Of a stretch of 64,000 bases of DNA, positions 1 to 64,000 are shown in pieces. Origin of the DNA: Promicromonospora iranensis (GTDB lineage Bacteria; Actinomycetota; Actinomycetes; Actinomycetales; Cellulomonadaceae); contig NZ_JAJQQP010000005.1 of the NCBI RefSeq assembly GCF_028994805.1, forward strand, positions 248,001-312,000, in the 5' to 3' direction. How positions within the stretch are numbered: the stretch's first letter is position 1; each line of letters begins with the position of its first letter. A program made the translations under genes and the position numbers. The notes under the pieces were generated by a model. The model saw only the letters and a program-made list of their open reading frames with translations, was not told where the DNA came from and made no database searches.

Positions 1-30
1 ACCTCGAAGGACCTCGGTCGGCGACCGGCC

Positions 31-1302
31 GTGCCGAACGCCACGGTCGTCCGCGTCGCAGGGCCCGAGGACCTGCTCGCCTACATCCCGTACCGGCTCG
101 GCTTCGAGCCCGCCGAGTCCGTCGTCGCCGTCAGTCTGACCGGGCCGCGCCAGCGGGTAGGGCTCGTGGCCCGCGTCGACCTGGACGACCTCCGCCTGCG
201 GCAGCCGGACGACCCGCAGGGACCCGACGGCGCGGCCACGGCCCGCTGGCTCGCCGACCACGTGGTGGCCGACGGCGCGGACCGCGCGGTGGTCGTGCTG
301 TACACCGCCACGGACCCGGCCGCGCCGTCGGGGGCCGCGCGCCGCGGCGTCGACCTGCTGCGGGCGCGGCTCGAGCGCAGGCTCCCCGGGACGGAGGTGT
401 GGCTCGTGGCCCCCACGGGCTTCCGGGCGCTCGACTGCGCCGACCCGATGTGCTGCCCGGCCGAGGGTCGGCCCTTGTCCGTGCTGAAGAGCAGCCGGGT
501 CGCCGCCCACATGGTGCTGGAGGGCCGCACGGTGGCCGGTACCCGCGAGGAGCGGTACTCCCTGCGCGCAGCGCCCGAGACGGCTCGCACCCAGGCCCGG
601 AAGGCGGCAGCCCGCTGGACCGACACCTACCGGCGGCTGCTCAACGACACCAGGTTCGACACCAGGTTCCCGGACGGGGGCGGACGGCGGGCGGTCGGGG
701 CGCAGGCTCTCCGCGCCGAGCAAGCCCTGGGGGAGTGGGGCGCCGAGAGCCTGGGCCTGTGGCGTTCCGCCGTGCGGCAGGCCGCCGACGTCCGGCCGGG
801 ACAGCCCCTGACGCTGTCACCGGTCGACCTCGGCAAGATCGGTGCGGCGCTCGCGGACACGCCCGTGCGGGATGCGGTGCTGCTGAGCCTGGCACCCGGC
901 ACCGAGGAGACGGCGCTGCGGACCGCGCGCCGACAGACGGACGGCGACACGGACACGGCGACGGGGGCGGTGCTCGCCCGGATCGTCGACCCGGAGCAGG
1001 GCGTACCGCCGGACGGGACCATCACGGAGGCGGCACGCCAGGTGCTGGAGGCGGTGGTCACGCACGTGCCGCGGAACCGGCGGGCGCCGGCGTACCTGCT
1101 GCTGGCGCTCGTCGCGTGGTGGCACGGTGACGGCGGGCTGGCGACCGAGCGGGTCTCCGACGCGCTCGGCGTGGACCCGGAGTACCGGCTCGCGCTGCTG
1201 CTGCACGGGGCGATCGTCGGCGGAGTCCCGCCCGGCTGGGTCCGGCGGGAGCAGGGTTCGTCCCACGGCGAAGCCGAACCGGAGGAGGCGGCCGCCGTGT
1301 GA
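31..1302 (+). CDS. DUF4192 domain-containing protein
   Basis: A 423-residue cytosolic protein of the DUF4192 family, which is common in actinobacteria and has no established function. The family signature is the N-terminal stretch VAGPEDLLAYIPYRLGF followed by a VAVSL strand. The rest is an alpha/beta domain with no membrane segment, ending in an Ala/Glu-rich tail. GTG at 31 is the first usable start and leaves only seven residues before the motif, which is normal for the family. Because 30 bases precede it, an upstream start cannot be fully excluded. It lies 40 bases upstream of a universal stress protein gene on the same strand. Family assignment is firm; role unknown. Confidence 0.85.
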   Translation: MPNATVVRVAGPEDLLAYIPYRLGFEPAESVVAVSLTGPRQRVGLVARVDLDDLRLRQPDDPQGPDGAATARWLADHVVADGADRAVVVLYTATDPAAPSGAARRGVDLLRARLERRLPGTEVWLVAPTGFRALDCADPMCCPAEGRPLSVLKSSRVAAHMVLEGRTVAGTREERYSLRAAPETARTQARKAAARWTDTYRRLLNDTRFDTRFPDGGGRRAVGAQALRAEQALGEWGAESLGLWRSAVRQAADVRPGQPLTLSPVDLGKIGAALADTPVRDAVLLSLAPGTEETALRTARRQTDGDTDTATGAVLARIVDPEQGVPPDGTITEAARQVLEAVVTHVPRNRRAPAYLLLALVAWWHGDGGLATERVSDALGVDPEYRLALLLHGAIVGGVPPGWVRREQGSSHGEAEPEEAAAV

Positions 1303-1328
1303 GGCACTGCCGGGGTCGCCGCGTGCGG

Positions 1329-1334
1329 TAGCGT
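1329..1334 (+). promoter_or_regulatory. Probable -10 box (TAGCGT) of a leaderless transcript
   Basis: TAGCGT ends eight bases before the ATG of the universal stress protein gene. That spacing would put transcription initiation at or next to the start codon, and no Shine-Dalgarno sequence is present. No convincing -35 is visible, so this rests on the -10 and on the same arrangement at four other genes here. Confidence 0.4.
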
Positions 1335-1342
1335 CGGTGGAC

Positions 1343-1708
1343 ATGACGATCGTCGTCGGCCACCTCGCCACGCCCGAGGGCCAAGAGGCTCTCAGTTCCG
1401 CTGTCTCCGAGGCCCGGGAGCGCAACATCCCGCTGGTCGTCGTCACCAACGGCAAGCGACCGGAGGACGAGTGCCGGGCCGAGGCCGACGAGCTCGTCAG
1501 CAGGCTCGCCGGCGATGTCGACGTGCGGGTGGAGCACGGGACCGGCGACCTCGCCGAGGACCTGATCCGCATCGCCACGAGCACCGGCGCCGAGCTCATC
1601 GTGATCGGTCTGCGCAAGCGCAGCCCTGTCGGCAAGCTCATCCTGGGCGCGGGTGCGCAGCGGATTCTCGTCGAGGCGCCGTGCCCGGTGCTCGCCGTGA
1701 AGGTCTGA
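1343..1708 (+). CDS. Universal stress protein (UspA family)
   Basis: A 121-residue single-domain Usp protein, somewhat shorter than the usual ~140. The C-terminal part carries the ATP-binding pattern of the family: a Gly after the IVI strand, then RSPVGKLILG, AQRIL, and the terminal strand CPVLAVKV. The N-terminal strand is MTIVVGHLATPEGQEAL. Such proteins bind ATP and act in stress survival, usually without known enzymatic output. ATG at 1343 is chosen because the fold begins there; the frame is open upstream but that sequence is not Usp-like. There is no ribosome binding site, in keeping with a leaderless transcript. The last codons and the stop are tandemly duplicated downstream. Confidence 0.85.
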   Translation: MTIVVGHLATPEGQEALSSAVSEARERNIPLVVVTNGKRPEDECRAEADELVSRLAGDVDVRVEHGTGDLAEDLIRIATSTGAELIVIGLRKRSPVGKLILGAGAQRILVEAPCPVLAVKV

Positions 1709-1743
1709 GCTGTGAAGGTCTGAGCTGGCAGTGAAGGTCTGAC
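1697..1743 (+). repeat. Tandem repeat spanning the stop codon of the Usp gene
   Basis: Two perfect adjacent copies of the 15-mer GTGAAGGTCTGAGCT (1697-1711, 1712-1726) are followed, after GGCA, by a partial copy GTGAAGGTCTGAC (1731-1743). The first copy contains the last codons and stop TGA of the preceding gene; each later copy repeats the TGA. Confidence 0.9.
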
Positions 1744-2065
1744 CCGCCCTCGCGAGCAGCTCTGTCTGTTGCGCTGCTCCGTGGCTCTGTCCTGGGACTC
1801 TGCTGGTCCCGATCCTGGTCCCGAGCCTGGTCCACGGCGAATCCGCGGAGCCGGGAATGGTCGGGCCGTCTGGTTCGTTGACTCTTGGCACGCGAAATCA
1901 GATACACCCGCGGGGCTGCCCCGCCCGACGTGACTTCGCACTGACTTTGCCCATATCGCCGCGTTCGTCGCGGCGTACATGGAGGCCGACGGTACAATAT
2001 ATATGTTCGCCGGCGGAAGAAGAAGGTCCAGTGAAGGCCCCGTCGGCGGTACACCGCCCCCTCGA
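1709..2065. other. Intergenic region upstream of sigA
   Basis: About 360 bases with no convincing full-length gene. It holds the 3' repeat of the Usp gene, then a C/T-rich stretch with degenerate copies of CTGGTCC (about 1788-1832), then an AT-richer segment containing TACAATATATATG. The sigA promoter most likely lies in its last 130 bases. A 23-residue reading frame (2031-2102) begins near its end. Confidence 0.6.
1993..1998 (+). promoter_or_regulatory. Candidate sigA -10 box (TACAAT)
   Basis: TACAAT is a 5/6 match to TATAAT in an otherwise GC-rich sequence and sits in an AT-rich patch. No good -35 lies 16-19 bases upstream. If used, transcription begins near 2005, which would exclude the in-frame ATGs at 1979 and 2003 as sigA start codons. 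Confidence 0.45.
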
Positions 2066-3742
2066 ATGCCGAAAGGTCGGTTTGTGGCGCCCACTCCGCT
2101 GAAAGCCTCCCAGGACATCGCTCCTGTCCCTGCACGCGACAACCTGCCCCGAGAGTTCGAGCATCCTGCCCTGCAGGAGCTCCTTGCTCGAGGCGCCGCC
2201 GACGGCTCGGTCGACGCCGAGAGCTTCCGGCGCGCATGCGAGACCGCGGAGGTTGGTGACGCCAAGCGGCTCAAGGCGGTGCTGCGCGCGCTGGCCAACG
2301 CCGGCGTGCAGGTCGGTCTGCCTACCGTGACCAAGGTTGCCGCCGCCGCGGCCACCCGCTCCAGCGCGGTCGCCGCCAAGGCGCCCGCGGACGGTGACGC
2401 CGAGGCGAAGCCCGCTCGACGCACCCGCTCTGCGGCCGCCAAGGCCCCCGCCAAGAAGGCTCCGGCGCGCTCCGCCGCGAAGTCGAAGGACGACGCCGAC
2501 GAGGTCGAGCTGAGCGACGACGTCGACGTCGACGTCGACCTCGACGAGGCCGCCACGAGCACGCGGAAGAAGCCGGCGGCGAAGGCCGCCGCCAAGAAGC
2601 CCGCCGCTCGCGGCAAGTCGAAGTACGACAACATCGAGCCCGACGGCGTCGCCGTCGAGGACCCCGAGGAAGAGGCCGACACCGGTCCGGAGATCGTCAC
2701 CAAGGCCACCCGTGGCCGCGGTGGCAAGGCCGCGAAGGAAGGCGACGAGAGCGCCGGGTTCGTCGTCTCCGACAAGGATGACGACGACCAGCCCGCGCAG
2801 CAGGTCGTCACGGCCGGTGCCACGGCCGACCCGGTCAAGGACTACCTGAAGCAGATCGGTAAGGTCGCGCTGCTGAACGCGGAGCAGGAGGTCGAGCTCG
2901 CGAAGCGCATCGAGGCCGGCCTGTTCGCGGAGGAGCGTCTCGCCACCACCGAGTTCGACCGGAACGACAAGGACCAGCGCCGGTTCGAGCGCGACCTCAA
3001 GTGGATCGCGCACGACGGCAAGCGGGCCAAGAACCACCTGCTGGAGGCCAACCTCCGACTCGTGGTCTCGCTGGCCAAGCGCTACACGGGCCGCGGCATG
3101 CTGTTCCTGGACCTGATCCAGGAGGGCAACCTCGGTCTGATCCGTGCGGTCGAGAAGTTCGACTACACCAAGGGCTACAAGTTCTCGACCTACGCCACCT
3201 GGTGGATCCGGCAGGCGATCACGCGTGCCATGGCCGACCAGGCCCGCACCATCCGTATCCCGGTGCACATGGTCGAGGTCATCAACAAGCTGGCCCGCGT
3301 GCAGCGTCAGATGCTCCAGGACCTGGGCCGTGAGCCCACGCCGGAGGAGCTGGCCAAGGAGCTGGACATGACCCCCGAGAAGGTGGTCGAGGTCCAGAAG
3401 TACGGCCGCGAGCCCATCTCGCTGAGCACCCCGCTCGGCGAGGACGGTGACAGCGAGTTCGGTGACCTCATCGAGGACTCCGAGGCGGTCGTCCCCGCGG
3501 ACGCCGTGTCGTTCACGCTCCTGCAGGAGCAGCTCCACCAGGTGCTGGACACGCTCTCCGAGCGTGAGGCGGGAGTGGTCTCCATGCGGTTCGGCCTGCA
3601 GGACGGCCAGCCCAAGACGCTCGACGAGATCGGCAAGGTCTACGGCGTGACGCGCGAGCGCATCCGCCAGATCGAGTCCAAGACGATGTCGAAGCTGCGC
3701 CACCCCTCGCGGTCGCAGGTGCTGCGCGACTACCTCGACTAG
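2066..3742 (+). CDS. sigA: Principal RNA polymerase sigma factor (SigA/RpoD/HrdB type)
   Basis: Primary sigma-70 factor directing RNA polymerase to housekeeping promoters. After a long low-complexity Ala/Lys/Asp N-terminal extension typical of actinobacteria, region 1.2 ([16 protein letters not shown]) is followed by region 2 with [16 protein letters not shown] and [16 protein letters not shown], which contains the -10 recognition helix. Region 3 follows, then region 4 with the [22 protein letters not shown]. Start choice is uncertain: the frame is open from 1979, but the TACAAT box lies inside that extension. ATG at 2066 (558 aa) is used here. GTG at 2084, preceded by GAAAGG, is an equally good alternative (552 aa). 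A long hairpin follows the stop. Confidence 0.93.
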
Positions 3743-3763
3743 AACGTCGACCAGGTAGCACAT

Positions 3764-3812
3764 CGACGCCGGGCGGGTGAACTTTCCTCGGAAGGTTCCC
3801 CGCCCGGCGTCG
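3764..3812 (+). terminator. Long hairpin terminator downstream of sigA
   Basis: A perfect 14-bp stem (3764-3777 with 3799-3812) continues inward through GAACTTTCC / GGAAGGTTC with one wobble pair and a CT loop. No T-run follows. It ends 22 bases before the preferred start of the SpoIID gene. Confidence 0.7.
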
Positions 3813-3833
3813 TCGTGTGGGAATGTGCTTGCT

Positions 3834-5423
3834 GTGCCCTCACTGACCAGCGTGGCTCCGCGAGCGGCCCTGGCACGGACTGTCGCTTCGGTCCTCGCCC
3901 TGCTTCTCGCCCCGTTCATCACGTCGGGCCTGTCCGTGGCGCCGGCCGCCGCTGCCGGCTACACGCTCACGGCGTCCGGCACGTCGACGACCACGGCGTC
4001 GGTCTCGAAGACGCTCTCGGTGGTCTATCGCTACAACGGCGCGCCGCGGGCCAACGCCACGGTGTCGCTGCAGAAGTACAGCGGCGGCTCCTGGGTCCGA
4101 GTCAGGTCCGTGATCACGGGCTCCACCGGCAGGGCGACGGCCTCGGTCAAGCCGAGCGTGACCACCAAGTACCGGTTCAAGACCACCCGCGCGACCAGCG
4201 CCACCCTGACGGTGACCGTGGTGCCGGGATCGTGGAGCATCGCCGGCTCCGGCAACGGCCATGGCGTAGGCATGTCGCAGTACGGCGCGTACCAGATGTC
4301 GCGCGACGGCAAGTCCGCCGCCGACATCCTGCGCTACTACTACCAGGGTGCGACGGTCAGCACCGCCCCCAACCCCCGGACCTCCATCGACGTCCAGGTG
4401 CTCGGCAGGTCCGCAGACCCGGCCACCACCACCCTGAGCCTGTCGGCAGGGTCGTGGCGCCTGCTCGACGGCGCGGGGAGCCAGCTCGCCACCGGCACGT
4501 CGGCGCGCAAGATCACCATCTCTCGCACCACGGCAGGTGTCACCGCGAAGGTCACGGAGAACGGCACCGTGCGCCAGACCATCGGTGCGCGCCCGGCCTT
4601 CTACCTGGAGTGGACGGGGACCAGCTACTGGGCCGGCAGCGCAGGCACGGTGACCGTGTCCGGGGCCCAGGGCAGCTACCGCCACGGCCGCCTGCGCATC
4701 AGCAGTCCCAACGCCCGGCCCAACGTCGTCAACCAGGTCGTCATCAACGACGAGTACCTGTACGGCATCGAGGAGATGCCGTCGCTGTGGGGCACGAGCA
4801 GCTTCGGGGGCGCCGCGGCGCTCCAGGCGCAGGCGATCGTCGCCCGCAACTACGCGATCCTGGACAAGACCGAGGGCCTGAAGGCCTCGTGCGACTGCCA
4901 CCTCTACGACGACACCAGCAGCCAGAACTACACCGGCTGGAAGAAGGAGGGCGGCGAGGCCGGCGCGACCTGGCGTGCCGCCGTCGACGCCACCCGGCAG
5001 GACAGCGCCTCGACGGTCACGGTCGTGCGCAACGCCTCCGGCGGCATCGCGGAGACGCCGTACTTCGCGTCGTCGGGCCGCGGTGGCATCTTCTCCGGTA
5101 CCGCGAACAACCGGGACGCGTTCGGCACCGCCGCACAGTCCCATCTCGCCCACGTGGCCGACCCTTACTCGGCGCGGGCGCCGAGCAACCCCAACACGTC
5201 GTGGACGGGGACGCTCACGCAGAAGAAGGCGAAGAGCGTCTTTCAGCTGGGCTGGGTCAAGTCGCTCAAGGTCACCGCCCGCTACTCGAGCGGGCAGATC
5301 AAGACGATGCAGGCGGTCTCGACCCAGGGCACCACGCGCACGCTGACCAAGACGGCCGAGGGGTGGCGCACGACCCTCGGGTTCCGCGGCTCCTGGGCGG
5401 ACACGGTCACCGCCCGGAAGTGA
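3834..5423 (+). CDS. Exported SpoIID/LytB domain protein
   Basis: Secreted protein with a SpoIID domain, a family related to peptidoglycan-degrading sporulation and amidase-enhancer proteins; the function in non-sporulating actinobacteria is unknown. GTG at 3834 is chosen. It gives a Sec signal peptide (TVASVLALLLAPF, cleavage after AAAA), whereas the earlier in-frame GTG at 3777 lies inside the sigA terminator. An Ig-like or Big-type beta domain follows (about residues 40-120). Then comes the SpoIID core with GNGHGVGMSQYGAYQ, EYLYGIEEMPSLWG and ALQAQAIVARNYAI, and a C-terminal beta region. Length is about 529 residues. It ends against a bidirectional terminator shared with the convergent DUF7455 gene. 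Confidence 0.85.
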   Translation: MPSLTSVAPRAALARTVASVLALLLAPFITSGLSVAPAAAAGYTLTASGTSTTTASVSKTLSVVYRYNGAPRANATVSLQKYSGGSWVRVRSVITGSTGRATASVKPSVTTKYRFKTTRATSATLTVTVVPGSWSIAGSGNGHGVGMSQYGAYQMSRDGKSAADILRYYYQGATVSTAPNPRTSIDVQVLGRSADPATTTLSLSAGSWRLLDGAGSQLATGTSARKITISRTTAGVTAKVTENGTVRQTIGARPAFYLEWTGTSYWAGSAGTVTVSGAQGSYRHGRLRISSPNARPNVVNQVVINDEYLYGIEEMPSLWGTSSFGGAAALQAQAIVARNYAILDKTEGLKASCDCHLYDDTSSQNYTGWKKEGGEAGATWRAAVDATRQDSASTVTVVRNASGGIAETPYFASSGRGGIFSGTANNRDAFGTAAQSHLAHVADPYSARAPSNPNTSWTGTLTQKKAKSVFQLGWVKSLKVTARYSSGQIKTMQAVSTQGTTRTLTKTAEGWRTTLGFRGSWADTVTARK

Positions 5424-5454
5424 CCCGGTCGGCCGACCCCCGTCCGGGCATGAC

Positions 5455-5494
5455 GACGGCGGTGAGTCACCTCACAGGGTGACTCACCGCCGTC
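5455..5494. terminator. Bidirectional terminator hairpin
   Basis: A perfect 17-bp inverted repeat (5455-5471 and 5478-5494) has a six-base loop TCACAG. It lies between the convergent SpoIID-domain and DUF7455 genes and can serve both. Confidence 0.8.
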
Positions 5495-5531
5495 TGCGTT
5501 CTCAGAGATCCGGTGGGTGTCCGGCCTGGGC

Positions 5532-5738
5532 TCAGGCCTGGCCGTGCTCCGCGTGGAGCCGGTCGGTCTCGTCCTGGACATGGGTGGCGACGTCCGCATA
5601 GGCGGACGCGTGTGCGCGGGCGTGGTGGCCGCAGAAGAGCAGCTCGCCCACGGGCAGAACGACGCGCACATAAGCCTGCGCGCCGCAGCGGTCGCAGCGG
5701 TCGAGGGCGGTGAGCGGTTCGGTCGTCAAGGTCGTCAC
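5532..5738 (-). CDS. DUF7455 small zinc-ribbon-like protein
   Basis: A 68-residue protein with CDRCGAQAYVRVVLP and FCGHHARAH, a CxxC...CxxH arrangement suggesting one bound zinc ion. This short family is found next to sigA and topoisomerase genes in many actinobacteria; its role is unknown. GTG at 5738 is chosen because GGATGGAG precedes it closely and because the family is about 70 residues. The frame is open upstream to 5870 (112 aa, including an ATG at 5771), but that extension is not family-like. Transcribed divergently from parE. Confidence 0.8.
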   Translation of the reverse strand: MTTLTTEPLTALDRCDRCGAQAYVRVVLPVGELLFCGHHARAHASAYADVATHVQDETDRLHAEHGQA

Positions 5739-5959
5739 ATCTCCATCCAACCATTCGCTCGCGCGGTTCATGCCAGCCCGGGTGGCCGGTTCGCTGCGAG
5801 CATAGCGGCGTGGCTCACAGTGTCGGGCCCCATCCGCCCCCAATTGCGCTGAAAGGGTAATTTCCGTCATGGGGTGAATCCTGGTTCGTCACGTCGCTCT
5901 CACAGCGCCGTCACGTCGCCCGCCGGGAGCGCCTCACCAGAGTTGTCGGTGACCTCGTC

Positions 5960-5965
5960 TACGCT
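5960..5965 (+). promoter_or_regulatory. Probable -10 box (TACGCT) for leaderless parE
   Basis: TACGCT ends six bases before the GTG start of parE and no Shine-Dalgarno sequence separates them. This suggests a leaderless mRNA. The -35 is not recognisable. Confidence 0.4.
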
Positions 5966-5971
5966 GTCGCC

Positions 5972-8095
5972 GTGACCGCAACGTCCGAGTCGTACACCGC
6001 TCGCCACCTGTCCGTCCTCGAGGGTCTCGAGGCGGTTCGCAAGCGTCCCGGTATGTACATCGGGACCACGGACTCCCGTGGCCTGATGCATTGCCTCTGG
6101 GAGATCATCGACAACTCCGTCGACGAGGCCCTGGGCGGGCACGCCAGCAAGATCGGCATCGTGCTGCACGCCGACACGTCCGTCACGGTGACCGACGACG
6201 GCCGCGGCATCCCGATCGACGTCGAGCCCAAGACCGGTCTGAGCGGCGTCGAGGTGGTCTTCACCAAGCTGCACGCCGGCGGCAAGTTCGGGGGCGGCTC
6301 CTACCAGGCGTCCGGCGGTCTGCACGGCGTCGGCGCCTCCGTGGTGAACGCGCTGTCCGCGCGCCTCGACGTCCAGGTGGACCGCGGCGGCAAGACGTAC
6401 GGCATGACCTTCCACCGTGGTGAGCCGGGCACGTTCTCCGATCCGGCCTCCGGGCCCGGCCCGGACGCGCCGTTCCAGCCCTTCGTCGACCACTCCGAGC
6501 TCGCCGTGGTCGGCAAGGTGCCCCGGGGCCGTACGGGCACCCGTGTGCGCTACTGGGCCGACCGGCAGATCTTCCCCAAGTCGGCGGTGTTCAGCTACGA
6601 CGAGCTGGTCACCCGCGTGCGGCAGACCACGTTCCTGGTGCCCGGTCTCGAGATCACGGTGCGGGACGAGCGCGGGCTGCCGGGCACGCCCGCCGAGGAC
6701 GGGCCGCACGAGGAGGTCTTCAAGCACAGCGGCGGCGCGGCCGACTTCGTCGAGTTCCTGGCACCGGACTCGCCGGTCACGGCGACCTGGGTGCTGCAGG
6801 GCTCGGGCACGTTCAAGGAGACCGTCCCGGTGCTGGACGAGCGCGGCCACATGTCGCCGCGCGAGCTGCAGCGCGACTGCGAGGTCGACATCGCGCTGCG
6901 CTGGGGCACCGGCTACGACACCGAGGTGCGCTCCTTCGTCAACATCATCTCGACGCCCAAGGGCGGCACGCACCTGACGGGTTTCGAGCAGGGCCTGCTC
7001 AAGGTGATCCGCAAGGGCGTGGAGACCAACGCGCGCAAGCTCAAGGTCTCCACCAAGGACGGCGCCGAGCGCATCGAGAAGGACGACGTGCTGGCCGGCC
7101 TCACCGCCGTGGTCACCGTGCGTCTCTCCGAGCCGCAGTTCGAGGGACAGACCAAGGAGGTGCTGGGCACGGGCCCGGTGCGCCAGATCGTCTCCCGCGT
7201 GGTCGAGCAGGAGATCCAGGCCCGCCTGAACTCCACGAAGCGTGACGAGAAGACGCAGGCCTCGCTGCTGCTCGACAAGGTCGTCGCCGAGATGCGCGCG
7301 CGCATCACCGCCCGCAAGCAGAAGGAGATCTCCCGCCGCAAGAACGCGCTGGAGACCTCCTCGCTGCCCGCCAAGCTGGCCGACTGCCGCTCGAACGACG
7401 TGGAGCGGTCCGAGCTGTTCATCGTCGAGGGCGACAGCGCGCTCGGTACCGCGAAGCTCGCACGGTCCAGCGACTTCCAGGCGCTGCTGCCGATCCGCGG
7501 CAAGATCCTCAACGTCCAGAAGGCGTCGATCAGCGACATGCTCCGCAACGCGGAGTGCGCGGCGATCATCCAGGTGCTCGGTGCGGGATCCGGCCGGTCG
7601 TTCGACCTCGAGGCGGCTCGCTACGGCAAGATCATCATGATGACCGACGCCGACGTCGACGGCGCGCACATCCGCACGCTCCTGCTGACGCTCTTCTACC
7701 GGTACATGAAGCCGATGGTGGAGGCGGGCCGCGTGTTCGCGGCGGTTCCTCCGCTGCACCGCGTCGAGGTGATCGGCAACGGCCGCCGCAAGAACGAGTA
7801 CATCTACACGTACTCGGAGGCCGAGCTGAACAGCACGCTCAAGAAGCTCGACCGGGCCGGGCGCCGCTACAAGCCCGACATCCAGCGGTACAAGGGCCTG
7901 GGTGAGATGGACGCCGACCAGCTCGCGGAGACGACCATGGACCCCCGCCACCGCACGCTGCGCCGCGTCACGGCGGAGCACGCGGAGGCGGCGGAGCGCG
8001 CGTTCGAGCTCCTGATGGGCACCGACGTGGCACCGCGCAAGGAGTTCCTCATCGCGGGCGCCGCCGAGCTGGACCGCTCGCGCATCGACATCTGA
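5972..8095 (+). CDS. parE: DNA topoisomerase IV subunit B (ParE/GyrB-type ATPase subunit)
   Basis: ATPase subunit of a type IIA topoisomerase (707 aa), acting with a ParC/GyrA-type partner in DNA supercoiling and decatenation. The GHKL ATPase domain shows EIIDNSVDEALGG, DDGRGIPIDV and GGLHGVGASVVNALS. A transducer domain follows, then the TOPRIM domain with EGDSALGTAK, LPIRGKILNV and the metal-binding DADVDGAHIRTLL. The C-terminus has the conserved RYKGLGEMDADQL. The EGDSALG form and position near sigA fit the actinobacterial ParE-like paralogue rather than the gyrB next to dnaA and recF. The short leader argues for leaderless translation from GTG 5972. No truncation is visible. Confidence 0.92.
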   Translation: MTATSESYTARHLSVLEGLEAVRKRPGMYIGTTDSRGLMHCLWEIIDNSVDEALGGHASKIGIVLHADTSVTVTDDGRGIPIDVEPKTGLSGVEVVFTKLHAGGKFGGGSYQASGGLHGVGASVVNALSARLDVQVDRGGKTYGMTFHRGEPGTFSDPASGPGPDAPFQPFVDHSELAVVGKVPRGRTGTRVRYWADRQIFPKSAVFSYDELVTRVRQTTFLVPGLEITVRDERGLPGTPAEDGPHEEVFKHSGGAADFVEFLAPDSPVTATWVLQGSGTFKETVPVLDERGHMSPRELQRDCEVDIALRWGTGYDTEVRSFVNIISTPKGGTHLTGFEQGLLKVIRKGVETNARKLKVSTKDGAERIEKDDVLAGLTAVVTVRLSEPQFEGQTKEVLGTGPVRQIVSRVVEQEIQARLNSTKRDEKTQASLLLDKVVAEMRARITARKQKEISRRKNALETSSLPAKLADCRSNDVERSELFIVEGDSALGTAKLARSSDFQALLPIRGKILNVQKASISDMLRNAECAAIIQVLGAGSGRSFDLEAARYGKIIMMTDADVDGAHIRTLLLTLFYRYMKPMVEAGRVFAAVPPLHRVEVIGNGRRKNEYIYTYSEAELNSTLKKLDRAGRRYKPDIQRYKGLGEMDADQLAETTMDPRHRTLRRVTAEHAEAAERAFELLMGTDVAPRKEFLIAGAAELDRSRIDI

Positions 8096-8107
8096 CCGGA
8101 GGACGCG

Positions 8108-8139
8108 ACGGCCGTCCGCCGAAGGCTGGGACGGCCGCG
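8108..8139 (+). terminator. Possible terminator after parE
   Basis: CGGCCGTCC and GGACGGCCG can pair around a loop CGCCGAAGGCTG-like segment just downstream of the parE stop. No T-run is present and the arms are partly self-complementary, so this is weak. Confidence 0.35.
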
Positions 8140-8159
8140 CCTGCTTGCGCGCGCCGACC

Positions 8160-8165
8160 TACACT
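8160..8165 (+). promoter_or_regulatory. Probable -10 box (TACACT) of a leaderless transcript
   Basis: TACACT ends seven bases before the GTG start of the DUF4430 lipoprotein gene, with no ribosome binding site between. This matches the layout at parE, Usp, DUF2200 and lacI-type genes here. Confidence 0.4.
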
Positions 8166-8172
8166 CGCCAGC

Positions 8173-8616
8173 GTGAACACGACTTCTGTCCGCCCGCTCC
8201 GGGCGCTCGGTGCGGCGACTGCCGCACTTCTCCTGGCCGGCCTGCTCGCTGCCTGCGGCGGTACGGCCGAGCCTGAGCCGATGGTCTCGGCGACGCTGAG
8301 CGCGCCGTCGGACACGGCCTCTGCCGGCGCGTCGGCGTCCGACACCGCGTCGCCGTCCGGCGACGTCGAGACGCTCAGCTACCCGGGACGTACCGGTGCC
8401 ACCGCGTTGGAGCTGCTCCTCGAGGCGGACCCGTCCGCCGAGGTCACCGGCGAGGGCGAGAACGCCTTCGTGACGGCCATCGGCGGCCGCGCGGCGGACG
8501 ACTCGAAGCAGGAGTTCTGGGCGCTGTCCGTGGACGGTGAGCCGGCACAGGTCGGGGCGGGCACACTGGAGACCGAGGACGGTCAGGAGATCACGTGGAC
8601 ACTCGAGACGTACTGA
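8173..8616 (+). CDS. DUF4430 domain lipoprotein
   Basis: A 147-residue exported lipoprotein. The signal peptide ends in a lipobox LLAAC at about residues 24-28, followed by a Ser/Ala/Thr-rich linker. The C-terminal half matches DUF4430, the transcobalamin C-terminal-like fold: it contains ALELLL, a short turn, FWALSVDGEPAQVG and a terminal ITWTLETY. Such domains are often fused to or encoded beside vitamin B12 uptake components, so a ligand-capture role is plausible but unproven. No cobalamin riboswitch is seen upstream. It overlaps the next gene by 22 bases and is probably cotranscribed with it. Confidence 0.75.
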   Translation: MNTTSVRPLRALGAATAALLLAGLLAACGGTAEPEPMVSATLSAPSDTASAGASASDTASPSGDVETLSYPGRTGATALELLLEADPSAEVTGEGENAFVTAIGGRAADDSKQEFWALSVDGEPAQVGAGTLETEDGQEITWTLETY

Positions 8617-9221
8617 CCCCAGCGGCCGGCGACCAGGGGCGCGACCTGACGGTGGGCGAGCTCGCGCACCGCTGGTGGCGCCCGGCGACCGTCGTCCTGG
8701 TGCTGACCGCCGCGGTGGTGTGGCGCCTGGTCGCCCCCGACCTGGGTGCGCCGCCGAACCTCGAGATCGCCACTGCCGCGACCTTCCTCGCGGTGCTGCT
8801 GCTGCGGAACCGGTGGGCGGCGGTCGTGCCGTTCGCCGTGGTGGCCGTGAGCGACGCCGTGATCGGCAACACGCAGATCATGTGGTTCACCTGGTCGGCG
8901 TGGGCGGTCGTGGGCCTCGGCGCGATCCTCGCGCGGCACCTGCGCGGCCCTGGCCGGTACGCCGCTGCGCTCGGTGTGGGCGTGGGCGGCTCGCTGTGGT
9001 TCTTCGCGTGGACCAACTTCGGCGTCTGGCTGATGGACGGGATGTACCCGGCGACCCTGGACGGGCTGCTCGCGAGCTACGTGGCGGGCCTGCCGTTCCT
9101 GCGCACCATGCTCCTGGGCAACCTGGTGCTGGTGCCGCTCGCCGCCCTGGTCGCCTCCCTCGTGGAGCGCGCCGAGCTCCACGCCGCCCCTGCGCCGATC
9201 CAGCTCCACACGCCCCGTTGA
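8595..9221 (+). CDS. DUF6580-like integral membrane protein (possible ECF-type substrate-binding component)
   Basis: A 208-residue membrane protein with about five to six helices and short loops (for example TVVLVLTAAVVWRLV, TFLAVLLLRNRWAAVVPF and AALGVGVGGSLWFFAWTNF). It resembles DUF6580, a family that looks like the S component of energy-coupling-factor vitamin transporters. GTG 8595 lies within the 3' end of the DUF4430 gene and is preceded by AGGAG, so translation is coupled. With its lipoprotein neighbour it may form a small-molecule uptake pair. No ECF ATPase or T component lies nearby. Family call is moderately sure; substrate unknown. Confidence 0.65.
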   Translation: MDTRDVLTPAAGDQGRDLTVGELAHRWWRPATVVLVLTAAVVWRLVAPDLGAPPNLEIATAATFLAVLLLRNRWAAVVPFAVVAVSDAVIGNTQIMWFTWSAWAVVGLGAILARHLRGPGRYAAALGVGVGGSLWFFAWTNFGVWLMDGMYPATLDGLLASYVAGLPFLRTMLLGNLVLVPLAALVASLVERAELHAAPAPIQLHTPR

Positions 9222-9225
9222 GTGC

Positions 9226-9310
9226 TGGCTCCCGACGCGGTCGGAGGCCCCGACAGCACGGGGAGCCAACCCTCAGCGGAGGGGAAAGCCCCAGGTAAGG
9301 GGCACTTTTT
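9226..9310 (+). ncRNA. Compact multi-hairpin element ending in a T-tract
   Basis: Directly after the DUF6580 stop codon, about 85 bases can fold into consecutive stems: TGGCTCCC with GGGAGCCA (or GTGCT with AGCAC) enclosing GTCGG/CCGAC, then CCCTC/GAGGG, then GCCCC/GGGGC followed by ACTTTTT. It matches no RNA family I can name. It may be an elaborate 3' UTR terminator, a small RNA or a cis-regulatory element upstream of the secretion operon. Confidence 0.4.
9288..9310 (+). terminator. Intrinsic terminator with T-tract
   Basis: The stem GCCCC (9288-9292) pairs with GGGGC (9299-9303) around the loop AGGTAA and is followed by ACTTTTT. It is short, but it has one of the few real T-tracts in this GC-rich window. 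Confidence 0.5.
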
Positions 9311-9320
9311 CGAATAGCGC

Positions 9321-9350
9321 GACGGGCCCGGGTGAAAACCCGGGCCCGTC
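9321..9350 (+). terminator. Strong hairpin terminator
   Basis: A perfect 12-bp stem GACGGGCCCGGG / CCCGGGCCCGTC has the loop TGAAAA and is followed by TTTCG. It is the second terminator-like structure within 65 bases and insulates the secretion operon from upstream transcription. Confidence 0.7.
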
Positions 9351-9475
9351 TTTCGTGCGTCGTGCGCCGTTTGGCCGACGTTCACCTGCACGTGGCCGCC
9401 CGGTTGGTCCGATTGGTGACGATTGCCCAGCACCGCAGAGCACGAGTCCACGACGCGCGAACGAAGGGTTCCACC

Positions 9476-9772
9476 ATGTCGAACATCAAGGTGACATTCC
9501 AGGAGATGGAAGACGCCGCTCAGCGGATGAAGCAGGAGTCGGACGACATGCGCAGCAAGCTGGACCAGCTGCGTTCGATGGTGAGCAACCTGGTGGCGGA
9601 CGGCTACGTGACCGACAAGTCGTCCAAGCGGTTCGACGAGTCGTACCAGGAGCTCGACAAGGGCGGCAAGCAGATCCTCGAGGGCCTCACCGGCATCGGC
9701 GAGTACCTCAAGCAGGCAGCCGAGGCGCTGCGCAAGACCGACGAGGAACTCGCGAACGCGCTGAACAAGTAA
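9476..9772 (+). CDS. WXG100 family (Esx-like) type VII secretion protein
   Basis: A 98-residue all-helical protein of the WXG100/ESAT-6 superfamily, normally secreted as a dimer by type VII systems. It begins MSNIKVTFQEMEDAAQRM. The central turn is DGYVTD, one of the variants that lacks the Trp, and helix two carries FDESYQELDKGGKQILEGL. The C-terminus has hydrophilic repeats ending in TDEELANALNK. ATG 9476 follows GAAGGG at suitable spacing and gives the usual ~100-residue length. It is the first gene of an apparent eight-gene operon and lies 4 bases from its probable partner. Confidence 0.88.
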   Translation: MSNIKVTFQEMEDAAQRMKQESDDMRSKLDQLRSMVSNLVADGYVTDKSSKRFDESYQELDKGGKQILEGLTGIGEYLKQAAEALRKTDEELANALNK

Positions 9773-9776
9773 CGCG

Positions 9777-10058
9777 ATGGCAGACCTTGTCGTCACCAAA
9801 GAGGTCCTGGAGGACTCCGCCAGGGATCTCAAGGCGATCAACGACGAGTTCAAGAACATGTCGAAGCTGTGGGACGGCGGCACGGTCTGGGGCCACGAGG
9901 TCCTGAAGCAGGCCATGGACGACTTCATCGACGACTGGTGGGTCAAGCGGGAAAAGCTCCAGCAGCAGCTCGACAACCTCACGAAGAAGATGGACGAGGC
10001 CGCGAAGACCTGGACCGACACCGAGGACCAGCTGAGCTCGACCTTCGACCAGAAGTAG
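9777..10058 (+). CDS. Second WXG100-like protein, probable partner
   Basis: A 93-residue helical hairpin candidate starting MADLVVTKEVLEDSARDL. Between the predicted helices is KLWDGGTVWG, reminiscent of a WXG turn. The second half is amphipathic and ends TDEDQLSS-like (TDTEDQLSSTFDQK). Size, position and pattern fit the second subunit of an Esx heterodimer, though the sequence is too divergent to be certain. It begins 4 bases after the previous stop, so the two are translationally linked. Confidence 0.7.
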   Translation: MADLVVTKEVLEDSARDLKAINDEFKNMSKLWDGGTVWGHEVLKQAMDDFIDDWWVKREKLQQQLDNLTKKMDEAAKTWTDTEDQLSSTFDQK

Positions 10059-10118
10059 GGCGCCTGGCCACCGCACCGGCAGCCACCGCCCCAGTGACAG
10101 CAGCAGAAGAGGAAACGG

Positions 10119-11534
10119 ATGAGCGCCGCCCGCCAAGGGGACTGGCCACTGGTCGATCACGACTCGGACCCGGTCCCGGCTGATCCCTCGGAGCTGGACG
10201 AGGTCATCGCCCACTACAAGAAGATCTCGGAGGCGATGACCGAGCAGGCAGGCCTGCTCAAGAGGATCGGTGACGGCGACGTCCGCCTGCTCAAGGGGCA
10301 GTCCGCCGACGCCCTGCGCAAGCGCGCCCGGGAGAGCGCCGGTGCCCTCGACAAGGCGGCCGGCCGGTACGCCGACGTGCACTCAGCGCTCGACGGGTAC
10401 CGGCCGGCGCTGGCCACGGCGCGGACCGCCACCGGGGAGGCCCTTGCCGACGCGGAGAACGCACAGGCTTCGCTCCGCGGCGCGCAGTCCATGCCGGACC
10501 CGGTCAACTCCACCCGGCCCGATGGCGCCGAACCGTTGACCGCGGCGGAGAAGAAGGAGTCGGCCGACCGCGAGGCGGCGATCGACGCGGCCGGCGCCGG
10601 TCTCGCCGGAGCGAAGCAGAAGATGGCAGGCGCCCTCGAAGCGCTCAGAGCCGCCGCCGAGGCCGCTGCCGCGAAGATCCGCGAGAACTGGAAGGTCGAC
10701 GGCCTGCACACGACGGGCTGGGAGGCCTTCAAGCACCGGCTCAACAAGTTCCTCAAGGCGCTGGTCGAGATCTTGACGTACATCGGGCTGGCCCTCGCCG
10801 TGCTGGCGATCCTCATACCCGGGCTGAACGTCATCGCGCTGATCGGCATCGGCGTCGCCGTGGTCTCCGTGGTCGCGAGCGTCATCCTGGCCGCCCAGGG
10901 TGAGGGCAGCTGGCTCGGCGTCATCCTCGGTGTGCTGAGCCTCGTCGGGATCGGCATCGCGGCGAAGATGGCGAACAACCTCAAGGGCGTCCAGGGGCTC
11001 GGCCTGGCGAAGGGCGGGCCCGCCAAGCTGGACAGGCTGAAGATCGACTTCGCGAAGAACCTGCGCCTCCTCAACATCAGCAACAAGAACATGAGGCTGG
11101 ATGCCAGCAAGATCTTCAGCGAGAGGCTCTCGAAGGTGAGCCTCGAGATCAAGAACATCGCGACCTTCCTCGACAAGACCAAGGTGAGCCCGGGCTGGTG
11201 GCACATCTTCAAGAATCCGAAATGGGTCCTCAAGGAGGACTGGAGCCGCCTCACGAAGGCGTGGCCCAAGGGCGACTACCGGTGGGACCGTCTCATCGGC
11301 GTCAGTGACATCAGGGACGTGAGCAAGATCGCGAGCAACATCGGCCTGTTCGGTCCGATCTTCCAGATCAAGCCGTGGATGTACGTCGGGCCGATCGCCT
11401 ACGGGATCGGCTGGTTCGGTCGTCCGTTCAGCATGTTGAACCCCTCGTTCCTGAACCCGTTCGACCAGCGGAACACCAACACCGCCTGGCACGACGCGAC
11501 CTATTCCGGCCTGACCGGCGAGAACCCGGTCTGA
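10119..11534 (+). CDS. Candidate type VII secretion substrate with hydrophobic central region
   Basis: A 471-residue protein not recognised as any named family. Residues about 20-200 are helical and Ala-rich (SELDEVIAHYKKISEAMTEQ, then ALRKRARESAGALDKAAG), resembling the long N-terminal targeting domains of LXG/WXG-type effectors. Residues about 213-290 are strongly hydrophobic and Gly-rich, with two or three potential membrane segments. The final 180 residues are Lys/Trp-rich and contain no toxin motif I recognise. It is preceded by AAGAGGAAACGG and shares TGATG with the next gene. Position inside the operon suggests a substrate or membrane-active effector; this is inference. Confidence 0.6.
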   Translation: MSAARQGDWPLVDHDSDPVPADPSELDEVIAHYKKISEAMTEQAGLLKRIGDGDVRLLKGQSADALRKRARESAGALDKAAGRYADVHSALDGYRPALATARTATGEALADAENAQASLRGAQSMPDPVNSTRPDGAEPLTAAEKKESADREAAIDAAGAGLAGAKQKMAGALEALRAAAEAAAAKIRENWKVDGLHTTGWEAFKHRLNKFLKALVEILTYIGLALAVLAILIPGLNVIALIGIGVAVVSVVASVILAAQGEGSWLGVILGVLSLVGIGIAAKMANNLKGVQGLGLAKGGPAKLDRLKIDFAKNLRLLNISNKNMRLDASKIFSERLSKVSLEIKNIATFLDKTKVSPGWWHIFKNPKWVLKEDWSRLTKAWPKGDYRWDRLIGVSDIRDVSKIASNIGLFGPIFQIKPWMYVGPIAYGIGWFGRPFSMLNPSFLNPFDQRNTNTAWHDATYSGLTGENPV

Positions 11535-12178
11535 TGGCGGGCGAAGGATGGACCTGGCGGGTCGAACCGCCCGAGGGCTGGCTGCTCGTCCCCACGACTG
11601 CGACCCTGCCGCCCGACCTGCTCGCCGCGTGGGAGCTGGAGGTCGCCGGCCTCGTCCGGTCGTCGTTGTTCGACGACCAGGAGTCCGGGGTCGACGAGGA
11701 TCCGGACGCCGTCCTGGACGCGGTGCGTGACGGCGTCGCCGCGGAATCCGTGGCCAACCTGCGCGCCTTCGCCGACGGCGTGATCGACGGCGGCGCACTC
11801 GTCGTCGCCACCTTCCGGGTGCCTGACTCGGCGCCGGTGCCGGTGCTCGCCACGGTCGGCATCGAGCCTCCCGGCGACCCCGGCGACGACCTCATGACCG
11901 CGCTCGGCGCCACCGGCGGCAACCCCGTCGCCCCACCCAAGATCGAGTACGTCGACCTGCCTGACGGTGACGGGATGCGCGTGACGCGACTCGACCTCGA
12001 TCCGGAGACCGGCGGCGCGTGGGTGAGCGTCTGCCTCGGCCGGCGAACCGAGCACGCGGACGCCGTCGTCGACACCGTGCTGCAGTGGCGGTCCCAGGAC
12101 CTGCTGCACGGCCCTTCCATGACGGAGCTGCTCGACGAGCTGCTGCCCGCTGTGCACATCATCAGGAGCACTCCGTGA
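11534..12178 (+). CDS. Hypothetical protein of the type VII locus (first of a similar pair)
   Basis: A 214-residue soluble protein without signal peptide or membrane helices. It opens WRVEPPEGWLLVPTTATLP, then has a helical stretch, a mid-protein strand ALVVATFRVPD, then YVDLPDGDGMRVTRLDL. That order is shared with the next gene product (PPGWVRFPT, a helical stretch, then VEIDGRPGVRVVETTV), so they look like distant paralogues. ATG 11534 overlaps the previous stop by one base. Being sandwiched between a candidate effector and membrane components, it could be a chaperone, immunity protein or accessory factor. Function unknown. Confidence 0.7.
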   Translation: MAGEGWTWRVEPPEGWLLVPTTATLPPDLLAAWELEVAGLVRSSLFDDQESGVDEDPDAVLDAVRDGVAAESVANLRAFADGVIDGGALVVATFRVPDSAPVPVLATVGIEPPGDPGDDLMTALGATGGNPVAPPKIEYVDLPDGDGMRVTRLDLDPETGGAWVSVCLGRRTEHADAVVDTVLQWRSQDLLHGPSMTELLDELLPAVHIIRSTP

Positions 12179-12870
12179 CCGACCCGACCGCGACCGCCCG
12201 ACCCGTGGAGGGCAGACCCACCGACGCGTGGGCGCTCCTCCTCCCACCGGGCTGGGTGCGCTTCCCGACCAGTGACGAGCAGGTCCGCGAGCTGGACGAG
12301 GCGATCGAGGAGGTCGTCGCCCGTGCCCTGCCCGCCGACCTGCCGCGGGACTCTGCGGAACCGCACCGGCGCATGCTCGCCGACAGCCTCCGGTCGTCGC
12401 TGTCCGACGCGCGCGCCGCGGGGGCGGGGGCCGTGTACCTGCCGACGGAGCCGATGAACGGGGTGATCATCCCTGCGTCCCTCACCGAGCTGGAGCTGGT
12501 CAGCGACCCGGGTGCCGACCCGCTCTCCGTGGTGTCCGAGGTCCTCTCCGACAGCTACGAGGAGAGCGAGCTCGTCGAGATCGACGGCCGGCCGGGCGTA
12601 CGTGTCGTGGAGACCACCGTCGACGCGCACCCCGAGGGCGACCTCCCCGACGCGTCGACCCGCCAGGTCCTGTACGTCGTGTCCCGCGACGCGGCCGACG
12701 GCGAATGGCTCGTCCTCTCGTTCAGCACCGTCTGGAACAGCGAGGAGACCGAGAAGCTCGCCGAGGCACTCATCTTCTTCTTCGACGCCGTCATGACCAC
12801 CTTCCGGTGGGCAGGCCCTGGCGCGAACCCGCTGAACCTCTCGGAGGGGACCGTGCCCGGCACCGTCTGA
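12175..12870 (+). CDS. Hypothetical protein of the type VII locus (second of a similar pair)
   Basis: A 231-residue acidic soluble protein. It begins with a Thr/Ala-rich leader, then LLPPGWVRFPTSDEQVREL, a long helical segment rich in Arg/Asp, and AGAGAVYLPTEPMNGVIIPASL. It ends with a beta-rich half containing VEIDGRPGVRVVETTV and WLVLSFSTVWN. The GTG at 12175 overlaps the upstream stop as GTGA and has AGGAG ten bases upstream, indicating coupling. Same architecture as the preceding gene product. No enzyme motif is visible; role unknown. Confidence 0.7.
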   Translation: MTDPTATARPVEGRPTDAWALLLPPGWVRFPTSDEQVRELDEAIEEVVARALPADLPRDSAEPHRRMLADSLRSSLSDARAAGAGAVYLPTEPMNGVIIPASLTELELVSDPGADPLSVVSEVLSDSYEESELVEIDGRPGVRVVETTVDAHPEGDLPDASTRQVLYVVSRDAADGEWLVLSFSTVWNSEETEKLAEALIFFFDAVMTTFRWAGPGANPLNLSEGTVPGTV

Positions 12871-12933
12871 GGCCGGGCGCCGGCACGCACGTACACCCCT
12901 GACCGACGCGACACATCTGAAGACGGAGCAACT

Positions 12934-14652
12934 GTGCATCACGCCCCACGCGCCGCCGCCGCACCTGCTGCGGCCGCGCTGCTCACGACAGCGCTGTTGA
13001 CGGCTGTGCCGTTCCTCGCCGCAGCAACGGTGGCCCTGGCCGCGCCCGCGGCGGCCGGCACCGGCCCGGTCCATGCCGGCGCGGCCCACAGCGCCCTCGG
13101 CACCCTCACCGCGGAGCCGTCCACCGGGCGGTCCATGGACAAGAGCGGCGAGCAGGTCAAGTACTACGTGATCCAGACCAGGCCGGACGGCGATCCGGAG
13201 TTCCTCTTCGACATCGCTCAGCGGTTCCTCGGCGACGGCAACCGGTACATGGAGATCTTCGACCTCAACGAGGGGCGCACCCAGCCGGACGGGAACACGC
13301 TGACCGACGCCGCCTCCGTCCTGCCCGGCTGGATCATGCAGCTGCCCGACGACGCCGAGGGCCCGGGCATCGAGGTCGGCGTGCTGCCGGCGGCGCCGGT
13401 GGTGGCAGGAGAAGACACCGGCGGCACGGGGGCGCCGTCGGCCGAGGCGTCCGCACCCGCCGTGCCGTACTACGTGGTGGGCAGGACGCCGGAGGGCGAG
13501 ACCGAGTACCTGTACCTGATCGCCGAGCGGTTCCTGGGCGACGGTGAACGCAATCCCGAGATCTTCGCGCTGAACGAGGGCCGTACCCAGCCGGACGGTG
13601 GTGCGCTCACCGACCCGGAGGTGGTCGAGGTCGGCTGGGTGCTGCAGCTGCCGGAAGACGCCGAGGGTGAGGGCCTGCAGCACGGCCCGCTCCCGGGGCC
13701 GAGCCCGGTGGCCGAGGCGAGCGGTCCGCCGTCCGAGGCGGGGTCCGAGGCGACCGACGGTCAGGATGCGGCCACCGGTGCGGAGCCGTCCTGGCTGGTG
13801 CCGGCCCTGATCGCCGTCGGAGGGGTGGCACTGGCCGTGCCCGTGGTGCTCGGCGTGATCCTGCTGGTGCGCCGCCGCCGTTGGGGCCGGGAGGAACCGT
13901 TCGACGACAGCCTGCTGCGCACCGACACGTCGGCGGCGTGGATGGTGGACCGGGCGCTGCGGGTGCTGATGGCCGCGTGCGAGCGGGACGGCCAGGACCT
14001 GCCGATGGTCAGTGGCGTGTTCATCGAGGGCTCGGCCATGCGGCTCCGGCTGGCGAGCCCGGTCTCGCCGGCACCGGCGCCGTGGGTGGCGAACGAGGAC
14101 GGGCAGAGCTGGTCCGCGCCGCTCGCGAAGCTGCAGTCGGCGCCGGCGTCGGAGGCACCGACGTCCCGGTTCGCGCGTCTGGTCACGATCGGTGTGGGCG
14201 AGACGGGCCGGGTGCTGGTGGACTTCGCCGCCGCGCGTGGCGTGATCAGCCTGGACGGCCCCACCCGCGCGCGGCACGAGGTGCTGCGCCGGTGGCTGGG
14301 AGAGCTCACCGGGAACCCGTGGTCGGACGACCCGCGTGTGGTGATGGTCGGCAACGGCCTGCCGCAGGCGGAGCAGGCGGAGCGCCTCGCGGCGATCGAG
14401 CAGGTGATCCCCGAGCTCGACGCCGCGGGGGGTGGCGTGCTGGTGCTGTCCCAGGCGCCGTCCGTCGCGCAGCAGGACCTGCTCGCTGCCCGGTTCTCCT
14501 CGCCGGGGTTCGGCTGGGTGGTGATCGTGCTGGGCGAGTCGCCGTCGGCCAGGTGGCGCCTCACGGCGGACGACGACGGCTGGTTGCGCAGCCGGTTCCT
14601 GCCCGACGTGCGCTACACGGAGCAGGCGGCGGTGCGTCGTGCGGGGGAGTGA
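12934..14652 (+). CDS. Membrane protein with two LysM-like modules, type VII locus
   Basis: A 572-residue protein: signal peptide rich in Ala/Leu; two LysM-like modules at about residues 76-145 and 178-246, each with YYV, an IAQRFLGDG or IAERFLGDG helix, a LNEGRTQPDG turn and a terminal QLP; and a transmembrane segment at about 285-312 ending in RRRR. A ~240-residue cytosolic domain follows, beginning EPFDDSLLRTDTSAAW and ending in a Trp-Leu-Arg block. The periplasmic modules probably contact the cell wall. The same C-terminal domain occurs in the next protein. It loosely resembles the domain of actinobacterial LysM/BTAD membrane regulators as I recall them. GTG start; preceding gap 63 bases. 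Confidence 0.75.
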   Translation: MHHAPRAAAAPAAAALLTTALLTAVPFLAAATVALAAPAAAGTGPVHAGAAHSALGTLTAEPSTGRSMDKSGEQVKYYVIQTRPDGDPEFLFDIAQRFLGDGNRYMEIFDLNEGRTQPDGNTLTDAASVLPGWIMQLPDDAEGPGIEVGVLPAAPVVAGEDTGGTGAPSAEASAPAVPYYVVGRTPEGETEYLYLIAERFLGDGERNPEIFALNEGRTQPDGGALTDPEVVEVGWVLQLPEDAEGEGLQHGPLPGPSPVAEASGPPSEAGSEATDGQDAATGAEPSWLVPALIAVGGVALAVPVVLGVILLVRRRRWGREEPFDDSLLRTDTSAAWMVDRALRVLMAACERDGQDLPMVSGVFIEGSAMRLRLASPVSPAPAPWVANEDGQSWSAPLAKLQSAPASEAPTSRFARLVTIGVGETGRVLVDFAAARGVISLDGPTRARHEVLRRWLGELTGNPWSDDPRVVMVGNGLPQAEQAERLAAIEQVIPELDAAGGGVLVLSQAPSVAQQDLLAARFSSPGFGWVVIVLGESPSARWRLTADDDGWLRSRFLPDVRYTEQAAVRRAGE

Positions 14653-16519
14653 GGCCTACGGGCCGCGGGTGTCGCACCCGGTGGTGTTCGCGGCACTGAC
14701 GTGCCTCACCGTGGCAGCCCTGGTGCTGGCTCCGCTCGTCGGGCCCGCCGCCGCGGCCGCCGAGCCGGAGCCGGTCCTGCTGTCGCGCGGCAAGCCGGCG
14801 GTGGCGTCGTCGCTGGAGAAGCCGGACTTCCCGGCACGCCAGGCGGTGGACGGCAACCCGGCTACCCGCTGGTCCAGCGGGTTCAGCGACCCGCAGTGGC
14901 TGCGGATCGACCTGGAGCGGTCCACCGTCGTGCACCGGGTGGAGATCGACTGGGAGGTCGCCCACTCGACGGCGTTCTCCGTCCAGCTGTCGCAGGACGG
15001 CGAGACCTGGGAGACGCACTGGTTCACGGAAGCGGCCGACGGCGGCCGGGACGTCATCAACATCCGCGGTGAGGGCCGCTACGTGCGGATGCACTCCAGC
15101 GCCCGGAGCGGTACGGCGGGCAACTCGATCTGGGAGCTCCGCATCTTCGGCGAGCCGGAGCCCGAGCCGGAGCCGGCGGCGCCCAAGCCGTCCAAGAAGC
15201 CGGCGGCGACCCCGCGGCCGAAGGCGTCCGAGCCGAAGGAGCCGGAACCGACGAGGTCCGCCCCGGTGGTCCCGCCCTCCGTGCCGCCGACGTCGGCCCC
15301 GGTGCCGGAGCGCACCGGGCCGCCCGGGTCGGTCCTGTACTACGTGGTCCGCAAGGCGCCGGACGGCAAGTCGGAGAAGCTCAACGACATCGCCGAGCGG
15401 TTCCTCGCCGACCGGGACCGCTGGCCCGAGATCGCGGAGCTGACCGAGGGGCACCGGCAGCCTGACGGTGCGTACATGACGGACCCGAGGACCCTGCGGC
15501 CTGGCTGGGTGCTCAAGATGCCCAAGGAAGCCACGGGCAAGGGGCTCACGTTCGGTCCGCTCCCGGGCTTCGGACCGCCGTCGGCCGAGCCGTCGCCCAC
15601 GGTGTCGCCGTCGGCCACCCCGGCGGTGGAGGTGGCGGGCGTGGAGGATGCGGGGAGCTCCCGGCCGCTGGGTCCGGTCGTGTACGCGACGGGGGCGGCA
15701 CTGCTGCTGGCGCTGCTGGTCGGTCTCGGGATCTGGCTCGTGCGGCGGCGGAGGCGCCACGAACCGTTCGACGACAGCCTGCTGCGGACCGACACGTCGG
15801 CGGCGTGGACCGTCGACCGGTCGCTGCGCGTGCTGATGACCGCGTGCGAGCGGGACGGACTGGACCTGCCCGGCGTGACCGCGGTGTTCATCGAGGGCAG
15901 CTCGCTGCGGCTGCGGCTGACCAACCCGGCGGCCCCGGCCCCTGAGCCGTGGGTGGTGAGCGAGGACGGCCAGAGCTGGGTGGCGCCGCTGGCGAAGCTG
16001 CAGTCGGGTGCGGCGTCCGAGGACTCGACGGCGCGGTTCGCCCGGCTGGTCAACCTGGGCATGGGCGAGACCGGCCGGGTGCTGGTGGACTTCGCCTCCG
16101 CGCGTGGCGTGATCAGCCTGGACGGCCCGACGCAGGCGCGGCACGAGGTGCTGCGCCGGTGGCTGGGAGAGCTCACGGGCAACCCGTGGTCGGACGACCC
16201 GCGTGTGGTGATGGTCGGCAACGGCCTGCCGCAGCCGGAGCAGGTGGAGCACCTCGCGGGGATCGAGCAGGTGGTCCCCGAGCTGGTGATGGGTGAGGGC
16301 GGCGTGCTGGTGCTGTCCCAGGCGCCGACGGCGGCGCAGCAGGACATGCTCGCCGCCCGGTTCGCGAGCCCGGAGTTCACGTGGGTGGTGATCGTGCTCG
16401 GCTCGTCGCCGTCGGCACGGTGGCGGTTCACCGCGGGCGACGACGGCTGGCTGCGCAGCGGGTTCCTGCCCGACGTGCGCTACGACGAGCAGACCGCCGT
16501 ACGGCGGGGAGGCGAGTGA
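14639..16519 (+). CDS. Membrane protein with discoidin-like and LysM-like domains, type VII locus
   Basis: A 626-residue paralogue of the previous protein. Domains: signal peptide (about 15-40); an F5/8 type C (discoidin/CBM32-like) beta domain at about 50-175 with VASSLEKPDFPARQAVDGNP and RWSSGFSDPQWLRIDL; a Pro/Lys/Glu linker; one LysM-like module (about 236-305); a transmembrane helix at about 343-367 followed by RRRRR; and the shared cytosolic domain. The wall-facing part therefore differs from its neighbour while the inner domain is conserved, in places almost base for base. GTG 14639 overlaps the previous gene by 14 bases; GTG 14669 is an alternative. Probably a structural or sensory component of the secretion machine. 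Confidence 0.75.
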   Translation: MRGSEAYGPRVSHPVVFAALTCLTVAALVLAPLVGPAAAAAEPEPVLLSRGKPAVASSLEKPDFPARQAVDGNPATRWSSGFSDPQWLRIDLERSTVVHRVEIDWEVAHSTAFSVQLSQDGETWETHWFTEAADGGRDVINIRGEGRYVRMHSSARSGTAGNSIWELRIFGEPEPEPEPAAPKPSKKPAATPRPKASEPKEPEPTRSAPVVPPSVPPTSAPVPERTGPPGSVLYYVVRKAPDGKSEKLNDIAERFLADRDRWPEIAELTEGHRQPDGAYMTDPRTLRPGWVLKMPKEATGKGLTFGPLPGFGPPSAEPSPTVSPSATPAVEVAGVEDAGSSRPLGPVVYATGAALLLALLVGLGIWLVRRRRRHEPFDDSLLRTDTSAAWTVDRSLRVLMTACERDGLDLPGVTAVFIEGSSLRLRLTNPAAPAPEPWVVSEDGQSWVAPLAKLQSGAASEDSTARFARLVNLGMGETGRVLVDFASARGVISLDGPTQARHEVLRRWLGELTGNPWSDDPRVVMVGNGLPQPEQVEHLAGIEQVVPELVMGEGGVLVLSQAPTAAQQDMLAARFASPEFTWVVIVLGSSPSARWRFTAGDDGWLRSGFLPDVRYDEQTAVRRGGE

Positions 16520-16520
16520 C

Positions 16521-19500
16521 GTGCAGGCTCTGATCACCGCGCGCCACGGGGCGCGCGAGGCGCTGCTGGCCCTGGAGCTGGACGACCGCACCACCGCGGC
16601 GGACCTGGCCGAGCGGCTGGCCGCCGAGGTGGGCGCTCCGCGGGGCAGCACCATGTACGTGGACGGGCGGCCGGTGCCGACCAGCTACGGCACCGGTCAG
16701 GAGGTGCACGTGGCGGACTCGGGTGTCCGGGACGGCGCCGTCGTCACCTTCGCGGGCGACGCGCGGCTGACGGACGGCCGCTCGAACGCCATGGCGGGCG
16801 GCCCCGTCGACCTGTGCGTCACGGGCGGGACCGGCGCCGGCGCGGTGGTCCGGCTCGGCGTCGGCGAGTCCACCGTGCAGGTAGGGCACGACGGCCGTGT
16901 CCGGGTGGACGAGCCGCGCGAGGGCGGCCTGGCCGCGATCGCCGTCGTCGTCGCGCTGGACGGCGGGGTACGGGTGCGGCGCGTCCCGGATCCTCGTTCC
17001 GCCGGCCGGCTGGTGCACCTGGACCGGCTGGAGGAGCCGCTGGGCGAGGACGAGGCGCCGTGGGCCACGGGCACCCAGCTGCGGATCGGGCCGAGCGTCC
17101 TCACGGTCCAGCCGGCCACGCGGCCCGACGCCGACCTGCGTCCCGCCGCTGAGCCGGGGCACCTGGACTACAACCGGCCGCCGCGCCTGCTGCCGCCGAT
17201 GCCCGCGACGCACTTCCGGCTGCCCGCCGAGCCGCAGCCGCCCGCGCGGAACCCGCTGCCGTGGCTGGCCATGGCGATGCCGGCGGTGCTGGGCATCACC
17301 ATGGCGTTCGTCTTCCAGTCGCCGTACTACCTGATGTTCGCGCTGGCCTCGCCGCTGATGGGCCTCGGGCACTGGTGGATGCAGAAGCGCAACGGCGTGA
17401 CCACGCACAAGGAGCGGCTCAAGGAGCACGCCGAGGAACGCGCGGCGCTCGAGGAGGAGGTGCTGGACGCGGTACGGCGTGAGCAGCACCGCCGTCGGGT
17501 CTCCAGCCCGGGCGCCGCCGAGCTGCGGCTCATCGCCACCACCCCGACGCGCCGCCTGTGGGAGCGGCGCAGCACCGACTCGGACCACCTGACCGTCCGG
17601 CTGGGGCTCGCCGACGCCACCAGCCGCGTCGAGGTGGAGGACAGCGCCGAGCCCGAGCACCGCCGCAAGACCCGCGCGACCGTGCGGTCGGTGCCGATCA
17701 CGGTGCCCCTGCGGGAGGCGGGCGTCGTCGGGCTGGCGGGCCCGGGAGACTGGCCGCGCCGTCGGGCCCGCTGGATGGTGGGCCAGCTCGGGGTGCTGCA
17801 GAGCCCGCGCGACGTGCAGGTCTACGTGCTGACCAGCTCCGAGCACGTGCAGGAGTGGGCGTGGGCGGCGTGGCTGCCGCACGTGCGGCCCTCGTTCGGT
17901 CAGACGGCGGTGGCCCTGCTCGGGACCACCACCGAGACGCTCGCGGCCCGCGTCGCCGAGGTGAGCTCGCTGATCACCCAGCGCCGGGCGGCCATGGACG
18001 CGTCGAGCGCCAAGGTCATGTCGGGCCCGCAGGTCGTGGTGGTGCTCGACGGTGCACGCCGGCTGCGCGCGCTGCCCGGCGTCGTGTCCATCCTGCGCGA
18101 CGGCCCCGGCGTCGGGGTGAGCGTCGTGTGCCTCGACGGCGACGAGCAGCTCCTGCCCGAGGAGTGCACGGCCGTGGCGCTGGCTCGCGTCGACGGCGGC
18201 ATGACGCTGCGCCGGCAGGACGCCGACGACCTCCGGTCGGTGCTGGTCGACGAGGTGGCCGACGACTGGTTCGAACCCGTGGCCCGCGCGGTGGCCGCCG
18301 TGCACGACGTGACGGCGTCCGAGGGCGACGGCCTGATCCCGGACTCGGCCCGGCTCGTCGAGGTGCTCGGCATCGAGGACCTCGACGCCGAGCAGATGGT
18401 CTCCCGCTGGCGGGGGGTGTCGAAGGGCAGCACGGCCGCCGTCGTCGGCGTCTCGCTCGACGGACCGTTCACGCTCGACCTGGTGCGTGACGGGCCGCAC
18501 GCCCTCGTGGGCGGCACCACGGGGTCGGGCAAGTCGGAGTTCCTGCAGACGGTCGTCGCGTCGCTGGCCGTGGTGAACACGCCGGAGACCATGAACTTCG
18601 TGCTGGTCGACTACAAGGGCGGCGCCGCGTTCAGCCAGTGCGAGCAGCTGCCGCACACGGTCGGCATGGTCACCGACCTGGACTCCCACCTCGTGGAACG
18701 CGCCCTGGACTCGCTGCGTGCCGAGCTCACCTACCGGGAGCACGTGCTCGCGGACGCCGGCGCGAAGGACCTGGAGGACTACCTCGACGCGCAGGGCCGC
18801 GGGCATGTCGGTCCCACGCTGCCGCGCCTCATGATCGTCATCGACGAGTTCGCCTCGATGGCGCGCGAGCTGCCCGACTTCGTCGCCGGCCTGGTCAACA
18901 TCGCGCAGCGGGGCCGCTCCCTCGGCATCCACCTCGTCCTCGCGACCCAGCGGCCCTCCGGCGTGATCTCACCGGAGATCCGCGCCAACACCAACCTGCG
19001 CGTCGCTCTCCGCATGACGGACAAGGGCGAGTCCAAGGACGTCATCGACGCCACCGAGGCGGCCGAGATCGCCAAGTCGCAGCCCGGCCGGGCCTACGCC
19101 CGGCTCGGGCACGCGTCGGTGATCCCCTTCCAGTCCGCCCGGGTCGGCGGCCGCCGCCTCTCCCTGTCCGACGTCGGGCAGGTGGAAGCCCCGTTCGTCG
19201 CGCGGGTGCCCGTGGCCGACCTGGGCGCCGCGCCGCCCAGCCGCCCGAAGGTCAAGCGCCGGGAGGACGTCGAGACCGACCTGGCCGCGCTCGTCGCGAC
19301 CCTGCGCGAGGCGTCCCGGCTGGGCGAGTGGCCCAGCCCGCGCCGGCCGTGGCTGCCGCCGCTGCCGGACCTGCTCCAGCTCTCCGAGGTGGCCCAGCCC
19401 GCAGAGGAGTCGGCGTTCGCCTGGGCGATGGAGGACTCGCCGGCGGACCAGCGCCAGGGGTCCGCGGTGATCGACCTCGACGGCTTCGGGCACCGTTACG

Positions 19501-20918
19501 TGGTCGGCGCACCCGGCAGCGGACGCTCGACCACGCTGCGCACCACGGCGTTCGCGGCCGCCACCGCCATGCCCGTGGCCGACCTCCACCTGTACGCGAT
19601 CGACTGCGGCAACGGTGCCCTGACGGTGCTGGGCGAGCTGCCGCACACGGGCGCCGTCGTGCAGCGTGGGCAGGCCGATCGGCTCAGCCGTCTGCTCGGC
19701 CGCCTCCAGGCGGAGCTCGGACGGCGGCAGCAGGTCCTCGCTGCCGGGAACTACGCCAGCGTCACCGAACAGCGCGAGCTCGCCGAACCGGAGGCACGCC
19801 TGCCGCGGATGCTGCTGCTGATCGACCGCTGGGAGAGCTTCATGAGCAGCTACGGCGAGGTCGACGGCGGCACGCTGGTCGAACAGGTCCAGGAGCTGCT
19901 GCGGGACGGGGCGAGCGCCGGCATCCACCTGCTCATCGCCGGTGACCGCAGCCTGTTGTCGAGCCGGATGAGCGTGCTGACCGACGACTCCCTCGTGCTG
20001 CGGCTGACCGACCGGTTCGACTACGGCATGGCCGGCATCAACCACAAGAAGCTGCCCGAGGAGATCCAGGCCGGGCGCGCCTTCAAGTCCGGGAGCGGGC
20101 TCGAGGTGCAGGTGGCGGTCCTCGGGGACGACCCGGCCGGTCGTGCCCAGACGGCCGCGGCCCGCCAGATCGCCGCGACGATCCGCGAACGGGAGGACGT
20201 GGCACCGGGGACGGGGCCGTTCCGGGTGGACGACCTGCCCTCCACGATCACCGTGGACGCGGCGTACCAGTACGTGGGCCGGGAGGCGGCCCGGCCGATG
20301 TGGGCGCTGCTCGGCGTCGGTGGCGACGACCTCGCGGCGTTCGGCATGGACCTGGCCGGCGACGCGCCGGCGTTCATCGTGGCCGGGCCGTCCCGGTCCG
20401 GACGGTCCACGATGCTCGCGGTCATGACCGAGTCCCTGCTGCGCGGCGGCACCCAGGTCGTGGTGCTCGCGCCGCGGCCGAGCATCCTGCGCGACCTCGC
20501 CGGCCGGGACGGCGTCCGCGCCGTGCTCACCGACCCCGAGGTGACCGAGGAGGACCTCGCGCCGCACCTCGACCCCGACGGGACGCCGGTGGTCCTCGTG
20601 GTCGACGACGGCGAGCAGGTGACCGACGCCCCCGCCAAGACCTGGCTGCGGGCGTACCTGCGCACCGCTGCGGACAACCAGCGCGGGCTGATCCTCGGTG
20701 GTGAGACGTCCGAGGTCGCGGGCGGGTTCTCCGGCTGGCAGGTCGACGCCAAGAAGTTCCGTCGAGGCGCCCTGCTCAGCCCGCAGGACCGGTTCGACGG
20801 CGACCTCGTGGGCGTGAGCCTGGCGCGCTCTGCTGTCTCGTCGCAGGTCAGCCCGGGCAAGGCACTGGTACACCTCGGGTCGGGGGAGCTGCTCACGCTG
20901 CTGGTCCCGACGGTGTAG
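16521..20918 (+). CDS. Type VII secretion FtsK/SpoIIIE ATPase (EccC/EssC-like)
   Basis: The motor of the secretion system, 1465 aa. The N-terminal ~230 residues are beta-rich and look like the FHA-type cytosolic domains of Firmicute EssC; two membrane helices lie around 246-290. Three FtsK-type ATPase modules follow. The first has a complete Walker A GGTTGSGKSE (about 664) and Walker B LMIVIDEFASMA. The second has GAPGSGRST (about 996) and LLLIDRWESF. The third has GPSRSGRST (about 1290) and VVLVVDDGEQV, so modules two and three have Arg for the catalytic Lys. GTG 16521 starts two bases after the preceding stop. The N-terminal layout is EssC-like rather than mycobacterial EccCa/Cb-like. Confidence 0.88.
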   Translation: MQALITARHGAREALLALELDDRTTAADLAERLAAEVGAPRGSTMYVDGRPVPTSYGTGQEVHVADSGVRDGAVVTFAGDARLTDGRSNAMAGGPVDLCVTGGTGAGAVVRLGVGESTVQVGHDGRVRVDEPREGGLAAIAVVVALDGGVRVRRVPDPRSAGRLVHLDRLEEPLGEDEAPWATGTQLRIGPSVLTVQPATRPDADLRPAAEPGHLDYNRPPRLLPPMPATHFRLPAEPQPPARNPLPWLAMAMPAVLGITMAFVFQSPYYLMFALASPLMGLGHWWMQKRNGVTTHKERLKEHAEERAALEEEVLDAVRREQHRRRVSSPGAAELRLIATTPTRRLWERRSTDSDHLTVRLGLADATSRVEVEDSAEPEHRRKTRATVRSVPITVPLREAGVVGLAGPGDWPRRRARWMVGQLGVLQSPRDVQVYVLTSSEHVQEWAWAAWLPHVRPSFGQTAVALLGTTTETLAARVAEVSSLITQRRAAMDASSAKVMSGPQVVVVLDGARRLRALPGVVSILRDGPGVGVSVVCLDGDEQLLPEECTAVALARVDGGMTLRRQDADDLRSVLVDEVADDWFEPVARAVAAVHDVTASEGDGLIPDSARLVEVLGIEDLDAEQMVSRWRGVSKGSTAAVVGVSLDGPFTLDLVRDGPHALVGGTTGSGKSEFLQTVVASLAVVNTPETMNFVLVDYKGGAAFSQCEQLPHTVGMVTDLDSHLVERALDSLRAELTYREHVLADAGAKDLEDYLDAQGRGHVGPTLPRLMIVIDEFASMARELPDFVAGLVNIAQRGRSLGIHLVLATQRPSGVISPEIRANTNLRVALRMTDKGESKDVIDATEAAEIAKSQPGRAYARLGHASVIPFQSARVGGRRLSLSDVGQVEAPFVARVPVADLGAAPPSRPKVKRREDVETDLAALVATLREASRLGEWPSPRRPWLPPLPDLLQLSEVAQPAEESAFAWAMEDSPADQRQGSAVIDLDGFGHRYVVGAPGSGRSTTLRTTAFAAATAMPVADLHLYAIDCGNGALTVLGELPHTGAVVQRGQADRLSRLLGRLQAELGRRQQVLAAGNYASVTEQRELAEPEARLPRMLLLIDRWESFMSSYGEVDGGTLVEQVQELLRDGASAGIHLLIAGDRSLLSSRMSVLTDDSLVLRLTDRFDYGMAGINHKKLPEEIQAGRAFKSGSGLEVQVAVLGDDPAGRAQTAAARQIAATIREREDVAPGTGPFRVDDLPSTITVDAAYQYVGREAARPMWALLGVGGDDLAAFGMDLAGDAPAFIVAGPSRSGRSTMLAVMTESLLRGGTQVVVLAPRPSILRDLAGRDGVRAVLTDPEVTEEDLAPHLDPDGTPVVLVVDDGEQVTDAPAKTWLRAYLRTAADNQRGLILGGETSEVAGGFSGWQVDAKKFRRGALLSPQDRFDGDLVGVSLARSAVSSQVSPGKALVHLGSGELLTLLVPTV

Positions 20919-21093
20919 GGGTCGTCGGGCGGGATAGACCCCGCACCTCCCGTGCCCGCACCTTCGGGGCGACACGGCGCACCTCGTCGTCCTGGTCTCT
21001 TCGGCAGGGCGACCCGCGTCGACACATCGGGGCGAGCCGTACGCGAGGCGTGTGGTGGTCGCGCGAAGAGCGACGTCGTGCCACCGTAGGACA
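20919..21093. other. Intergenic gap after the type VII operon
   Basis: 175 bases with no gene. No strong terminator hairpin or -10 box stands out; GTCGCGCGAAGAGCGAC near 21058 could form a weak stem. Confidence 0.4.
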
Positions 21094-22059
21094 GTGCCAG
21101 CGCACGACCAGTCCGATCTCGACACCGCCGTCGACGCGCTCTACACCCGCCCGCTCGACGAGTTCATTGCTGCCCGCGACGCCGCCGTCCGGCAGGCGAC
21201 GGACAGCGGCGACCGCCTGGGCGCCGCGCGGGTCAAGCGACTGCCGAAACCGTCGGTCGCCGCCTGGGTGATCAACCAGGTCACGCGGGAGCACCCCGAG
21301 GAGATCGCGGCGCTCGCGGACCTCGGCGACGAGCTGCGCGCCGCCACCCAGGAGCGCGACCGAGGCAGGATCCGGGCGCTGGACCATCTGCGGCGTGAGC
21401 GCACCGACGGCCTGGTCCGCACCGTGCGCGAGGCCGGCGAGGTGGGCGGGCGACCGGTGTCGTCCGCCGTGCTCGACCGGCTGACGGAAACGCTGACCGC
21501 CGCCGTGATGGACCCGGACGCCGCCGGGGTGGTCCGGGCCGGGCGACTTGCCCGGGCGCTGCAGCACGTCGGTTTCGGGATCGTGGACGAGCAGGGCGAA
21601 GAGGCCGAGCTGGTCGAGCTGCACGCCACGACGTCGGACGGCGGTTCGCGTACTGCCCGGGATGGCGACGTCGAGAAGCCGGCGAGAGCGGAGAAGTCGA
21701 AGTCACCCGGGCGTGGGAAGCCTGACCCGGCCGCCGCGGAGCTGACTGCCGCGGAAGAGGCCGTCGAGGAGGCCGCGACGCAGGTGGACCGCCTGGAGGC
21801 GCGCCGCGACGACGTCCGCGAGCGGCTCCGCTCCGCAGACGCCGGGATCGAGCACGGCGAGAGCGAGCTGGAACGCCTGGAGAGGGAGCTCGACCGGCTC
21901 GCCGCCGAGAGGGACGAGACGCGACGCGCGCTCGACGAGGCACGGACGGCGGCGGACGAGGCTCGTGCCGACCTGGCCGTCGTCGAGGACGAGCTCGACG
22001 ACGCGGTGGAGCTCGCCGCGGAGGCACGTCGCCGTCGCCGTGCAGCACGTGGACGGTGA
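21094..22059 (+). CDS. Hypothetical coiled-coil protein
   Basis: A 321-residue protein of no named family. The N-terminal ~150 residues are helical with a conserved-looking core VKRLPKPSVAAWVINQVTRE. A charged Lys/Asp-rich linker leads to a long C-terminal coiled coil of Glu/Arg/Leu heptads (from about residue 210), ending in ARRRRRAARGR. No signal peptide or membrane segment, so it is presumably cytosolic. GTG 21094 has TAGGAC just upstream and removes a non-conserved 14-residue extension from 21052. The protein looks like others annotated hypothetical in Cellulomonas relatives. Function unknown. Confidence 0.65.
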   Translation: MPAHDQSDLDTAVDALYTRPLDEFIAARDAAVRQATDSGDRLGAARVKRLPKPSVAAWVINQVTREHPEEIAALADLGDELRAATQERDRGRIRALDHLRRERTDGLVRTVREAGEVGGRPVSSAVLDRLTETLTAAVMDPDAAGVVRAGRLARALQHVGFGIVDEQGEEAELVELHATTSDGGSRTARDGDVEKPARAEKSKSPGRGKPDPAAAELTAAEEAVEEAATQVDRLEARRDDVRERLRSADAGIEHGESELERLERELDRLAAERDETRRALDEARTAADEARADLAVVEDELDDAVELAAEARRRRRAARGR

Positions 22060-22119
22060 GCCGGCGTGGAGCTAACGAGCGAGGACGAGGGCTCACGGAC
22101 GGGTGTCACCGAGCTCGGT

Positions 22120-22125
22120 TAGGGT
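22120..22125 (+). promoter_or_regulatory. Probable -10 box (TAGGGT) of a leaderless transcript
   Basis: TAGGGT ends six bases before the ATG of the DUF2200 gene with no ribosome binding site between, again consistent with leaderless initiation. Confidence 0.45.
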
Positions 22126-22131
22126 CGCCAG

Positions 22132-22506
22132 ATGGCGCATCATCGAATCTTCGGTACCAGCTTTGCGAGCATCTACGCGCTCTACGTGCAGAAGGTGGAG
22201 CGCAAGGACCACACCAAGGCTGAGGTGGACCAGGTGATCTCCTGGCTCACGGGGTACGACGAGGCCGGCCTGCAGCAGGCCATCGCGAGCGAGGTCGACT
22301 TCGAGACGTTTTTCGCCGAGGCCCCCGCGATGAACCCGAATGCTGTCCTGATCAAGGGCGTCATCTGCGGACACCGGGTGGAGGAGATCGAGGATCCGCT
22401 GATGCAGAAGATCCGCTACCTGGACAAGCTGGTCGACGAGGTGGCGCGCGGCAAGAAGATGGCGACGATCCTGCGCGGGAGCGACCCGACGGCCGTCCGA
22501 CCCTAG
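22132..22506 (+). CDS. DUF2200 domain-containing protein
   Basis: A 124-residue protein covering the whole DUF2200 family: [32 protein letters not shown], and the tail [20 protein letters not shown] followed by a Lys-rich helix. The family is widespread in bacteria, single-domain and of unknown function. The start ATG is only six bases downstream of a TAGGGT box, suggesting a leaderless mRNA. No operon partner. Confidence 0.9.
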
Positions 22507-22645
22507 GTCGGCCACCCACCGGCGGGTCCCTGCTCATCGACCTCGCCCCCGCCGACGTCGCCTGACGTGGCGGTTGAGACCTGGTTTCGGGGCGCCTCGA
22601 CACCTCACCAAAAGTTATCCACAGATTTTGTCTTGGACGTGCAGA

Positions 22646-22661
22646 TCGAACGAACGTTCGA
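22646..22661. promoter_or_regulatory. LexA (SOS) box upstream of the DUF222/HNH gene
   Basis: TCGAACGAACGTTCGA is a perfect match to the actinobacterial/Bacillus-type SOS consensus TCGAAC-N4-GTTCGA. It lies 57 bases before the GTG and directly abuts GATAAT, a likely -10 box (22662-22667). LexA bound here would block transcription until DNA damage. Confidence 0.85.
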
Positions 22662-22717
22662 GATAATAGATGCAGCGAGGATGTGAAAACTAGAGGCGAC
22701 GAGGGGGGTGGGGTCCG

Positions 22718-24478
22718 GTGGAGCAGTCGACGTCGACGGATGGCGTTCCCGGCCCTGGCCTGCCCAGTGCCGAGTCGATCGAGGAGACGCTGGCCCGGTT
22801 CGAGAACATGATGGACGAGCTCGCAGTCCTGACCGACCCTGAGGTGTTGGACGGGTGGGACGCCCCGACCGTGGGCCGGCTGATGGAGGCACACACCCGG
22901 ATCCGTTCGCTCACCGGCCGCCTCGACGGCGTGCGGTGCACCCTGCTGTCCCGGATCGAAGCGGACGGGTCCTGGCGCTCAGGCGGGATGGCGCGCGCGT
23001 TCACCACTTGGCTGCGGATCCGGGAGGGCATCTCGGCGACGACGGCGGGTAAGGACATGACGATGGCCCGCCGCCTGGCCACGGCGCTGCCTGGGACGCG
23101 GGAGCGCCTGGTCGCGGGCACCCTCGGGATCGACCATGCCCGTGTGATGACCAAGGTCGCCCCCACCAGCGAGACCCGTCAGGATGCGTTGGCCTGGCTG
23201 ATCGACACCCGCACGGGTGAGCGGACGACCCCGGAGGCGTTCGTGCAGACCGTGCCGGTCGACTTCCCCGACCCGGCCCAGGACCCCGACGGGGCGCACA
23301 CCCGTCAGCTCATCACCCAGGTCCTCGAAGACGCGGTCACCAAGGGGACCTTGGTCACGGGTGAGGGCCTGGTCCTGCGCGAGGCGGGTTCGTTGAACGC
23401 GGACCAGTTCCGGATCGTGGCACGCCGGTTCGCGACGATCACCGACCCCGACACGGATGACGTGGATGACGACAAGGCCGCTCTGGGCGAGTTCCTCGAC
23501 CTGGCCAAGACCTTCGGCGGCTACCACCTCGCAGGGTTCCTGACCGACGAACACGGCCTCCTGGTCACCGCAGCGATCAACGCGATCCTCGGCGCCCCGT
23601 CGGCGGAGGACACGCGTACCTCGACGCAACGCCGCGCACAGGGCCTGGCCGACGTCGCCCGGATCGTCCTGGACACCAACCAGGCCTCCCCCGGCGCCGC
23701 GATCCCACCCCACCTGAACGTCACGGTGTCGTGGACCGAGCTGGTCGCCCAGGCCACCCGTACCCGCGACGGCCTCTGCCTGACCTGCGGACAAACCGCA
23801 CCAGGCCGCACGACGGGCACAGGAGCACCGAGCACAGGAGCACCGGGCACGGGTGCAGGTGCACCGGGCACTGGCACTGGCACTGGCGTAGCGGACACGG
23901 GTACTGGCCCGGGCCCAGCGGGCACGATGACGGTGTCCGCGCTGCTGTCCGGTGGTGGCCCCGTGTTCACCGAGACCGGTGACCGCGCACCACGAGCACT
24001 CCTACGCCGCCTGGCCTGCGACAGTGCCGTCACCCGGATCGTGTTCGGACCCGACGGCGCCGTCCTGGACGTCGGCCGCGCACAACGGACGGTGAGCGGG
24101 CAGATGCGGCGAGCGGTGATCGCCCGTGACCAGCACTGCGTCTTCCCTGGATGTGATCAACCACCATCACGGTGCGAGGTCCACCACGCGGTCACTCACT
24201 GGGCCCACGGCGGAAACACCTCCGTGTCCAACAGTGCGTTGTTGTGCTGGTACCACCACCAGCTCGTCGACACCCGAGGCATCACCATGCACTGGACCGG
24301 CAAACCCACCACCACGGGCACCACCACAGCCGACAGCACCACCGGCACCACCACGAGCGCCACCGCGCCCGGCGCCCTGATCGAGACCGGGTGGGCCTTC
24401 ACCGACGCCCGCGGACACCGCATCACCCTGCCCGAGCCCATCGAGGCCCTGCCCCCGCCCGAGGCCGAAGCCGCCTGA
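22718..24478 (+). CDS. DUF222 / HNH endonuclease family protein (13E12-like)
   Basis: A 586-residue member of the DUF222 family, related to the mycobacterial 13E12 repeat proteins. The long helical DUF222 region (about 30-400) is interrupted by a Gly/Thr/Ala repeat linker near 365-405. The HNH nuclease motif follows at about 455-510: IARDQHCVFPGCDQPPSRCE, HHAVTHWAHGG, and N-x(n)-LLCWYHHQLV, with the paired Cys of a zinc-stabilised HNH and all metal-binding His present. The tail is Thr-rich. A GGGGGGTGGGG stretch precedes GTG 22718. A perfect SOS box controls it. Such proteins are multicopy and possibly mobile; no transposase or terminal repeats are visible here. Confidence 0.85.
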   Translation: MEQSTSTDGVPGPGLPSAESIEETLARFENMMDELAVLTDPEVLDGWDAPTVGRLMEAHTRIRSLTGRLDGVRCTLLSRIEADGSWRSGGMARAFTTWLRIREGISATTAGKDMTMARRLATALPGTRERLVAGTLGIDHARVMTKVAPTSETRQDALAWLIDTRTGERTTPEAFVQTVPVDFPDPAQDPDGAHTRQLITQVLEDAVTKGTLVTGEGLVLREAGSLNADQFRIVARRFATITDPDTDDVDDDKAALGEFLDLAKTFGGYHLAGFLTDEHGLLVTAAINAILGAPSAEDTRTSTQRRAQGLADVARIVLDTNQASPGAAIPPHLNVTVSWTELVAQATRTRDGLCLTCGQTAPGRTTGTGAPSTGAPGTGAGAPGTGTGTGVADTGTGPGPAGTMTVSALLSGGGPVFTETGDRAPRALLRRLACDSAVTRIVFGPDGAVLDVGRAQRTVSGQMRRAVIARDQHCVFPGCDQPPSRCEVHHAVTHWAHGGNTSVSNSALLCWYHHQLVDTRGITMHWTGKPTTTGTTTADSTTGTTTSATAPGALIETGWAFTDARGHRITLPEPIEALPPPEAEAA

Positions 24479-24579
24479 TGCCCGCTCGGCACCAAGCCGA
24501 CCACGGAGCCGCCGATCATGAGTCACCACGCAGCCGCTAGTCAGGAGCCGCCGACCAGGAGCCGCCAGCCACGAAGCCA

Positions 24580-24774
24580 TCACCCGTTGGGTGGTGGGCG
24601 GTGCTGGGGGTTCAGGTCGGGCGCTCCGGTCTCGTGGGGTTCCGTCGCGAACTCGTGGTGGCCGTTCGGGCACTCCGGGATCGGCTCACCCTCGGTGACG
24701 TGGACCATCGCGTCACACCTCGCGCAGTAGAGACCGCCGGACTCCGGTGCCGCTTCGCCGGCTTGTATCGCCAT
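24580..24774 (-). CDS. Small zinc-ribbon protein
   Basis: A 64-residue protein starting MAIQAGEAAPESGG with YCARCDAM and ECPNGHHEF, giving a CxxC...CxxxH pattern typical of a single zinc ribbon. The tail is Pro/His-rich. ATG 24774 is supported by AAGGAGGGAACACTGTC upstream, a strong ribosome binding site. Similar tiny proteins occur in actinobacteria without known role. It faces the DUF222 gene convergently. Confidence 0.75.
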   Translation of the reverse strand: MAIQAGEAAPESGGLYCARCDAMVHVTEGEPIPECPNGHHEFATEPHETGAPDLNPQHRPPPNG

Positions 24775-24895
24775 GACAGTGTTCCCTCCTTCGTGAATAC
24801 CGTCGTCCGTCCAGTCGACACCCGGCCGCGCGCAGTCGCACGGCGGCCGGGCGGTCCCGAGCCGGCGGTGACCGGCGTCGCCGCGTGCCGCGGAC

Positions 24896-26395
24896 CTACT
24901 CGTCCGGGAGTCGCACGGGGTCGACAGCGAGATGGAGCCGTTCCCGCACCCACCAGTCGCCGGTGCGGCGCCGCTCTTCGGGCGTGGTGTACCGGTAGCG
25001 GTGCAGGACGGCGCGGACGGCGCGCGGTGGCCGGCCGTCGAACGGGTCGTGGCCCAGCAGCCGCAGGACCGAGGGGTCGGCCTCCAGCAGGCGGCGCAGG
25101 AGCACGGTGAACCACAGGGCGGAGTGGCCGAGCGGCAGGAACCACATGAGCCAGTCCAGGCGCAGGTGGTAGGGCGCGACCTGGGGCGGACGCCGGTCCA
25201 CGGGGCCGGGCTTGCCCTGGAACACGTACTCGACCCACTCGTCCGGGCCGGGCTCCTCCGCCAGGGTGCCCTCCACGGTGATCTCGTCGCGGTGCCGGGT
25301 GATCGAGCCGAACGCACCGTAGGCGTTGACCAGCCGGAACGGCTCGAAGCTCGCGTTCATCCGCTGGTGGCGCGACGCGAGGTTCAGCGCCGGCCGCACC
25401 GACAGCACGAGCAGCAGCAGGGCCACGGCGCTGACCACCACCACGAAGGCGAGCGGCGCGGCGGGTTCGGGGGCCGCGGCGCGCGCGGCACCCGCGGAAG
25501 CCGCCGCGCCGGCGTCGGGCATCCCGACGAGGCCGCCCAGCCACGCCCAGGTGCCGTCGTCGACCACCCCGAGGGCGAGGACGATGGTCGCCCAGTTGAG
25601 CCAGGCGAAGTTGCCGGTGATCACGAGCCAGCCCTGGGTGAGGACGAACGCGAGGGCCGCGACGGACGGGAACGGCTGGGGTAGGAGGAGCAGCCACGGG
25701 ACGAGCAGCTGCGTGACGTGGGTCCCCGCCACCTCGAACCGGTGCCACCAGCGCGGCAGGTGGTGGGCGTGCCAGGAGAACGGTCCGGGCAGCGGCTGCG
25801 TCTCGTGGTGATAGTCCAGGGCGGTGAGGTCACGCCAGGCGGTGTCGCCGCGCCACTTGATCAGACCCGCGCCGAGCTCCAGGCGGAACAGCAGCCACCG
25901 CACGGCGAAGATCATCAGGAGGGGCGGACCGACGGCGTCGGACCCGAGGAACGCGACCAGGAAGCCGGCCTCGCACAGCAGGGTCTCCCAGCCGAAGGCG
26001 TAGAAGGTCTGCCCGACGTTGACCAGCGACAGGTAGAGCCACCACAGCACGAGGAACACGAGCGCGGGCACCCACCACGGCCCGGCCTGCGGCAGCCCGA
26101 CGACGACGCTCGCACCCAGCAGCATGCCGCACCACGCGACGGCTACGAGCAGCCGGTCGGAGTAGCGCAGGCCGCGCAGGCGGAACAGCGACGGCCCGTC
26201 GCGCCAGGACGTGCGCGCGACGAACCTCGGGACCGGCGCGATGCCGTGCTCACCGAGCAGTGGCCGGAACTGGCGCAGCGCGCCCCAGAAGGCGAGCACG
26301 TACAGCGCGCCGAAGCCGCGTTGGAGCAGCGTGCGCGCGACGTCGTAGTCCGCGCTCGACCACCAGCCGAGCCAGTCGGGCAGCGTGCCTGCCAT
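24896..26395 (-). CDS. Lipase maturation factor family membrane protein
   Basis: A ~499-residue multi-pass membrane protein of the LMF family, named for a eukaryotic ER protein needed for lipase folding; the bacterial function is unknown. Hallmarks are the N-terminal FWGALRQFRPLLGEHG, the central ELGAGLIKWRGDTAWRDLTA and DYHHETQPLPGPFSWHAHHL, and the soluble C-terminal part RLVNAYGAFGSITRHRDEI and PYHLRLDWLMWFLPLG. About ten helices are expected. ATG at 26395 is preferred; another in-frame ATG at 26431 is possible and neither has a strong ribosome binding site. A Gly/Ala insertion near residue 280 looks lineage-specific. Confidence 0.85.
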   Translation of the reverse strand: MAGTLPDWLGWWSSADYDVARTLLQRGFGALYVLAFWGALRQFRPLLGEHGIAPVPRFVARTSWRDGPSLFRLRGLRYSDRLLVAVAWCGMLLGASVVVGLPQAGPWWVPALVFLVLWWLYLSLVNVGQTFYAFGWETLLCEAGFLVAFLGSDAVGPPLLMIFAVRWLLFRLELGAGLIKWRGDTAWRDLTALDYHHETQPLPGPFSWHAHHLPRWWHRFEVAGTHVTQLLVPWLLLLPQPFPSVAALAFVLTQGWLVITGNFAWLNWATIVLALGVVDDGTWAWLGGLVGMPDAGAAASAGAARAAAPEPAAPLAFVVVVSAVALLLLVLSVRPALNLASRHQRMNASFEPFRLVNAYGAFGSITRHRDEITVEGTLAEEPGPDEWVEYVFQGKPGPVDRRPPQVAPYHLRLDWLMWFLPLGHSALWFTVLLRRLLEADPSVLRLLGHDPFDGRPPRAVRAVLHRYRYTTPEERRRTGDWWVRERLHLAVDPVRLPDE

Positions 26396-26460
26396 GGGGT
26401 CACCGTAACCAGGCGCCGGTCCACTCCCCACCGGACCACGCAGGCGTCAGCACGGGGAGC

Positions 26461-27417
26461 TCAGCGCAGCGCCGGCAGCACATGCTCGCCGAACTTCTCG
26501 ATGAACGCGTCCTGGTGCTTGCCCACATGGTGCAGATAGAGCCGGTCGGCTCCGGCGTCACGCAGGCCCGCGAGGTGCGCCGTCAGCTCGCCCAGGTCGG
26601 ACGAGACGAGCACCGCGCGGCGTACGTCCGCGACGGTGACGTCCTGGGCGAGGGCGTCGAACGCGGCGGTCGTCGGGGTGTCCGCGGCGACGTGGGGCGG
26701 ACCGGTGAGCGTGTGCCACTGGTCCAGCGCCGTCGCCTCGGCCTCCGCCTCCGTGGGCGCCCACGACAGATGCACCTGGACGGCTACCTCGCCCGCGCCA
26801 CCGGCCTCGCGGTACGTCTCGATCATCTGTCGCAGCTCCGCGACCGGCTTGTTCACGGTGATCAGGCCGTCCGCCCAGGCGGCGTGGCGCCGTGCCGTGG
26901 CGACGGTGAGTGCCGGGAGAACCAGCAGCGGCTGGATCTCCGGCAGTGTCCACAGCCGGGCCTCGCGCGCGACGACCAGGCCGGTGTGGTCCACCTCCTC
27001 GCCGCGCAGCAGCGCGCGGATCACCTGCACGCACTCCGCCAGGCGGGCGTCCCGCTCTGGCTTCGGCGGCCACGGGTCGCCGGTCACGTGCTCGTTGAGG
27101 TTCTCGCCAGAGCCCAGAGCCACCCAGAACCGGCCCGGGAACATCGCTCCGAGGGTCGCCACCGCCTGCGCCACGATGACCGGGTGGTAGCGCTGGCCGG
27201 GCGCGCAGACCGTGCCGAACGACAGGCCGGTCGTCGCGAGCGCCGCCCCGATCCACGGCCACGAGAGCCCGGACTCGCCCTGTCGTTCGCTCCAGGGGGC
27301 GAGGTGGTCGGAGCACATGGCGGCGTCGAACCCGGCGTCCTGCGCGAGCTGGGCCACGCGCAGCCCTTCGGTCGGGTGGAGCTGTTCGTGGGACACGTGG
27401 AAGCCAACGGTGGTCAT
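26461..27417 (-). CDS. LLM-class flavin-dependent oxidoreductase
   Basis: A 318-residue luciferase-like monooxygenase-fold protein, close to the TIGR03885 group of probable non-F420 flavin oxidoreductases. Visible features: MTTVGFHVSHEQLHPTEGL, the conserved CSDHLAPWSERQGESGLSW, VALGSGENLNEHV, and the C-terminal LYLHHVGKHQDAFIE. The cofactor is inferred (FMN or F420) from family knowledge. ATG 27417 has AGGAGGACC just upstream and overlaps the stop of the upstream glycoside hydrolase as ATGA, so the two are coupled. That pairing of a TIGR03885-type enzyme with a GH13 enzyme recurs in actinobacteria as I recall. Confidence 0.85.
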   Translation of the reverse strand: MTTVGFHVSHEQLHPTEGLRVAQLAQDAGFDAAMCSDHLAPWSERQGESGLSWPWIGAALATTGLSFGTVCAPGQRYHPVIVAQAVATLGAMFPGRFWVALGSGENLNEHVTGDPWPPKPERDARLAECVQVIRALLRGEEVDHTGLVVAREARLWTLPEIQPLLVLPALTVATARRHAAWADGLITVNKPVAELRQMIETYREAGGAGEVAVQVHLSWAPTEAEAEATALDQWHTLTGPPHVAADTPTTAAFDALAQDVTVADVRRAVLVSSDLGELTAHLAGLRDAGADRLYLHHVGKHQDAFIEKFGEHVLPALR

Positions 27418-29138
27418 CGGTCCTCCTGGGCGCCAGAGCTCTGCTCGGCCGATTCGACGGCGGCTTCGCCGGCTGACTCGACGGCCGAGTTGCCGACCGC
27501 GTCGCCGTCGATCGTGCGCCGCAGCCACCGGTAGCCGTAGCCGGCGATCGGGATGCGCCCGTCGGCCTCCACGGCCGCGTAGTCCTGGTCCACGTGCACG
27601 TCGACGTAGCGCGCGAGCCCGGCCTCGAGCGCGGAGACCTCGTCGGCGGGCAGCGTGGCCACCACGTCCTCGTCCGCGAGGTTGGCCAGCAGGAGGACGC
27701 TGGACTCCGTCACCTGGTACCGCAGCGCCAGGACGGACGGCACGCCCAGGTCCCAGGGCTCCGGACGGTCACGGCCGAGCTCGCTCAGGCCCAGCCGGGC
27801 ACGCACGAGCCCGCCCACCCGGTGCAGCAGGGAGCCGTCGCGCACGCTCTGCTCGTCCACGCTCACGCGGTCGGGGCCGTAGGGGCCGGTCACCACGGGT
27901 GCCTGGAACTGGTCCGGTGCCGCGTTCGAGAAGCCCGCCGTCGGCGTCGTGGACCACTGCATCGGCGTGCGGGTGGCCTCGCGCTCGGGCAGGTCGAGGT
28001 CGTCGCCCATCCCGATCTCGTCGCCGTACCGCAGCACCGGCGGCCCGGGCAGCGAGAGCGCGACGGCGTGCGCGAGCGCGATGCGGCGGGGGTCGCCGTC
28101 GAGCATGGGAGCCAGACGGCGCCGGACGCCGCGCCCGTAGACCCGCATCGAGTCCTCGGGGGCGAAGACGTCGAGCACCTCCTCGCGTTCGTCGTCCGCG
28201 AGCTGGGCCAGGTTCAGCTCGTCGTTGTTGCGCAGCCAGTGCGCGTACGTGGCGCCGTCGGGCGGGGCGGGCTGGCTGCGCAGCGCCCGCTCGAGCGGCT
28301 CGGCCTGGCCACGGGCCAGGGCGAGGAAGAGGTGGTTGTTCGACCAGAAGTCGAGCAGCATCGTCATGCCCTGGCCGTCGGTCCCGAAGTAGTGGGCGTA
28401 CTCGTCGGGCGTGACGTCCACCTCGCCGAGGAGCACGGCTCCGGTGCGCTGCCCGGACACGGCGGCCCGCAGGTCGCGCACGAGCCACTGCCCGTCGGTG
28501 TCGGGGCGGGCGGCCCTGGCCCGTTCGAGCATCATCGGGACGGCGTCCACCCGGAAGCCCGAGACGCCCATGCGTAGCCAGAACGCCACGATGCGGTACA
28601 GCTCGTCGCGGACGCGCGGGTTGTCGAGCGCCAGGTCGGGCTCGTGCGAGTAGAACGCGTGCCGGTAGAACTGCTGCGCCTCGTCGTCCCAGGTCCACGT
28701 ACTGGGCTCGACGTCGGGGAACATCGGCTTGATGTCGTCGTTCGGCTCGTCGGCCCAGATGTAGTAGTCGCGGTACGGGGAGTTCCGGTCCTGGCGTGCC
28801 TCCTGGAACCAGCGGTGCTGGTCGGAGGTGTGCTGGGTGACCAGCTCGACGAGGACGTCCAGGCCGAGGTCCTCGGCGGTCTCGAGCAGGTGGGCCATGT
28901 CGGCCAGGTCGCCCAGGCGTGGGTCGATGGCGAGGTGGTCGCTGACGTCGTAGCCGCCGTCGCGGAAGGGGGAGACGTAGAAGGGGAGCAGCCAGATGCA
29001 CGTGGCGCCGAGCCCGCGCAGGTAGTGCAGGCGTTCGGTGACGCCACGCAGGTCGCCCCAGCCGTCATCGTTCGAGTCGGCGAAGAGCCGGGGGTCGAGC
29101 TGGTAGATGATCGCGTCGGAGTGCCAGGAGGAACGCAT
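27414..29138 (-). CDS. Glycoside hydrolase family 13 enzyme (trehalose-synthase/alpha-amylase-like)
   Basis: A 574-residue GH13 alpha-glucan or alpha-glucoside enzyme. Sequence evidence: IIYQLDPRLFADSNDDGWGD at the barrel start; HTSDQHRWF in region I; FRVDAVP with the nucleophile Asp; LLGEVDV with the acid/base Glu; and RNNDELNL for the third carboxylate. A C-terminal beta domain follows. The domain order and PLRYGDEIGMGDDLDL-like loop resemble trehalose synthase-type GH13 subfamilies; substrate is not certain. No signal peptide, so it is intracellular. ATG 29138 has GAGGTGACC upstream. The last 25 residues are a degenerate Ala-Val-Glu-Ser repeat. Divergent from another glycosidase across a palindromic operator. 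Confidence 0.85.
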   Translation of the reverse strand: MRSSWHSDAIIYQLDPRLFADSNDDGWGDLRGVTERLHYLRGLGATCIWLLPFYVSPFRDGGYDVSDHLAIDPRLGDLADMAHLLETAEDLGLDVLVELVTQHTSDQHRWFQEARQDRNSPYRDYYIWADEPNDDIKPMFPDVEPSTWTWDDEAQQFYRHAFYSHEPDLALDNPRVRDELYRIVAFWLRMGVSGFRVDAVPMMLERARAARPDTDGQWLVRDLRAAVSGQRTGAVLLGEVDVTPDEYAHYFGTDGQGMTMLLDFWSNNHLFLALARGQAEPLERALRSQPAPPDGATYAHWLRNNDELNLAQLADDEREEVLDVFAPEDSMRVYGRGVRRRLAPMLDGDPRRIALAHAVALSLPGPPVLRYGDEIGMGDDLDLPEREATRTPMQWSTTPTAGFSNAAPDQFQAPVVTGPYGPDRVSVDEQSVRDGSLLHRVGGLVRARLGLSELGRDRPEPWDLGVPSVLALRYQVTESSVLLLANLADEDVVATLPADEVSALEAGLARYVDVHVDQDYAAVEADGRIPIAGYGYRWLRRTIDGDAVGNSAVESAGEAAVESAEQSSGAQEDR

Positions 29139-29280
29139 GGTCACCTCGGTCTCGGCGTGCGTGCGGCCGATGCTGGACCGCTGGGTTCTCGCACCGTGCC
29201 ACATGTCCGCTTTGCTCGCATCGTGGCTGGTGGCGGGGGTGTACTGGCCCGCTCCACCACTTCCCTCCTCGTGCCCCTGT

Positions 29281-29294
29281 TGACAGCGCTGTCG
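29281..29294. promoter_or_regulatory. LacI-type palindromic operator candidate
   Basis: TGACAGCGCTGTCG has a perfect 12-bp palindrome (29282-29293) with central GC, the form bound by LacI-family repressors. It overlaps TTGACA (29280-29285), a consensus -35 for the rightward gene, in the divergent region between two glycosidase genes. The regulator is unknown. Confidence 0.5.
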
Positions 29295-29314
29295 GCGCGG
29301 TGAAAACCTGCCGC

Positions 29315-30829
29315 GTGCCGACCCTCACCTTCACCGATGCGGACACGCAGGCCCTGCTGGGCCCTGCGTACTCGGGTGCTCTCATGAACCTGCTCGACAC
29401 CAACACTGTGCGCTATGACCCGGCCGTCTACGACACGTCGGGTCTGCTTGACCCAGGCGTCGGCACGTTCTTCCGGGCCGGCGGCGGGTACGAGCAACCG
29501 TGGACGCGCGATGCGGCGGTGAACTCGTGGAACGCCGGGAGCCTGCTCGCTCCCGACGTCGCCCGGAACACCCTCTGGTCGGTCGTGACCAGGTTGGGGA
29601 CCACGTTGGGGACCAGGCGGGGGACCAGGCGGGGGACACAGCAGCAGGACGGCGACCTCGTGGTCCAGCAGGACGACCAGTGGTGGGACCAGGTCGTCTG
29701 GGTCCCGGCGGCCTGGAACCACTACCTCGTCACCGGTGACCGGGAGTTCCTGGGCGACGCGTACGACACGGCGGCCACGACCATGTCCGTGCGCGAGGCC
29801 GGCCAGTGGAACGCCGACCACGGCCTGTTCATGGGCCCGTCCTTCTTCAACGACGGGATCGCCGGCTACCCGGACGCGATGCTCGACGCCGCCGGTGCCG
29901 GCGAGCCGGACAGCAGCTTCGTGCTCGATCACGCCAGCATGCCGACCCAGCTGGCCCTGAGCACCAACGCCGTCTACCACCAGGCGTACGCCGGTCTCGC
30001 GGCGATGGCCGCGGAGCTCGGTCAGGACGCCGACGGCGCGCGGAGCCACGCCGACCGTGCGACCCGGCTCGCGGCGTCGATCAACCGTCACTTCTGGCAG
30101 CCGGACCGGGGCAGCTACGGGTACACGATCCCGACCGAGGGGCCGGCCGCGGGCGAGCTGCAGGACTATCAGGAGGGTGCGGGTCTCGCCTTCACCATCC
30201 TGTTCGGGATCGCGGACCCGGCGCAGGCACGTTCGATCGCCGCGCGCGCCCACGTCTCGCCGCACGGGATCACCGACGTCCACCCTCGGTTCGACCGCTA
30301 CGCGCGGGCGGGGCACGCCGGCCGGCACAACGACATCGTCTGGCCCGTCGTCCAGGGCTTCTGGGCCGAGGCGATGGCGAGGAGCGGCAACGAGGAGGCG
30401 TTCGCCGCCGAGGTCACGCACCTCGCCCGCCTGTACGCCAGCACCAGCAGCTACTACGAGATCTACGACGCCGCCACGGGTGCCGTCGACGGCGGGTACC
30501 AGTCCGGTCACGTGTGGGAGTCGCAGCCCGAGCAGACGTGGTCGGCCACCGCGTTCCTGCGGATGATCCACGGGGGCGTGTTCGGGATGCGCCCGGCCCG
30601 GGACGGCATGACGCTGACACCCGTGCTGCCCGGCGGCTGGGGCGACGCCACGCTCGGCGGCGTCCGCTACCGGGACGCCGAGCTGACCGTCCAGCTGCAC
30701 GGCTCGGGCGACCGGGTCGGGTCGTTCGCGCTCGACGGTGTGCCGCAGCGCGTGAGCGACGGCGCCGCGCAGGTCCCGGCGGGTCTCACCGGTGTGCACA
30801 CGGTCGACCTGACGCTCGGCCGGCGCTGA
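29315..30829 (+). CDS. Glycoside hydrolase with (alpha/alpha)6 barrel
   Basis: A ~504-residue intracellular protein with the six-hairpin glycosidase layout of the GH15/63/65-like group. It contains YEQPWTRDAAVNSWNAGSL, VWVPAAWNHYLVTGDREFL, FFNDGIAGYPDAML, HNDIVWPVVQGFWAEAM and QSGHVWESQPEQTWSATAF, ending with a short beta domain. The acidic residues in NDG and WES are candidate catalytic residues. GTG 29315 is used (MPTLTFTDADTQ); GTG 29300 is an alternative. An in-frame 12-bp tandem repeat encodes Thr-Arg-Leu/Arg-Gly units near residue 95. Substrate unknown; the neighbouring GH13 enzyme suggests alpha-glucoside metabolism. Confidence 0.75.
   Translation: MPTLTFTDADTQALLGPAYSGALMNLLDTNTVRYDPAVYDTSGLLDPGVGTFFRAGGGYEQPWTRDAAVNSWNAGSLLAPDVARNTLWSVVTRLGTTLGTRRGTRRGTQQQDGDLVVQQDDQWWDQVVWVPAAWNHYLVTGDREFLGDAYDTAATTMSVREAGQWNADHGLFMGPSFFNDGIAGYPDAMLDAAGAGEPDSSFVLDHASMPTQLALSTNAVYHQAYAGLAAMAAELGQDADGARSHADRATRLAASINRHFWQPDRGSYGYTIPTEGPAAGELQDYQEGAGLAFTILFGIADPAQARSIAARAHVSPHGITDVHPRFDRYARAGHAGRHNDIVWPVVQGFWAEAMARSGNEEAFAAEVTHLARLYASTSSYYEIYDAATGAVDGGYQSGHVWESQPEQTWSATAFLRMIHGGVFGMRPARDGMTLTPVLPGGWGDATLGGVRYRDAELTVQLHGSGDRVGSFALDGVPQRVSDGAAQVPAGLTGVHTVDLTLGRR
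29587..29634 (+). repeat. In-frame 12-bp tandem repeat inside a glycosidase gene
   Basis: Four 12-bp units follow GACCAGGTTGGG, GACCACGTTGGG, GACCAGGCGGGG and GACCAGGCGGGG. Each encodes a four-residue Thr-Arg/Thr-Leu/Arg-Gly unit and keeps the reading frame. Confidence 0.85.
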
Positions 30830-30874
30830 GCACAGGGCCGAGCACAGGGCTGAGCACAGGGCCGAGCACCGGGC
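30827..30874 (+). repeat. Tandem 12-bp repeat beginning at the glycosidase stop codon
   Basis: Four adjacent units, TGAGCACAGGGC, CGAGCACAGGGC, TGAGCACAGGGC and CGAGCACCGGGC. The first begins with the TGA stop of the preceding gene. Confidence 0.9.
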
Positions 30875-30910
30875 TGGACGGCGGCGCCGATCTGCGGTGA
30901 GGTAGCGCGC

Positions 30911-31558
30911 ATGAGGTGGCGCAACGGCGAGCACGGGTACGGCATCGTCACGAAGGTCCTGCACTGGTCGACCGTCGCGCTGCTGCTCGGGCAGCTCGCC
31001 GTCGGGTACGTGATGGACGACAAGCCCGACGTGCCCGACGTCGACTGCGACCCGACCGGTGAGGACCGCAGCGGCGGCGACACGTCCGACGCCGAGGAGC
31101 AGCGCCTCGACGCGCTCGAGGAGCGGTGCGAGCAGGCGCACGAGGCCCGCGCGGAGGACACCGAGGACGCCGTCGGCTCGGCCTGGTCCGACCTGTGGAG
31201 CGGAGACCTGTTCGGCGGCGAGCTGACGCTCCCCGGCTGGCACGTCCTGCTCGGGCTCGCGATCGTCGCGATCGGTGTGGCCCGCGTCGTCTGGCGCCGC
31301 ACGACGACGCTGCCGCCCTGGGACCCGCGGCTCACCGCTACCGACCGCGTGGTGCTGCACTGGGCCGAGCGCACTCTGCTCGCGCTGCTCTTCGTCGTCC
31401 CGGCGACCGGGATCGCGCTCGTGGTCGGCAGCGACGACCTTGTGCCGCTCCACATCGCCGCCCATGTGTGCTTCTACGTCGCGCTGGTCGCGCACGTCGG
31501 CGTGGTCGTCCGTCGGCGCGTCGTCGGCCGGATGCTCGTCGCACCGCGGGGGCACTGA
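30911..31558 (+). CDS. Cytochrome b561 family protein
   Basis: A 215-residue four-helix membrane cytochrome of the bacterial b561 type, expected to bind two b hemes and pass electrons between quinol and periplasmic acceptors. Candidate heme-ligating His: VLHWSTVALLL in helix 1, WHVLLGLAIV in helix 2, VLHWAERTLL in helix 3 and PLHIAAHVCFY in helix 4. An unusual highly acidic loop of about 70 residues (Asp/Glu-rich, near 30-95) separates helices 1 and 2. ATG 30911 follows GAGGTAGCGC. Monocistronic, downstream of a glycosidase, with a stop-spanning repeat at its end. Confidence 0.85.
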   Translation: MRWRNGEHGYGIVTKVLHWSTVALLLGQLAVGYVMDDKPDVPDVDCDPTGEDRSGGDTSDAEEQRLDALEERCEQAHEARAEDTEDAVGSAWSDLWSGDLFGGELTLPGWHVLLGLAIVAIGVARVVWRRTTTLPPWDPRLTATDRVVLHWAERTLLALLFVVPATGIALVVGSDDLVPLHIAAHVCFYVALVAHVGVVVRRRVVGRMLVAPRGH

Positions 31559-31598
31559 CTCACCACCGGGGGCACTGACTCACCGTAGGCACTGACCC
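31547..31598 (+). repeat. Tandem repeat spanning the cytochrome b561 stop codon
   Basis: A 20-bp unit, CGGGGGCACTGACTCACCAC, occurs at 31547-31566 and again at 31567-31584 (first 18 bases), followed by a partial copy GGCACTGACCC at 31588-31598. Each copy repeats the in-frame stop TGA context of the gene. Confidence 0.9.
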
Positions 31599-31608
31599 GC
31601 ACGGCCGG

Positions 31609-33099
31609 CTACGGGGCGTCCGTGGCACCCATCGCGGACAGGGGCAGCGTGAGTCGGAAGCACGCACCTTCGCCGAGGCCGGTGATGAGCTCGACGTCGC
31701 CGTCGTGGGCCCGCGCGATCGAACGCACGATGGCGAGCCCCAGCCCGGCGCCGGCCCCGCCCTCGCGGTTTCGGGAGCGGTCGGCCCGGTAGAAGCGGTC
31801 GAAGGCGCGGGTGGCCTGCTCGGCGCTCATCCCCGGTCCCTGGTCCGCGATCTCGAGGACGGCGCGGCCGCCCGCCGTGCCGACGCCGATCCGGACGGGT
31901 GTGCCGGCCGGGGTGTGGGCTGCGGCGTTCCCGACCAGGTTGGTGACGACCTGCCGCAGCCGGGCCTCGTCGGCGCGGACCGGGGCGGGACCAGGAGGTC
32001 CGTGGCCCCCGGGTCCGGTCAGCTCGACGGGGCGGGTGGGGTCGAGCGCGCGGATGTCGAGCCGGCCGTCGCTCGCCAGGGTGCGCAGGTCCATCGGCGT
32101 CCGGTCGAGCTGTCCGGGTGCCTCGTCGAGCTGCGCGAGGATCAGCAGGTCCTCGGTGAGCGCGGCCAGCCGGGTGGCCTCGCGGTTGATCCGGCGCATG
32201 GTCTCGTCGACGTCGGCCCGCTCGGGCAGGGCGCCCATCTGGTAGAGCTCGGTGGAGCCCTTGATGCCGAAGAGCGGGGTGCGCAGCTCGTGGCTGACGT
32301 CCCAGACGAAGTCGCGCATCCGGGTCTCGGACGCGGCGCGGTCGGCGAAGGCCTGCTCGAGCTGGCCGAGCATGGTGTTCAGCGATCCGGCGAGGTGGCC
32401 GATCTCGGTCCCGGGCGGCGCGAGGTCGGGCACGCGCTGGGTGAGGTCGCCACCGGCGATCGCGGCGGCCGTGTGCTCGATCTGGCGCAACGGCCTGAGG
32501 CCGCGGCCGAGCGCGAGCCAGCCCACCGCCGTCAGGAGGACCAGCAGCGCGGCACCGCTGAGCACGCTGCTGCGCCGGAGCGCGTCGACCGTGGCATCGC
32601 TCTCCGCGAGCGGCGCGGCCGCGATCACCGTGCCGTCCCACCCGACGGCGGTCCGGGCGACCGCGCGCCACCGGGTGGAACCCTCGGCGCCCGGGAGGTC
32701 GACGATCTTGCCGTCGGCCGGGACGGAGCGCAGGTCGTCGAGCGTCGGCAGGGTCGCGCTCTCGAGCCCGGAGGACCGCAGCTCTCTGGTGATGCCGCCC
32801 TCCGCGTCCAGGTACGCCAGGTACGGGGCACCGAGCAGGTCGAGCGCGGGCCCGAAGAGCTCGCCGGCCGTCTCGAGCTCCGGCGGCGGGGCCAGGGACG
32901 CGTGCGAGGCGAGCTCGGTGAAGGAGCGCAGCGTGTCGTCGATACGGTCGAGCTGGTAGCGCTCCAGGTGCTCCGACAGCAGCGCGCTGATGAGGCTCAG
33001 CCCGGTCAGCAGCAGGGCGGTGGTGATCACCAGGAGCCGGACGCGCAGGGAGAGTCTCCGCAGCGGCCGCGCTCCTGGTCGCACAGCCGTCGCTGTCAC
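31609..33099 (-). CDS. Two-component sensor histidine kinase
   Basis: A 496-residue membrane kinase: first helix at about 20-44, an extracytoplasmic sensor of about 135 residues, second helix at about 180-200, a HAMP region (GLRPLRQIEHTAAAIAGGDL) and a DHp helix with DVSHELRTPLFGIKG (phospho-acceptor His about 270). The ATPase has N-box VVTNLVGNAAAHTP, DQGPGMS and GAGLGLAIV. It phosphorylates the response regulator encoded just upstream. The GTG start overlaps that gene's TGA by four bases. Last gene of an ABC transporter/two-component operon, so it probably senses a cell-envelope antibiotic or transport substrate. Confidence 0.92.
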   Translation of the reverse strand: MTATAVRPGARPLRRLSLRVRLLVITTALLLTGLSLISALLSEHLERYQLDRIDDTLRSFTELASHASLAPPPELETAGELFGPALDLLGAPYLAYLDAEGGITRELRSSGLESATLPTLDDLRSVPADGKIVDLPGAEGSTRWRAVARTAVGWDGTVIAAAPLAESDATVDALRRSSVLSGAALLVLLTAVGWLALGRGLRPLRQIEHTAAAIAGGDLTQRVPDLAPPGTEIGHLAGSLNTMLGQLEQAFADRAASETRMRDFVWDVSHELRTPLFGIKGSTELYQMGALPERADVDETMRRINREATRLAALTEDLLILAQLDEAPGQLDRTPMDLRTLASDGRLDIRALDPTRPVELTGPGGHGPPGPAPVRADEARLRQVVTNLVGNAAAHTPAGTPVRIGVGTAGGRAVLEIADQGPGMSAEQATRAFDRFYRADRSRNREGGAGAGLGLAIVRSIARAHDGDVELITGLGEGACFRLTLPLSAMGATDAP

Positions 33100-33878
33100 C
33101 GCCGCGGCTCTCGCATCACGTAGCCCACCCCGTGCACGGTGTGGATGAGCTTGGGCTCCTCGGTGTCCACCTTGCGCCGCAGGTAGGAGATGTACGTGTC
33201 GACGATGCTGACGTCGCCGCCGAAGTCGTAGCTCCAGACCCGGTCGAGGATCTGCGCCTTGGAGACCACGTGCCCGGCGTTCTCCATCAGGTAGCGGAGC
33301 AGCCGGAACTCGGTGGGCGAGACGCGGACGGGCTGGCCGGACCGCGTCACCTGGTGCCCTTCCGCGTCGAGCACCAGTGTGCCCACCGCCAGCAGGTCGG
33401 CCGGATGGTCGGAGGTGCGGCGCAGGATCGCGCGGATCCGGGCGATCAGCTCCTCCAGGTCGAACGGCTTGGTCACGTAGTCGTCGGCGCCGAGGGACAG
33501 GCCGGTGACCTTGTCGGCCTGACGGCCCCGGGCGGTGAGGAAGAGGACGGGCACCGGGCGGCCGCGGCCACCGGGATGCTGCTCGCGCAGCCGCCGGACC
33601 ACCTCGAAGCCGTCCATGTCCGGCAGCATCACGTCGAGCAGCACCAGGTCGGGCGGCTCGGCACGGGCCGTGGCCACCGCCGCACCGGCGGTGGCCACGG
33701 ACGACACCTCGAACCCGGCGAACCGCAGGGTCGCGGAGAGCAGCTCCCGGACCGTGTCCTCGTCGTCGACCACCAGCAGGCGCTGGGCGCCCACGGGCGG
33801 CCCGCTCGCCCCACCTGTTCGCTCCACGCTGCTTCGCTCCCCGTCGATCCGGTCCACCTCGATCAGGGTACGGAGCAT
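33096..33878 (-). CDS. OmpR/PhoB family response regulator
   Basis: A 260-residue regulator with an N-terminal extension (~30 aa), a receiver domain (LLVVDDEDTVRELL, phospho-acceptor Asp in LLDVMLPDMDGFE near residue 80, Lys in TKPFDLEEL) and a winged-helix DNA-binding domain (VSPTEFRLLRYLMENAGHVV, SIVDTYISYLRRKVD, HTVHGVGYVMR). ATG 33878 overlaps the upstream permease stop by one base (TGATG), which supports this start although no strong ribosome binding site is seen. Partner of the following kinase. Confidence 0.9.
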   Translation of the reverse strand: MLRTLIEVDRIDGERSSVERTGGASGPPVGAQRLLVVDDEDTVRELLSATLRFAGFEVSSVATAGAAVATARAEPPDLVLLDVMLPDMDGFEVVRRLREQHPGGRGRPVPVLFLTARGRQADKVTGLSLGADDYVTKPFDLEELIARIRAILRRTSDHPADLLAVGTLVLDAEGHQVTRSGQPVRVSPTEFRLLRYLMENAGHVVSKAQILDRVWSYDFGGDVSIVDTYISYLRRKVDTEEPKLIHTVHGVGYVMREPRR

Positions 33879-34714
33879 CACACGTCGCGACGCCGGAAGA
33901 GGACGAACGCCACCGCGAGCGTCGCCGCGACCCCGAGGCACATCCCGGCCAGGTTCAGCCAGGGCGCGGGGTAGTCCGGGTCCGGCACGGTGGCCAGGAC
34001 CTCCGCGGCGCCCAGGGTGGGCCAGAAGTCCAGGAGCCACCCGAGCCACCCGGGGAGCAGGCCCGCGAACCCGGGGATCAGGAAGATGATCGCCACGAGA
34101 GTGGCCAGTGCCCCGGCGGTGGCCCGCAGGATCACCCCCAGGGCGAGCGCGAGCAGCGAGATCGCCGCGAGATAGACGCCGCCCCCCACCACCGCGGAGA
34201 GCACTCCCGGGTCGCTGATGCTGGCGTTCGGCACCCCCTGCGTGCCGAGCATCGCCTGCCCCAGGAAGAACGAGGCGAACATGAGCGTCTGCCCCGCCAC
34301 GGCGGCGACGACGGTGACCAGCACCGCCTTCGCCGCCAGCAGCCGGTGCCTGCGGGGCGTGGCCGCCAGCGACGTCTGGATCAGACCGGTCGCGTACTCC
34401 GAGGTGACGACCAGGATGCCCAGCACGCCGATGATGAGCTGGGCGACGAGATACGTCGTCAGGCTCTGGCTGGTCGGGTCCCAGTCCAGCCGCTCCGCGT
34501 CGGTCAGACCCGCGTACTCCGCACCGACGGAGCCCATACCCAGGGCGGTGATGCCGAGGCCCGCGAGGGCAAGGCCCGCCAGGGTGTACCACGTGGACCG
34601 CAGGCTGCGGAACTTGATCCACTCGGTGTGGAGGGTGCGGGTGAACGGCGTGGTGCGGGCTTCGTGGCGGGCCTCGGGCGAGGCAGCGCTGCGGGCTTCG
34701 GCGAGCGTGCTCAT
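33878..34714 (-). CDS. ABC transporter permease (ABC-2 type)
   Basis: A 278-residue integral membrane subunit with about six helices, beginning after a cytosolic segment TLHTEWIKFRSLRSTWYTLAG typical of bacitracin/lantibiotic-type ABC-2 permeases. Other helices include LIIGVLGILVVTSEYATGLI and VGGGVYLAAISLLALALGVIL. It pairs with the ATPase encoded upstream, its ATG overlapping that stop as ATGA. With the linked two-component system the set resembles antimicrobial-peptide export and immunity modules. Substrate unknown. Confidence 0.88.
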   Translation of the reverse strand: MSTLAEARSAASPEARHEARTTPFTRTLHTEWIKFRSLRSTWYTLAGLALAGLGITALGMGSVGAEYAGLTDAERLDWDPTSQSLTTYLVAQLIIGVLGILVVTSEYATGLIQTSLAATPRRHRLLAAKAVLVTVVAAVAGQTLMFASFFLGQAMLGTQGVPNASISDPGVLSAVVGGGVYLAAISLLALALGVILRATAGALATLVAIIFLIPGFAGLLPGWLGWLLDFWPTLGAAEVLATVPDPDYPAPWLNLAGMCLGVAATLAVAFVLFRRRDV

Positions 34715-35655
34715 GAGGTGGCTCCCAGGTACTCGAGGCTGTCCTTGGTCAGTTCCATGAAGGCGTCCTCCAGGGAGGCCTGCTGCGGGGCGAGCTCGCT
34801 GAGCACGATGTCGTTGTAGGCGGCGAGCCGGCCGATCTCGGCACCGGTCAGGCCCGCCACGACGAGCGAGGACTCGAGGCCGTCCCGTACGGTCGCCCCG
34901 GCGGCCGTGAGCATGCGGGCGAAGACCGCCGGCTCCGAGCAGCGGACGAGTGACGTGCCCTCGCTGTTGGCAGCCATGAAGTCGGTCATGCTGGTGTCCG
35001 CGATGAGCCTGCCGCGGCCGATGACGACCAGGTGGTCGGCGGTCTGTGCCATCTCGCTCATCAGGTGGCTGGAGACGAGCACCGCGCGGCCCTCGCGTGC
35101 CAGGGAGCGCATGAAGCCCCGGATCCACCGGATCCCCTCGGGGTCGAGCCCGTTCACCGGCTCGTCGAAGATGAGCACCCCCGGGTCGCCGAGCAGGGCC
35201 GCCGCGATCCCGAGCCGCTGCCGCATGCCGAGCGAGAACTCGCCGGCGTGCTTGCGGGCGACACTCGTGAGACCCGTCCGCTCGAGCACCGCGCCGACCC
35301 GGCCCGCCGGCAGGCCGTTGCTCGCCGCGAGCGCCAGCAGGTGGTCGTGGGCGGTCCGGCTGCCGTGGACGGCCCCGGCGTCGAGCAGCGCGCCCACGTG
35401 GACCAGCGGGACGGGCAGGTCGTGGTAGTGGAGACCGCCGATGGTGGCCGACCCCTGGGTCGGCGCGGCCAGGCCCAGGATCATCTTCATGGTCGTGGAC
35501 TTGCCGGCGCCGTTCGGGCCGAGGAACCCGGTCACGTGTCCGGGCTCGACGGTGAACGACAGGTTGTCCACCACGGTGGCGGGCCCGTACTTCTTGGTCA
35601 GTCCTCGGACGTCGATCCGGTGGGTGCGGACAGGGCCGCTGCTCAGGAGGTTCAT
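34711..35655 (-). CDS. ABC transporter ATP-binding protein (BcrA-like)
   Basis: A 314-residue ATPase with Walker A GFLGPNGAGKST, Q-loop region, signature FSLGMRQRLGIAAALLG, Walker B VLIFDEPVNGLDP and the switch His in SSHLMSEM. A ~90-residue C-terminal extension is typical of the bacitracin-resistance-like DrugE1 group. First gene of a four-gene leftward operon (ATPase, permease, response regulator, kinase). ATG 35655 has no strong ribosome binding site. Confidence 0.92.
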   Translation of the reverse strand: MNLLSSGPVRTHRIDVRGLTKKYGPATVVDNLSFTVEPGHVTGFLGPNGAGKSTTMKMILGLAAPTQGSATIGGLHYHDLPVPLVHVGALLDAGAVHGSRTAHDHLLALAASNGLPAGRVGAVLERTGLTSVARKHAGEFSLGMRQRLGIAAALLGDPGVLIFDEPVNGLDPEGIRWIRGFMRSLAREGRAVLVSSHLMSEMAQTADHLVVIGRGRLIADTSMTDFMAANSEGTSLVRCSEPAVFARMLTAAGATVRDGLESSLVVAGLTGAEIGRLAAYNDIVLSELAPQQASLEDAFMELTKDSLEYLGATS

Positions 35656-35744
35656 GCGGCGAGACTGCCGTGCCGTGCCGTGCTGGCCGGGTTCGGAGGA
35701 CCTCTGTGAGATTCCGGTGAACCCGGCCGCAGGCCGGCGCCCCG

Positions 35745-35803
35745 CGGCTCACCCCGGCGGCTCACCCCCCAGCTCACCTGGCAGCTCACCCTGGCGGCTC
35801 ACA
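35745..35803. repeat. Degenerate short tandem repeat in the divergent promoter region
   Basis: Five loosely spaced copies of GGCTCAC or AGCTCACC at about 10-14-bp intervals lie between the leftward ABC operon and the rightward LacI-type regulator. They could be multiple protein-binding half-sites or simply slippage products. Confidence 0.55.
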
Positions 35804-35879
35804 GGAAACCCGAGGGTCTGCCGGTGGCGCTGGCTTGCGCGAGCCGAGCGACGGGACAGCCGCTGGAGGGGCCTGGCAC

Positions 35880-35885
35880 TAGGCT
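35880..35885 (+). promoter_or_regulatory. Probable -10 box (TAGGCT) of a leaderless transcript
   Basis: TAGGCT ends seven bases before the ATG of the LacI-type regulator gene, with no Shine-Dalgarno sequence between. Confidence 0.4.
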
Positions 35886-35892
35886 TGACCGC

Positions 35893-36984
35893 ATGCCAGA
35901 CCCCATGACGGCTGGTCCGGTGGACCGTCGCGAGAGAACGCTCGGTGACGGCCGGATCGGAGCACCGAAGGTGCCCACGCTGGACGAGGTCGCCCGTCGG
36001 GCAGGGGTCTCGCGTTCCGTGGCGTCCCGCGCGATGAACAACGCGCGCAACGTGAGCCCGGCGAAGCGTGAGGCGGTCGCCCGTGCGGCGAGCGAGCTCG
36101 GCTACGTCCCCAACGCGACGGCCCGTGCCCTGGCGACGAGCACCGGAGGGTCGGTGGTCCTCGCGATCTCCAACGACGACCCTGCGCTGTTCGGGGACCC
36201 GTTCTTCTCGCAGGTCCTCGTCGGGGTGGCGGCGGCGCTGGACCGGTCGGAGCTCGATCTCACGCTCATGCTGGCGTCCTCGGAACGCGGCCAGGCCCGG
36301 CTCGAGCGCCTCCTGCGGTCCCGTCGTTCCGACGGTGTGATGCTCATGGCCCTGCGGGGCGACGACCCGCTGAACCGGCTCGCGGCGGCGACCGAGCTGC
36401 CGGTGGTGGTCGGTGGCCGGCCGCTGCACGGCGAGGCCCGCTGGTACGTCGACGTGGACAACCGCGGCGGCGCCCGCTCGGCCACGGAGCACCTCCTGAG
36501 CTCCGGATGCCGGCGGATCGCCACGATCACGGGTCCCACGGACCTGCAGGCGGCGGTCGCCCGGTACCAGGGGTTCGCGGACGCCATGGCGGTGGGCGGG
36601 CAGCCCGCCGACCGGGTGGAGCACGCCGACTTCAGCTTCGAGGACGGCGCCCGGGCGATGGCGCGGCTCCTCGACGCGCACCCCGACCTCGACGGCGTCT
36701 TCGCGGCGTCGGACACCATGGCCGCGGGCGCCCTGCGTGTTCTCAAGGAGGCCGGACGGCGCGTCCCCGAGGACGTCGCGGTGGTGGGTTTCGACGACCT
36801 GGAGATCGCGCGCCGTACGGAGCCGGCGCTGACCACGGTCAGCCAGCCGATCCGTGGCCTCGGCCAGGAGATGGCCACGATGCTGGTGCGCCTGATCGAC
36901 GGCGAGACGCCGACCCCGGTCATCCTGCCCACGCGCCTGGTGGTGCGGGGTTCGGCACCCGGTGGGGCAGCTGGTACCGACTGA
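35893..36984 (+). CDS. LacI family transcriptional regulator
   Basis: A 363-residue regulator. The HTH and hinge are visible at about 28-80 (VPTLDEVARRAGVSRSVAS, then SELGYVPNATARALAT). The periplasmic-binding-protein-like effector domain has AISNDDPALFGDPFFSQV, CRRIATITGPTDL, DGVFAASDTMAAGAL and VVGFDDLEIARRTEPALTTV. It presumably binds a sugar or oligosaccharide and a palindromic operator. ATG 35893 is preceded only by a TAGGCT box, hence probably leaderless; an upstream in-frame start (35824) is less likely. It lies next to a cellulase gene that carries a CebR-type operator, so it is a candidate regulator of it. Confidence 0.9.
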   Translation: MPDPMTAGPVDRRERTLGDGRIGAPKVPTLDEVARRAGVSRSVASRAMNNARNVSPAKREAVARAASELGYVPNATARALATSTGGSVVLAISNDDPALFGDPFFSQVLVGVAAALDRSELDLTLMLASSERGQARLERLLRSRRSDGVMLMALRGDDPLNRLAAATELPVVVGGRPLHGEARWYVDVDNRGGARSATEHLLSSGCRRIATITGPTDLQAAVARYQGFADAMAVGGQPADRVEHADFSFEDGARAMARLLDAHPDLDGVFAASDTMAAGALRVLKEAGRRVPEDVAVVGFDDLEIARRTEPALTTVSQPIRGLGQEMATMLVRLIDGETPTPVILPTRLVVRGSAPGGAAGTD

Positions 36985-36988
36985 GGCA

Positions 36989-37024
36989 CCGGCGGGAGGG
37001 GTCGGCGCGTCACCCTCCCGCCGG
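36989..37024. terminator. Bidirectional terminator hairpin
   Basis: A perfect 12-bp stem CCGGCGGGAGGG / CCCTCCCGCCGG has a 12-base loop and lies between the convergent LacI-type regulator and GH6 cellulase genes. Confidence 0.75.
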
Positions 37025-37050
37025 GCATTCTCGAGGCTCGGACGGGTCGC

Positions 37051-38355
37051 CTAGCTCCTCGGCCCGCCGCCGAGCGGTGGCTGAGCGAGCTCGATCAGCT
37101 CACGTGCCTGCTCGGGGAACCACTGGCCGGCGGCCGGGCCGACCATGCCGCGCTCCGGGTCCTCGGGTCCGCCGAGGCCGCGGAAGCACTGGCCGTCGGA
37201 CTCGCCAGGGATCTTGATCCACAGCAGGGCGTCGACGAGCTCGTTGCCGGTGTTGGTCGTCGGCCGCAGCCCCAGGCCACGGTCCGGCGGGTTGCACCAC
37301 GTCTCGGCGTCGGGGTAGACGCCGGCCGGTGCGGCCCAGGCGCCCCGACCGTTGCGAGAGGTGTCGATGACGAAGTGCGTGGTGGGTTCGACGTCGCCGA
37401 GCGCGGCGTCGTAGCGCGAGTCGATGCCGGCGGTGTTCAGTGCCGGGTCGGCCGCCGTCGGGCTCCAGATGCCCTGGTTGGACAGCGTCACGCCGGTCCA
37501 GTCGTTCGCCGGGCCGCCGCTCCAGTACTGGTTGCCGCAGCTCGCGTAGTCGCCGGGCACCACCTGAGTGGCGTAGGCGATGCACTGGGAGACCCAGGTG
37601 CCGTAGGCGACGCTGTTCTCGGTGAACTCGTAGTTGGACACGTTCAGGAAGAACCCGTCCGCGCGCTCGACGCCCGCCTTGACGAGGCGGTCGGCGGCCT
37701 CGCCCACGTTGAGCCAGGACGTGTTCGTGCCGTCGAGGTACACGACGGTGTTCGGCTGCTGCTTCAAGCGGTCGACCGCGTAGCTGAGCATCTCGAAGCG
37801 CTCGGCGGCGGCGTCCCGACCCGTGGTCTCGGGGTCGTACTCCGGCGGCTGGCACCGCTCGAGCTGCCCGTCCAGCGTGGTGTACCAGGGGATGACGCCG
37901 AGCCCGTCGGGCTCCAGCACGACGGCGACCTCCTCCCGCCCGATCCCGGCCGCGAAGCCGTCGATCCACGCCTTGTACTCGTCCACGCCGAGGGCGCCAC
38001 CCGCCGAGTAGAGCGCGCAGTCCCGGAACGGGATGTTGTAGGGGACCAGGACCGGCACCTTCTTGCCCGTGTGCTTGACCAGCTTGCGGACCTCTCGCTC
38101 GACCTCGGCCGGCGTGCCGTCGGTGAACCACGTCGAGCTGGGGATCCTGCTGAGCCGGAGCGCGTCCCGCTTGGCCTGCCCGCGCAGGGTGCGGGCCGCG
38201 TCCTTGGTGGAGCTGTGGGGGTCGTTGTAGATCTGCGTCCCGGGGGACAGGACGTCGTTGCTCGCCTGGGCGGGGCCGGCGCCGAGCAGGGTCGCGCCGA
38301 GGGCGCATACGGCCAGCGCGGCCAGGAGCCGGCGCCGAGAGTTCGGTCGTGTCAT
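37051..38355 (-). CDS. Secreted glycoside hydrolase family 6 cellulase
   Basis: A 434-residue exported beta-1,4-glucanase of GH6. The signal peptide (MTRPNSRRRLLAALAVC, cleavage near AQA-SN) has an Arg-rich start; Tat export is possible but not clear. Catalytic-domain landmarks: VPVLVPYNIPFRDC, VVLEPDGLG, VYLDGTNTSWLN (catalytic Asp region), HFVIDTSRNGRG and LLWIKIPGESDGQC. Several Cys probably form disulfides. No carbohydrate-binding module is present, unlike many Cellulomonas cellulases. Whether it is an endoglucanase or a cellobiohydrolase cannot be told. A promoter with a CebR-type operator lies 100-150 bases upstream. Confidence 0.9.
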   Translation of the reverse strand: MTRPNSRRRLLAALAVCALGATLLGAGPAQASNDVLSPGTQIYNDPHSSTKDAARTLRGQAKRDALRLSRIPSSTWFTDGTPAEVEREVRKLVKHTGKKVPVLVPYNIPFRDCALYSAGGALGVDEYKAWIDGFAAGIGREEVAVVLEPDGLGVIPWYTTLDGQLERCQPPEYDPETTGRDAAAERFEMLSYAVDRLKQQPNTVVYLDGTNTSWLNVGEAADRLVKAGVERADGFFLNVSNYEFTENSVAYGTWVSQCIAYATQVVPGDYASCGNQYWSGGPANDWTGVTLSNQGIWSPTAADPALNTAGIDSRYDAALGDVEPTTHFVIDTSRNGRGAWAAPAGVYPDAETWCNPPDRGLGLRPTTNTGNELVDALLWIKIPGESDGQCFRGLGGPEDPERGMVGPAAGQWFPEQARELIELAQPPLGGGPRS

Positions 38356-38450
38356 GTGGGGGATCTCCCAGGGTCTCTGCGAACGCATCGTTGCTGTTCG
38401 CTGCGGTGAGCAAGGGCGAGCATGGGGCGAGAGCACCGACTGGAAGATTG

Positions 38451-38464
38451 TGGGAGCGCTCCCA
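38451..38464. promoter_or_regulatory. CebR-type LacI operator upstream of the GH6 cellulase
   Basis: TGGGAGCGCTCCCA is a perfect 14-bp palindrome identical to the consensus bound by the cellobiose-responsive LacI-family repressor CebR/CelR in actinobacteria. It begins nine bases downstream of the proposed -10 box of the cellulase promoter, overlapping the expected transcription start, so binding would repress. Confidence 0.85.
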
Positions 38465-38472
38465 GTCGGTCC

Positions 38473-38502
38473 ATCCTCGGGGTCGCCCAGCGGCTGTGTC
38501 AA
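38473..38502 (-). promoter_or_regulatory. Candidate promoter of the GH6 cellulase
   Basis: On the minus strand, TTGACA (38502-38497) is followed after 18 bases by GAGGAT (38478-38473). The -35 is consensus; the -10 is weak but of a type common in GC-rich actinobacteria. The CebR-type operator lies just downstream. Confidence 0.5.
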
Positions 38503-38541
38503 GGTTTCTCGTCGACGGTCGCCCGTACGCTGCGGCGTCGG

Positions 38542-38736
38542 ATGGGGCGTGGGACCGCCCTGGTGGAGCAGGACCACGTGCGACGGGTGCTGATGTGGGA
38601 GAAGGGCACGCCGGACGGGCGCATCATCGGCATGGTCGACTCCGTCGAGCAGATGGTCGGCTGGTTCCAGCCGGGTGACCGGGGTGTCAGGCGTCCGGGC
38701 TGGTGGGCCGGCCCGCGTACTCCTCGATGCGCGTGA
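38542..38736 (+). CDS. Possible small or remnant coding region
   Basis: This 64-codon frame reads MGRGTALVEQDHV, then VLMWEKGTPDGRIIGMVDSV and EQMVGWFQPG, with strong G/C third-position bias and a protein-like composition up to about 38680. Its last ~50 bases overlap the 3' end of the opposite-strand NTF2-like gene. No good ribosome binding site is present. It may be a real small gene, the remains of a longer one, or chance. The flanking 38356-38541 holds only the cellulase promoter and operator. Confidence 0.3.
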   Translation: MGRGTALVEQDHVRRVLMWEKGTPDGRIIGMVDSVEQMVGWFQPGDRGVRRPGWWAGPRTPRCA

Positions 38737-39055
38737 TCAGGCCGTCGGCAAAGCCGAAGTAGACGGCTGCGTGGACCTGGAACCGCGCGCCGTCCTTCAT
38801 GGCCACGTGGACGACGTGCTGCTGGATGACCTCGTCGGCGCTGGAGAGCTGCCGGGTGACGGCGTAGCGCATCGACGCGATGGCACCGATCTGGCGCTCC
38901 ATCCCGGCGATGTTCTCCTCGATCGTCGAGTCACCCTCGCCGTCGTCGTGCCAGACGGTCGCCGTCGCGGAGCACATGGCGCGGGCCGCGGCCCAGTCCG
39001 TCCGCTCCAGGTGGCGGAGGTAGGTGATCGCCTTGTCCTCGAGATCCTTGCTCAT
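38687..39055 (-). CDS. NTF2-like / SnoaL-like protein
   Basis: A 122-residue alpha+beta cone protein of the nuclear transport factor 2-like superfamily: an N-terminal helical part with YLRHLERTDWAAARAMC, a metal- or ligand-pocket region TATVWHDDGEGDSTIEEN, and terminal strands HVAMKDGARFQVHAAVYFGF and ITRIEEYAG. Such proteins can be small hydrolases, isomerases or ligand binders; the substrate is unknown. ATG 39055 has AAAGGAAG upstream and overlaps the preceding gene's stop (ATGA), implying joint translation with the DUF1684 protein. Confidence 0.8.
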   Translation of the reverse strand: MSKDLEDKAITYLRHLERTDWAAARAMCSATATVWHDDGEGDSTIEENIAGMERQIGAIASMRYAVTRQLSSADEVIQQHVVHVAMKDGARFQVHAAVYFGFADGLITRIEEYAGRPTSPDA

Positions 39056-39897
39056 GCTGTCGCTTCCTTTCGCTCGTGGTGCACCAGGGCGCGTTCGCCC
39101 GCCTCGATCCGCAGGGGCAGATGGTTGCCCGGCGGGGAGAGCGGGCAGGTGAAGACGGTCGGCGCCAGGTGATGGTGGGAGAGGGTCGCCCGGTTGAGGT
39201 CGACCGTCAGCGCACTGCCGGGATCGAGCAGCGGGAGCACGAGCCAGCGGCCGATCCCGGGTGTCTCCGTGCCGCTGGTCTCGTCGGTGAAGATGACCAG
39301 TCGCTGCCCGGGCCTCTCTTCGAGCACGGTCAGGACGTGCTCGGTGCCGCCGACGGAGACCGCGAGGTCGACGGGCGCGGCGATGGCGTCGGTGCTGCGG
39401 GGAACCGTCAGGCGGCCCAACTCGATGCGCCGGCCTTCCGGGGCCGCGCGGTACTCGCCCTCGACGACCCAGGCCGGGTCGTACGGGTAGGTGTCGATGC
39501 CGATGAGGCCCGACCGTTCGAGCGCGCCGGGGTCGGTGACGACCAGACCGTAGGCACCGTCCGACCCACCGGCGAGGACCACGCGGCCCTCGGGGAGCTC
39601 GACAGGGCTGCCGGCCGGCACCTCGACGGTGCCCACCGCGATCTCGCCGTCCACCCGCACGCCGTCCGCCGCGGTGACGGTCACCGTCAGGGCGCCCGCT
39701 CCGGTGGTGCTCCACCGGCCGGGCACGCCCGGCACGACCTGGGCATTGCTGCCGCTGACCATGCCCCTGGCGACGACCTTGGCCTTGCCGTCGGGACCGG
39801 CGACCTCGTCCCATCGTGCCCGGCGCCACGCCTCGTACGCCGGCGGCACGGCGGCGCCCTGCCCCTTCTGCTGCGGTACACACTGTTCTGTGGTCAT
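39052..39897 (-). CDS. DUF1684 domain-containing protein
   Basis: A 281-residue beta-rich soluble protein of the DUF1684 family, function unknown. Landmarks are YPYDPAWVVEGEY, the strand-rich centre, LVIFTDETSGTETPG and the conserved C-terminal NRATLSHHHLAPTVFTCPLS and PPGNHLPLRIEAGER, whose His/Cys residues may form the active or binding site. ATG 39897 is the natural start. Divergent from the kinase gene at 40016 and coupled to the downstream NTF2-like gene. Confidence 0.85.
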   Translation of the reverse strand: MTTEQCVPQQKGQGAAVPPAYEAWRRARWDEVAGPDGKAKVVARGMVSGSNAQVVPGVPGRWSTTGAGALTVTVTAADGVRVDGEIAVGTVEVPAGSPVELPEGRVVLAGGSDGAYGLVVTDPGALERSGLIGIDTYPYDPAWVVEGEYRAAPEGRRIELGRLTVPRSTDAIAAPVDLAVSVGGTEHVLTVLEERPGQRLVIFTDETSGTETPGIGRWLVLPLLDPGSALTVDLNRATLSHHHLAPTVFTCPLSPPGNHLPLRIEAGERALVHHERKEATA

Positions 39898-40015
39898 GGC
39901 CCGAACGTACGGACGGGTTGCGTCACGGGCAGCACTCCTTGCGGTAAAGGCAAGGCGCCCGACGGGAGGTTGCCGGGCGCGCAAGGGAGAACCGCAAGGT
40001 GAACAAGGAGCTGGC

Positions 40016-40900
40016 ATGGCATCGAACCACCTCACCGTTCCGGAGCTGTTCGCGGCCCGGACCGTCGAACGGGAGCAGGACGCGGGGCAGGCCTGGATCG
40101 ACCAGCTTCCGCAGCTGGCCGAGCAGCTCCTGTGCGAGTGGGGACTGACGCTCGTCGGCCCGCCGGTCGCCGGCAACGTCGGCCTGGTGTGGGAGGTGCG
40201 GCGTGCGGACGGGACCCCGGCCGTGCTGAAGGTGAGCTGGCGCGACGCGGAGACGAGGAACGAGGCGGAGGCCCTGCGCCGGTGGGACGGGCGGGGCGCG
40301 GTGCGGCTCATCCAGGCGTCCGGCGACGCGGGTGCCCTGCTGATGGAACGCCTCGATGCGGGGACGAGCTTGTCCGCCGCCCCGATGAGCGTCGCGATCA
40401 CCGCCGCGGCCGAGCTCCTGCGCGTCCTGCACGTCCCGGAGTGGTCGGGCTTCGACGAGGCGCTGGAGCTGGAGTCGAGGATGACGGCGCCCGGGGAGAA
40501 GTATCGTGAGCGTCTCCGCGAGCTGCGTGCCGACGTCGAGCACGCCTTCCGAAGCGCGCCCCATGTGCTGCTCCACGGTGACTTCCACTACGAGAACGTG
40601 CTCCGGCGGGGCGCTACCTGGAAGGCCATCGATCCCAAGCCGACCCACGGCCCGGGCGAGTGGGACCTGCTGCCGCTCCTGAGGAATCGCTTCGACGAGC
40701 TCCCGCGCGGTCCGCGGCAGCCGGCCGGGATACGGGACCGCCTCGACTCCCTGATCGCCGCCACCGGGTCGGACCCTGGCCGGGCCTACCTGTTCGCCCG
40801 CTACCGGGCGCTGCGGGACGCGGACTATGCCGACCGGGTCGGCGACACCGGGTTCGGGGCCGTGGCGACCGCCATCGCCGAGGCCGTGTCCCGGTCTTGA
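40016..40900 (+). CDS. APH(6)/hydroxyurea-type aminoglycoside phosphotransferase family kinase
   Basis: A 294-residue kinase-fold protein matching the streptomycin 6-kinase / hydroxyurea phosphotransferase family. It has WGLTLVGPPVAGNVGLVWEV (nucleotide loop), AVLKVSWRD (catalytic Lys), LLHGDFHYENVLRR (catalytic Asp/Asn loop) and AIDPKPTHGPGEWDL (metal Asp). It may phosphorylate an aminoglycoside or another small hydroxylated compound; resistance cannot be inferred from sequence alone. ATG 40016 follows AAGGAG closely. Monocistronic. Confidence 0.88.
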   Translation: MASNHLTVPELFAARTVEREQDAGQAWIDQLPQLAEQLLCEWGLTLVGPPVAGNVGLVWEVRRADGTPAVLKVSWRDAETRNEAEALRRWDGRGAVRLIQASGDAGALLMERLDAGTSLSAAPMSVAITAAAELLRVLHVPEWSGFDEALELESRMTAPGEKYRERLRELRADVEHAFRSAPHVLLHGDFHYENVLRRGATWKAIDPKPTHGPGEWDLLPLLRNRFDELPRGPRQPAGIRDRLDSLIAATGSDPGRAYLFARYRALRDADYADRVGDTGFGAVATAIAEAVSRS

Positions 40901-41056
40901 CCGGGCGGCATCGGAACACCGCTCCGCGCACCGAACCCGACACCGCGTCCGACGAGTTTGTGACGAACTCGGGGCAGCTTCCGTCTCAGAGGTGTCGCTG
41001 GTCCTAGCGGCTCGCGCCCAGGGGGCGCGACGCGAGCAGAGCGGAAGGAACACATC

Positions 41057-41503
41057 ATGGCAAACGTCACTGGTACGCCGGGGCCGAACGCGCAGGGGGA
41101 GTCGGCACGGACGTCTGGGCTCGACGGTACGACGACCATCGGGGACGGCGTCGTCGCGAAGATCGCTGGTATCGCCGCACGGGAGGTCAGCGGTGTGTAC
41201 GCGCTGGGTGGAGGTGCCGCGCGCATGGTCGGCTCGATCCGCGACGCGCTGAACTCGACGGACCTCACGCAGGGGATCGCCGTCGAGGTGGGCGAGAAGC
41301 AGGTCGCCGTCGACGTGACGATCGTCGCGGAGTACCCGGTCGCGCTGCAGAAGGTCTCGGACGAGGTGCGCACGGCGGTGTACCAGGCGATGCACGACCT
41401 GGTCGGCATGGAGGTCGCCGAGGTGAACGTCACCGTCAACGACGTGCACCTGCCCTCGGACGACGACCAGGAGGGTGAGCAGCAGGAGGGACGGGTCCGG
41501 TGA
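41057..41503 (+). CDS. Asp23/Gls24 family envelope stress response protein
   Basis: A 148-residue Asp23/Gls24 protein, the family of abundant membrane-associated cell-envelope stress proteins. The core runs TTIGDGVVAKIAGIAAREVS, then GVYALGGG, IAVEVGEKQVAVDVTIVAEY and VNVTVNDVHL, with a disordered acidic tail. ATG 41057 has GGAAGG eight bases upstream. It heads a five-gene run joined by ATGA/GTGA overlaps that includes small membrane proteins and a shorter Asp23-like protein, an Amaf/AmaP-like cluster. Confidence 0.92.
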   Translation: MANVTGTPGPNAQGESARTSGLDGTTTIGDGVVAKIAGIAAREVSGVYALGGGAARMVGSIRDALNSTDLTQGIAVEVGEKQVAVDVTIVAEYPVALQKVSDEVRTAVYQAMHDLVGMEVAEVNVTVNDVHLPSDDDQEGEQQEGRVR

Positions 41504-41691
41504 GCGCCACGGTGACCGGCGCGGCGGCCGGCGCGGTGCTCGCGCTGACCTGGATCGTGCTCGGCTTCGGGGCGTTCGTCCTCGTGGCGGTGGCGATGCT
41601 GATCGGTGCCACGGTGGGCCGCGCGGCCGACGGCAGGATGGACGTCCGGGCGCTCGCGGATGCCGTCCGAGGCCGGCGTTCGTCGTCATGA
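41500..41691 (+). CDS. Small membrane protein of the Asp23 cluster (DUF2273-like)
   Basis: A 63-residue protein with two closely spaced hydrophobic stretches (AAAGAVLALTWIVLGFGAFV and LVAVAMLIGATVG) followed by a basic/acidic tail ending RGRRSSS. Such tiny membrane proteins sit beside asp23 genes and may anchor the Asp23 protein. The GTG at 41500 overlaps the preceding stop (GTGA). Confidence 0.75.
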   Translation: MSATVTGAAAGAVLALTWIVLGFGAFVLVAVAMLIGATVGRAADGRMDVRALADAVRGRRSSS

Positions 41692-42050
41692 CCACCGCCG
41701 ACCGCGCTGGGGTGGCGGGGCAGGCGGTCCCAGAAGCGACGGTGCCCGGCAGGACACGGATCAGCGCCCGCGCCCTGGAGCATCTCGCGGTCCGTCTGGT
41801 CGGAGACGCGGCACAGGTCGCCCACCGGGAGATCTCCGTGCGGCTCGCGGACGCCGGCGGCGCGCTGAGGCTGTCGGTGACCGTGCCGGTCGCCCTCGGC
41901 GGCGGCGCCGCGGGGTCGATCCCGGACCGTGGGGAACGTGTCCGCCGTCGCCTGGTCGAGGGCATGCGTGATCTCGCGGGGAGGCGGGTCGACGTCGTCG
42001 ACCTGCGCTATTCGGGAGTGCGGCGGGTCGTGGGAAGGAGGGTGCGGTGA
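41688..42050 (+). CDS. Short Asp23/Gls24-like protein
   Basis: A 120-residue protein with an Asp23-like beta-alpha layout: RISARALEHLAVRLVGDAAQ, then EISVRLADAGGALRLSVTVP, and VDVVDLRYSGVRR. It lacks the full N-terminal motif of the first cluster member and is therefore a divergent paralogue. ATG 41688 overlaps the upstream stop (ATGA). It probably associates with the neighbouring membrane proteins. Confidence 0.7.
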   Translation: MTTADRAGVAGQAVPEATVPGRTRISARALEHLAVRLVGDAAQVAHREISVRLADAGGALRLSVTVPVALGGGAAGSIPDRGERVRRRLVEGMRDLAGRRVDVVDLRYSGVRRVVGRRVR

Positions 42051-42613
42051 AGAACGAGCAAGCCGTCTACCGCAGGGTCCTGCGGCGCGAGACGCACGCG
42101 TCGCGCACGAGCGCCGCGGTGGTCACCGCGTCGGTCGTGATCGTGCTGCTGGCCGGAGTGGTCGCGGCGGGGGTGTGGTGGCTCGCTGTGCCGGGGGACC
42201 GGGACACTCTCGACGGCTGGTTCGCCTCGGCGTCGGCGTCGGCCGACGACCCCGGGATCCGCACGGCTGCCGGGGTCGTCGCGCTGGGCCTCGCCGTGCT
42301 GCTGCTGGCGCTCGCGCTGCTGCCCGGTCGGCTCCCACGCCGGGCGCGCAGCACCGACCGCGTGGCGCTGCTCGTCGACGACGGGGTCCTCGCCGACGCG
42401 GTCGCCGACGCCGTGGCGGCACGCTGCGGTGTCGACCCGCGGCAGGTCTCGGCCACGGTCGGACGGCGGCGCACCGCAGTACGCGTGACGCCGATCAGCG
42501 GCGTCCCGGTCGACCGGGACGCGGCGGCGGACTCCGCCGCGTCCGCCGTCGCCGCCCTCGGGTTCTCCACCACACCCGAGCTGACCGTCGCACGACAGGG
42601 GGTGGTCTCGTGA
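42047..42613 (+). CDS. DUF6286-like membrane protein of the Asp23 cluster
   Basis: A 188-residue protein with a cytosolic basic start (YRRVLRRETHASRTSAAVV), two transmembrane helices (about 25-45 and 72-92), and a C-terminal soluble domain of about 85 residues with an alternating strand-helix pattern. GTG 42047 follows GGAGGGTGCG and overlaps the previous stop (GTGA). DUF6286 proteins occur beside asp23 genes in actinobacteria and are presumed partners; no enzymatic motif is present. Confidence 0.7.
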   Translation: MKNEQAVYRRVLRRETHASRTSAAVVTASVVIVLLAGVVAAGVWWLAVPGDRDTLDGWFASASASADDPGIRTAAGVVALGLAVLLLALALLPGRLPRRARSTDRVALLVDDGVLADAVADAVAARCGVDPRQVSATVGRRRTAVRVTPISGVPVDRDAAADSAASAVAALGFSTTPELTVARQGVVS

Positions 42614-43233
42614 GACCGAACAGCAGAGTCCTGAACCGAGGGCTGCTCCTGCTGTGCGGGCTGCTCCTCGCGGCTGCCGGCACGGCGGCGGTCCTCGCCG
42701 GCACTCCGTCGTCGTGGGCGGAGTCGTGGCGGGCGGGCTCGTGGTCGACTCCGGACCTCGTCGGGAGCGGGCTGTCCCGGGCCAGAGAGACGGTGGCGAC
42801 GCTGCCGTCGGTCGGGGGTGTGCCCGGCGGGGTGCTCGTCGGGCTGGGCCTGGCCGCCCTGCTGGCCTCGCTCCTGGTCTGGTTCGTCTGCACCCGGCAC
42901 CGCGGCGGGACGACGACGGTGCTTCGTCTGGAGGCCGACGGCGGACGCACCGCCGTCGACCGGAACGTGGCCGAAGCGCTGCTCTCCGGGGAGCTCGAGA
43001 AGCGACCCGACGTGCTCTCGGCCCGTACCCGGGTGTACCGGGTGCGGGGGACCGAGACGATCGACCTGGCGGTGACGGTGCGCCGGGGCGCGGACCTCGC
43101 CCGGGTGCTGGCCGCGGCGGAGGAGGCGGTGGACGCCTGGGACGCGCTCGCCGGTGTCCGGGTCCCCGTGGTGGTCCGGTTGTCCGACCGGAGCTGGTCG
43201 GACGGGCTCCGCGCGTCCGACCGGGTGCGGTGA
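42610..43233 (+). CDS. AmaP-like membrane anchor protein of the Asp23 cluster
   Basis: A 207-residue protein with a first hydrophobic helix near 9-31 (LLLLCGLLLAAAGTAAVLAG), an extracytoplasmic loop, a second helix near 73-95, and a cytosolic C-terminal alpha/beta domain (TTVLRLEADGGRTAVDR, then VRGTETIDLAVTVRR). This two-helix plus soluble-domain layout is that of AmaP, which in Firmicutes anchors Asp23 to the membrane. The homology is structural rather than clear at sequence level. GTG 42610 overlaps the upstream stop (GTGA). End of the operon. Confidence 0.7.
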   Translation: MRPNSRVLNRGLLLLCGLLLAAAGTAAVLAGTPSSWAESWRAGSWSTPDLVGSGLSRARETVATLPSVGGVPGGVLVGLGLAALLASLLVWFVCTRHRGGTTTVLRLEADGGRTAVDRNVAEALLSGELEKRPDVLSARTRVYRVRGTETIDLAVTVRRGADLARVLAAAEEAVDAWDALAGVRVPVVVRLSDRSWSDGLRASDRVR

Positions 43234-43373
43234 TCCGTGGATCCGGGCGCGAAGAGTCCCGGTGGGAAGAATCCGACGCAGAACGGGCGACTGAGGGGCG
43301 AAAGTTTCGGACTGAGGGGAGGCTGAGAGGGCGCGCGACGAAGAGCACGAACCGAGAGCGAGAAATACGGATG

Positions 43374-43397
43374 GTTTCGGTCACCCAGCTCGGGGAC
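43374..43397 (+). promoter_or_regulatory. Weak SigB-like promoter candidate for the CsbD gene
   Basis: GTTT followed after 14 bases by GGGGAC resembles the actinobacterial stress sigma consensus GTTT-N14-16-GGGTAC with one mismatch, 30 bases before the CsbD start. CsbD genes are often stress-sigma controlled, but this match is weak. Confidence 0.25.
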
Positions 43398-43426
43398 CGG
43401 GGAGAAGTACGGGAAAGGAAGAGCTC

Positions 43427-43600
43427 ATGGGTGCAGAGGACAAGATCAGGAACGCGGCGGACAAGGCGGTCGGCAAGGTGAAGGAGGCCGTCGGCAAGGT
43501 CACCGACGACGAGCAGCTCGCCGCCGAGGGCAAGACCGACCAGTCGAAGGCCGACCTGAAGGGCGCGGCCGAGAACGTCAAGGACGCCTTCAAGAAGTGA
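43427..43600 (+). CDS. CsbD family stress protein
   Basis: A 57-residue hydrophilic protein of the CsbD family, general-stress-induced in Bacillus and actinobacteria, molecular role unknown. MGAEDKIRNAADKAVGKVKE is followed by EAVGKVTDDEQLAAEGK and a final helix ending NVKDAFKK. ATG 43427 follows GGGAAAGGAAG, a clear ribosome binding site. A strong hairpin follows within ten bases. Confidence 0.93.
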   Translation: MGAEDKIRNAADKAVGKVKEAVGKVTDDEQLAAEGKTDQSKADLKGAAENVKDAFKK

Positions 43601-43606
43601 CCGGTC

Positions 43607-43640
43607 CCGGGGCGAGGCCGCGATCGTGGCCTCGCCCCGG
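43607..43640 (+). terminator. Hairpin terminator after csbD
   Basis: A perfect 13-bp stem CCGGGGCGAGGCC / GGCCTCGCCCCGG has the loop GCGATCGT. No T-run follows. Confidence 0.75.
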
Positions 43641-43696
43641 CCTCGGAACCTCGCGGCGGCTCTCGGCGACACAGGAACACGTGAAGGGGGCTGAGG

Positions 43697-44293
43697 ATGG
43701 GTGCTGACGACCTTCACGCTTCTCTCGACCAGGCCGATCTCGACCAGGCGGACCTCGACCAGGCGGACGACCACATCGTCGCCGGTCGCGCGGCAGACGG
43801 CGACGTCGCAGCGTTCGCGGTGCTCGTCCGCCGGTACACACCGATGATGCGCGCGTACACCCGACGGATCCTGAACTCGAGCACCGACGTCGACGACATC
43901 GTGCAGGAGGCGTTCGTGACCGCCTGGCAGCGGCTCCCCGAGCTGGCGGACCCGGGCAAGGTGAAGAGCTGGTTGATGCGGGTCGCCAGCCGTAAGGCGG
44001 TGGACCGCATCCGCGCGAGCAGGCCGCAGGTCAGCGTCGACCACATCGAGCACCCTGCCCCCGAGCACGCTTCACCGCCCCGGGTGACCGAGACGCGCGC
44101 CAGGGTCGACGCCCTCAGCGACGCTCTCCAGCGGCTCGCCGACCCCGAGCGGGAATGCTGGGTGCTTCGTGAGCTGGGCGGATACTCCTACCACGAGATC
44201 GCCGAGGAGATGGACGTCTCGGTGAGCACCGTCAGAGGACTGCTGGCGCGTGCGCGCAAGCACATCATCGTACGGATGGAGGAGTGGCGATGA
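43697..44293 (+). CDS. ECF-type RNA polymerase sigma factor
   Basis: A 198-residue group IV sigma factor. Sigma region 2 is visible (AFAVLVRRYTPMMRAYTRRI, VDDIVQEAFVTAWQRLPEL) and region 4 as well (ALQRLADPERECWVLRELGG, YSYHEIAEEMDVSVSTVRGL, ARKHIIVRM). The first 30 residues are unusual: three Leu-Asp-Gln-Ala-Asp repeats encoded by 15-bp DNA repeats. ATG 43697 has GGGGGCTGAGG upstream. It is translationally coupled to a Gls24-domain protein that is a candidate anti-sigma factor, and sits in an envelope-stress island. Confidence 0.92.
   Translation: MGADDLHASLDQADLDQADLDQADDHIVAGRAADGDVAAFAVLVRRYTPMMRAYTRRILNSSTDVDDIVQEAFVTAWQRLPELADPGKVKSWLMRVASRKAVDRIRASRPQVSVDHIEHPAPEHASPPRVTETRARVDALSDALQRLADPERECWVLRELGGYSYHEIAEEMDVSVSTVRGLLARARKHIIVRMEEWR
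43724..43768 (+). repeat. Three in-frame 15-bp tandem repeats at the 5' end of the ECF sigma gene
   Basis: The unit CTCGACCAGGCGGAC (first copy ends CCGAT) is repeated three times without gap and encodes Leu-Asp-Gln-Ala-Asp each time. Confidence 0.9.
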
Positions 44294-44895
44294 CATCCGG
44301 GGACGACAGACCAGACCCTCGTCCGCTCGAGCTCGATCCTGAGCACCTCGATGGGCACACCATCGACGAGCTCACGGACTACCTGGAGGCGGGACGGGTC
44401 CCGGCCGATCCCTCGATCGATGGTTCGCCGGCCTGCCGGCTCGCGCTCGACGCGCTCGAACGGCTGCATGGGCTCACCCCCGACCTGATCGCCGCCGACA
44501 CGGCTGCGGAGCCGGAGGCCGACGACGGCTGGGTACGCCGTGTCCTCGGCGGTATCGCGCTCGACGCGCACGCGGGACGACGCATCCCCGTGCCGACGTC
44601 GGTGCCGCACGCCGACCTGGGCATCACGGAAGGTGCGGTCCGCGGCCTCGTGCGTGCTGCCGAGAACGCGGTGCCCGGCCTGGTGGTCGGACGGTGCCGG
44701 TTCGACGGCGACGTGACGCGGCCCGGCGCGCCCGTCACGGTCCTGGTCGACGTGAGCGTTCCCTACGGTCGGCCGATCCCGCCCCTGGTCGAGCAGCTGC
44801 GCGGCGAGATCGCCGGGCGACTCGCGCTGCACACGGAGCTGAACGTCACCGCCGTCGACATCACGGTCCGTGACGTGCGGCCGTACGGCTCATGA
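44290..44895 (+). CDS. Gls24-domain protein with possible anti-sigma N-terminal half
   Basis: A 201-residue soluble protein. The N-terminal ~100 residues are helical and acidic (HTIDELTDYLEAGRVPAD, CRLALDALERLHGL), with one Cys and no clear zinc-binding anti-sigma motif. The C-terminal ~95 residues follow the Asp23/Gls24 plan (ITEGAVRGLVRAAENAVPGL, APVTVLVDVSVPYG, LNVTAVDITVRDV). ATG 44290 overlaps the ECF sigma stop (ATGA) with GGAGGAG just upstream, exactly where cognate anti-sigma factors are encoded. Hence an anti-sigma role is plausible but unproven. Confidence 0.7.
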   Translation: MTSGDDRPDPRPLELDPEHLDGHTIDELTDYLEAGRVPADPSIDGSPACRLALDALERLHGLTPDLIAADTAAEPEADDGWVRRVLGGIALDAHAGRRIPVPTSVPHADLGITEGAVRGLVRAAENAVPGLVVGRCRFDGDVTRPGAPVTVLVDVSVPYGRPIPPLVEQLRGEIAGRLALHTELNVTAVDITVRDVRPYGS

Positions 44896-44912
44896 ATCGA
44901 GGAGGCTCACCG

Positions 44913-45293
44913 ATGAACACGGCACACAGCGCGGGGGCGGTACGAGGCGTGGCGATCGCTGCCGAGATCGAGGATGCCCTCCGTTCGGTCCCCGGCGTCT
45001 GCGATCTCTACCGGTCCGGGTCGTTAGTCGCGAACGTGGCCGACGCGGGCGCGCGTCGCCTGGGTCTGCGCGACGACGACACGCCGCTGGTCCTGGTCCA
45101 GGACGCCGGGGCCGGGTTGCGGGTCGACGCCGCCATGGGGGTCCACATCTCGTCGGGCGCCACCGCGACGATGCTCGCGGCGCACCGCGCGGTCCGTGAC
45201 CTGCTGACCGGACACGAGCTGCGCGACGCGCACATCGTCCTGACGGTGGTCCACGTCGACGACTCCCCGAGCCCGGCCCACGGCGCGACCTGA
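44913..45293 (+). CDS. Small Asp23/Gls24-like protein downstream of the ECF sigma operon
   Basis: A 126-residue protein with an Asp23-like second half: IAAEIEDALRSVPGVCDLYR, then LVLVQDAGAGLRVDAAMGV and HIVLTVVHVDDSPSPA. It lacks any membrane segment. ATG 44913 is chosen over 44892 because GAGGAGGCTCACCG gives a strong ribosome binding site. Last gene of the sigma/Gls24 operon. Confidence 0.7.
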   Translation: MNTAHSAGAVRGVAIAAEIEDALRSVPGVCDLYRSGSLVANVADAGARRLGLRDDDTPLVLVQDAGAGLRVDAAMGVHISSGATATMLAAHRAVRDLLTGHELRDAHIVLTVVHVDDSPSPAHGAT

Positions 45294-45296
45294 CGG

Positions 45297-45328
45297 CGGC
45301 GCGTTCTCACCGCGGCGAGAACGCGCCG
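45297..45328. terminator. Bidirectional terminator hairpin
   Basis: A perfect 12-bp stem CGGCGCGTTCTC / GAGAACGCGCCG has an eight-base loop and is extended outward by TGACGG/CCGTCA with a small bulge. It lies between convergent genes. Confidence 0.8.
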
Positions 45329-45333
45329 GCCCG

Positions 45334-46836
45334 TCAGGAGACGTCGGCCTTCTTCGCCGACGCGAGGCGTGTCGCCTCGGCGAACTCCGCGCGGACCGCC
45401 TCCGACGGCGCCGGCGTGAGCAGGCTGACGACGATCGCGACGAGCCCGCCGAGCACGAAGCCGGGGACCAGCTCGTAGAGCGTGTCCGCGAGCGGCGACC
45501 GGCCCCAGGCGAACGCGACGACGGCGCCGACCACCATGCCGGACAGCGCACCCCAGCTCGTCAGTCGGCGCCAGTACAGGCTCAGGAGCACGATCGGGCC
45601 GAACGCGGCGCCGAATCCCGCCCAGGCGAACCCGACCAGGTCCAGGATCGTGTCGGTGCGGCCGAACGCGATGACCGCGGCGACCACGGCGACGAGCAGG
45701 ACGCCGACGCGGCCCAGCATCACCTCGGTGCGGGAGGTCATCGCGCGGCCCGTGATCTTGACCAGGTCCTCGACCAGTGCCGAGGACGAGACGATGAGCT
45801 GCGACGAGATCGTCGACATGATCGCGGCGAGGACGGCGGCCAGGACCAGGCCGGCGATCAGCGGGTGGAACAGCGCCTGGGACAGGAACAGGAACACCGT
45901 CTCCGGGTTCTCCAGCGTCTCGCCGTTGATGTTGACGTAGGCGACGCCGATCAGGCCGGTGATGATCGCGCCGACCGCGGTGACGATCATCCAGCTGATG
46001 CCGATGCGGCGCCCCGCGACGGCGTCCTGCGGGGAACGCATGGCCATGAAGCGCACGATGATGTGCGGCTGGCCGAAGTAGCCGAGGCCCCACGCGGCGG
46101 CCGAGATGACGCCGGTGACGGTGGCGCCCGCCAGGAGCGAGAGGTGGTTCGCCGCGTCGCTGGTCTCCGCGGCGAGGATGCCCTCCCGGATCGGGCCCCA
46201 GCCGCCCAGCTCGACGAAGGCCACGATGGGCACCGCGACCAGGGCGAGCAGCATCAGGATGCCCTGCGCGACGTCGGTCCAGGTGGCGCCGAGGAACCCG
46301 CCGAACAGCGTGTAGGCGAGCGTCACGCCGCCCACCACCCAGATGCCTGTCGTGTAGTCGAACCCGAACGAGCCCTCGAAGAACGTGCCGCCGGCCACCA
46401 TGCCGGAGGAGACGTAGAAGGTGAAGAACACGAGGATGATCGCGCCCGACGCGACACGCAGGAAGCGCGACGTGTCGTGCAGCCGGTTCTCGAAGAAGCT
46501 CGGGATGGTGATCGAGTTCCGCGCGATCTCGGTGTAGGCGCGCAGGCGCGGCGCGACGAACTTCCAGTTGAGCCAGGCGCCGATCGTCAGGCCGATGGCG
46601 ATCCAGGCCTCGACGAGCCCGCTGACGTAGATGGCGCCGGGCAGGCCCATCAGGAGCCAGCCGGACATGTCGGATGCACCGGCGCTGAGCGCCGCCACAC
46701 CGGGGCTGAGCCGCCGGCCACCCAGCATGTAGCCGTCGAGGTTGTCTTCCGTGCGGCGGAACGCCGCGTAGCCGATACCCAGCATCAGCGCCAGGTACGC
46801 GACGATCGCGATCGTCTTCCAGGCCTCGGGGGTCAT
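45334..46836 (-). CDS. putP: Sodium/proline symporter
   Basis: A 500-residue SSS-family sodium:solute symporter with about 13 membrane helices. PutP-like landmarks are DNLDGYMLGGRRLSPGVAAL and SAGASDMSGWLLMGLPGAIY near the N-terminus, the WLNWKFVAPRLRAYTE loop, and MSTISSQLIVSSSALVEDL. It imports L-proline with Na+, for nutrition or osmoprotection. ATG 46836 has GGAGCATCTCC upstream. Divergent from the membrane protein gene at 47092. Confidence 0.92.
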   Translation of the reverse strand: MTPEAWKTIAIVAYLALMLGIGYAAFRRTEDNLDGYMLGGRRLSPGVAALSAGASDMSGWLLMGLPGAIYVSGLVEAWIAIGLTIGAWLNWKFVAPRLRAYTEIARNSITIPSFFENRLHDTSRFLRVASGAIILVFFTFYVSSGMVAGGTFFEGSFGFDYTTGIWVVGGVTLAYTLFGGFLGATWTDVAQGILMLLALVAVPIVAFVELGGWGPIREGILAAETSDAANHLSLLAGATVTGVISAAAWGLGYFGQPHIIVRFMAMRSPQDAVAGRRIGISWMIVTAVGAIITGLIGVAYVNINGETLENPETVFLFLSQALFHPLIAGLVLAAVLAAIMSTISSQLIVSSSALVEDLVKITGRAMTSRTEVMLGRVGVLLVAVVAAVIAFGRTDTILDLVGFAWAGFGAAFGPIVLLSLYWRRLTSWGALSGMVVGAVVAFAWGRSPLADTLYELVPGFVLGGLVAIVVSLLTPAPSEAVRAEFAEATRLASAKKADVS

Positions 46837-47091
46837 GGAGATGCTCCAGTTACTTGGTGCGGAAACTCTTGCGTGCGGGTGTACTTCAGCCCGGCAGTCT
46901 GGCACGAAGTGCCGCCCGGAGTTCACTTTCATCCCCTGACCAGGTCCGCGACCACCTCCCTGATCACTCCCCGGACCACGTCTCCGACCGATCACCCGTT
47001 CTGGGTGAGGCCCCACGGGTACCCCGGGAGCAAGCATCGAACCCGTCAGGTACCGCCGACGCGCGGTGGGCACCGGGGGGAGAACGACAGC
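46837..47091. other. Divergent intergenic region between putP and a membrane protein gene
   Basis: 255 bases containing several degenerate GACCA/GATCAC-type short repeats (about 46930-47010). No clear promoter elements or operator palindrome is recognised. Confidence 0.4.
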
Positions 47092-48504
47092 ATGAGCGAG
47101 ACAGCCGGAGCGGACAGCGGCGTCGGACCGCCCGACGTCGCCGCCCGGCTCGCCGCGCTCGAGCGGGAGAACGCGGACCTGCGACGTCGGCTCAGCGAGC
47201 CGGCGAACCCGCCGGACCACCCGGCTGACCCGCGGACACGTCATCGCGCGCGGAGCGCCACGGCCGTCGTCCTGATCGTGGTCGGGGCGCTGCTGGCGCC
47301 CGTGGGCGTCGTCGCCGCCTGGGCCGAACGCACACTGACCGACACCGACCGCTACGTCGCCACCGTCGCCCCCCTGGCGGACGACCCGACCGTGCAGGCC
47401 GCCCTCGCGGGCCGGATGACCCAGGCCGTGATGACGCGGATCGACGTCGGTTCGCTGCTCGACTCCGTCGCGGGGGGCCTCGGCGAGCGAGACCTGGCGC
47501 CGCGGGCCGCCGAGGCGCTGCCGCTGCTGGAGGCGCCGCTGAGCAGCGGGGTCGAGTCCTTCGTCCGCAGCACCGCCGACAGCGTCGTGACGAGCGACGA
47601 GTTCTCCTCCGCGTGGGACCAGGCCAACCGGGTGGCGCACGAGCAGCTCGTGACGGTCATGCGGGGCGAGGGCGGCAACCTCGTCCAGGTGGGCCAGGAC
47701 GGCCAGCTCACCATCCAGCTGTCGGGAATGATCGACCTGCTCAAGGCGCGGCTCGCCGAGCGAGGGTTCGGGCTCGCCGCCAACCTGCCCACCATCGACG
47801 CGACGTTCACGGTCATGCAGACCACCCAGCTCGTCGAGGTCCGCAACAGGTACGCCCAGATCGTCGCCCTGGGCACCTGGCTCCCGTGGATGGTGCTCCT
47901 CCTGCTGGGGGCCGGCGTCCTCCTCGCGGCACGCCACCTGCGCGCCCTCGTCGCCGCCGGGATCGCGCTGGCCGCCGGCATGCTCGTGCTCGCCCTCGGC
48001 CTCGCGGTCGCCCGCGGCCTCTACCTCGACGCGCTCAGCGGCGTCGTGCTGCGGCTGGACGCCGCAGAGGTCCTCTTCGACCAGCTCGTCATGTTCCTGC
48101 GCGCCACGCTCCGCACCGTCGGGGTGCTCGGCCTCGTCGTGGCGCTCGCGGCCTACCTGGGCGGGTCCAGCCCGTCGGCGCGCAGCCTGCGGGCCGGCCT
48201 CGGCAGGAGCTTCGGGAGCGCCCGCGCCTGGGCCGAGGGCCGAGGCGTGTCCTCCGGCCCGGCCGGCGTGTGGCTCGCCCGCTACCGCGGCGTCGCACGC
48301 GCGGCGGTCGTCGCGCTCGCCGTCCTGGTCCTCCTGCTGGCGTCGAACCCGACCCCTGGCCTGGTCGTCGGGACCGCCGTCGGCGCCGGCCTGCTCATCG
48401 CGCTGGTCGAGCTGCTGGCCCGACCTCGGTCCGCTGCCCAGTCCACTGCCCAGCCCGCTACCCAGCCCGCTACCCAGTCCACCGCCCGGGACGACCCGTC
48501 CTGA
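47092..48504 (+). CDS. Integral membrane protein of unknown family
   Basis: A 470-residue protein. A coiled-coil-like N-terminus (ARLAALERENADLRRRLSEP) is followed by a first helix at about 55-78 (ATAVVLIVVGALLAPVGVVA). A ~190-residue extracytoplasmic domain begins TDTDRYVATVAPLADDPTVQ, a signature I associate with actinobacterial hypothetical membrane proteins. Four to five more helices follow, and the tail is a short Gln/Thr/Ala repeat. ATG 47092 follows GGGGGGAGA. It lies 38 bases upstream of the sulfatase gene and may be cotranscribed. Function unknown. Confidence 0.75.
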   Translation: MSETAGADSGVGPPDVAARLAALERENADLRRRLSEPANPPDHPADPRTRHRARSATAVVLIVVGALLAPVGVVAAWAERTLTDTDRYVATVAPLADDPTVQAALAGRMTQAVMTRIDVGSLLDSVAGGLGERDLAPRAAEALPLLEAPLSSGVESFVRSTADSVVTSDEFSSAWDQANRVAHEQLVTVMRGEGGNLVQVGQDGQLTIQLSGMIDLLKARLAERGFGLAANLPTIDATFTVMQTTQLVEVRNRYAQIVALGTWLPWMVLLLLGAGVLLAARHLRALVAAGIALAAGMLVLALGLAVARGLYLDALSGVVLRLDAAEVLFDQLVMFLRATLRTVGVLGLVVALAAYLGGSSPSARSLRAGLGRSFGSARAWAEGRGVSSGPAGVWLARYRGVARAAVVALAVLVLLLASNPTPGLVVGTAVGAGLLIALVELLARPRSAAQSTAQPATQPATQSTARDDPS

Positions 48505-48542
48505 CGCGGTCGCACGAGATCCGCCGACTCGAAGGAGACATC

Positions 48543-50042
48543 GTGGCCGAGAAGCCGAACATCCTCGTCATCTGGGGTGACGACATCGGGATCAGCAACA
48601 TCAGTGCCTACTCCGACGGAGTGATGGGCTACCGGACCGAGAACATCGACCGGATCGCCGCCGAGGGCGCTCGCTTCACCGACTACTACGGGGAGCAGAG
48701 CTGTACGGCGGGACGCGCAGCGTTCATCACCGGGCAGAACCCGTACCGGACCGGGCTGACGAAGGTCGGCATGCCCGGCGCCGAGCTGGGGCTGCAGGCC
48801 GAGGACCCGACGATCGCCACCGCGCTCAAGGAGCAGGGGTACGCGACCGGCCAGTTCGGCAAGAACCACCTCGGGGACCGGGACGAGCACCTGCCGACCG
48901 TGCACGGCTTCGACGAGTTCTTCGGCAACCTCTACCACCTGAACGCCGAGGAGGAGCCGGAGCTGGACGACTACCCGACGCAGGAGGAGTTCCCCGACTT
49001 CCGGAAGCGGTTCGGCCCGCGCGGGGTGATCCACTCGTGGGCGAACGGCGACGGCACGCAGCGCATCGAGGACACCGGTCCGCTGACCAGAAAGCGCATG
49101 GAGACGGTCGACGAGGAGTTCCGGGACGCGGCGCTCGACTTCATGAGCACGAAGGCGGGGGACGACGAGCCGTTCTTCCTCTGGTTCAACTCGACGCACA
49201 TGCACTTCCGCACCCACGGCAAGCCCGAGAGCAAGGGCCGGGCCGGCCGGTGGCAGTCCGAGTACCACGACACGATGCTCGACCACGACGACGTCGTCGG
49301 CTCGCTGCTGGACCACCTCGACGCGCTCGGCATCGCGGACAACACGATAGTCGTCTACTCCACCGACAACGGCCCGCACATGAACAGCTGGCCGGACGCC
49401 GGGATGACGCCGTTCCGCAACGAGAAGAACTCCAACTGGGAGGGTGCTTACCGGGTCCCCGCGATGGTGCGCTGGCCGGGCAAGATCCCGGAGGGCACCG
49501 TCCTGAACGGGCTCTTCAGCCACAACGACTGGTTCGTGACCCTGCTGGCGGCGGCCGGGGAGCCCGCCGTCGCGGAGAAGCTGCGCGAGGGTACGGAGCT
49601 GGCCGGTACCCGGTACAAGGTTCACCTGGACGGGCACAACCAGCTCGAGTACCTCACGGGGGAGACCGACGAGTCACCGCGCAAGCACTACTTCTACGTG
49701 TCGGACGACGGCGACCTCACCGCGCTGCGCTTCGACAACTGGAAGATCGTGTTCCTGGAGCAGCGCGCGGCCGGCACGCTCAGCATCTGGCTCGAGCCGT
49801 ACGTCGAGCTCCGTGCGCCCAAGATCTTCAACCTGCGTACCGACCCGTTCGAACGGGCCGACATCACGTCGAACTCCTACTTCGACTGGATGCTCGACCA
49901 CGTGTGGCTGCTCATACCCGCCCAGGCGTACGTGGGCAAGATGCTGGCCACGCTCCAGGAGTTCCCGGCACGGCAGGAGCCGTCGACCTTCAGCATCGAC
50001 CAGGTGCTGGCCAAGCTCCAGTCGGGCGTCACGAGCGCATGA
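48543..50042 (+). CDS. Type I sulfatase with CTAGR active-site motif
   Basis: A 499-residue alkaline-phosphatase-superfamily sulfatase. Visible: metal-binding NILVIWGDDIGISNIS, the modification site QSCTAGRAAFITGQNPYRTG, KNHLGDRDE, NSTHMHFRTHGK, STDNGPHMNSWPDAG and NSNWEGAYRVP. The active-site Cys must be converted to formylglycine. Its motif is C-T-A-G-R, with Ala where Pro or Ser is usual, a variant accepted by bacterial FGEs. No signal peptide is apparent, so it may act in the cytosol. GTG 48543 has AAGGAGACATC upstream. First gene of sulfatase / FGE / HAD operon. Confidence 0.92.
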   Translation: MAEKPNILVIWGDDIGISNISAYSDGVMGYRTENIDRIAAEGARFTDYYGEQSCTAGRAAFITGQNPYRTGLTKVGMPGAELGLQAEDPTIATALKEQGYATGQFGKNHLGDRDEHLPTVHGFDEFFGNLYHLNAEEEPELDDYPTQEEFPDFRKRFGPRGVIHSWANGDGTQRIEDTGPLTRKRMETVDEEFRDAALDFMSTKAGDDEPFFLWFNSTHMHFRTHGKPESKGRAGRWQSEYHDTMLDHDDVVGSLLDHLDALGIADNTIVVYSTDNGPHMNSWPDAGMTPFRNEKNSNWEGAYRVPAMVRWPGKIPEGTVLNGLFSHNDWFVTLLAAAGEPAVAEKLREGTELAGTRYKVHLDGHNQLEYLTGETDESPRKHYFYVSDDGDLTALRFDNWKIVFLEQRAAGTLSIWLEPYVELRAPKIFNLRTDPFERADITSNSYFDWMLDHVWLLIPAQAYVGKMLATLQEFPARQEPSTFSIDQVLAKLQSGVTSA

Positions 50043-51076
50043 CGGCGCGCACCGACCACGCCCAGAGCCACGTCCAGGTCCGGAGCCACGCCCAGGGCGC
50101 CCGGACCGAGGACGCTGTCCGGCTCGACGGCGGGACGTTCACCATGGGCTCCGACGTCCACTACCCGGAGGAGGCGCCCGCACACCCCGTGCGGGTCGAC
50201 GGGTTCCGGATCGACCGGTTCGCCGTGACGAACGCGCAGTTCGACGCGTTCGTCACGGCGACGGGGTACGAGACGGTCGCCGAGCGGCCGCTCGACCCCG
50301 CGCTCTACCCGGGCGCGCCCCCGGAGAACCTGGCGCCCGGGTCGATGGTGTTCACACCGACCCCAGGACCCGTGGACCTGCGCCACCTCAGCCAGTGGTG
50401 GGCCTGGGTCCCGGGCGCCTCCTGGCGCCGGCCCGAGGGCCCCGGCTCCGGGATCGACGAGCGCGGCGACCACCCCGTCGTCCACGTCGCCCACGAGGAC
50501 GCGGCGGCCTACGCCGCGTGGGCGGGCGCCGACCTGCCGACCGAGGCCCAGTGGGAGTACGCCGCCCGGGGCGGCGTCGAGGGAGCGGCGTTCACCTGGG
50601 GCGACGAGCCCCGGCCCGGCGGCCGCGTCCTGGCGAACACCTGGGACGGCCCCGACTTCCCGTGGCGGTCCACCGGCGAGTCGGGCTGGCTGCGCACGGC
50701 ACCGGTCGGGTCGTTCGCCCCCAACGGGTTCGGCCTGTACGACATGGCCGGGAACGTCTGGGAATGGACAGGGGACTGGTGGACCGACCGGCACCCCGAC
50801 GCCGCGCTCGAACCGTGCTGCGCGCCGGTGAACCCGCGCGGCGGCGACGCCGACTCCAGCCGGGACCCCCGCCAGCCGCAGTTCGCGGTCCCGCGCAAGG
50901 TCATCAAGGGCGGGTCCTTCCTCTGCGCGGACACCTACTGCCTGCGCTACCGCCCCGCGGCGCGCCGGCCGCAGGCGATCGACACCGGCATGAGCCACGT
51001 GGGCTTCCGGTGCGTCCACAACGACACGGCGCTCGCCGTACCGCCGGGCGCCACGCTCCTGGGTATGGCGTCATGA
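50039..51076 (+). CDS. Formylglycine-generating enzyme (sulfatase-modifying factor)
   Basis: A 345-residue FGE that oxidises the active-site Cys of sulfatases to formylglycine using a copper-bound Cys pair and oxygen. Landmarks: GGTFTMGSDVHYPEEAPAHP, FRIDRFAVTNAQFDAFV, GDHPVVHVAHEDAAAYAAW, LPTEAQWEYAARGG, GLYDMAGNVWEWTGDWW and GGSFLCADTYCLRYRPAARR, which contains both catalytic Cys. ATG 50039 overlaps the sulfatase stop (ATGA), implying stoichiometric production with its substrate. Confidence 0.95.
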   Translation: MTARTDHAQSHVQVRSHAQGARTEDAVRLDGGTFTMGSDVHYPEEAPAHPVRVDGFRIDRFAVTNAQFDAFVTATGYETVAERPLDPALYPGAPPENLAPGSMVFTPTPGPVDLRHLSQWWAWVPGASWRRPEGPGSGIDERGDHPVVHVAHEDAAAYAAWAGADLPTEAQWEYAARGGVEGAAFTWGDEPRPGGRVLANTWDGPDFPWRSTGESGWLRTAPVGSFAPNGFGLYDMAGNVWEWTGDWWTDRHPDAALEPCCAPVNPRGGDADSSRDPRQPQFAVPRKVIKGGSFLCADTYCLRYRPAARRPQAIDTGMSHVGFRCVHNDTALAVPPGATLLGMAS

Positions 51077-52023
51077 CCAACGAGGACCGGCTGCCCTCCT
51101 GGCGTCCCGGGCCCACCCGGGACGCCGTGCTCGGGTTCCTCGCCCAAGCGCCCTCGATCGCGCCGGAGGACCGGGTCGCCTACTTCGACAACGACGGCAC
51201 GCTCTGGTGCGAGCGGCCGACGTACGTCCAGTACGAGTTCTTCCTCGACGCCCTGCGACGGCGGGTACGGGACGATCCGGCGCTCGCGGAGGAGGCGGAG
51301 TTCCGGGCGGTCCTCGCGGGCGACGTCTCGGCGGTCGGCGAGATCGGGCTCGAACGCGTGGCGCTGGCGCTGGCCGGCCTCTTCCAGGGCATCGACCCCG
51401 GCGCGTTCACCCGCGAGGTACGGGCGTTCCTCCGGTCGGGCACCCACCCGACCCTCGGCCATCCCCTGAGCGACATCCGCTACGGCCCGATGCTGGAGCT
51501 CGTCGCCGCGCTCCGGGAGCTGGACTTCACCATCGGTGTCGTGACTGGTGGCGGCACCGAGTTCGTCCGCTCGATCAGCCAGGAGCTGTACGGCGTGCCG
51601 CCCGAACGGGTGGTCGGCACGATGATCGCCTACGCGCTGGAGCAGGACGACAAGGGCCGGCCGGCCCTGCGGCGCACCGGCCGAGTGCTGGGCGACGTCA
51701 ACGAGGGTGCCGCCAAGGTCACCAACATCCAGACCCAGCTCGGCAGGCCCCCGGTGCTCGCCGCGGGAAACTCCGCCGGCGACACCGAGCTCCTCGAGTG
51801 GGCAGCGGCGGCAGACGGTCCGCACCTCTCGCTGCTGGTGGACCACGACGACCCCGACCGGGAGTTCGCCTACGCCAGCGAGGCCCAGTCGTTCGCGGCC
51901 GGCGAGCCCATCACGGAGACGGCGCGGCGGCTCGGCTGGACGACCGTCAGCATGAAGAACGACTGGGCGTCCGTCTTCGCGCACGAGAGCCGGCACCAGA
52001 GCACGGAGGGCGCCGGCGGCTGA
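51073..52023 (+). CDS. HAD-superfamily hydrolase
   Basis: A 316-residue phosphatase-like protein: nucleophile motif YFDNDGTLWCE (about residue 38), motif II VVTGGGTEF, and motif III/IV region LAAGNSAGDTELLEW. A long helical cap lies between motifs I and II. It resembles the phosphoserine-phosphatase-like HADs found beside sulfatases; the substrate is unknown. The ATG overlaps the FGE stop (ATGA), so it belongs to the same operon. Confidence 0.88.
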   Translation: MTNEDRLPSWRPGPTRDAVLGFLAQAPSIAPEDRVAYFDNDGTLWCERPTYVQYEFFLDALRRRVRDDPALAEEAEFRAVLAGDVSAVGEIGLERVALALAGLFQGIDPGAFTREVRAFLRSGTHPTLGHPLSDIRYGPMLELVAALRELDFTIGVVTGGGTEFVRSISQELYGVPPERVVGTMIAYALEQDDKGRPALRRTGRVLGDVNEGAAKVTNIQTQLGRPPVLAAGNSAGDTELLEWAAAADGPHLSLLVDHDDPDREFAYASEAQSFAAGEPITETARRLGWTTVSMKNDWASVFAHESRHQSTEGAGG

Positions 52024-52132
52024 CGCGCACCGTCACCACGACCTTCACCCGCAACGGGTGAGTACCCGCGCCTGCGCACGACGCACAGTCGCGGAGAACG
52101 GCAGGTCCCCACCAGGAACGGGAGGCGAGCTC

Positions 52133-52606
52133 ATGGCTGTCTACGGCCAGCAACCGCAAGGTGCCGCAGGTCGGCCGGACGGTGTCGACGCACGGGTCCT
52201 GTGGTCCGGCGGAGCGGCGACCGCCCTGGTCGTCGCCCTCATCGCGCTCGTGGGCGTGGTCGTCTTCCGCGGGGTGTTCGGGATCCCGATCCTGGCGCCG
52301 GAGGGCGAGGGCGTCTGGGGCGACGTGTCCACCGTCTGGTTCATGGCGGTCGCAGCGCTCGCCGCGCTGCTCGCGGTGGCGCTGGTGCACCTGCTGCTGC
52401 TCGGCACACCGCGCGCCCTGTCGTTCTTCAGCTGGATCGTCGGCCTGGCCACCGTCGTGGCGGGTGTGGCGCCGTTCGTCACCGATGCCGCGCTCGCCAG
52501 CAAGCTGGCGAGCGCGCTGATCAACGTGATCATCGGCTTCGCGATCCTTGGCCTGGTCTCCGGAGTCGCGCGGAGCGCCGTCGCCCGCGCCGTACGAAAC
52601 GTGTGA
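52133..52606 (+). CDS. DUF6069-like membrane protein
   Basis: A 157-residue protein with four hydrophobic helices: VLWSGGAATALVVALIALVG, WFMAVAALAALLAVALVHLL, ALSFFSWIVGLATVVAGVAP and a last helix LINVIIGFAILGLVSG. The loop IPILAPEGEGVWGD is typical of the family. Function unknown. ATG 52133 has GGGAGGCGAGCTC upstream. It ends 12 bases before the giant surface protein gene. Confidence 0.75.
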   Translation: MAVYGQQPQGAAGRPDGVDARVLWSGGAATALVVALIALVGVVVFRGVFGIPILAPEGEGVWGDVSTVWFMAVAALAALLAVALVHLLLLGTPRALSFFSWIVGLATVVAGVAPFVTDAALASKLASALINVIIGFAILGLVSGVARSAVARAVRNV

Positions 52607-52618
52607 GAGGGACAGTCG

Positions 52619-55600
52619 ATGGCAGAACGCGTCGTGGGTGGAGCGGCACACGGTCGGCGAGGGCCGGTACGACGACTGAGGCGAGGGCTCGCCGCCCTCG
52701 GAGCGACCGCGGTGCTGCTGCCGCTCGCGCTGATGACCGCGCCGCCGGCGGCCGCCGCGCAGTGGGGCATCAGCAAGGAGGAGGTCAGCTCGGGGCCGTA
52801 CCAGCCCGGTGACGAGGTGCAGTTCGTCATCACCGTCTCGTGCTCGGACCCGAACGCCGTGCCGTGTGCGAACGCGGTGCTCACCGATGGGCTGCCGGAC
52901 GGCCTGGAGCTGGTCAGTGCCTCGATCCAGAGCGGACCCGCCGGCGGCCAGATCGACGTCGACACCGAGGCGGACACGGTGACGGCGACGTGGCCGAGCA
53001 TGCCGAACGGCGGCCAGGGCCAGGTCTTCGTCACGGCCCAGGTCGACCCGGACCTGCCGTACAGCCAGGACGGCGTGCCGATCACGAACACGGCCACGGT
53101 GTCCGCCGACAACGCCCCGGCGGCCTCCTCCGACGCCACGGTGACGCCGGTGGTGCCGCTCCTGCTCGCGTCGGAGACGACCAAGTCCATCGCGCCGGAG
53201 GGCGCGATCGCGGGGCCGGGTACTGCCGCGACCATGACGCTCTCCGCGACGAACACGTCGAACGACCCGGTGGACGAGCTCGTCGTGCAGGACCCTGCCG
53301 ACCCGACGGCCGACCCGACGGCCGAGCCAAGCCCTTTCACGTACCTGGCCTACACCGGGACCGGCGACGTCACCCTCCCGCCGAACGCGGACACGGTGAC
53401 GCAGGAGTACTGGGACGGCACGCAGTGGCTGCCGCTCGACGACGCCGTCGACCCCGCAGCGGTGCAGGGCGTGCGCTACACGTTCAGCGGCGACATCCAG
53501 CCGGGCGCGACCGCCACGATCCCCGTCGAGGTGGAGCAGCGCGAGACGGTCACCGAGCTCACCGAGGCCACCACCGTGACCAACGACGTCTCCTCGTACG
53601 TCGTGCACGGCGACGACGAGTCCGAGCCGGTGACCGCCGAGGACACCTACGTCATCACGCCGCCGGACAACAGCGTCACCGCGAGCAAGTCGTTCGACCC
53701 GGCGACCGTGAGCGCGGGTGCCTCGACCACGGTCACCCTGGCCGCCACCAGCACCGGGGACCCGACGACGTCCCTGACCATCACCGAACCCTCGCCGGGC
53801 ACGCCCAGCCCGTTCGAGGGCGACGACCCGCTCACCTTCACCGGGTTCGGGCCGTCCGGCGACGGTACGGGCATCCAGTGGCCCGCGGACGCCGACTCCG
53901 CGACGGTCACCTTCACGTGCGCGGACGGCACGACACCCAGCCAGGGCACGACGACGGTGGGCACGCTGCCGGGCCCGCCGGCGGGCTGCGTCGTGGTCGG
54001 GTTCTCCATCGAGTTCACGGGCGCGATCGTCACCGGCGGTGCGGCGTCCGTCCCGTTCACCGCGGACACCGACCCGGACCAGACGGTCGAGGACGTCACG
54101 CACACCAACCAGATCACCGCGGAGATCCCCCACGCGGCGGACACCGCCACGGCCGACCTGGTGACCCTGGACGACCGCCTGGCGACGCAGACCGACAAGA
54201 TCATCTCGCCGTCGACCGTCCCCGCCGTCCCCGGTCAGAGCGTGGTGGTCGAGCTGCCCACCCAGCTGCTGCCCTTCGGGCCGGACGGCTCGACGACGTC
54301 GGCGAACCAGGTGGTGATCCAGGACCCGACGGATCCGGCGGACCCGGGCGAGTTCTGGGCGAACTTCGACGCGACCTCCGTGCGGACCACCGACGTGCCG
54401 GACGGCGCGACGCTCACCGTGAGCTACTGGGACGGTACCGCGTGGGTCCCCGCGCCGGGCTGCGGCCCGTTCACCGGCCCGCAGACCGTGAGCTGTGACC
54501 TGCCCGAGGGCGCTGACGGCGTCCAGTTCGTCTACGAGTCCGAGGACGGGTTCCCGCCGGGCACGTCGTTCCAGCCCAACATCACTGCCGCGTACGACGG
54601 GCCGACCGACCGCGACGACCCGATCGCCAACTGCGCCGCGTCGAGCGCGTCGTCCGGGACCGTCGACCCGACGGCCCCGGCGGAGGGCTGCGACACCGTC
54701 GACCCGTTCCCCGTGGACGGCACCGGCGACCTCGACATCGTCGAGAAGTCGTTCCTCGGTGGCGACCCGCCCACGGTCCTCGCCCGGTCGGAGGACCAGG
54801 TCACGGCGCAGATCGCGTGGTCGACCGACGGCTTCGCCGGCGTGGACCCGATGGTGCTCACCGACATCGCGGACCCGGCGGGCACCGACGTCGCCGACTC
54901 GTTCTACGACGCGTTCGACCTCGTGCGGGTCGAGCCCGTGGACGACTCCGTCGACCCGCTGATCCGGTACGACCAGGTGGAGAGCGTCGAGCTCTTCGTC
55001 GACGGCGCCTGGGTCGAGGCAGCGGGTGACCCCTGTCCTGAGGCCTGCGACGGCACGTTCCCCGGCTACACGCTCAGCGCCGAGGAGCGCGCCTCGGCGA
55101 CGTCGGTACGGCTCACGTACGTCGAGTCGCCGTCGCGCACGGGGGGCGGGGACCCGACCACGCCGCAGCCCGGCGACGGCGTCGCCCGGTCGACGCTCGG
55201 CGACGGCCGCCACCTGCAGCTGACGTTCCAGGTGCGGGACGACCGGCGCAGCACCGGCGAGCCCGTGCTGGGTTCGACGAACGGCACCGTCTACAACACG
55301 GCGGACCCCGGTCTCGTGAACAACACCGTGGAGGCGGCCGCGACCTTCGAGGACGAGACCTTCACCGACCGCGACGGCGCGGACGTCCTGATCATCGACC
55401 GCCCGATCAACGTGATCGTCGACAAGGAGTGGACCGGTGGGCCCGTGTCCGTGCCGCCCGCCGACACCCCCGCGCGGTTCTACCCCTCGACGACGGTCAC
55501 GATCCGGGGCACCAACGAGTCGCTCGCCCGGGTCGACCAGCTGCGGCTCGTCGAGCCCGGGCTCGAGGGCAGCGGTGAGGTACAGGTCGAGGACGGCACC

Positions 55601-58600
55601 GAACCGTTCGACGCCTTCACCCTGCGAGGGATCACCATCACGCCACCGGGGGGCACCGAGACGACGACAGTCACGCTGACCTCCGACGACGGGTCGACGG
55701 CGGAGCTCTCCGAGGCGGAGGCCGAGGCGCTGGCGGCCGGCGACCTCGCCGACGTCGTCGGCGTGGAGGTCGCGTTCGACGGGCGCATCGCCGCCGACGC
55801 GACGGGCACGACGGACCTGACGCTCCAGCTGCGCGAGCTGGACCGGTACACGGGCGAGCCCGTGACGGTCGCCGACCACTCACCGGTGCCCGACACCGCC
55901 GCGGCCCAGGTGACCGACCCGGGCGGGACGGTCGACGACTCCCCGCTCGCGTGGGACGACGCGGAGATGGCGCTGCAGCAGCCGGGGATCGGCGTGGAGG
56001 TCTCCAAGTCGTTCGACCCCGCCCAGGTGGTCGAGCCGGGGACCGGGCCGGTGCGGATGACGCTCTCCGGCACACCCGAGGGCCCGTCCCGGACCGTCGA
56101 GATGGTCCTGACCGACGACGAGCCGCGGTTCTGGAACCAGTACGACTTCGTGGGCTTCGCGGACCCGACGCTCGCCGAGCCGATCCAGCAGGTGCAGGTC
56201 GATGCGTTCACCGGCGGCATCTTCACGGATGACGGGAACGGGGACGGCGACGGCGTGACGGTGACGGGAGGCGACTGGGTGACCGGGACGTCGTCCGCCA
56301 CGTTCGCCCTGCCGGACGGGGTGGCACCCGAGGACGTGCAGGGCCTGCGCTTCACGTTCACCAGGACCGACGGGTCGATCTGGGAGAACCCGGCGAGCCC
56401 GACGCAGAGCGTGCCGATGGACGTCGAGCGGCGCGACGAGCTGCGCACCGGCGGGCCGGTGCTGCCGGACCTCGCCGCGAACCCGCCGGCCCCCGGCGAG
56501 GCCGAGCCCGGGGTCGCGACCAACGAGGTGGACGGCACCACGACGGGCGCGGACCTCGTGGTCGACCCGGAGACGGGGGAGCTGGTGCCGGTGAGCGCCG
56601 CCGGCTCCGCCGAGGCTCAGGTCACCTACGTGCACGCCGAGAACGGCGTCGAGATCGTCAAGGACTTCGACGGCACGGTGTCCGACGGCACCGAGGCGCC
56701 GAACGCGGTCTTCCCGATGAACATCACGATCACCAACACGGGCAACCGGCCGATCGTCGACCCGGTGGTCACCGATCCGATGCCGACGGACGCCGGCGGC
56801 AGCCAGCTTCGCCTGGCCGACGTCGACGCGCCGTACTCGTACGCGCTGACCGGTGCCGCCCCCGACCCGGCGAGCGGCCCGGCCCTGCCGACCGATCCCG
56901 CCGAGGTGACCGTCGACCGGACCGGTGACCTCGAGAACCTGGAGTTCACCTTCCCCGAGGGTTCGGTGCTCGAGGTCCGGCAGACCTACACGATCACCGT
57001 CCAGGTCCAGTTCCGGGTGGACCTCCCCGCGGAGACCGTCGTCGAGAACACCGCGGGTGTCACGGGCGACCGGCCGTGGGACGAGTGCGTCAGCCGCCTG
57101 GACGAGGAGACCGGTGCCTGCGAGGCGGACGCCGACGTCACCAGCGTCCCGGCCGGTGTGCTGGCCCAGTCCAAGGTCGTCAAGGCGACGAACGACGACG
57201 AGCTCGACGTGATCGTCGACCCGGCGGCGGATCCGGACACCGAGTGCCTGCCGGACGCGGACGGGTACTACGCCTACCCGTGCACGCCCGTCATCGCGCC
57301 GGGACACGACGAGACGTGGCAGGTGCGGATCGACAACAGGGGCAACCTGCCCATCACGAAGGTCGTCAGCTACGACCGGCTGCCGGTCCCGGGCGACACG
57401 GGGTCCTACGCGGACTCCGAGCGTGGCTCCCAGTGGCAGCCGATCCTGACGAACGACTCGCCGCCGGAGCTCGTCCACGCGCCCCCGGGCGCCGAGGCGA
57501 CGTTCTCCTACACGACCGCCACCGACTACTGCATGGACGACATCGATGATCCCCGCGCCGAGCCGGTGTGCCCGACGGACGATCCGGCCAGTGGCTGGGT
57601 GGAGCTCACCGGGTCCGAGAGCGAGGACCTGTACGAGACGATCACCGCGCTGAAGGCCGTGGTCACCCTGACGGAGGAGAACCCGCTGCAGCCCGGCGAG
57701 TTCGTCGCCTTCGAGGGCACGACGACCACGCCTGCCGTCGCACCGGAGGCAGGGAACGAGTCGATCGCCTACAACTCCGCGGCCGCCTCCGGCGTGGTGC
57801 AGGCTCCCGAGGGGCCCCGCAACATGCTGCCGACCGAGGGCACCAAGGTCGGCGTCGCCGCGGCGACCGGGTCGCTCGAGGTCGTCAAGCAGGTCACCGG
57901 CGAGGGTGCCGGGTACGCGCCCGACACCTTCGACATGGAGGTGGAGTGCACGTCGGCGATCGGCAGCTGGGTCGAGACGCAGCTCGAACCGGTCCCGATC
58001 ACCGTCTCGCCCGACGAGCCGGCGACGGTGACCAACCTGCCCTACGGGGCGGAGTGCACGGTGACCGAGGATCCGGACGGCGGGCAGACCGAGCTCGTGG
58101 TCGGGTCCGTGACGATCGGCCAGGAGCCGGAGATCACCACGCTCACCGCGGTGAACCGGTACGACCTGGCCAGCCTCGAGCTCGCCAAGGAGGTCGTCAC
58201 CGACGCCGTGGACCAGGACGGTGAGCCGGTGCCCTACGGGCCGTTCGAGGTCACCGTGGACTGCACGTTCCTCGGTGACCCGGTGTACGCGGCGGGCTAC
58301 GGGCCGGACCAGCCGATGGTGGTCACCCTCGAGGACGGCGACGTGACGGTCCTGGAGGGCCTGCCGGCCGGCGCCGGGTGCACCGCCACCGAGACCGGGA
58401 CGGGCGGAGCGGCGTCGGTGGAGGTCACGGTGACGCACGACGGCGAGGAACCGGTCGTGACGGAGGGCCCGGAGGCCACCACCGAGGTCACGCCCGACGC
58501 GTCCGGCGAGAGCACGACGGAGGTCGCCTTCACCAACCAGTTCGACGTGGGCGCGATCGAGCTGGCCAAGGTCGTCGACGGCGAGGGCGCGGAGATGTAC

Positions 58601-59935
58601 GGCGACGGGCCCTTCACGCTCGCGGTGCAGTGCACCCTGGACGAGGACGGCGAGGGAGCCGGCGAGGCACGTGCCGTGTACGACGGCACGGTCACGCTCG
58701 GCGCCGCCGGACCACTGACGGCGCAGGTCCCCGACCTGCCGACCGGCGCGGTCTGCACGGTGACGGAGCCCGACGACGCGGGCGCCACCTCCACGACGAT
58801 CTCGCCGGAGCAGGTCACCGTCGGCTCGGACGACGTCGTCGAGGTCACCGTGACCAACACGTTCGACGTCGGAGCGGTCACCGTCGACAAGGTGCTGGCC
58901 GGGGAGGGCGCCGAGCTCTACGGCTCGGGGCCGTTCGAGGTGACCCTCGCCTGCACGTTCGACGGCGAGCCGGTGTCCGTCCCCGGCGGCGCGGCCCGGG
59001 AGCTCGTGCCGGGGGAGCCGGTCGTCTACGACGGGCTGCCCGTGGGGGCCGAGTGCGTCGCCACCGAGACCGCGACCGGCGGCGCCACCTCGACGACCGT
59101 CTCGGCCGTGGGCGACGGCGGCACGGGTGATGACGGCGCGGGTGACGACGGCGAGCCGGGTGCAGTGGTGGTCCCGGCCGGCGACCCGGCGGCGATAGCC
59201 GTCACCAACACGTTCGACGTGGGAGAGGTCCGGGTCGTCAAGACCCTATCCGGCCCGGACGCCGCCGACCACGAGGGCGACGTCTTCACCGTCGAGCTGG
59301 CCTGCACGCAGGACGTCGACGGCGTGGAGCGGGACGTCGAGATCCCGGGTGGCCCGGCGCGGACGCTGTCCGCCGACGACGACTGGGTCGCCGTGTACGC
59401 GGACCTGCCGCAGGGGGCGACGTGCCAGGTCACCGAGACCGACGCGGGCAGCGCCGACAGCGTGACGATCGTCGTCGACGGGACGACCACCGAGACGGAC
59501 CCGGCCGACGGCGACCCCTGGTCGGCGGAGTTCGACCTTCCGGTGGGTGACGACATCTGCCGCCCGGTGGACGTGACCAACACCTGGTTCGCCTCTACCG
59601 ACGCCACCACCACCGCGAGCAACGGCCTCGGCGGACTGGCGGGCCTGGGCCAGACGGCGGGCGCGGACCGCAGCGCGCTCCCCGACGAGTGCCGCGACCG
59701 GGGCGACGGGTCGGACCCGGGCGACGGGCCCGACCCGGCACCCGGGCCAGGCCCCGGTGACGGGCCCGGTGCCGGCGGGCCGGACGGTCCGGCGACCGAT
59801 CCCGGACCGGGCACCCTGCCGCGGACCGGCGCCGATGCGCTCGTCACCGCCCTGCTCGCTCTGCTCTTCCTCATCGCCGGCGGCACGGCAGTCACGGTGA
59901 GCCGTCGGATGCGGGGCGGATCTCGTGCCCGCTGA
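52619..59935 (+). CDS. Giant LPxTG cell-wall-anchored repeat protein (DUF11/DUF5979 type)
   Basis: A 2438-residue surface protein. A signal peptide (~40 aa) is followed by six or more ~150-residue beta-sandwich modules resembling DUF11-type repeats, several starting with a motif like KSFDPA or TKSIAPEG. Five DUF5979-like modules follow at about 1750, 1850, 1978, 2084 and 2201. Each has a VVK or LAK start, a paired Cys pattern (C...GxxC) and a terminal VTNTFDVG-type linker. A Pro/Gly/Asp-rich wall-spanning segment precedes the sortase signal LPRTG (about 2400), a hydrophobic helix and a basic tail. Probably an adhesin or structural surface fibre. No sortase gene lies nearby. Confidence 0.9.
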   Translation: MAERVVGGAAHGRRGPVRRLRRGLAALGATAVLLPLALMTAPPAAAAQWGISKEEVSSGPYQPGDEVQFVITVSCSDPNAVPCANAVLTDGLPDGLELVSASIQSGPAGGQIDVDTEADTVTATWPSMPNGGQGQVFVTAQVDPDLPYSQDGVPITNTATVSADNAPAASSDATVTPVVPLLLASETTKSIAPEGAIAGPGTAATMTLSATNTSNDPVDELVVQDPADPTADPTAEPSPFTYLAYTGTGDVTLPPNADTVTQEYWDGTQWLPLDDAVDPAAVQGVRYTFSGDIQPGATATIPVEVEQRETVTELTEATTVTNDVSSYVVHGDDESEPVTAEDTYVITPPDNSVTASKSFDPATVSAGASTTVTLAATSTGDPTTSLTITEPSPGTPSPFEGDDPLTFTGFGPSGDGTGIQWPADADSATVTFTCADGTTPSQGTTTVGTLPGPPAGCVVVGFSIEFTGAIVTGGAASVPFTADTDPDQTVEDVTHTNQITAEIPHAADTATADLVTLDDRLATQTDKIISPSTVPAVPGQSVVVELPTQLLPFGPDGSTTSANQVVIQDPTDPADPGEFWANFDATSVRTTDVPDGATLTVSYWDGTAWVPAPGCGPFTGPQTVSCDLPEGADGVQFVYESEDGFPPGTSFQPNITAAYDGPTDRDDPIANCAASSASSGTVDPTAPAEGCDTVDPFPVDGTGDLDIVEKSFLGGDPPTVLARSEDQVTAQIAWSTDGFAGVDPMVLTDIADPAGTDVADSFYDAFDLVRVEPVDDSVDPLIRYDQVESVELFVDGAWVEAAGDPCPEACDGTFPGYTLSAEERASATSVRLTYVESPSRTGGGDPTTPQPGDGVARSTLGDGRHLQLTFQVRDDRRSTGEPVLGSTNGTVYNTADPGLVNNTVEAAATFEDETFTDRDGADVLIIDRPINVIVDKEWTGGPVSVPPADTPARFYPSTTVTIRGTNESLARVDQLRLVEPGLEGSGEVQVEDGTEPFDAFTLRGITITPPGGTETTTVTLTSDDGSTAELSEAEAEALAAGDLADVVGVEVAFDGRIAADATGTTDLTLQLRELDRYTGEPVTVADHSPVPDTAAAQVTDPGGTVDDSPLAWDDAEMALQQPGIGVEVSKSFDPAQVVEPGTGPVRMTLSGTPEGPSRTVEMVLTDDEPRFWNQYDFVGFADPTLAEPIQQVQVDAFTGGIFTDDGNGDGDGVTVTGGDWVTGTSSATFALPDGVAPEDVQGLRFTFTRTDGSIWENPASPTQSVPMDVERRDELRTGGPVLPDLAANPPAPGEAEPGVATNEVDGTTTGADLVVDPETGELVPVSAAGSAEAQVTYVHAENGVEIVKDFDGTVSDGTEAPNAVFPMNITITNTGNRPIVDPVVTDPMPTDAGGSQLRLADVDAPYSYALTGAAPDPASGPALPTDPAEVTVDRTGDLENLEFTFPEGSVLEVRQTYTITVQVQFRVDLPAETVVENTAGVTGDRPWDECVSRLDEETGACEADADVTSVPAGVLAQSKVVKATNDDELDVIVDPAADPDTECLPDADGYYAYPCTPVIAPGHDETWQVRIDNRGNLPITKVVSYDRLPVPGDTGSYADSERGSQWQPILTNDSPPELVHAPPGAEATFSYTTATDYCMDDIDDPRAEPVCPTDDPASGWVELTGSESEDLYETITALKAVVTLTEENPLQPGEFVAFEGTTTTPAVAPEAGNESIAYNSAAASGVVQAPEGPRNMLPTEGTKVGVAAATGSLEVVKQVTGEGAGYAPDTFDMEVECTSAIGSWVETQLEPVPITVSPDEPATVTNLPYGAECTVTEDPDGGQTELVVGSVTIGQEPEITTLTAVNRYDLASLELAKEVVTDAVDQDGEPVPYGPFEVTVDCTFLGDPVYAAGYGPDQPMVVTLEDGDVTVLEGLPAGAGCTATETGTGGAASVEVTVTHDGEEPVVTEGPEATTEVTPDASGESTTEVAFTNQFDVGAIELAKVVDGEGAEMYGDGPFTLAVQCTLDEDGEGAGEARAVYDGTVTLGAAGPLTAQVPDLPTGAVCTVTEPDDAGATSTTISPEQVTVGSDDVVEVTVTNTFDVGAVTVDKVLAGEGAELYGSGPFEVTLACTFDGEPVSVPGGAARELVPGEPVVYDGLPVGAECVATETATGGATSTTVSAVGDGGTGDDGAGDDGEPGAVVVPAGDPAAIAVTNTFDVGEVRVVKTLSGPDAADHEGDVFTVELACTQDVDGVERDVEIPGGPARTLSADDDWVAVYADLPQGATCQVTETDAGSADSVTIVVDGTTTETDPADGDPWSAEFDLPVGDDICRPVDVTNTWFASTDATTTASNGLGGLAGLGQTAGADRSALPDECRDRGDGSDPGDGPDPAPGPGPGDGPGAGGPDGPATDPGPGTLPRTGADALVTALLALLFLIAGGTAVTVSRRMRGGSRAR

Positions 59936-59972
59936 AGCCAGTCCGTCCACCCATCTCGCCCTGGAGGTTCCT

Positions 59973-60434
59973 ATGTCATCTTCCCTGTCATCTTCCCTGT
60001 CATCGTCGTTCGGTCCCGTCGAGCTCGTCGCACTCGCCTTCGACGCGCCCCGGATCCCGCCGCCGGTCGCCCGAGCGGTGCTCGAGGTGGCCGGGACCGG
60101 CGCGGTCACCCTGCTGGACCTCGCCGTCGTGCGCCGGGGTGACGACGGAGAGCTCGTGATCCTCGAGGCCCAGGACCTCGGCGACGAGGTGGACCTCGTG
60201 GAGATCGAGCTGCCGGCGTCCGGCCTCACCGGCGACGAGGACCTCCGGGGGATCGCCGAGGCGGTCAGTCCCGGCACGTCGGTGCTCGTCCTCGCGATCG
60301 AGCACACCTGGTCCCGTCAGCTCGTGTCGGCGGCGGCCGACGCGGACGCCGACGTGATCCTGCACGAGCGGGTACCCGCCGCGACCGTCAACGAGATCGC
60401 TGACCAGGCCGAGACCGCCGGGTCCCCGGCCTGA
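59973..60434 (+). CDS. DUF6325 (DUF1269-like) protein
   Basis: A 153-residue soluble protein with an alternating alpha/beta fold: GPVELVALAFDAPRIPPPVA, then TLLDLAVVRRGDDGELVI and VLVLAIEHTWSRQLVSAA. The family is often in stress-gene neighbourhoods and may bind or shield membrane proteins; role unknown. ATG 59973 follows CTGGAGGTTCCT. Just after the start codon is a 12-bp tandem repeat encoding Ser-Ser-Ser-Leu units. Confidence 0.8.
   Translation: MSSSLSSSLSSSFGPVELVALAFDAPRIPPPVARAVLEVAGTGAVTLLDLAVVRRGDDGELVILEAQDLGDEVDLVEIELPASGLTGDEDLRGIAEAVSPGTSVLVLAIEHTWSRQLVSAAADADADVILHERVPAATVNEIADQAETAGSPA
59976..60005 (+). repeat. In-frame 12-bp tandem repeat after the DUF6325 start codon
   Basis: Two perfect copies of TCATCTTCCCTG (59976-59999) are followed by a partial third copy TCATCG. 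It encodes Ser-rich residues immediately after Met. Confidence 0.9.
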
Positions 60435-60509
60435 CCTCTTCCCACCGCCATCCCACCGGCAACTCACCGCCATCCACCGCCACCGACCACCCATCGAACG
60501 GAGCCCCAC

Positions 60510-60857
60510 ATGTCTCCCCTCCGACGCTTCGGCAGGCCAGGCCTTCTCGGCACCGCCGCACGTACCGCCGTCATCGCCGGGACCGCCCAGGCCACGGCCG
60601 GAGCGGTCGGCCGCCGCCAGGCCAACCGCTCCCAGCAGCAGTACGAGGCCCAGCAGTACGAGGCCCAGCGGTACGGGGCTGCGCAGCAGGCCCCGCCGCC
60701 CGTCGCGCCGCCCGCGCCGCAGCAGCCGGCGCCCGGTCCCGCGGCCCACTCGAACGACGAGCTGCTCGCCCAGCTGACCCAGCTCGGCGACCTGCACGGG
60801 CAGGGCGTGCTCACCGACGCCGAGTTCGCCGCGGCCAAGGCGAAGCTGCTGGGCTGA
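60510..60857 (+). CDS. SHOCT domain protein
   Basis: A 115-residue protein: a hydrophobic stretch near residues 12-35 (LLGTAARTAVIAGTAQATAG), a Gln/Tyr/Ala and Pro-rich linker, and a C-terminal SHOCT domain (DELLAQLTQLGDLHGQGVLT, then FAAAKAKLLG). SHOCT domains are short oligomerisation or membrane-association modules. ATG 60510 follows GGAGC. Member of the small envelope-protein cluster; exact role unknown. Confidence 0.85.
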   Translation: MSPLRRFGRPGLLGTAARTAVIAGTAQATAGAVGRRQANRSQQQYEAQQYEAQRYGAAQQAPPPVAPPAPQQPAPGPAAHSNDELLAQLTQLGDLHGQGVLTDAEFAAAKAKLLG

Positions 60858-60873
60858 CCGACGCCGCGGTGCT

Positions 60874-60924
60874 GCCGCCGTCGGGCCCACAACTCACCCG
60901 AGGTGGGTGAGGCCGGACGGCGGC
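60874..60924 (+). terminator. Long imperfect hairpin downstream of the SHOCT gene
   Basis: The outer stem GCCGCCGTC / GACGGCGGC (60874-60882 and 60916-60924) encloses a second stem CTCACCC / GGGTGAG (60893-60899 and 60905-60911). No T-run follows. Confidence 0.55.
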
Positions 60925-60989
60925 GCCCGGGGGACCGTGCAGACAGGGCCCCACGGGGCGACCAGCATCGAGGGCAGAGAGGCGTGGAC

Positions 60990-61394
60990 ATGAGACGGAC
61001 AACAGGTGTCCTGGTCGGGCTGATGATCGTGGCGACGGCCGGGTGCTCCGGCGAGACACCGGAGGAGAACACGCAGGAGGCGTGCAGCGCGGCCGAACAG
61101 CTCACCGTCGCGCTGGACAACTTCGACATGACGCTGTCGCCGGGCGCCACGGTGGACGAGGTCCGGGACGCCCGGGACACCGTCCGCGAGGCGTGGCAGG
61201 AGCTGGACGCCGCGGCGGACGACGTCGCCCAGGACCGCGGTGAGGCGCTCGACGAGGCGTGGGAGGACTTCGAGCAGTCCGTCGAGGACGTCAACGGGGA
61301 CGCGACCATCAAGGACGCCGCAGATTCCCTCCGGGACGACGCCGTGGAGGTCCAGCAGGCGCGCGACGCCCTGGCGGACGACCTCGGCTGCTGA
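60990..61394 (+). CDS. Small acidic lipoprotein, hypothetical
   Basis: A 134-residue protein with a short signal peptide ending in lipobox TAGC-S (about residue 19), so it is probably lipid-anchored outside the membrane. The mature part is acidic and almost entirely helical, with repeated Asp/Glu/Ala heptads and two Cys (one near residue 32, one C-terminal) that may form a disulfide. ATG 60990 has GAGAGGCGTGGAC upstream. Function unknown. Confidence 0.75.
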   Translation: MRRTTGVLVGLMIVATAGCSGETPEENTQEACSAAEQLTVALDNFDMTLSPGATVDEVRDARDTVREAWQELDAAADDVAQDRGEALDEAWEDFEQSVEDVNGDATIKDAADSLRDDAVEVQQARDALADDLGC

Positions 61395-61419
61395 GCGATC
61401 GACAGCGGGGGGCGGAGCC

Positions 61420-62106
61420 ATGTCGGACGACGGACGGTCGGAGGAAAGACGGTCGGCCGAGGGACAGCCGGCCGAGAAGCGGGAGAGCGACGGGCGGTCG
61501 GCGCTGGTGGAGAACATCGCCGTCGCGCTGCTGGCGATCACCGCCGTGCTCACCGCGTGGAGCGGGTTCGAGGCGAGCAAGTGGAGCGGGGAGATGTCGA
61601 TCTCGTTCTCCAGGGCGTCGACCCAGCGCATCGAGGCCACCCGTGAGGCGACGAGGGCCGAGGCGGCGCGCGCGGTGGACCTGCAGGTGTTCGGCATCTG
61701 GCTCGAGGCGACGGCGGAGAACAACCGCCCGCTGGAGGAGTTCGCCCGCGAGCGCTTCACCGACCACTTCGCGCCGGCGTTCGACGAATGGCTCGAGGCG
61801 CGTCCGCTCCGGAACCCGGACGCGCCGCGCAGCCCGTTCGCCCTGGACAGCTACGTCCCGCCGGGCGAGGTCGAGGCGGCCCAGGCGGACGCCCGCGCCG
61901 ACGAGTACTTCGCCGACGCGCTGGCCGACAACCGGCGCGGGGACAACTACACCCTGCTGACGGTGCTCTTCGCGCTGGTCCTGTTCTTCGGGGCGCTCTC
62001 CAACCGGTTCGGGTCCCCGCGCAAGTCCTGGCTGATCCTGGCCGGGGCGGTCGTCCTGCTGCTGGTCGGCACGGGCTTCCTCATCGCATTCCCGAAGATC
62101 ATCTGA
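61420..62106 (+). CDS. Membrane protein, hypothetical
   Basis: A 228-residue protein: an Arg/Glu-rich start; one helix near 30-52 (LVENIAVALLAITAVLTAWS); a helical soluble region of about 110 residues rich in Ala/Arg/Glu that includes AENNRPLEEFARERFTDHF; then two adjacent helices at the C-terminus (LLTVLFALVLFFGALSNRF and LILAGAVVLLLVGTGFLIAF). The overall pattern suggests a small oligomeric membrane protein. ATG 61420 follows GGGGGGCGGAGCC. Convergent with the AI-2E family gene. Function unknown. Confidence 0.7.
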   Translation: MSDDGRSEERRSAEGQPAEKRESDGRSALVENIAVALLAITAVLTAWSGFEASKWSGEMSISFSRASTQRIEATREATRAEAARAVDLQVFGIWLEATAENNRPLEEFARERFTDHFAPAFDEWLEARPLRNPDAPRSPFALDSYVPPGEVEAAQADARADEYFADALADNRRGDNYTLLTVLFALVLFFGALSNRFGSPRKSWLILAGAVVLLLVGTGFLIAFPKII

Positions 62107-62118
62107 CGCCGGAGGCCG

Positions 62119-63276
62119 TCACGGCGCGCTGGTGGTGCCGGTCTCGCGCGCGGCGTCGCGCCGCCGTCGGACCGGGTCCTGCAGCATGTGGGACTCGATG
62201 AGCGTGTGCCGGCGCAGGTAGGTGTTGGCGGTCGCCTGGATCGTGGCGGCGACCGGCAGCGCGAGGAACGCGCCCAGCGCGCCGAAGAGGGCGCCGAAGC
62301 CCAGCACGGCGACGAAGCTCACGGCCGGGTTCATCTCCAGGGCACGTGCAGAGACCTTGGGGGAGAAGTACAGGTTCTCCAGCTGTTGGTAGGCGATCAC
62401 GAAGGCGAGGACACCGAGCGCCTGGGGCAGGCCCTGGGACGTCAGCGCGACCACGATGGGGAGCGCGCCGCCCAGGTACGTTCCGATCGTCGGGACGAAC
62501 TGCGACACCACGCCGACGAACACGGCGAGCGGCAGCGCGTACGGGGTGCGCAGGACGAGCAGGAAGACGAGGGTGAAGGCGCTGGAGAGCGCCGCCAGGA
62601 CGATGCGGGAGTTGATGAAGTCCGAGACCTTGACCTGGGTGATCTCCCAGAGGGTCAGGACCTCCTGCTGGCGCTCGGGGGTCAGCCAGCGGCACACCGC
62701 CGCCCGGAAGCGCGGGCCGGCCGCGAGCAGGTAGTAGGTGACCAGCAGGATGGTCAGGAGCGCGAAGAGGCCGCCGATCACGGTGGTCCCGAAGACCAGG
62801 GCGCCGCTGGCGACGTCGTTGCCGAACGTCGTCAGGATGTCGCGCACCAGGTCGCCGGAGTCCGGGATGACGACGCCGAACCGCTCGGCGGCCAGGTTCT
62901 GCACGTCCGCGTAGATGACGGGCACGTTCTCCAGGAGCTGCACGAGCTGCTGGACGAAGAGGTTGCCGAACAGTGCCAGTACCAGCGTGATGGCGCCGAG
63001 GGAGCCGCCGAGGGCGGTGGCCGCGGCGAGGCGGCGGTTCCAGCCCCGGCGCACGCACCAGACGACCACGGGGTCGAGCGCCAGCGTGAGGAAGAAGGCG
63101 ATGAGCAGGTTGACGGCGAGGCCCTGGAGGGTGTCGATCGCGTACCAGCCGAACGCGCCGAGATAGACCGCCACCGCCGCCATGAAGAGCGCCCGGGGGA
63201 GCCACCGTGGCGGACGGCGCGACGTGGGCTCGCCTCGTGCCGGCGCGGTAGTCGACGTGTCGTGTGGAGCTGTCAT
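62119..63276 (-). CDS. AI-2E family transporter (PerM/TqsA-like)
   Basis: A 385-residue membrane protein of the AI-2E exporter/permease family with about seven to eight helices. Landmarks: LIAFFLTLALDPVVVWCVRR, the amphipathic segment LLENVPVIYADVQNLAAERF, FVGVVSQFVPTIGTYLGGAL and a final YLRRHTLIESHML. The family was named for quorum-signal transport, but many members export other solutes or act in pH/Na+ homeostasis. ATG 63276 follows GAGGGAGGCGAGGGC. Last resident gene before a LuxR-type regulator. Confidence 0.9.
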   Translation of the reverse strand: MTAPHDTSTTAPARGEPTSRRPPRWLPRALFMAAVAVYLGAFGWYAIDTLQGLAVNLLIAFFLTLALDPVVVWCVRRGWNRRLAAATALGGSLGAITLVLALFGNLFVQQLVQLLENVPVIYADVQNLAAERFGVVIPDSGDLVRDILTTFGNDVASGALVFGTTVIGGLFALLTILLVTYYLLAAGPRFRAAVCRWLTPERQQEVLTLWEITQVKVSDFINSRIVLAALSSAFTLVFLLVLRTPYALPLAVFVGVVSQFVPTIGTYLGGALPIVVALTSQGLPQALGVLAFVIAYQQLENLYFSPKVSARALEMNPAVSFVAVLGFGALFGALGAFLALPVAATIQATANTYLRRHTLIESHMLQDPVRRRRDAARETGTTSAP

Positions 63277-63430
63277 GCCCTCGCCTCCCTCGTGTCGGCA
63301 GGGGGCGGCGGTCGGGCCACCCCGCCACACCGGTCAGCCAAGCCCGGGGGAGCCCTGGCATGCTCACCTGCTTCGGGTGAAGGGCCGGACCAGATCCCCC
63401 GGACGAGACCCGGGACGAGACGGCCCCGGA

Positions 63431-64000
63431 TCAGAGCAGGTGGAAGCTGCGGGCGATCTTCAGGGCCTCGCTGCGGCGGGATGCGGCGAGCTTGGTGTAG
63501 AGGCTCGACACGTGCGTCTTGACGGTGTTCTCCGAGACGAACAGGGCGGCGGCGATGTCCGCGTAGGTGGCGCCCCGGGCCAGCTCGTTGAGGACCTCTC
63601 GTTCGCGCGGGCTGAGGGCCGGCGGGGCGAGGGCCTGGCTGACCTCGTCCAGCTCGCTGGGCGTGGCGGTCATCGACGCGTAGACCGCCGTGACGTCCGG
63701 TTGCCCGGCCCTCGTGGCGGCGAGCTCGTGCAGCCATCTGGTGGCGGGTCGCTTGGTCAGCCGCTGCAGCAGGGTCTCGATGGGCGTGCCCTGGCGGGCC
63801 CAGCCGAAGAACGGCGCGGCGTTCCGGCGGGACTCGGTGACCGCGATCGCCTCGATCAGGCGCTCGTGCGAGCGGGCCGGGTCGCCCAGGGCGTCGAGCA
63901 GCTGCGCCTCGCAGGCCAGGGCGAGCGCGCGGGTGGGCGGCTGCGAGTAGGTGGCGTCCGCGGAGGCCGCCTCGAACGCGGCGACGGCGCCGCGCCGGTC
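63431..64000 (-). CDS. LuxR family regulator, MalT-like C-terminal part (5' end outside window)
   Basis: The frame is open from 63431 to the window edge with no stop, so only the last 189 residues are visible. They show TPR-like helical repeats (ALALACEAQLLDALGDPARS, RLIEAIAVTESRRNAAPFFG) followed by a LuxR-type HTH (LSPREREVLNELARGATYAD, then FVSENTVKTHVSSLYTKL). This is the C-terminal end of large ATP-dependent LuxR/MalT-type regulators. An internal ATG at 63673 is not the real start. It is transcribed toward the AI-2E gene, with 154 bases between them. Confidence 0.85.
   Translation of the reverse strand, partial: DRRGAVAAFEAASADATYSQPPTRALALACEAQLLDALGDPARSHERLIEAIAVTESRRNAAPFFGWARQGTPIETLLQRLTKRPATRWLHELAATRAGQPDVTAVYASMTATPSELDEVSQALAPPALSPREREVLNELARGATYADIAAALFVSENTVKTHVSSLYTKLAASRRSEALKIARSFHLL

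Follow-up and report, generated by a model that had tools for sequence, protein, structure and literature searches.

The window, by which we mean the whole 64-kb stretch of DNA analysed here, contains a plus-strand run of genes encoding, in order, an Asp23 protein, a DUF2273 protein, a small protein, two membrane proteins weakly resembling AmaP, CsbD, an ECF sigma factor, the protein that we call its partner and a third protein behind this pair (Table 1). Intergenic gaps of 193, 96 and 17 nt precede csbD, the sigma gene and the third gene respectively. No terminator-like site was found on the plus strand between 40800 and 45500; given the gaps of 193 and 96 nt, the run can only be presumed to be read as a single transcript. 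The small protein lies near the sigma–partner pair in 33 of 81 loci, the window counted. An open reading frame of 90 to 200 residues starts within 150 nt after the partner in all 78 loci examined and is homologous to the third protein in 77 of them; by tblastn alone, 70 of 81 loci have a homologue close to the pair. The initial annotation called this a second Gls24-like gene. The gene is real and conserved, but its likeness to Asp23 is weak: the product matches no Pfam or NCBIfam family, and its alignment to the C-terminal half of the partner with hhalign reaches a probability of 16% (P 0.0016).

Table 1 Features of the sigma–partner locus (positions are those of the window)
Feature	Position	Strand	Basis or remark
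Putative promoter, TGTGAC-N17-CGTC, upstream of the Asp23 operon	40959..40985	+	Conserved upstream; sole match in the window
Asp23 protein of canonical type, encoded by the operon's first gene	41057..41503	+	Pfam Asp23, 92 bits
DUF2273 small membrane protein	41500..41691	+	Pfam 28.5 bits (cut-off 25.4); hydropathy peak 2.67
Small soluble protein, conserved neighbour	41688..42050	+	NCBIfam AmaP E 0.11, faint trace only
Membrane protein, faint AmaP trace	42047..42613	+	Hydropathy peak 2.79; NCBIfam AmaP E 0.029
AmaP-like membrane protein	42613..43233	+	NCBIfam AmaP E 5.7e-5, 23 bits (cut-off 55); hydropathy peak 2.58
CsbD stress protein	43427..43600	+	Pfam CsbD 59.6 bits; in 50/81 loci
ECF sigma factor, 198 aa	43697..44293	+	Pfam Sigma70_r2 5.2e-17, Sigma70_r4_2 2.7e-15
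ATGA start/stop overlap, translational coupling	44290..44293	+	−4 overlap in 144/163 relatives
Partner, predicted soluble anti-sigma factor, 201 aa	44290..44895	+	N-half putatively a decayed class I anti-sigma domain; C-half Asp23-like
Zinc-site remains: codons D21, S42, S46, C49 (relatives: C, H, C, C)	44350..44436	+	Alignment
Helix 4 of the N-half, residues 79–94	44524..44571	+	Models; position 81 is W in 185/233 rows
Asp23-like C-half	44578..44892	+	Pfam Asp23 26.9 bits (cut-off 28), narrowly sub-threshold; E 6.7e-6
Conserved third protein, faint Asp23-like trace	44913..45293	+	77/78 loci

As had been annotated at the outset, the ECF sigma gene overlaps the Gls24-domain gene by ATGA, the partner's ATG at 44290 being set into the sigma stop. 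Searches with the partner sequence, followed by its profiles, covered overlapping sets of 39, 150, 394, 249, 150 and 396 genomes. A sigma gene lies directly upstream in all 163 unique matches that possess both halves (230 fetched loci); this and the other coupling counts cover listed or fetched matches, with loci fetched best-first and profiles built from coupled proteins. Where the 163 do not show the −4 overlap, the spacing is −10 (15 cases), +13 (two) or +43 (two). Among the 132 matches to the Asp23 domain only, 128 have no sigma gene within reach on their own strand. The four that were flagged are a fragment at L068 (443 nt), L057 (577 nt), a gene that follows its coupled partner, and the short partners L023 and L030, both coupled to a sigma gene. 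Three matches were set apart as ‘other’: the N-terminal fragment of L068, where a stop interrupts the partner, giving two fragments and a broken pair; L020, which is coupled; and L173, a remnant that retains helix 4 with the Asp23 domain, is 46% identical from residue 81 onwards and has no sigma gene in its 1.8 kb.

Of 191 relatives in the named collection the best 80 were kept, and in 80 of 80 cases the sigma gene is at −4 (78 located by script and two, L289 and L252, by tblastn), and the coupled relatives there include Promicromonospora, Microbacterium and Leucobacter. The match L306 at 1921, listed without a sigma gene in that collection, is an Asp23 gene. The initial annotation had named as its own counter-evidence a Gls24 gene that mostly occurs without the sigma gene in relatives; the result favours the annotation, as no match with both halves was found without a sigma gene, whereas the remnant L173 was. 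Since all 163 unique full-length relatives show it, the coupling of sigma factor and partner is not due to chance. Within the genus, which we take to be Promicromonospora and in which one genome has a partner 95% identical to that of the window, the sigma orthologue (E up to 1e-40), the partner and the Asp23 gene are found in the same six of 13 genomes and are jointly absent from the other seven, one of which is only 83% complete.

The partner was originally described as having a helical, acidic N-terminal half devoid of a zinc motif and an Asp23/Gls24 C-terminal half. The acidic character holds (22 D/E against 9 K/R in residues 1–98), as do the helices and the want of an intact zinc motif, but a zinc site is recognisably decayed rather than simply missing and the Pfam score of the C-half is sub-threshold. 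The AlphaFold2 model of the whole protein (mean pLDDT 79) has helices at 17–20, 25–33, 41–44, 47–71 and 79–94; folded alone, the N-half is again helical, with a pLDDT of 89. By hydropathy the partner is free of hydrophobic segments, unlike the products of the genes at 41500, 42047 and 42613, each of which has one. Pfam Asp23 (PF03780) matches 34 of 37 members of the partner family at E up to 0.5 (best 9.4e-16), and the model of the C-half resembles the C-terminal domains of CDF transporters (Z 9.5, rmsd 2.4 over 80 residues of 111–200). Fold searches with the whole model returned matches to the C-half only, and those with the N-half did not turn up any anti-sigma structure: Foldseek gave 11 hits (best E 1.6) and VIA a best Z of 3.0. 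These N-half searches were uninformative, and the missing match is not evidence against an anti-sigma identity. We note that three coupled partners (L020, L023 and L030) are without helices 1–3 and keep a DDGWV-type helix and the Asp23 domain, a sign that in one lineage or more the chief importance lies with helix 4 and the Asp23 domain.

RsrA, the zinc redox anti-sigma factor of SigR, has a ligand pattern of one Cys followed by H-x3-C-x2-C. Zinc-bearing relatives of the partner have the same arrangement, in the form LPCG...H-x3-C-x2-C. Unlike RsrA, the window partner is without three of the four ligands and retains the last Cys alone; the HxxxCxxC with upstream Cys of zinc anti-sigma proteins (ZAS, RsrA-like) is not found in it (D21, S42, S46, C49). 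Over 166 aligned rows the ligand positions read CHCC in 42 and DSSC, the state of the window, in another 42, the remainder being mixed. When the four ligand states were placed on a quick tree of 233 sigma proteins, for which the ligand columns were not used and in which 66 of 229 inner branches are well supported, five changes were needed against a shuffled mean of 51.9. Loss of the zinc ligands makes a switch based on thiols or zinc improbable in the window clade, and a redox or thiol reading was dropped for the window partner.

Kinship of the N-half to anti-sigma domains emerged from profile searches. A profile of 37 partners matched 3hug_B in the PDB (E 7.2e-4) over the HxxxCxxC stretch; we take 3hug to be M. 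tuberculosis SigL/RslA, with chain B as RslA, and count RslA in the class I anti-sigma family. A profile of the zinc-bearing N-halves (41 of 42, L200 having been left off the alignment) gave 3hug_B at 7.4e-4, RsiW (5wuq) at 0.026 and DdvA (8rlz) at 0.089, with the generic zinc fingers 2m0d (0.0064) and 2i13 (0.0072) outscoring RsiW in the same search. Matches of these 41 N-halves to NCBIfam are weak, at 20.9 bits against a cut-off of 100 where a cut-off is given: the ‘anti-sigma factor’ model finds 11 (best 2.8e-4) and the RsrA model four (best 7.1e-4). Pfam zf-HC2 matches two (best 0.013) and the unrelated DUF2946 seven (best 0.0014). The zinc-less N-half of the window clade aligns to the zinc-bearing N-half with an hhalign probability of 98.5 (E 3e-15). 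The window partner alone matched no anti-sigma model in Pfam or NCBIfam, its likeness to Asp23 being the sole family match. The N-half resembles its zinc-bearing relatives and, by way of these, anti-sigma factors already known, and on this ground we regard it as most likely a class I anti-sigma domain that has decayed. The suggestion in the initial annotation that the partner acts on the sigma factor through this half gains support from the consistent, if sub-threshold, anti-sigma likeness together with the near-obligate coupling, and the partner is thus a putative anti-sigma factor.

The class I anti-sigma (ASDI) family includes RseA, RskA, RsiW and ChrR in the excerpts of the account available (PMC7406223). 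These domains bind sigma region 4 with helix 1 and region 2 with helix 4, the second of these interfaces including a contact between an aromatic residue (W/Y) and a proline (PMC7406223). The same excerpts describe zinc-bearing and zinc-free domains as intermixed across the family, so that a zinc-free member such as the window partner would have company there. Like ASDI proteins, the partner is encoded beside an ECF sigma factor; its models show helices that would correspond to helices 1–4, and its zinc-bearing relatives align to RslA and RsiW. It differs in its Asp23-like C-half, in having no transmembrane segment and in the loss of most zinc ligands, and three of its relatives are without helices 1–3. 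Residues like those of the published aromatic–proline contact are common in the window family. After removal of repeats, 233 sigma–partner pairs were available: W81 of the partner occurs in 185 and P49 of sigma in 158, both together in 138 against 125 expected from column frequencies, while an acid is found at partner position 33 in 191 and R or K at sigma position 158 in 227.

Mean-field coupling analysis of these pairs (effective number 158) placed partner 36 with sigma 158 as the top inter-protein pair. Partner residues 17–60 with region 4 show the largest excess of nine blocks (z 8.4, 28 within-cluster shuffles), and every block, the Asp23 half included, lies above shuffles (z 3.4–6.6 for the others). 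In finer blocks helix 1 scores z 6.5 with regions 2.1–2.2 against 5.1 with region 4, and helix 4 has no preference (z 2.1 with region 2 against 2.0 with region 4); the published dual-contact pattern is therefore not reproduced. The coevolution is compatible with an interaction of sigma factor and partner and says no more than that. Several residues of helices 1–3, among them L20, G22, L28, Y31 and C49, are invariant over 79 window-type rows, although a pattern in this very stretch had served in part to select those loci.

The sequence TGTGAC-N15-19-CGTC, whose CGTC we take to be an ECF −10 element, has a single match over the two strands of the window, at 40959. Upstream regions of the Asp23 gene were obtained for 69 of the 81 loci, the window included, and TGTGAC-N15-18-CGTC occurs in 56 of them and in none of the regions of each of ten shuffled sets. 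GTGAC-N17-CGTC is present in 60 of 63 non-redundant upstream regions, against 4–6 for the best pair in shuffles. Over the 13 genomes of the genus, TTGTGAC-N17-CGTC has 11 matches (three for the reversed control). Each of the six pair-bearing genomes has one of these just ahead of the Asp23 operon; the other five lie elsewhere, two in G001, one in G002 and two in G003, which is without the pair. Among zinc-less relatives, GTGAC-N17-CGTC was found in 67 of 111 loci, at 450–1000 nt before the partner start and mostly facing away from the sigma gene. The strict TGTGAC promoter was found in none of the 42 zinc-bearing loci, mostly with about 1.5 kb of flank each. GTGAC-N16-TGTC occurs in 16 of these 42, but other word pairs are slightly commoner there and the promoter of the zinc-bearing clade is therefore less sure. 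The genome of the window has 12 matches to TGTGAC-N17-CGTC against six for the reversed control, and a wider regulon may exist.

Other candidate promoters were set aside. GGAA[CTA]-N15-18-CG[AT] occurs upstream of the sigma gene in 43 of 165 regions (7–24 in ten mono-shuffles, 14 on the opposite strand); it was dropped, as its largest group (18 of 45 hits) lies at most 50 nt from sigma residue 26, inside the coding start. A Microbacterium motif upstream of the sigma gene, ATCCG-N15-CGAA, is conserved (26 hits) and was likewise put aside, being absent from the window's upstream regions and present in three of the 69 Asp23-gene upstream regions. A sigma-70 consensus scan of 40800–45500 gave no promoter.

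The operon has a counterpart in Firmicutes, where Asp23, AmaP and DUF2273 form an envelope operon, and Asp23 proteins are widespread envelope-stress proteins, although to our knowledge their molecular function is not settled. As in the Firmicutes operon, Asp23, DUF2273 and AmaP-like genes stand side by side in the window. Here they are joined by an ECF sigma gene, a predicted anti-sigma factor and a putatively shared promoter, and the scores of the AmaP-like genes fall short of that family's cut-off. Asp23 of S. aureus is described as membrane-tethered in the excerpts of PMC9769785.

The pairing of an ECF sigma factor with a Gls24 protein was at first thought to be a new anti-sigma architecture. 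The core of this idea is already in print as a prediction: ECF286 and ECF292 adjoin soluble proteins of the Asp23 family for which an anti-sigma role is predicted, with experimental data described as lacking (PMC8999054, in excerpt). The window likewise has a soluble Asp23-family protein next to its ECF sigma factor, and the pair is probably a member of this predicted, uncharacterised Asp23 anti-sigma kind. In the literature searched, as represented by excerpts, PMC8999054 alone links Asp23 proteins to ECF anti-sigma function, the excerpts of PMC9769785, PMC7406223 and PMC8103513 having no such link. Zinc decay, the promoter and inheritance as a module are features of the window that the excerpted account of ECF286 and ECF292 does not contain. 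What is added here is the probable anti-sigma-domain origin of the N-half, the zinc loss and the promoter, which the primary 2021 ECF classification may already include.

Taken together, we consider it likely that the locus is a self-contained and self-regulated Asp23 envelope-stress module in which the partner serves as the soluble anti-sigma factor of the ECF sigma factor, with a zinc-less class I domain as its N-half and the Asp23 half as its input. In this scheme the sigma factor most likely recognises TGTGAC-N17-CGTC and would transcribe the Asp23–DUF2273–AmaP-like–CsbD run leading into its own gene. The partner, coupled to the sigma factor, would be made in step with it and would sequester it through the anti-sigma half. 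By analogy with class I proteins, helix 1 should block region 4 and helix 4, carrying W81, should block region 2. The Asp23 C-half would replace zinc or thiol chemistry as the input. It may plausibly dock on the module's own Asp23/AmaP membrane layer, a proposal that draws on the membrane tethering reported for S. aureus Asp23 (PMC9769785, in excerpt) and on the membrane genes in the run; release of the sigma factor would then depend on the state of that layer. The nature of the signal is the least certain part of this scheme, which also supposes sigma binding, inhibition, use of the promoter and one transcript.

The partner might instead be another Asp23 structural protein that travels with the sigma factor as its target, the sigma factor being controlled transcriptionally or by some other protein. 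A neighbourhood full of Asp23-type genes and a C-half that supplies the window partner's only family match would fit this. We nevertheless consider it unlikely, because the extra N-half tracks the sigma coupling (163/163), which Asp23 matches without it rarely do (4/132 flagged), and because through its relatives the N-half resembles known anti-sigma domains. The three coupled short partners raise a further alternative, in which inhibition of the sigma factor is exerted by helix 4 and the Asp23 domain, the decayed helices 1–3 being vestigial; inter-protein couplings of the Asp23 half, which are likewise above shuffles, would agree with it. This appears quite improbable in view of the invariant positions in helices 1–3, their loci being partly pattern-selected there, and of the coupling excess between residues 17–60 and region 4. 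The RsrA-like C..HxxxCxxC of zinc-bearing relatives invites the idea that the window partner is itself a redox or zinc switch of that type, but since the window and much of its clade have D, S and S in place of three of the four ligands, we regard this as very improbable indeed.

The reading of the partner as a zinc-less anti-sigma factor within a self-regulated module can be carried further. It is conceivable, if somewhat doubtful, that this anti-sigma factor has swapped zinc/thiol sensing for an Asp23-lattice sensor that co-assembles with the Asp23/AmaP layer, so that the sigma factor would read the completeness or strain of the layer and act as a homeostat for an envelope-associated coat. 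The loss of the zinc site, and of helices 1–3 in three relatives, would then represent stages of the handover. The natural series from a full zinc site through a decayed site to a missing domain is well suited to asking what zinc does in anti-sigma factors. The promoter at 40959–40985, together with E33, W81 and C49 of the partner and P49 and R158 of the sigma factor, makes both the mechanism and the zinc question directly testable. If the scheme is true, a sigma factor that controls an Asp23 operon by way of an Asp23-domain anti-sigma factor would allow what Asp23 senses to be approached directly by genetics.

The partner varies in build among relatives. Short partners of about 150 residues are encoded at three loci from other genera of the same family (L020, L023 and L030), each coupled to a sigma gene with an overlap of 4 or 10 nt. 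These lack anti-sigma helices 1–3 and retain a DDGWV-type helix together with the Asp23 domain. At L068, found in one draft genome (G647:C131), the partner is broken by an in-frame stop, and the sigma gene lies upstream with the 4-nt overlap. A remnant consisting of helix 4, the last helix of the N-terminal half, and the Asp23 half is present at L173 (G682:C1:910900-912700); neither a sigma gene nor an N-terminal half was recognised in the 1.8 kb of this locus. It is possible that this remnant is an orphan left after loss of the sigma gene.

The sigma N-terminus of the 95% relative at L231 carries one LDQAD repeat, as against three in the window. Upstream of sigma in Microbacterium loci (26 matches, e.g. 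L241, L270 and L303) an approximate CGATCCG-N15-TCCGAA element is conserved. It lies around 117 nt ahead of the codon that corresponds to residue 26 of sigma, and was not found in the upstream regions of the window. The third protein of the window has no family match and its resemblance to Asp23 is only faint.

Features located in the window
Feature	Coordinates	Remarks
LDQAD repeats	43724-43768	three, in sigma N-terminus
Conserved third protein	44913-45293	same place, downstream of partner, in 77/78 loci

Many genomes of family f17 hold two to six matches to the partner profile, counting those to Asp23 only, and some hold two full-length matches (e.g. G355 and G661). Parallel sigma/Asp23 pairs may therefore coexist in one genome of this family, where they would need insulation.
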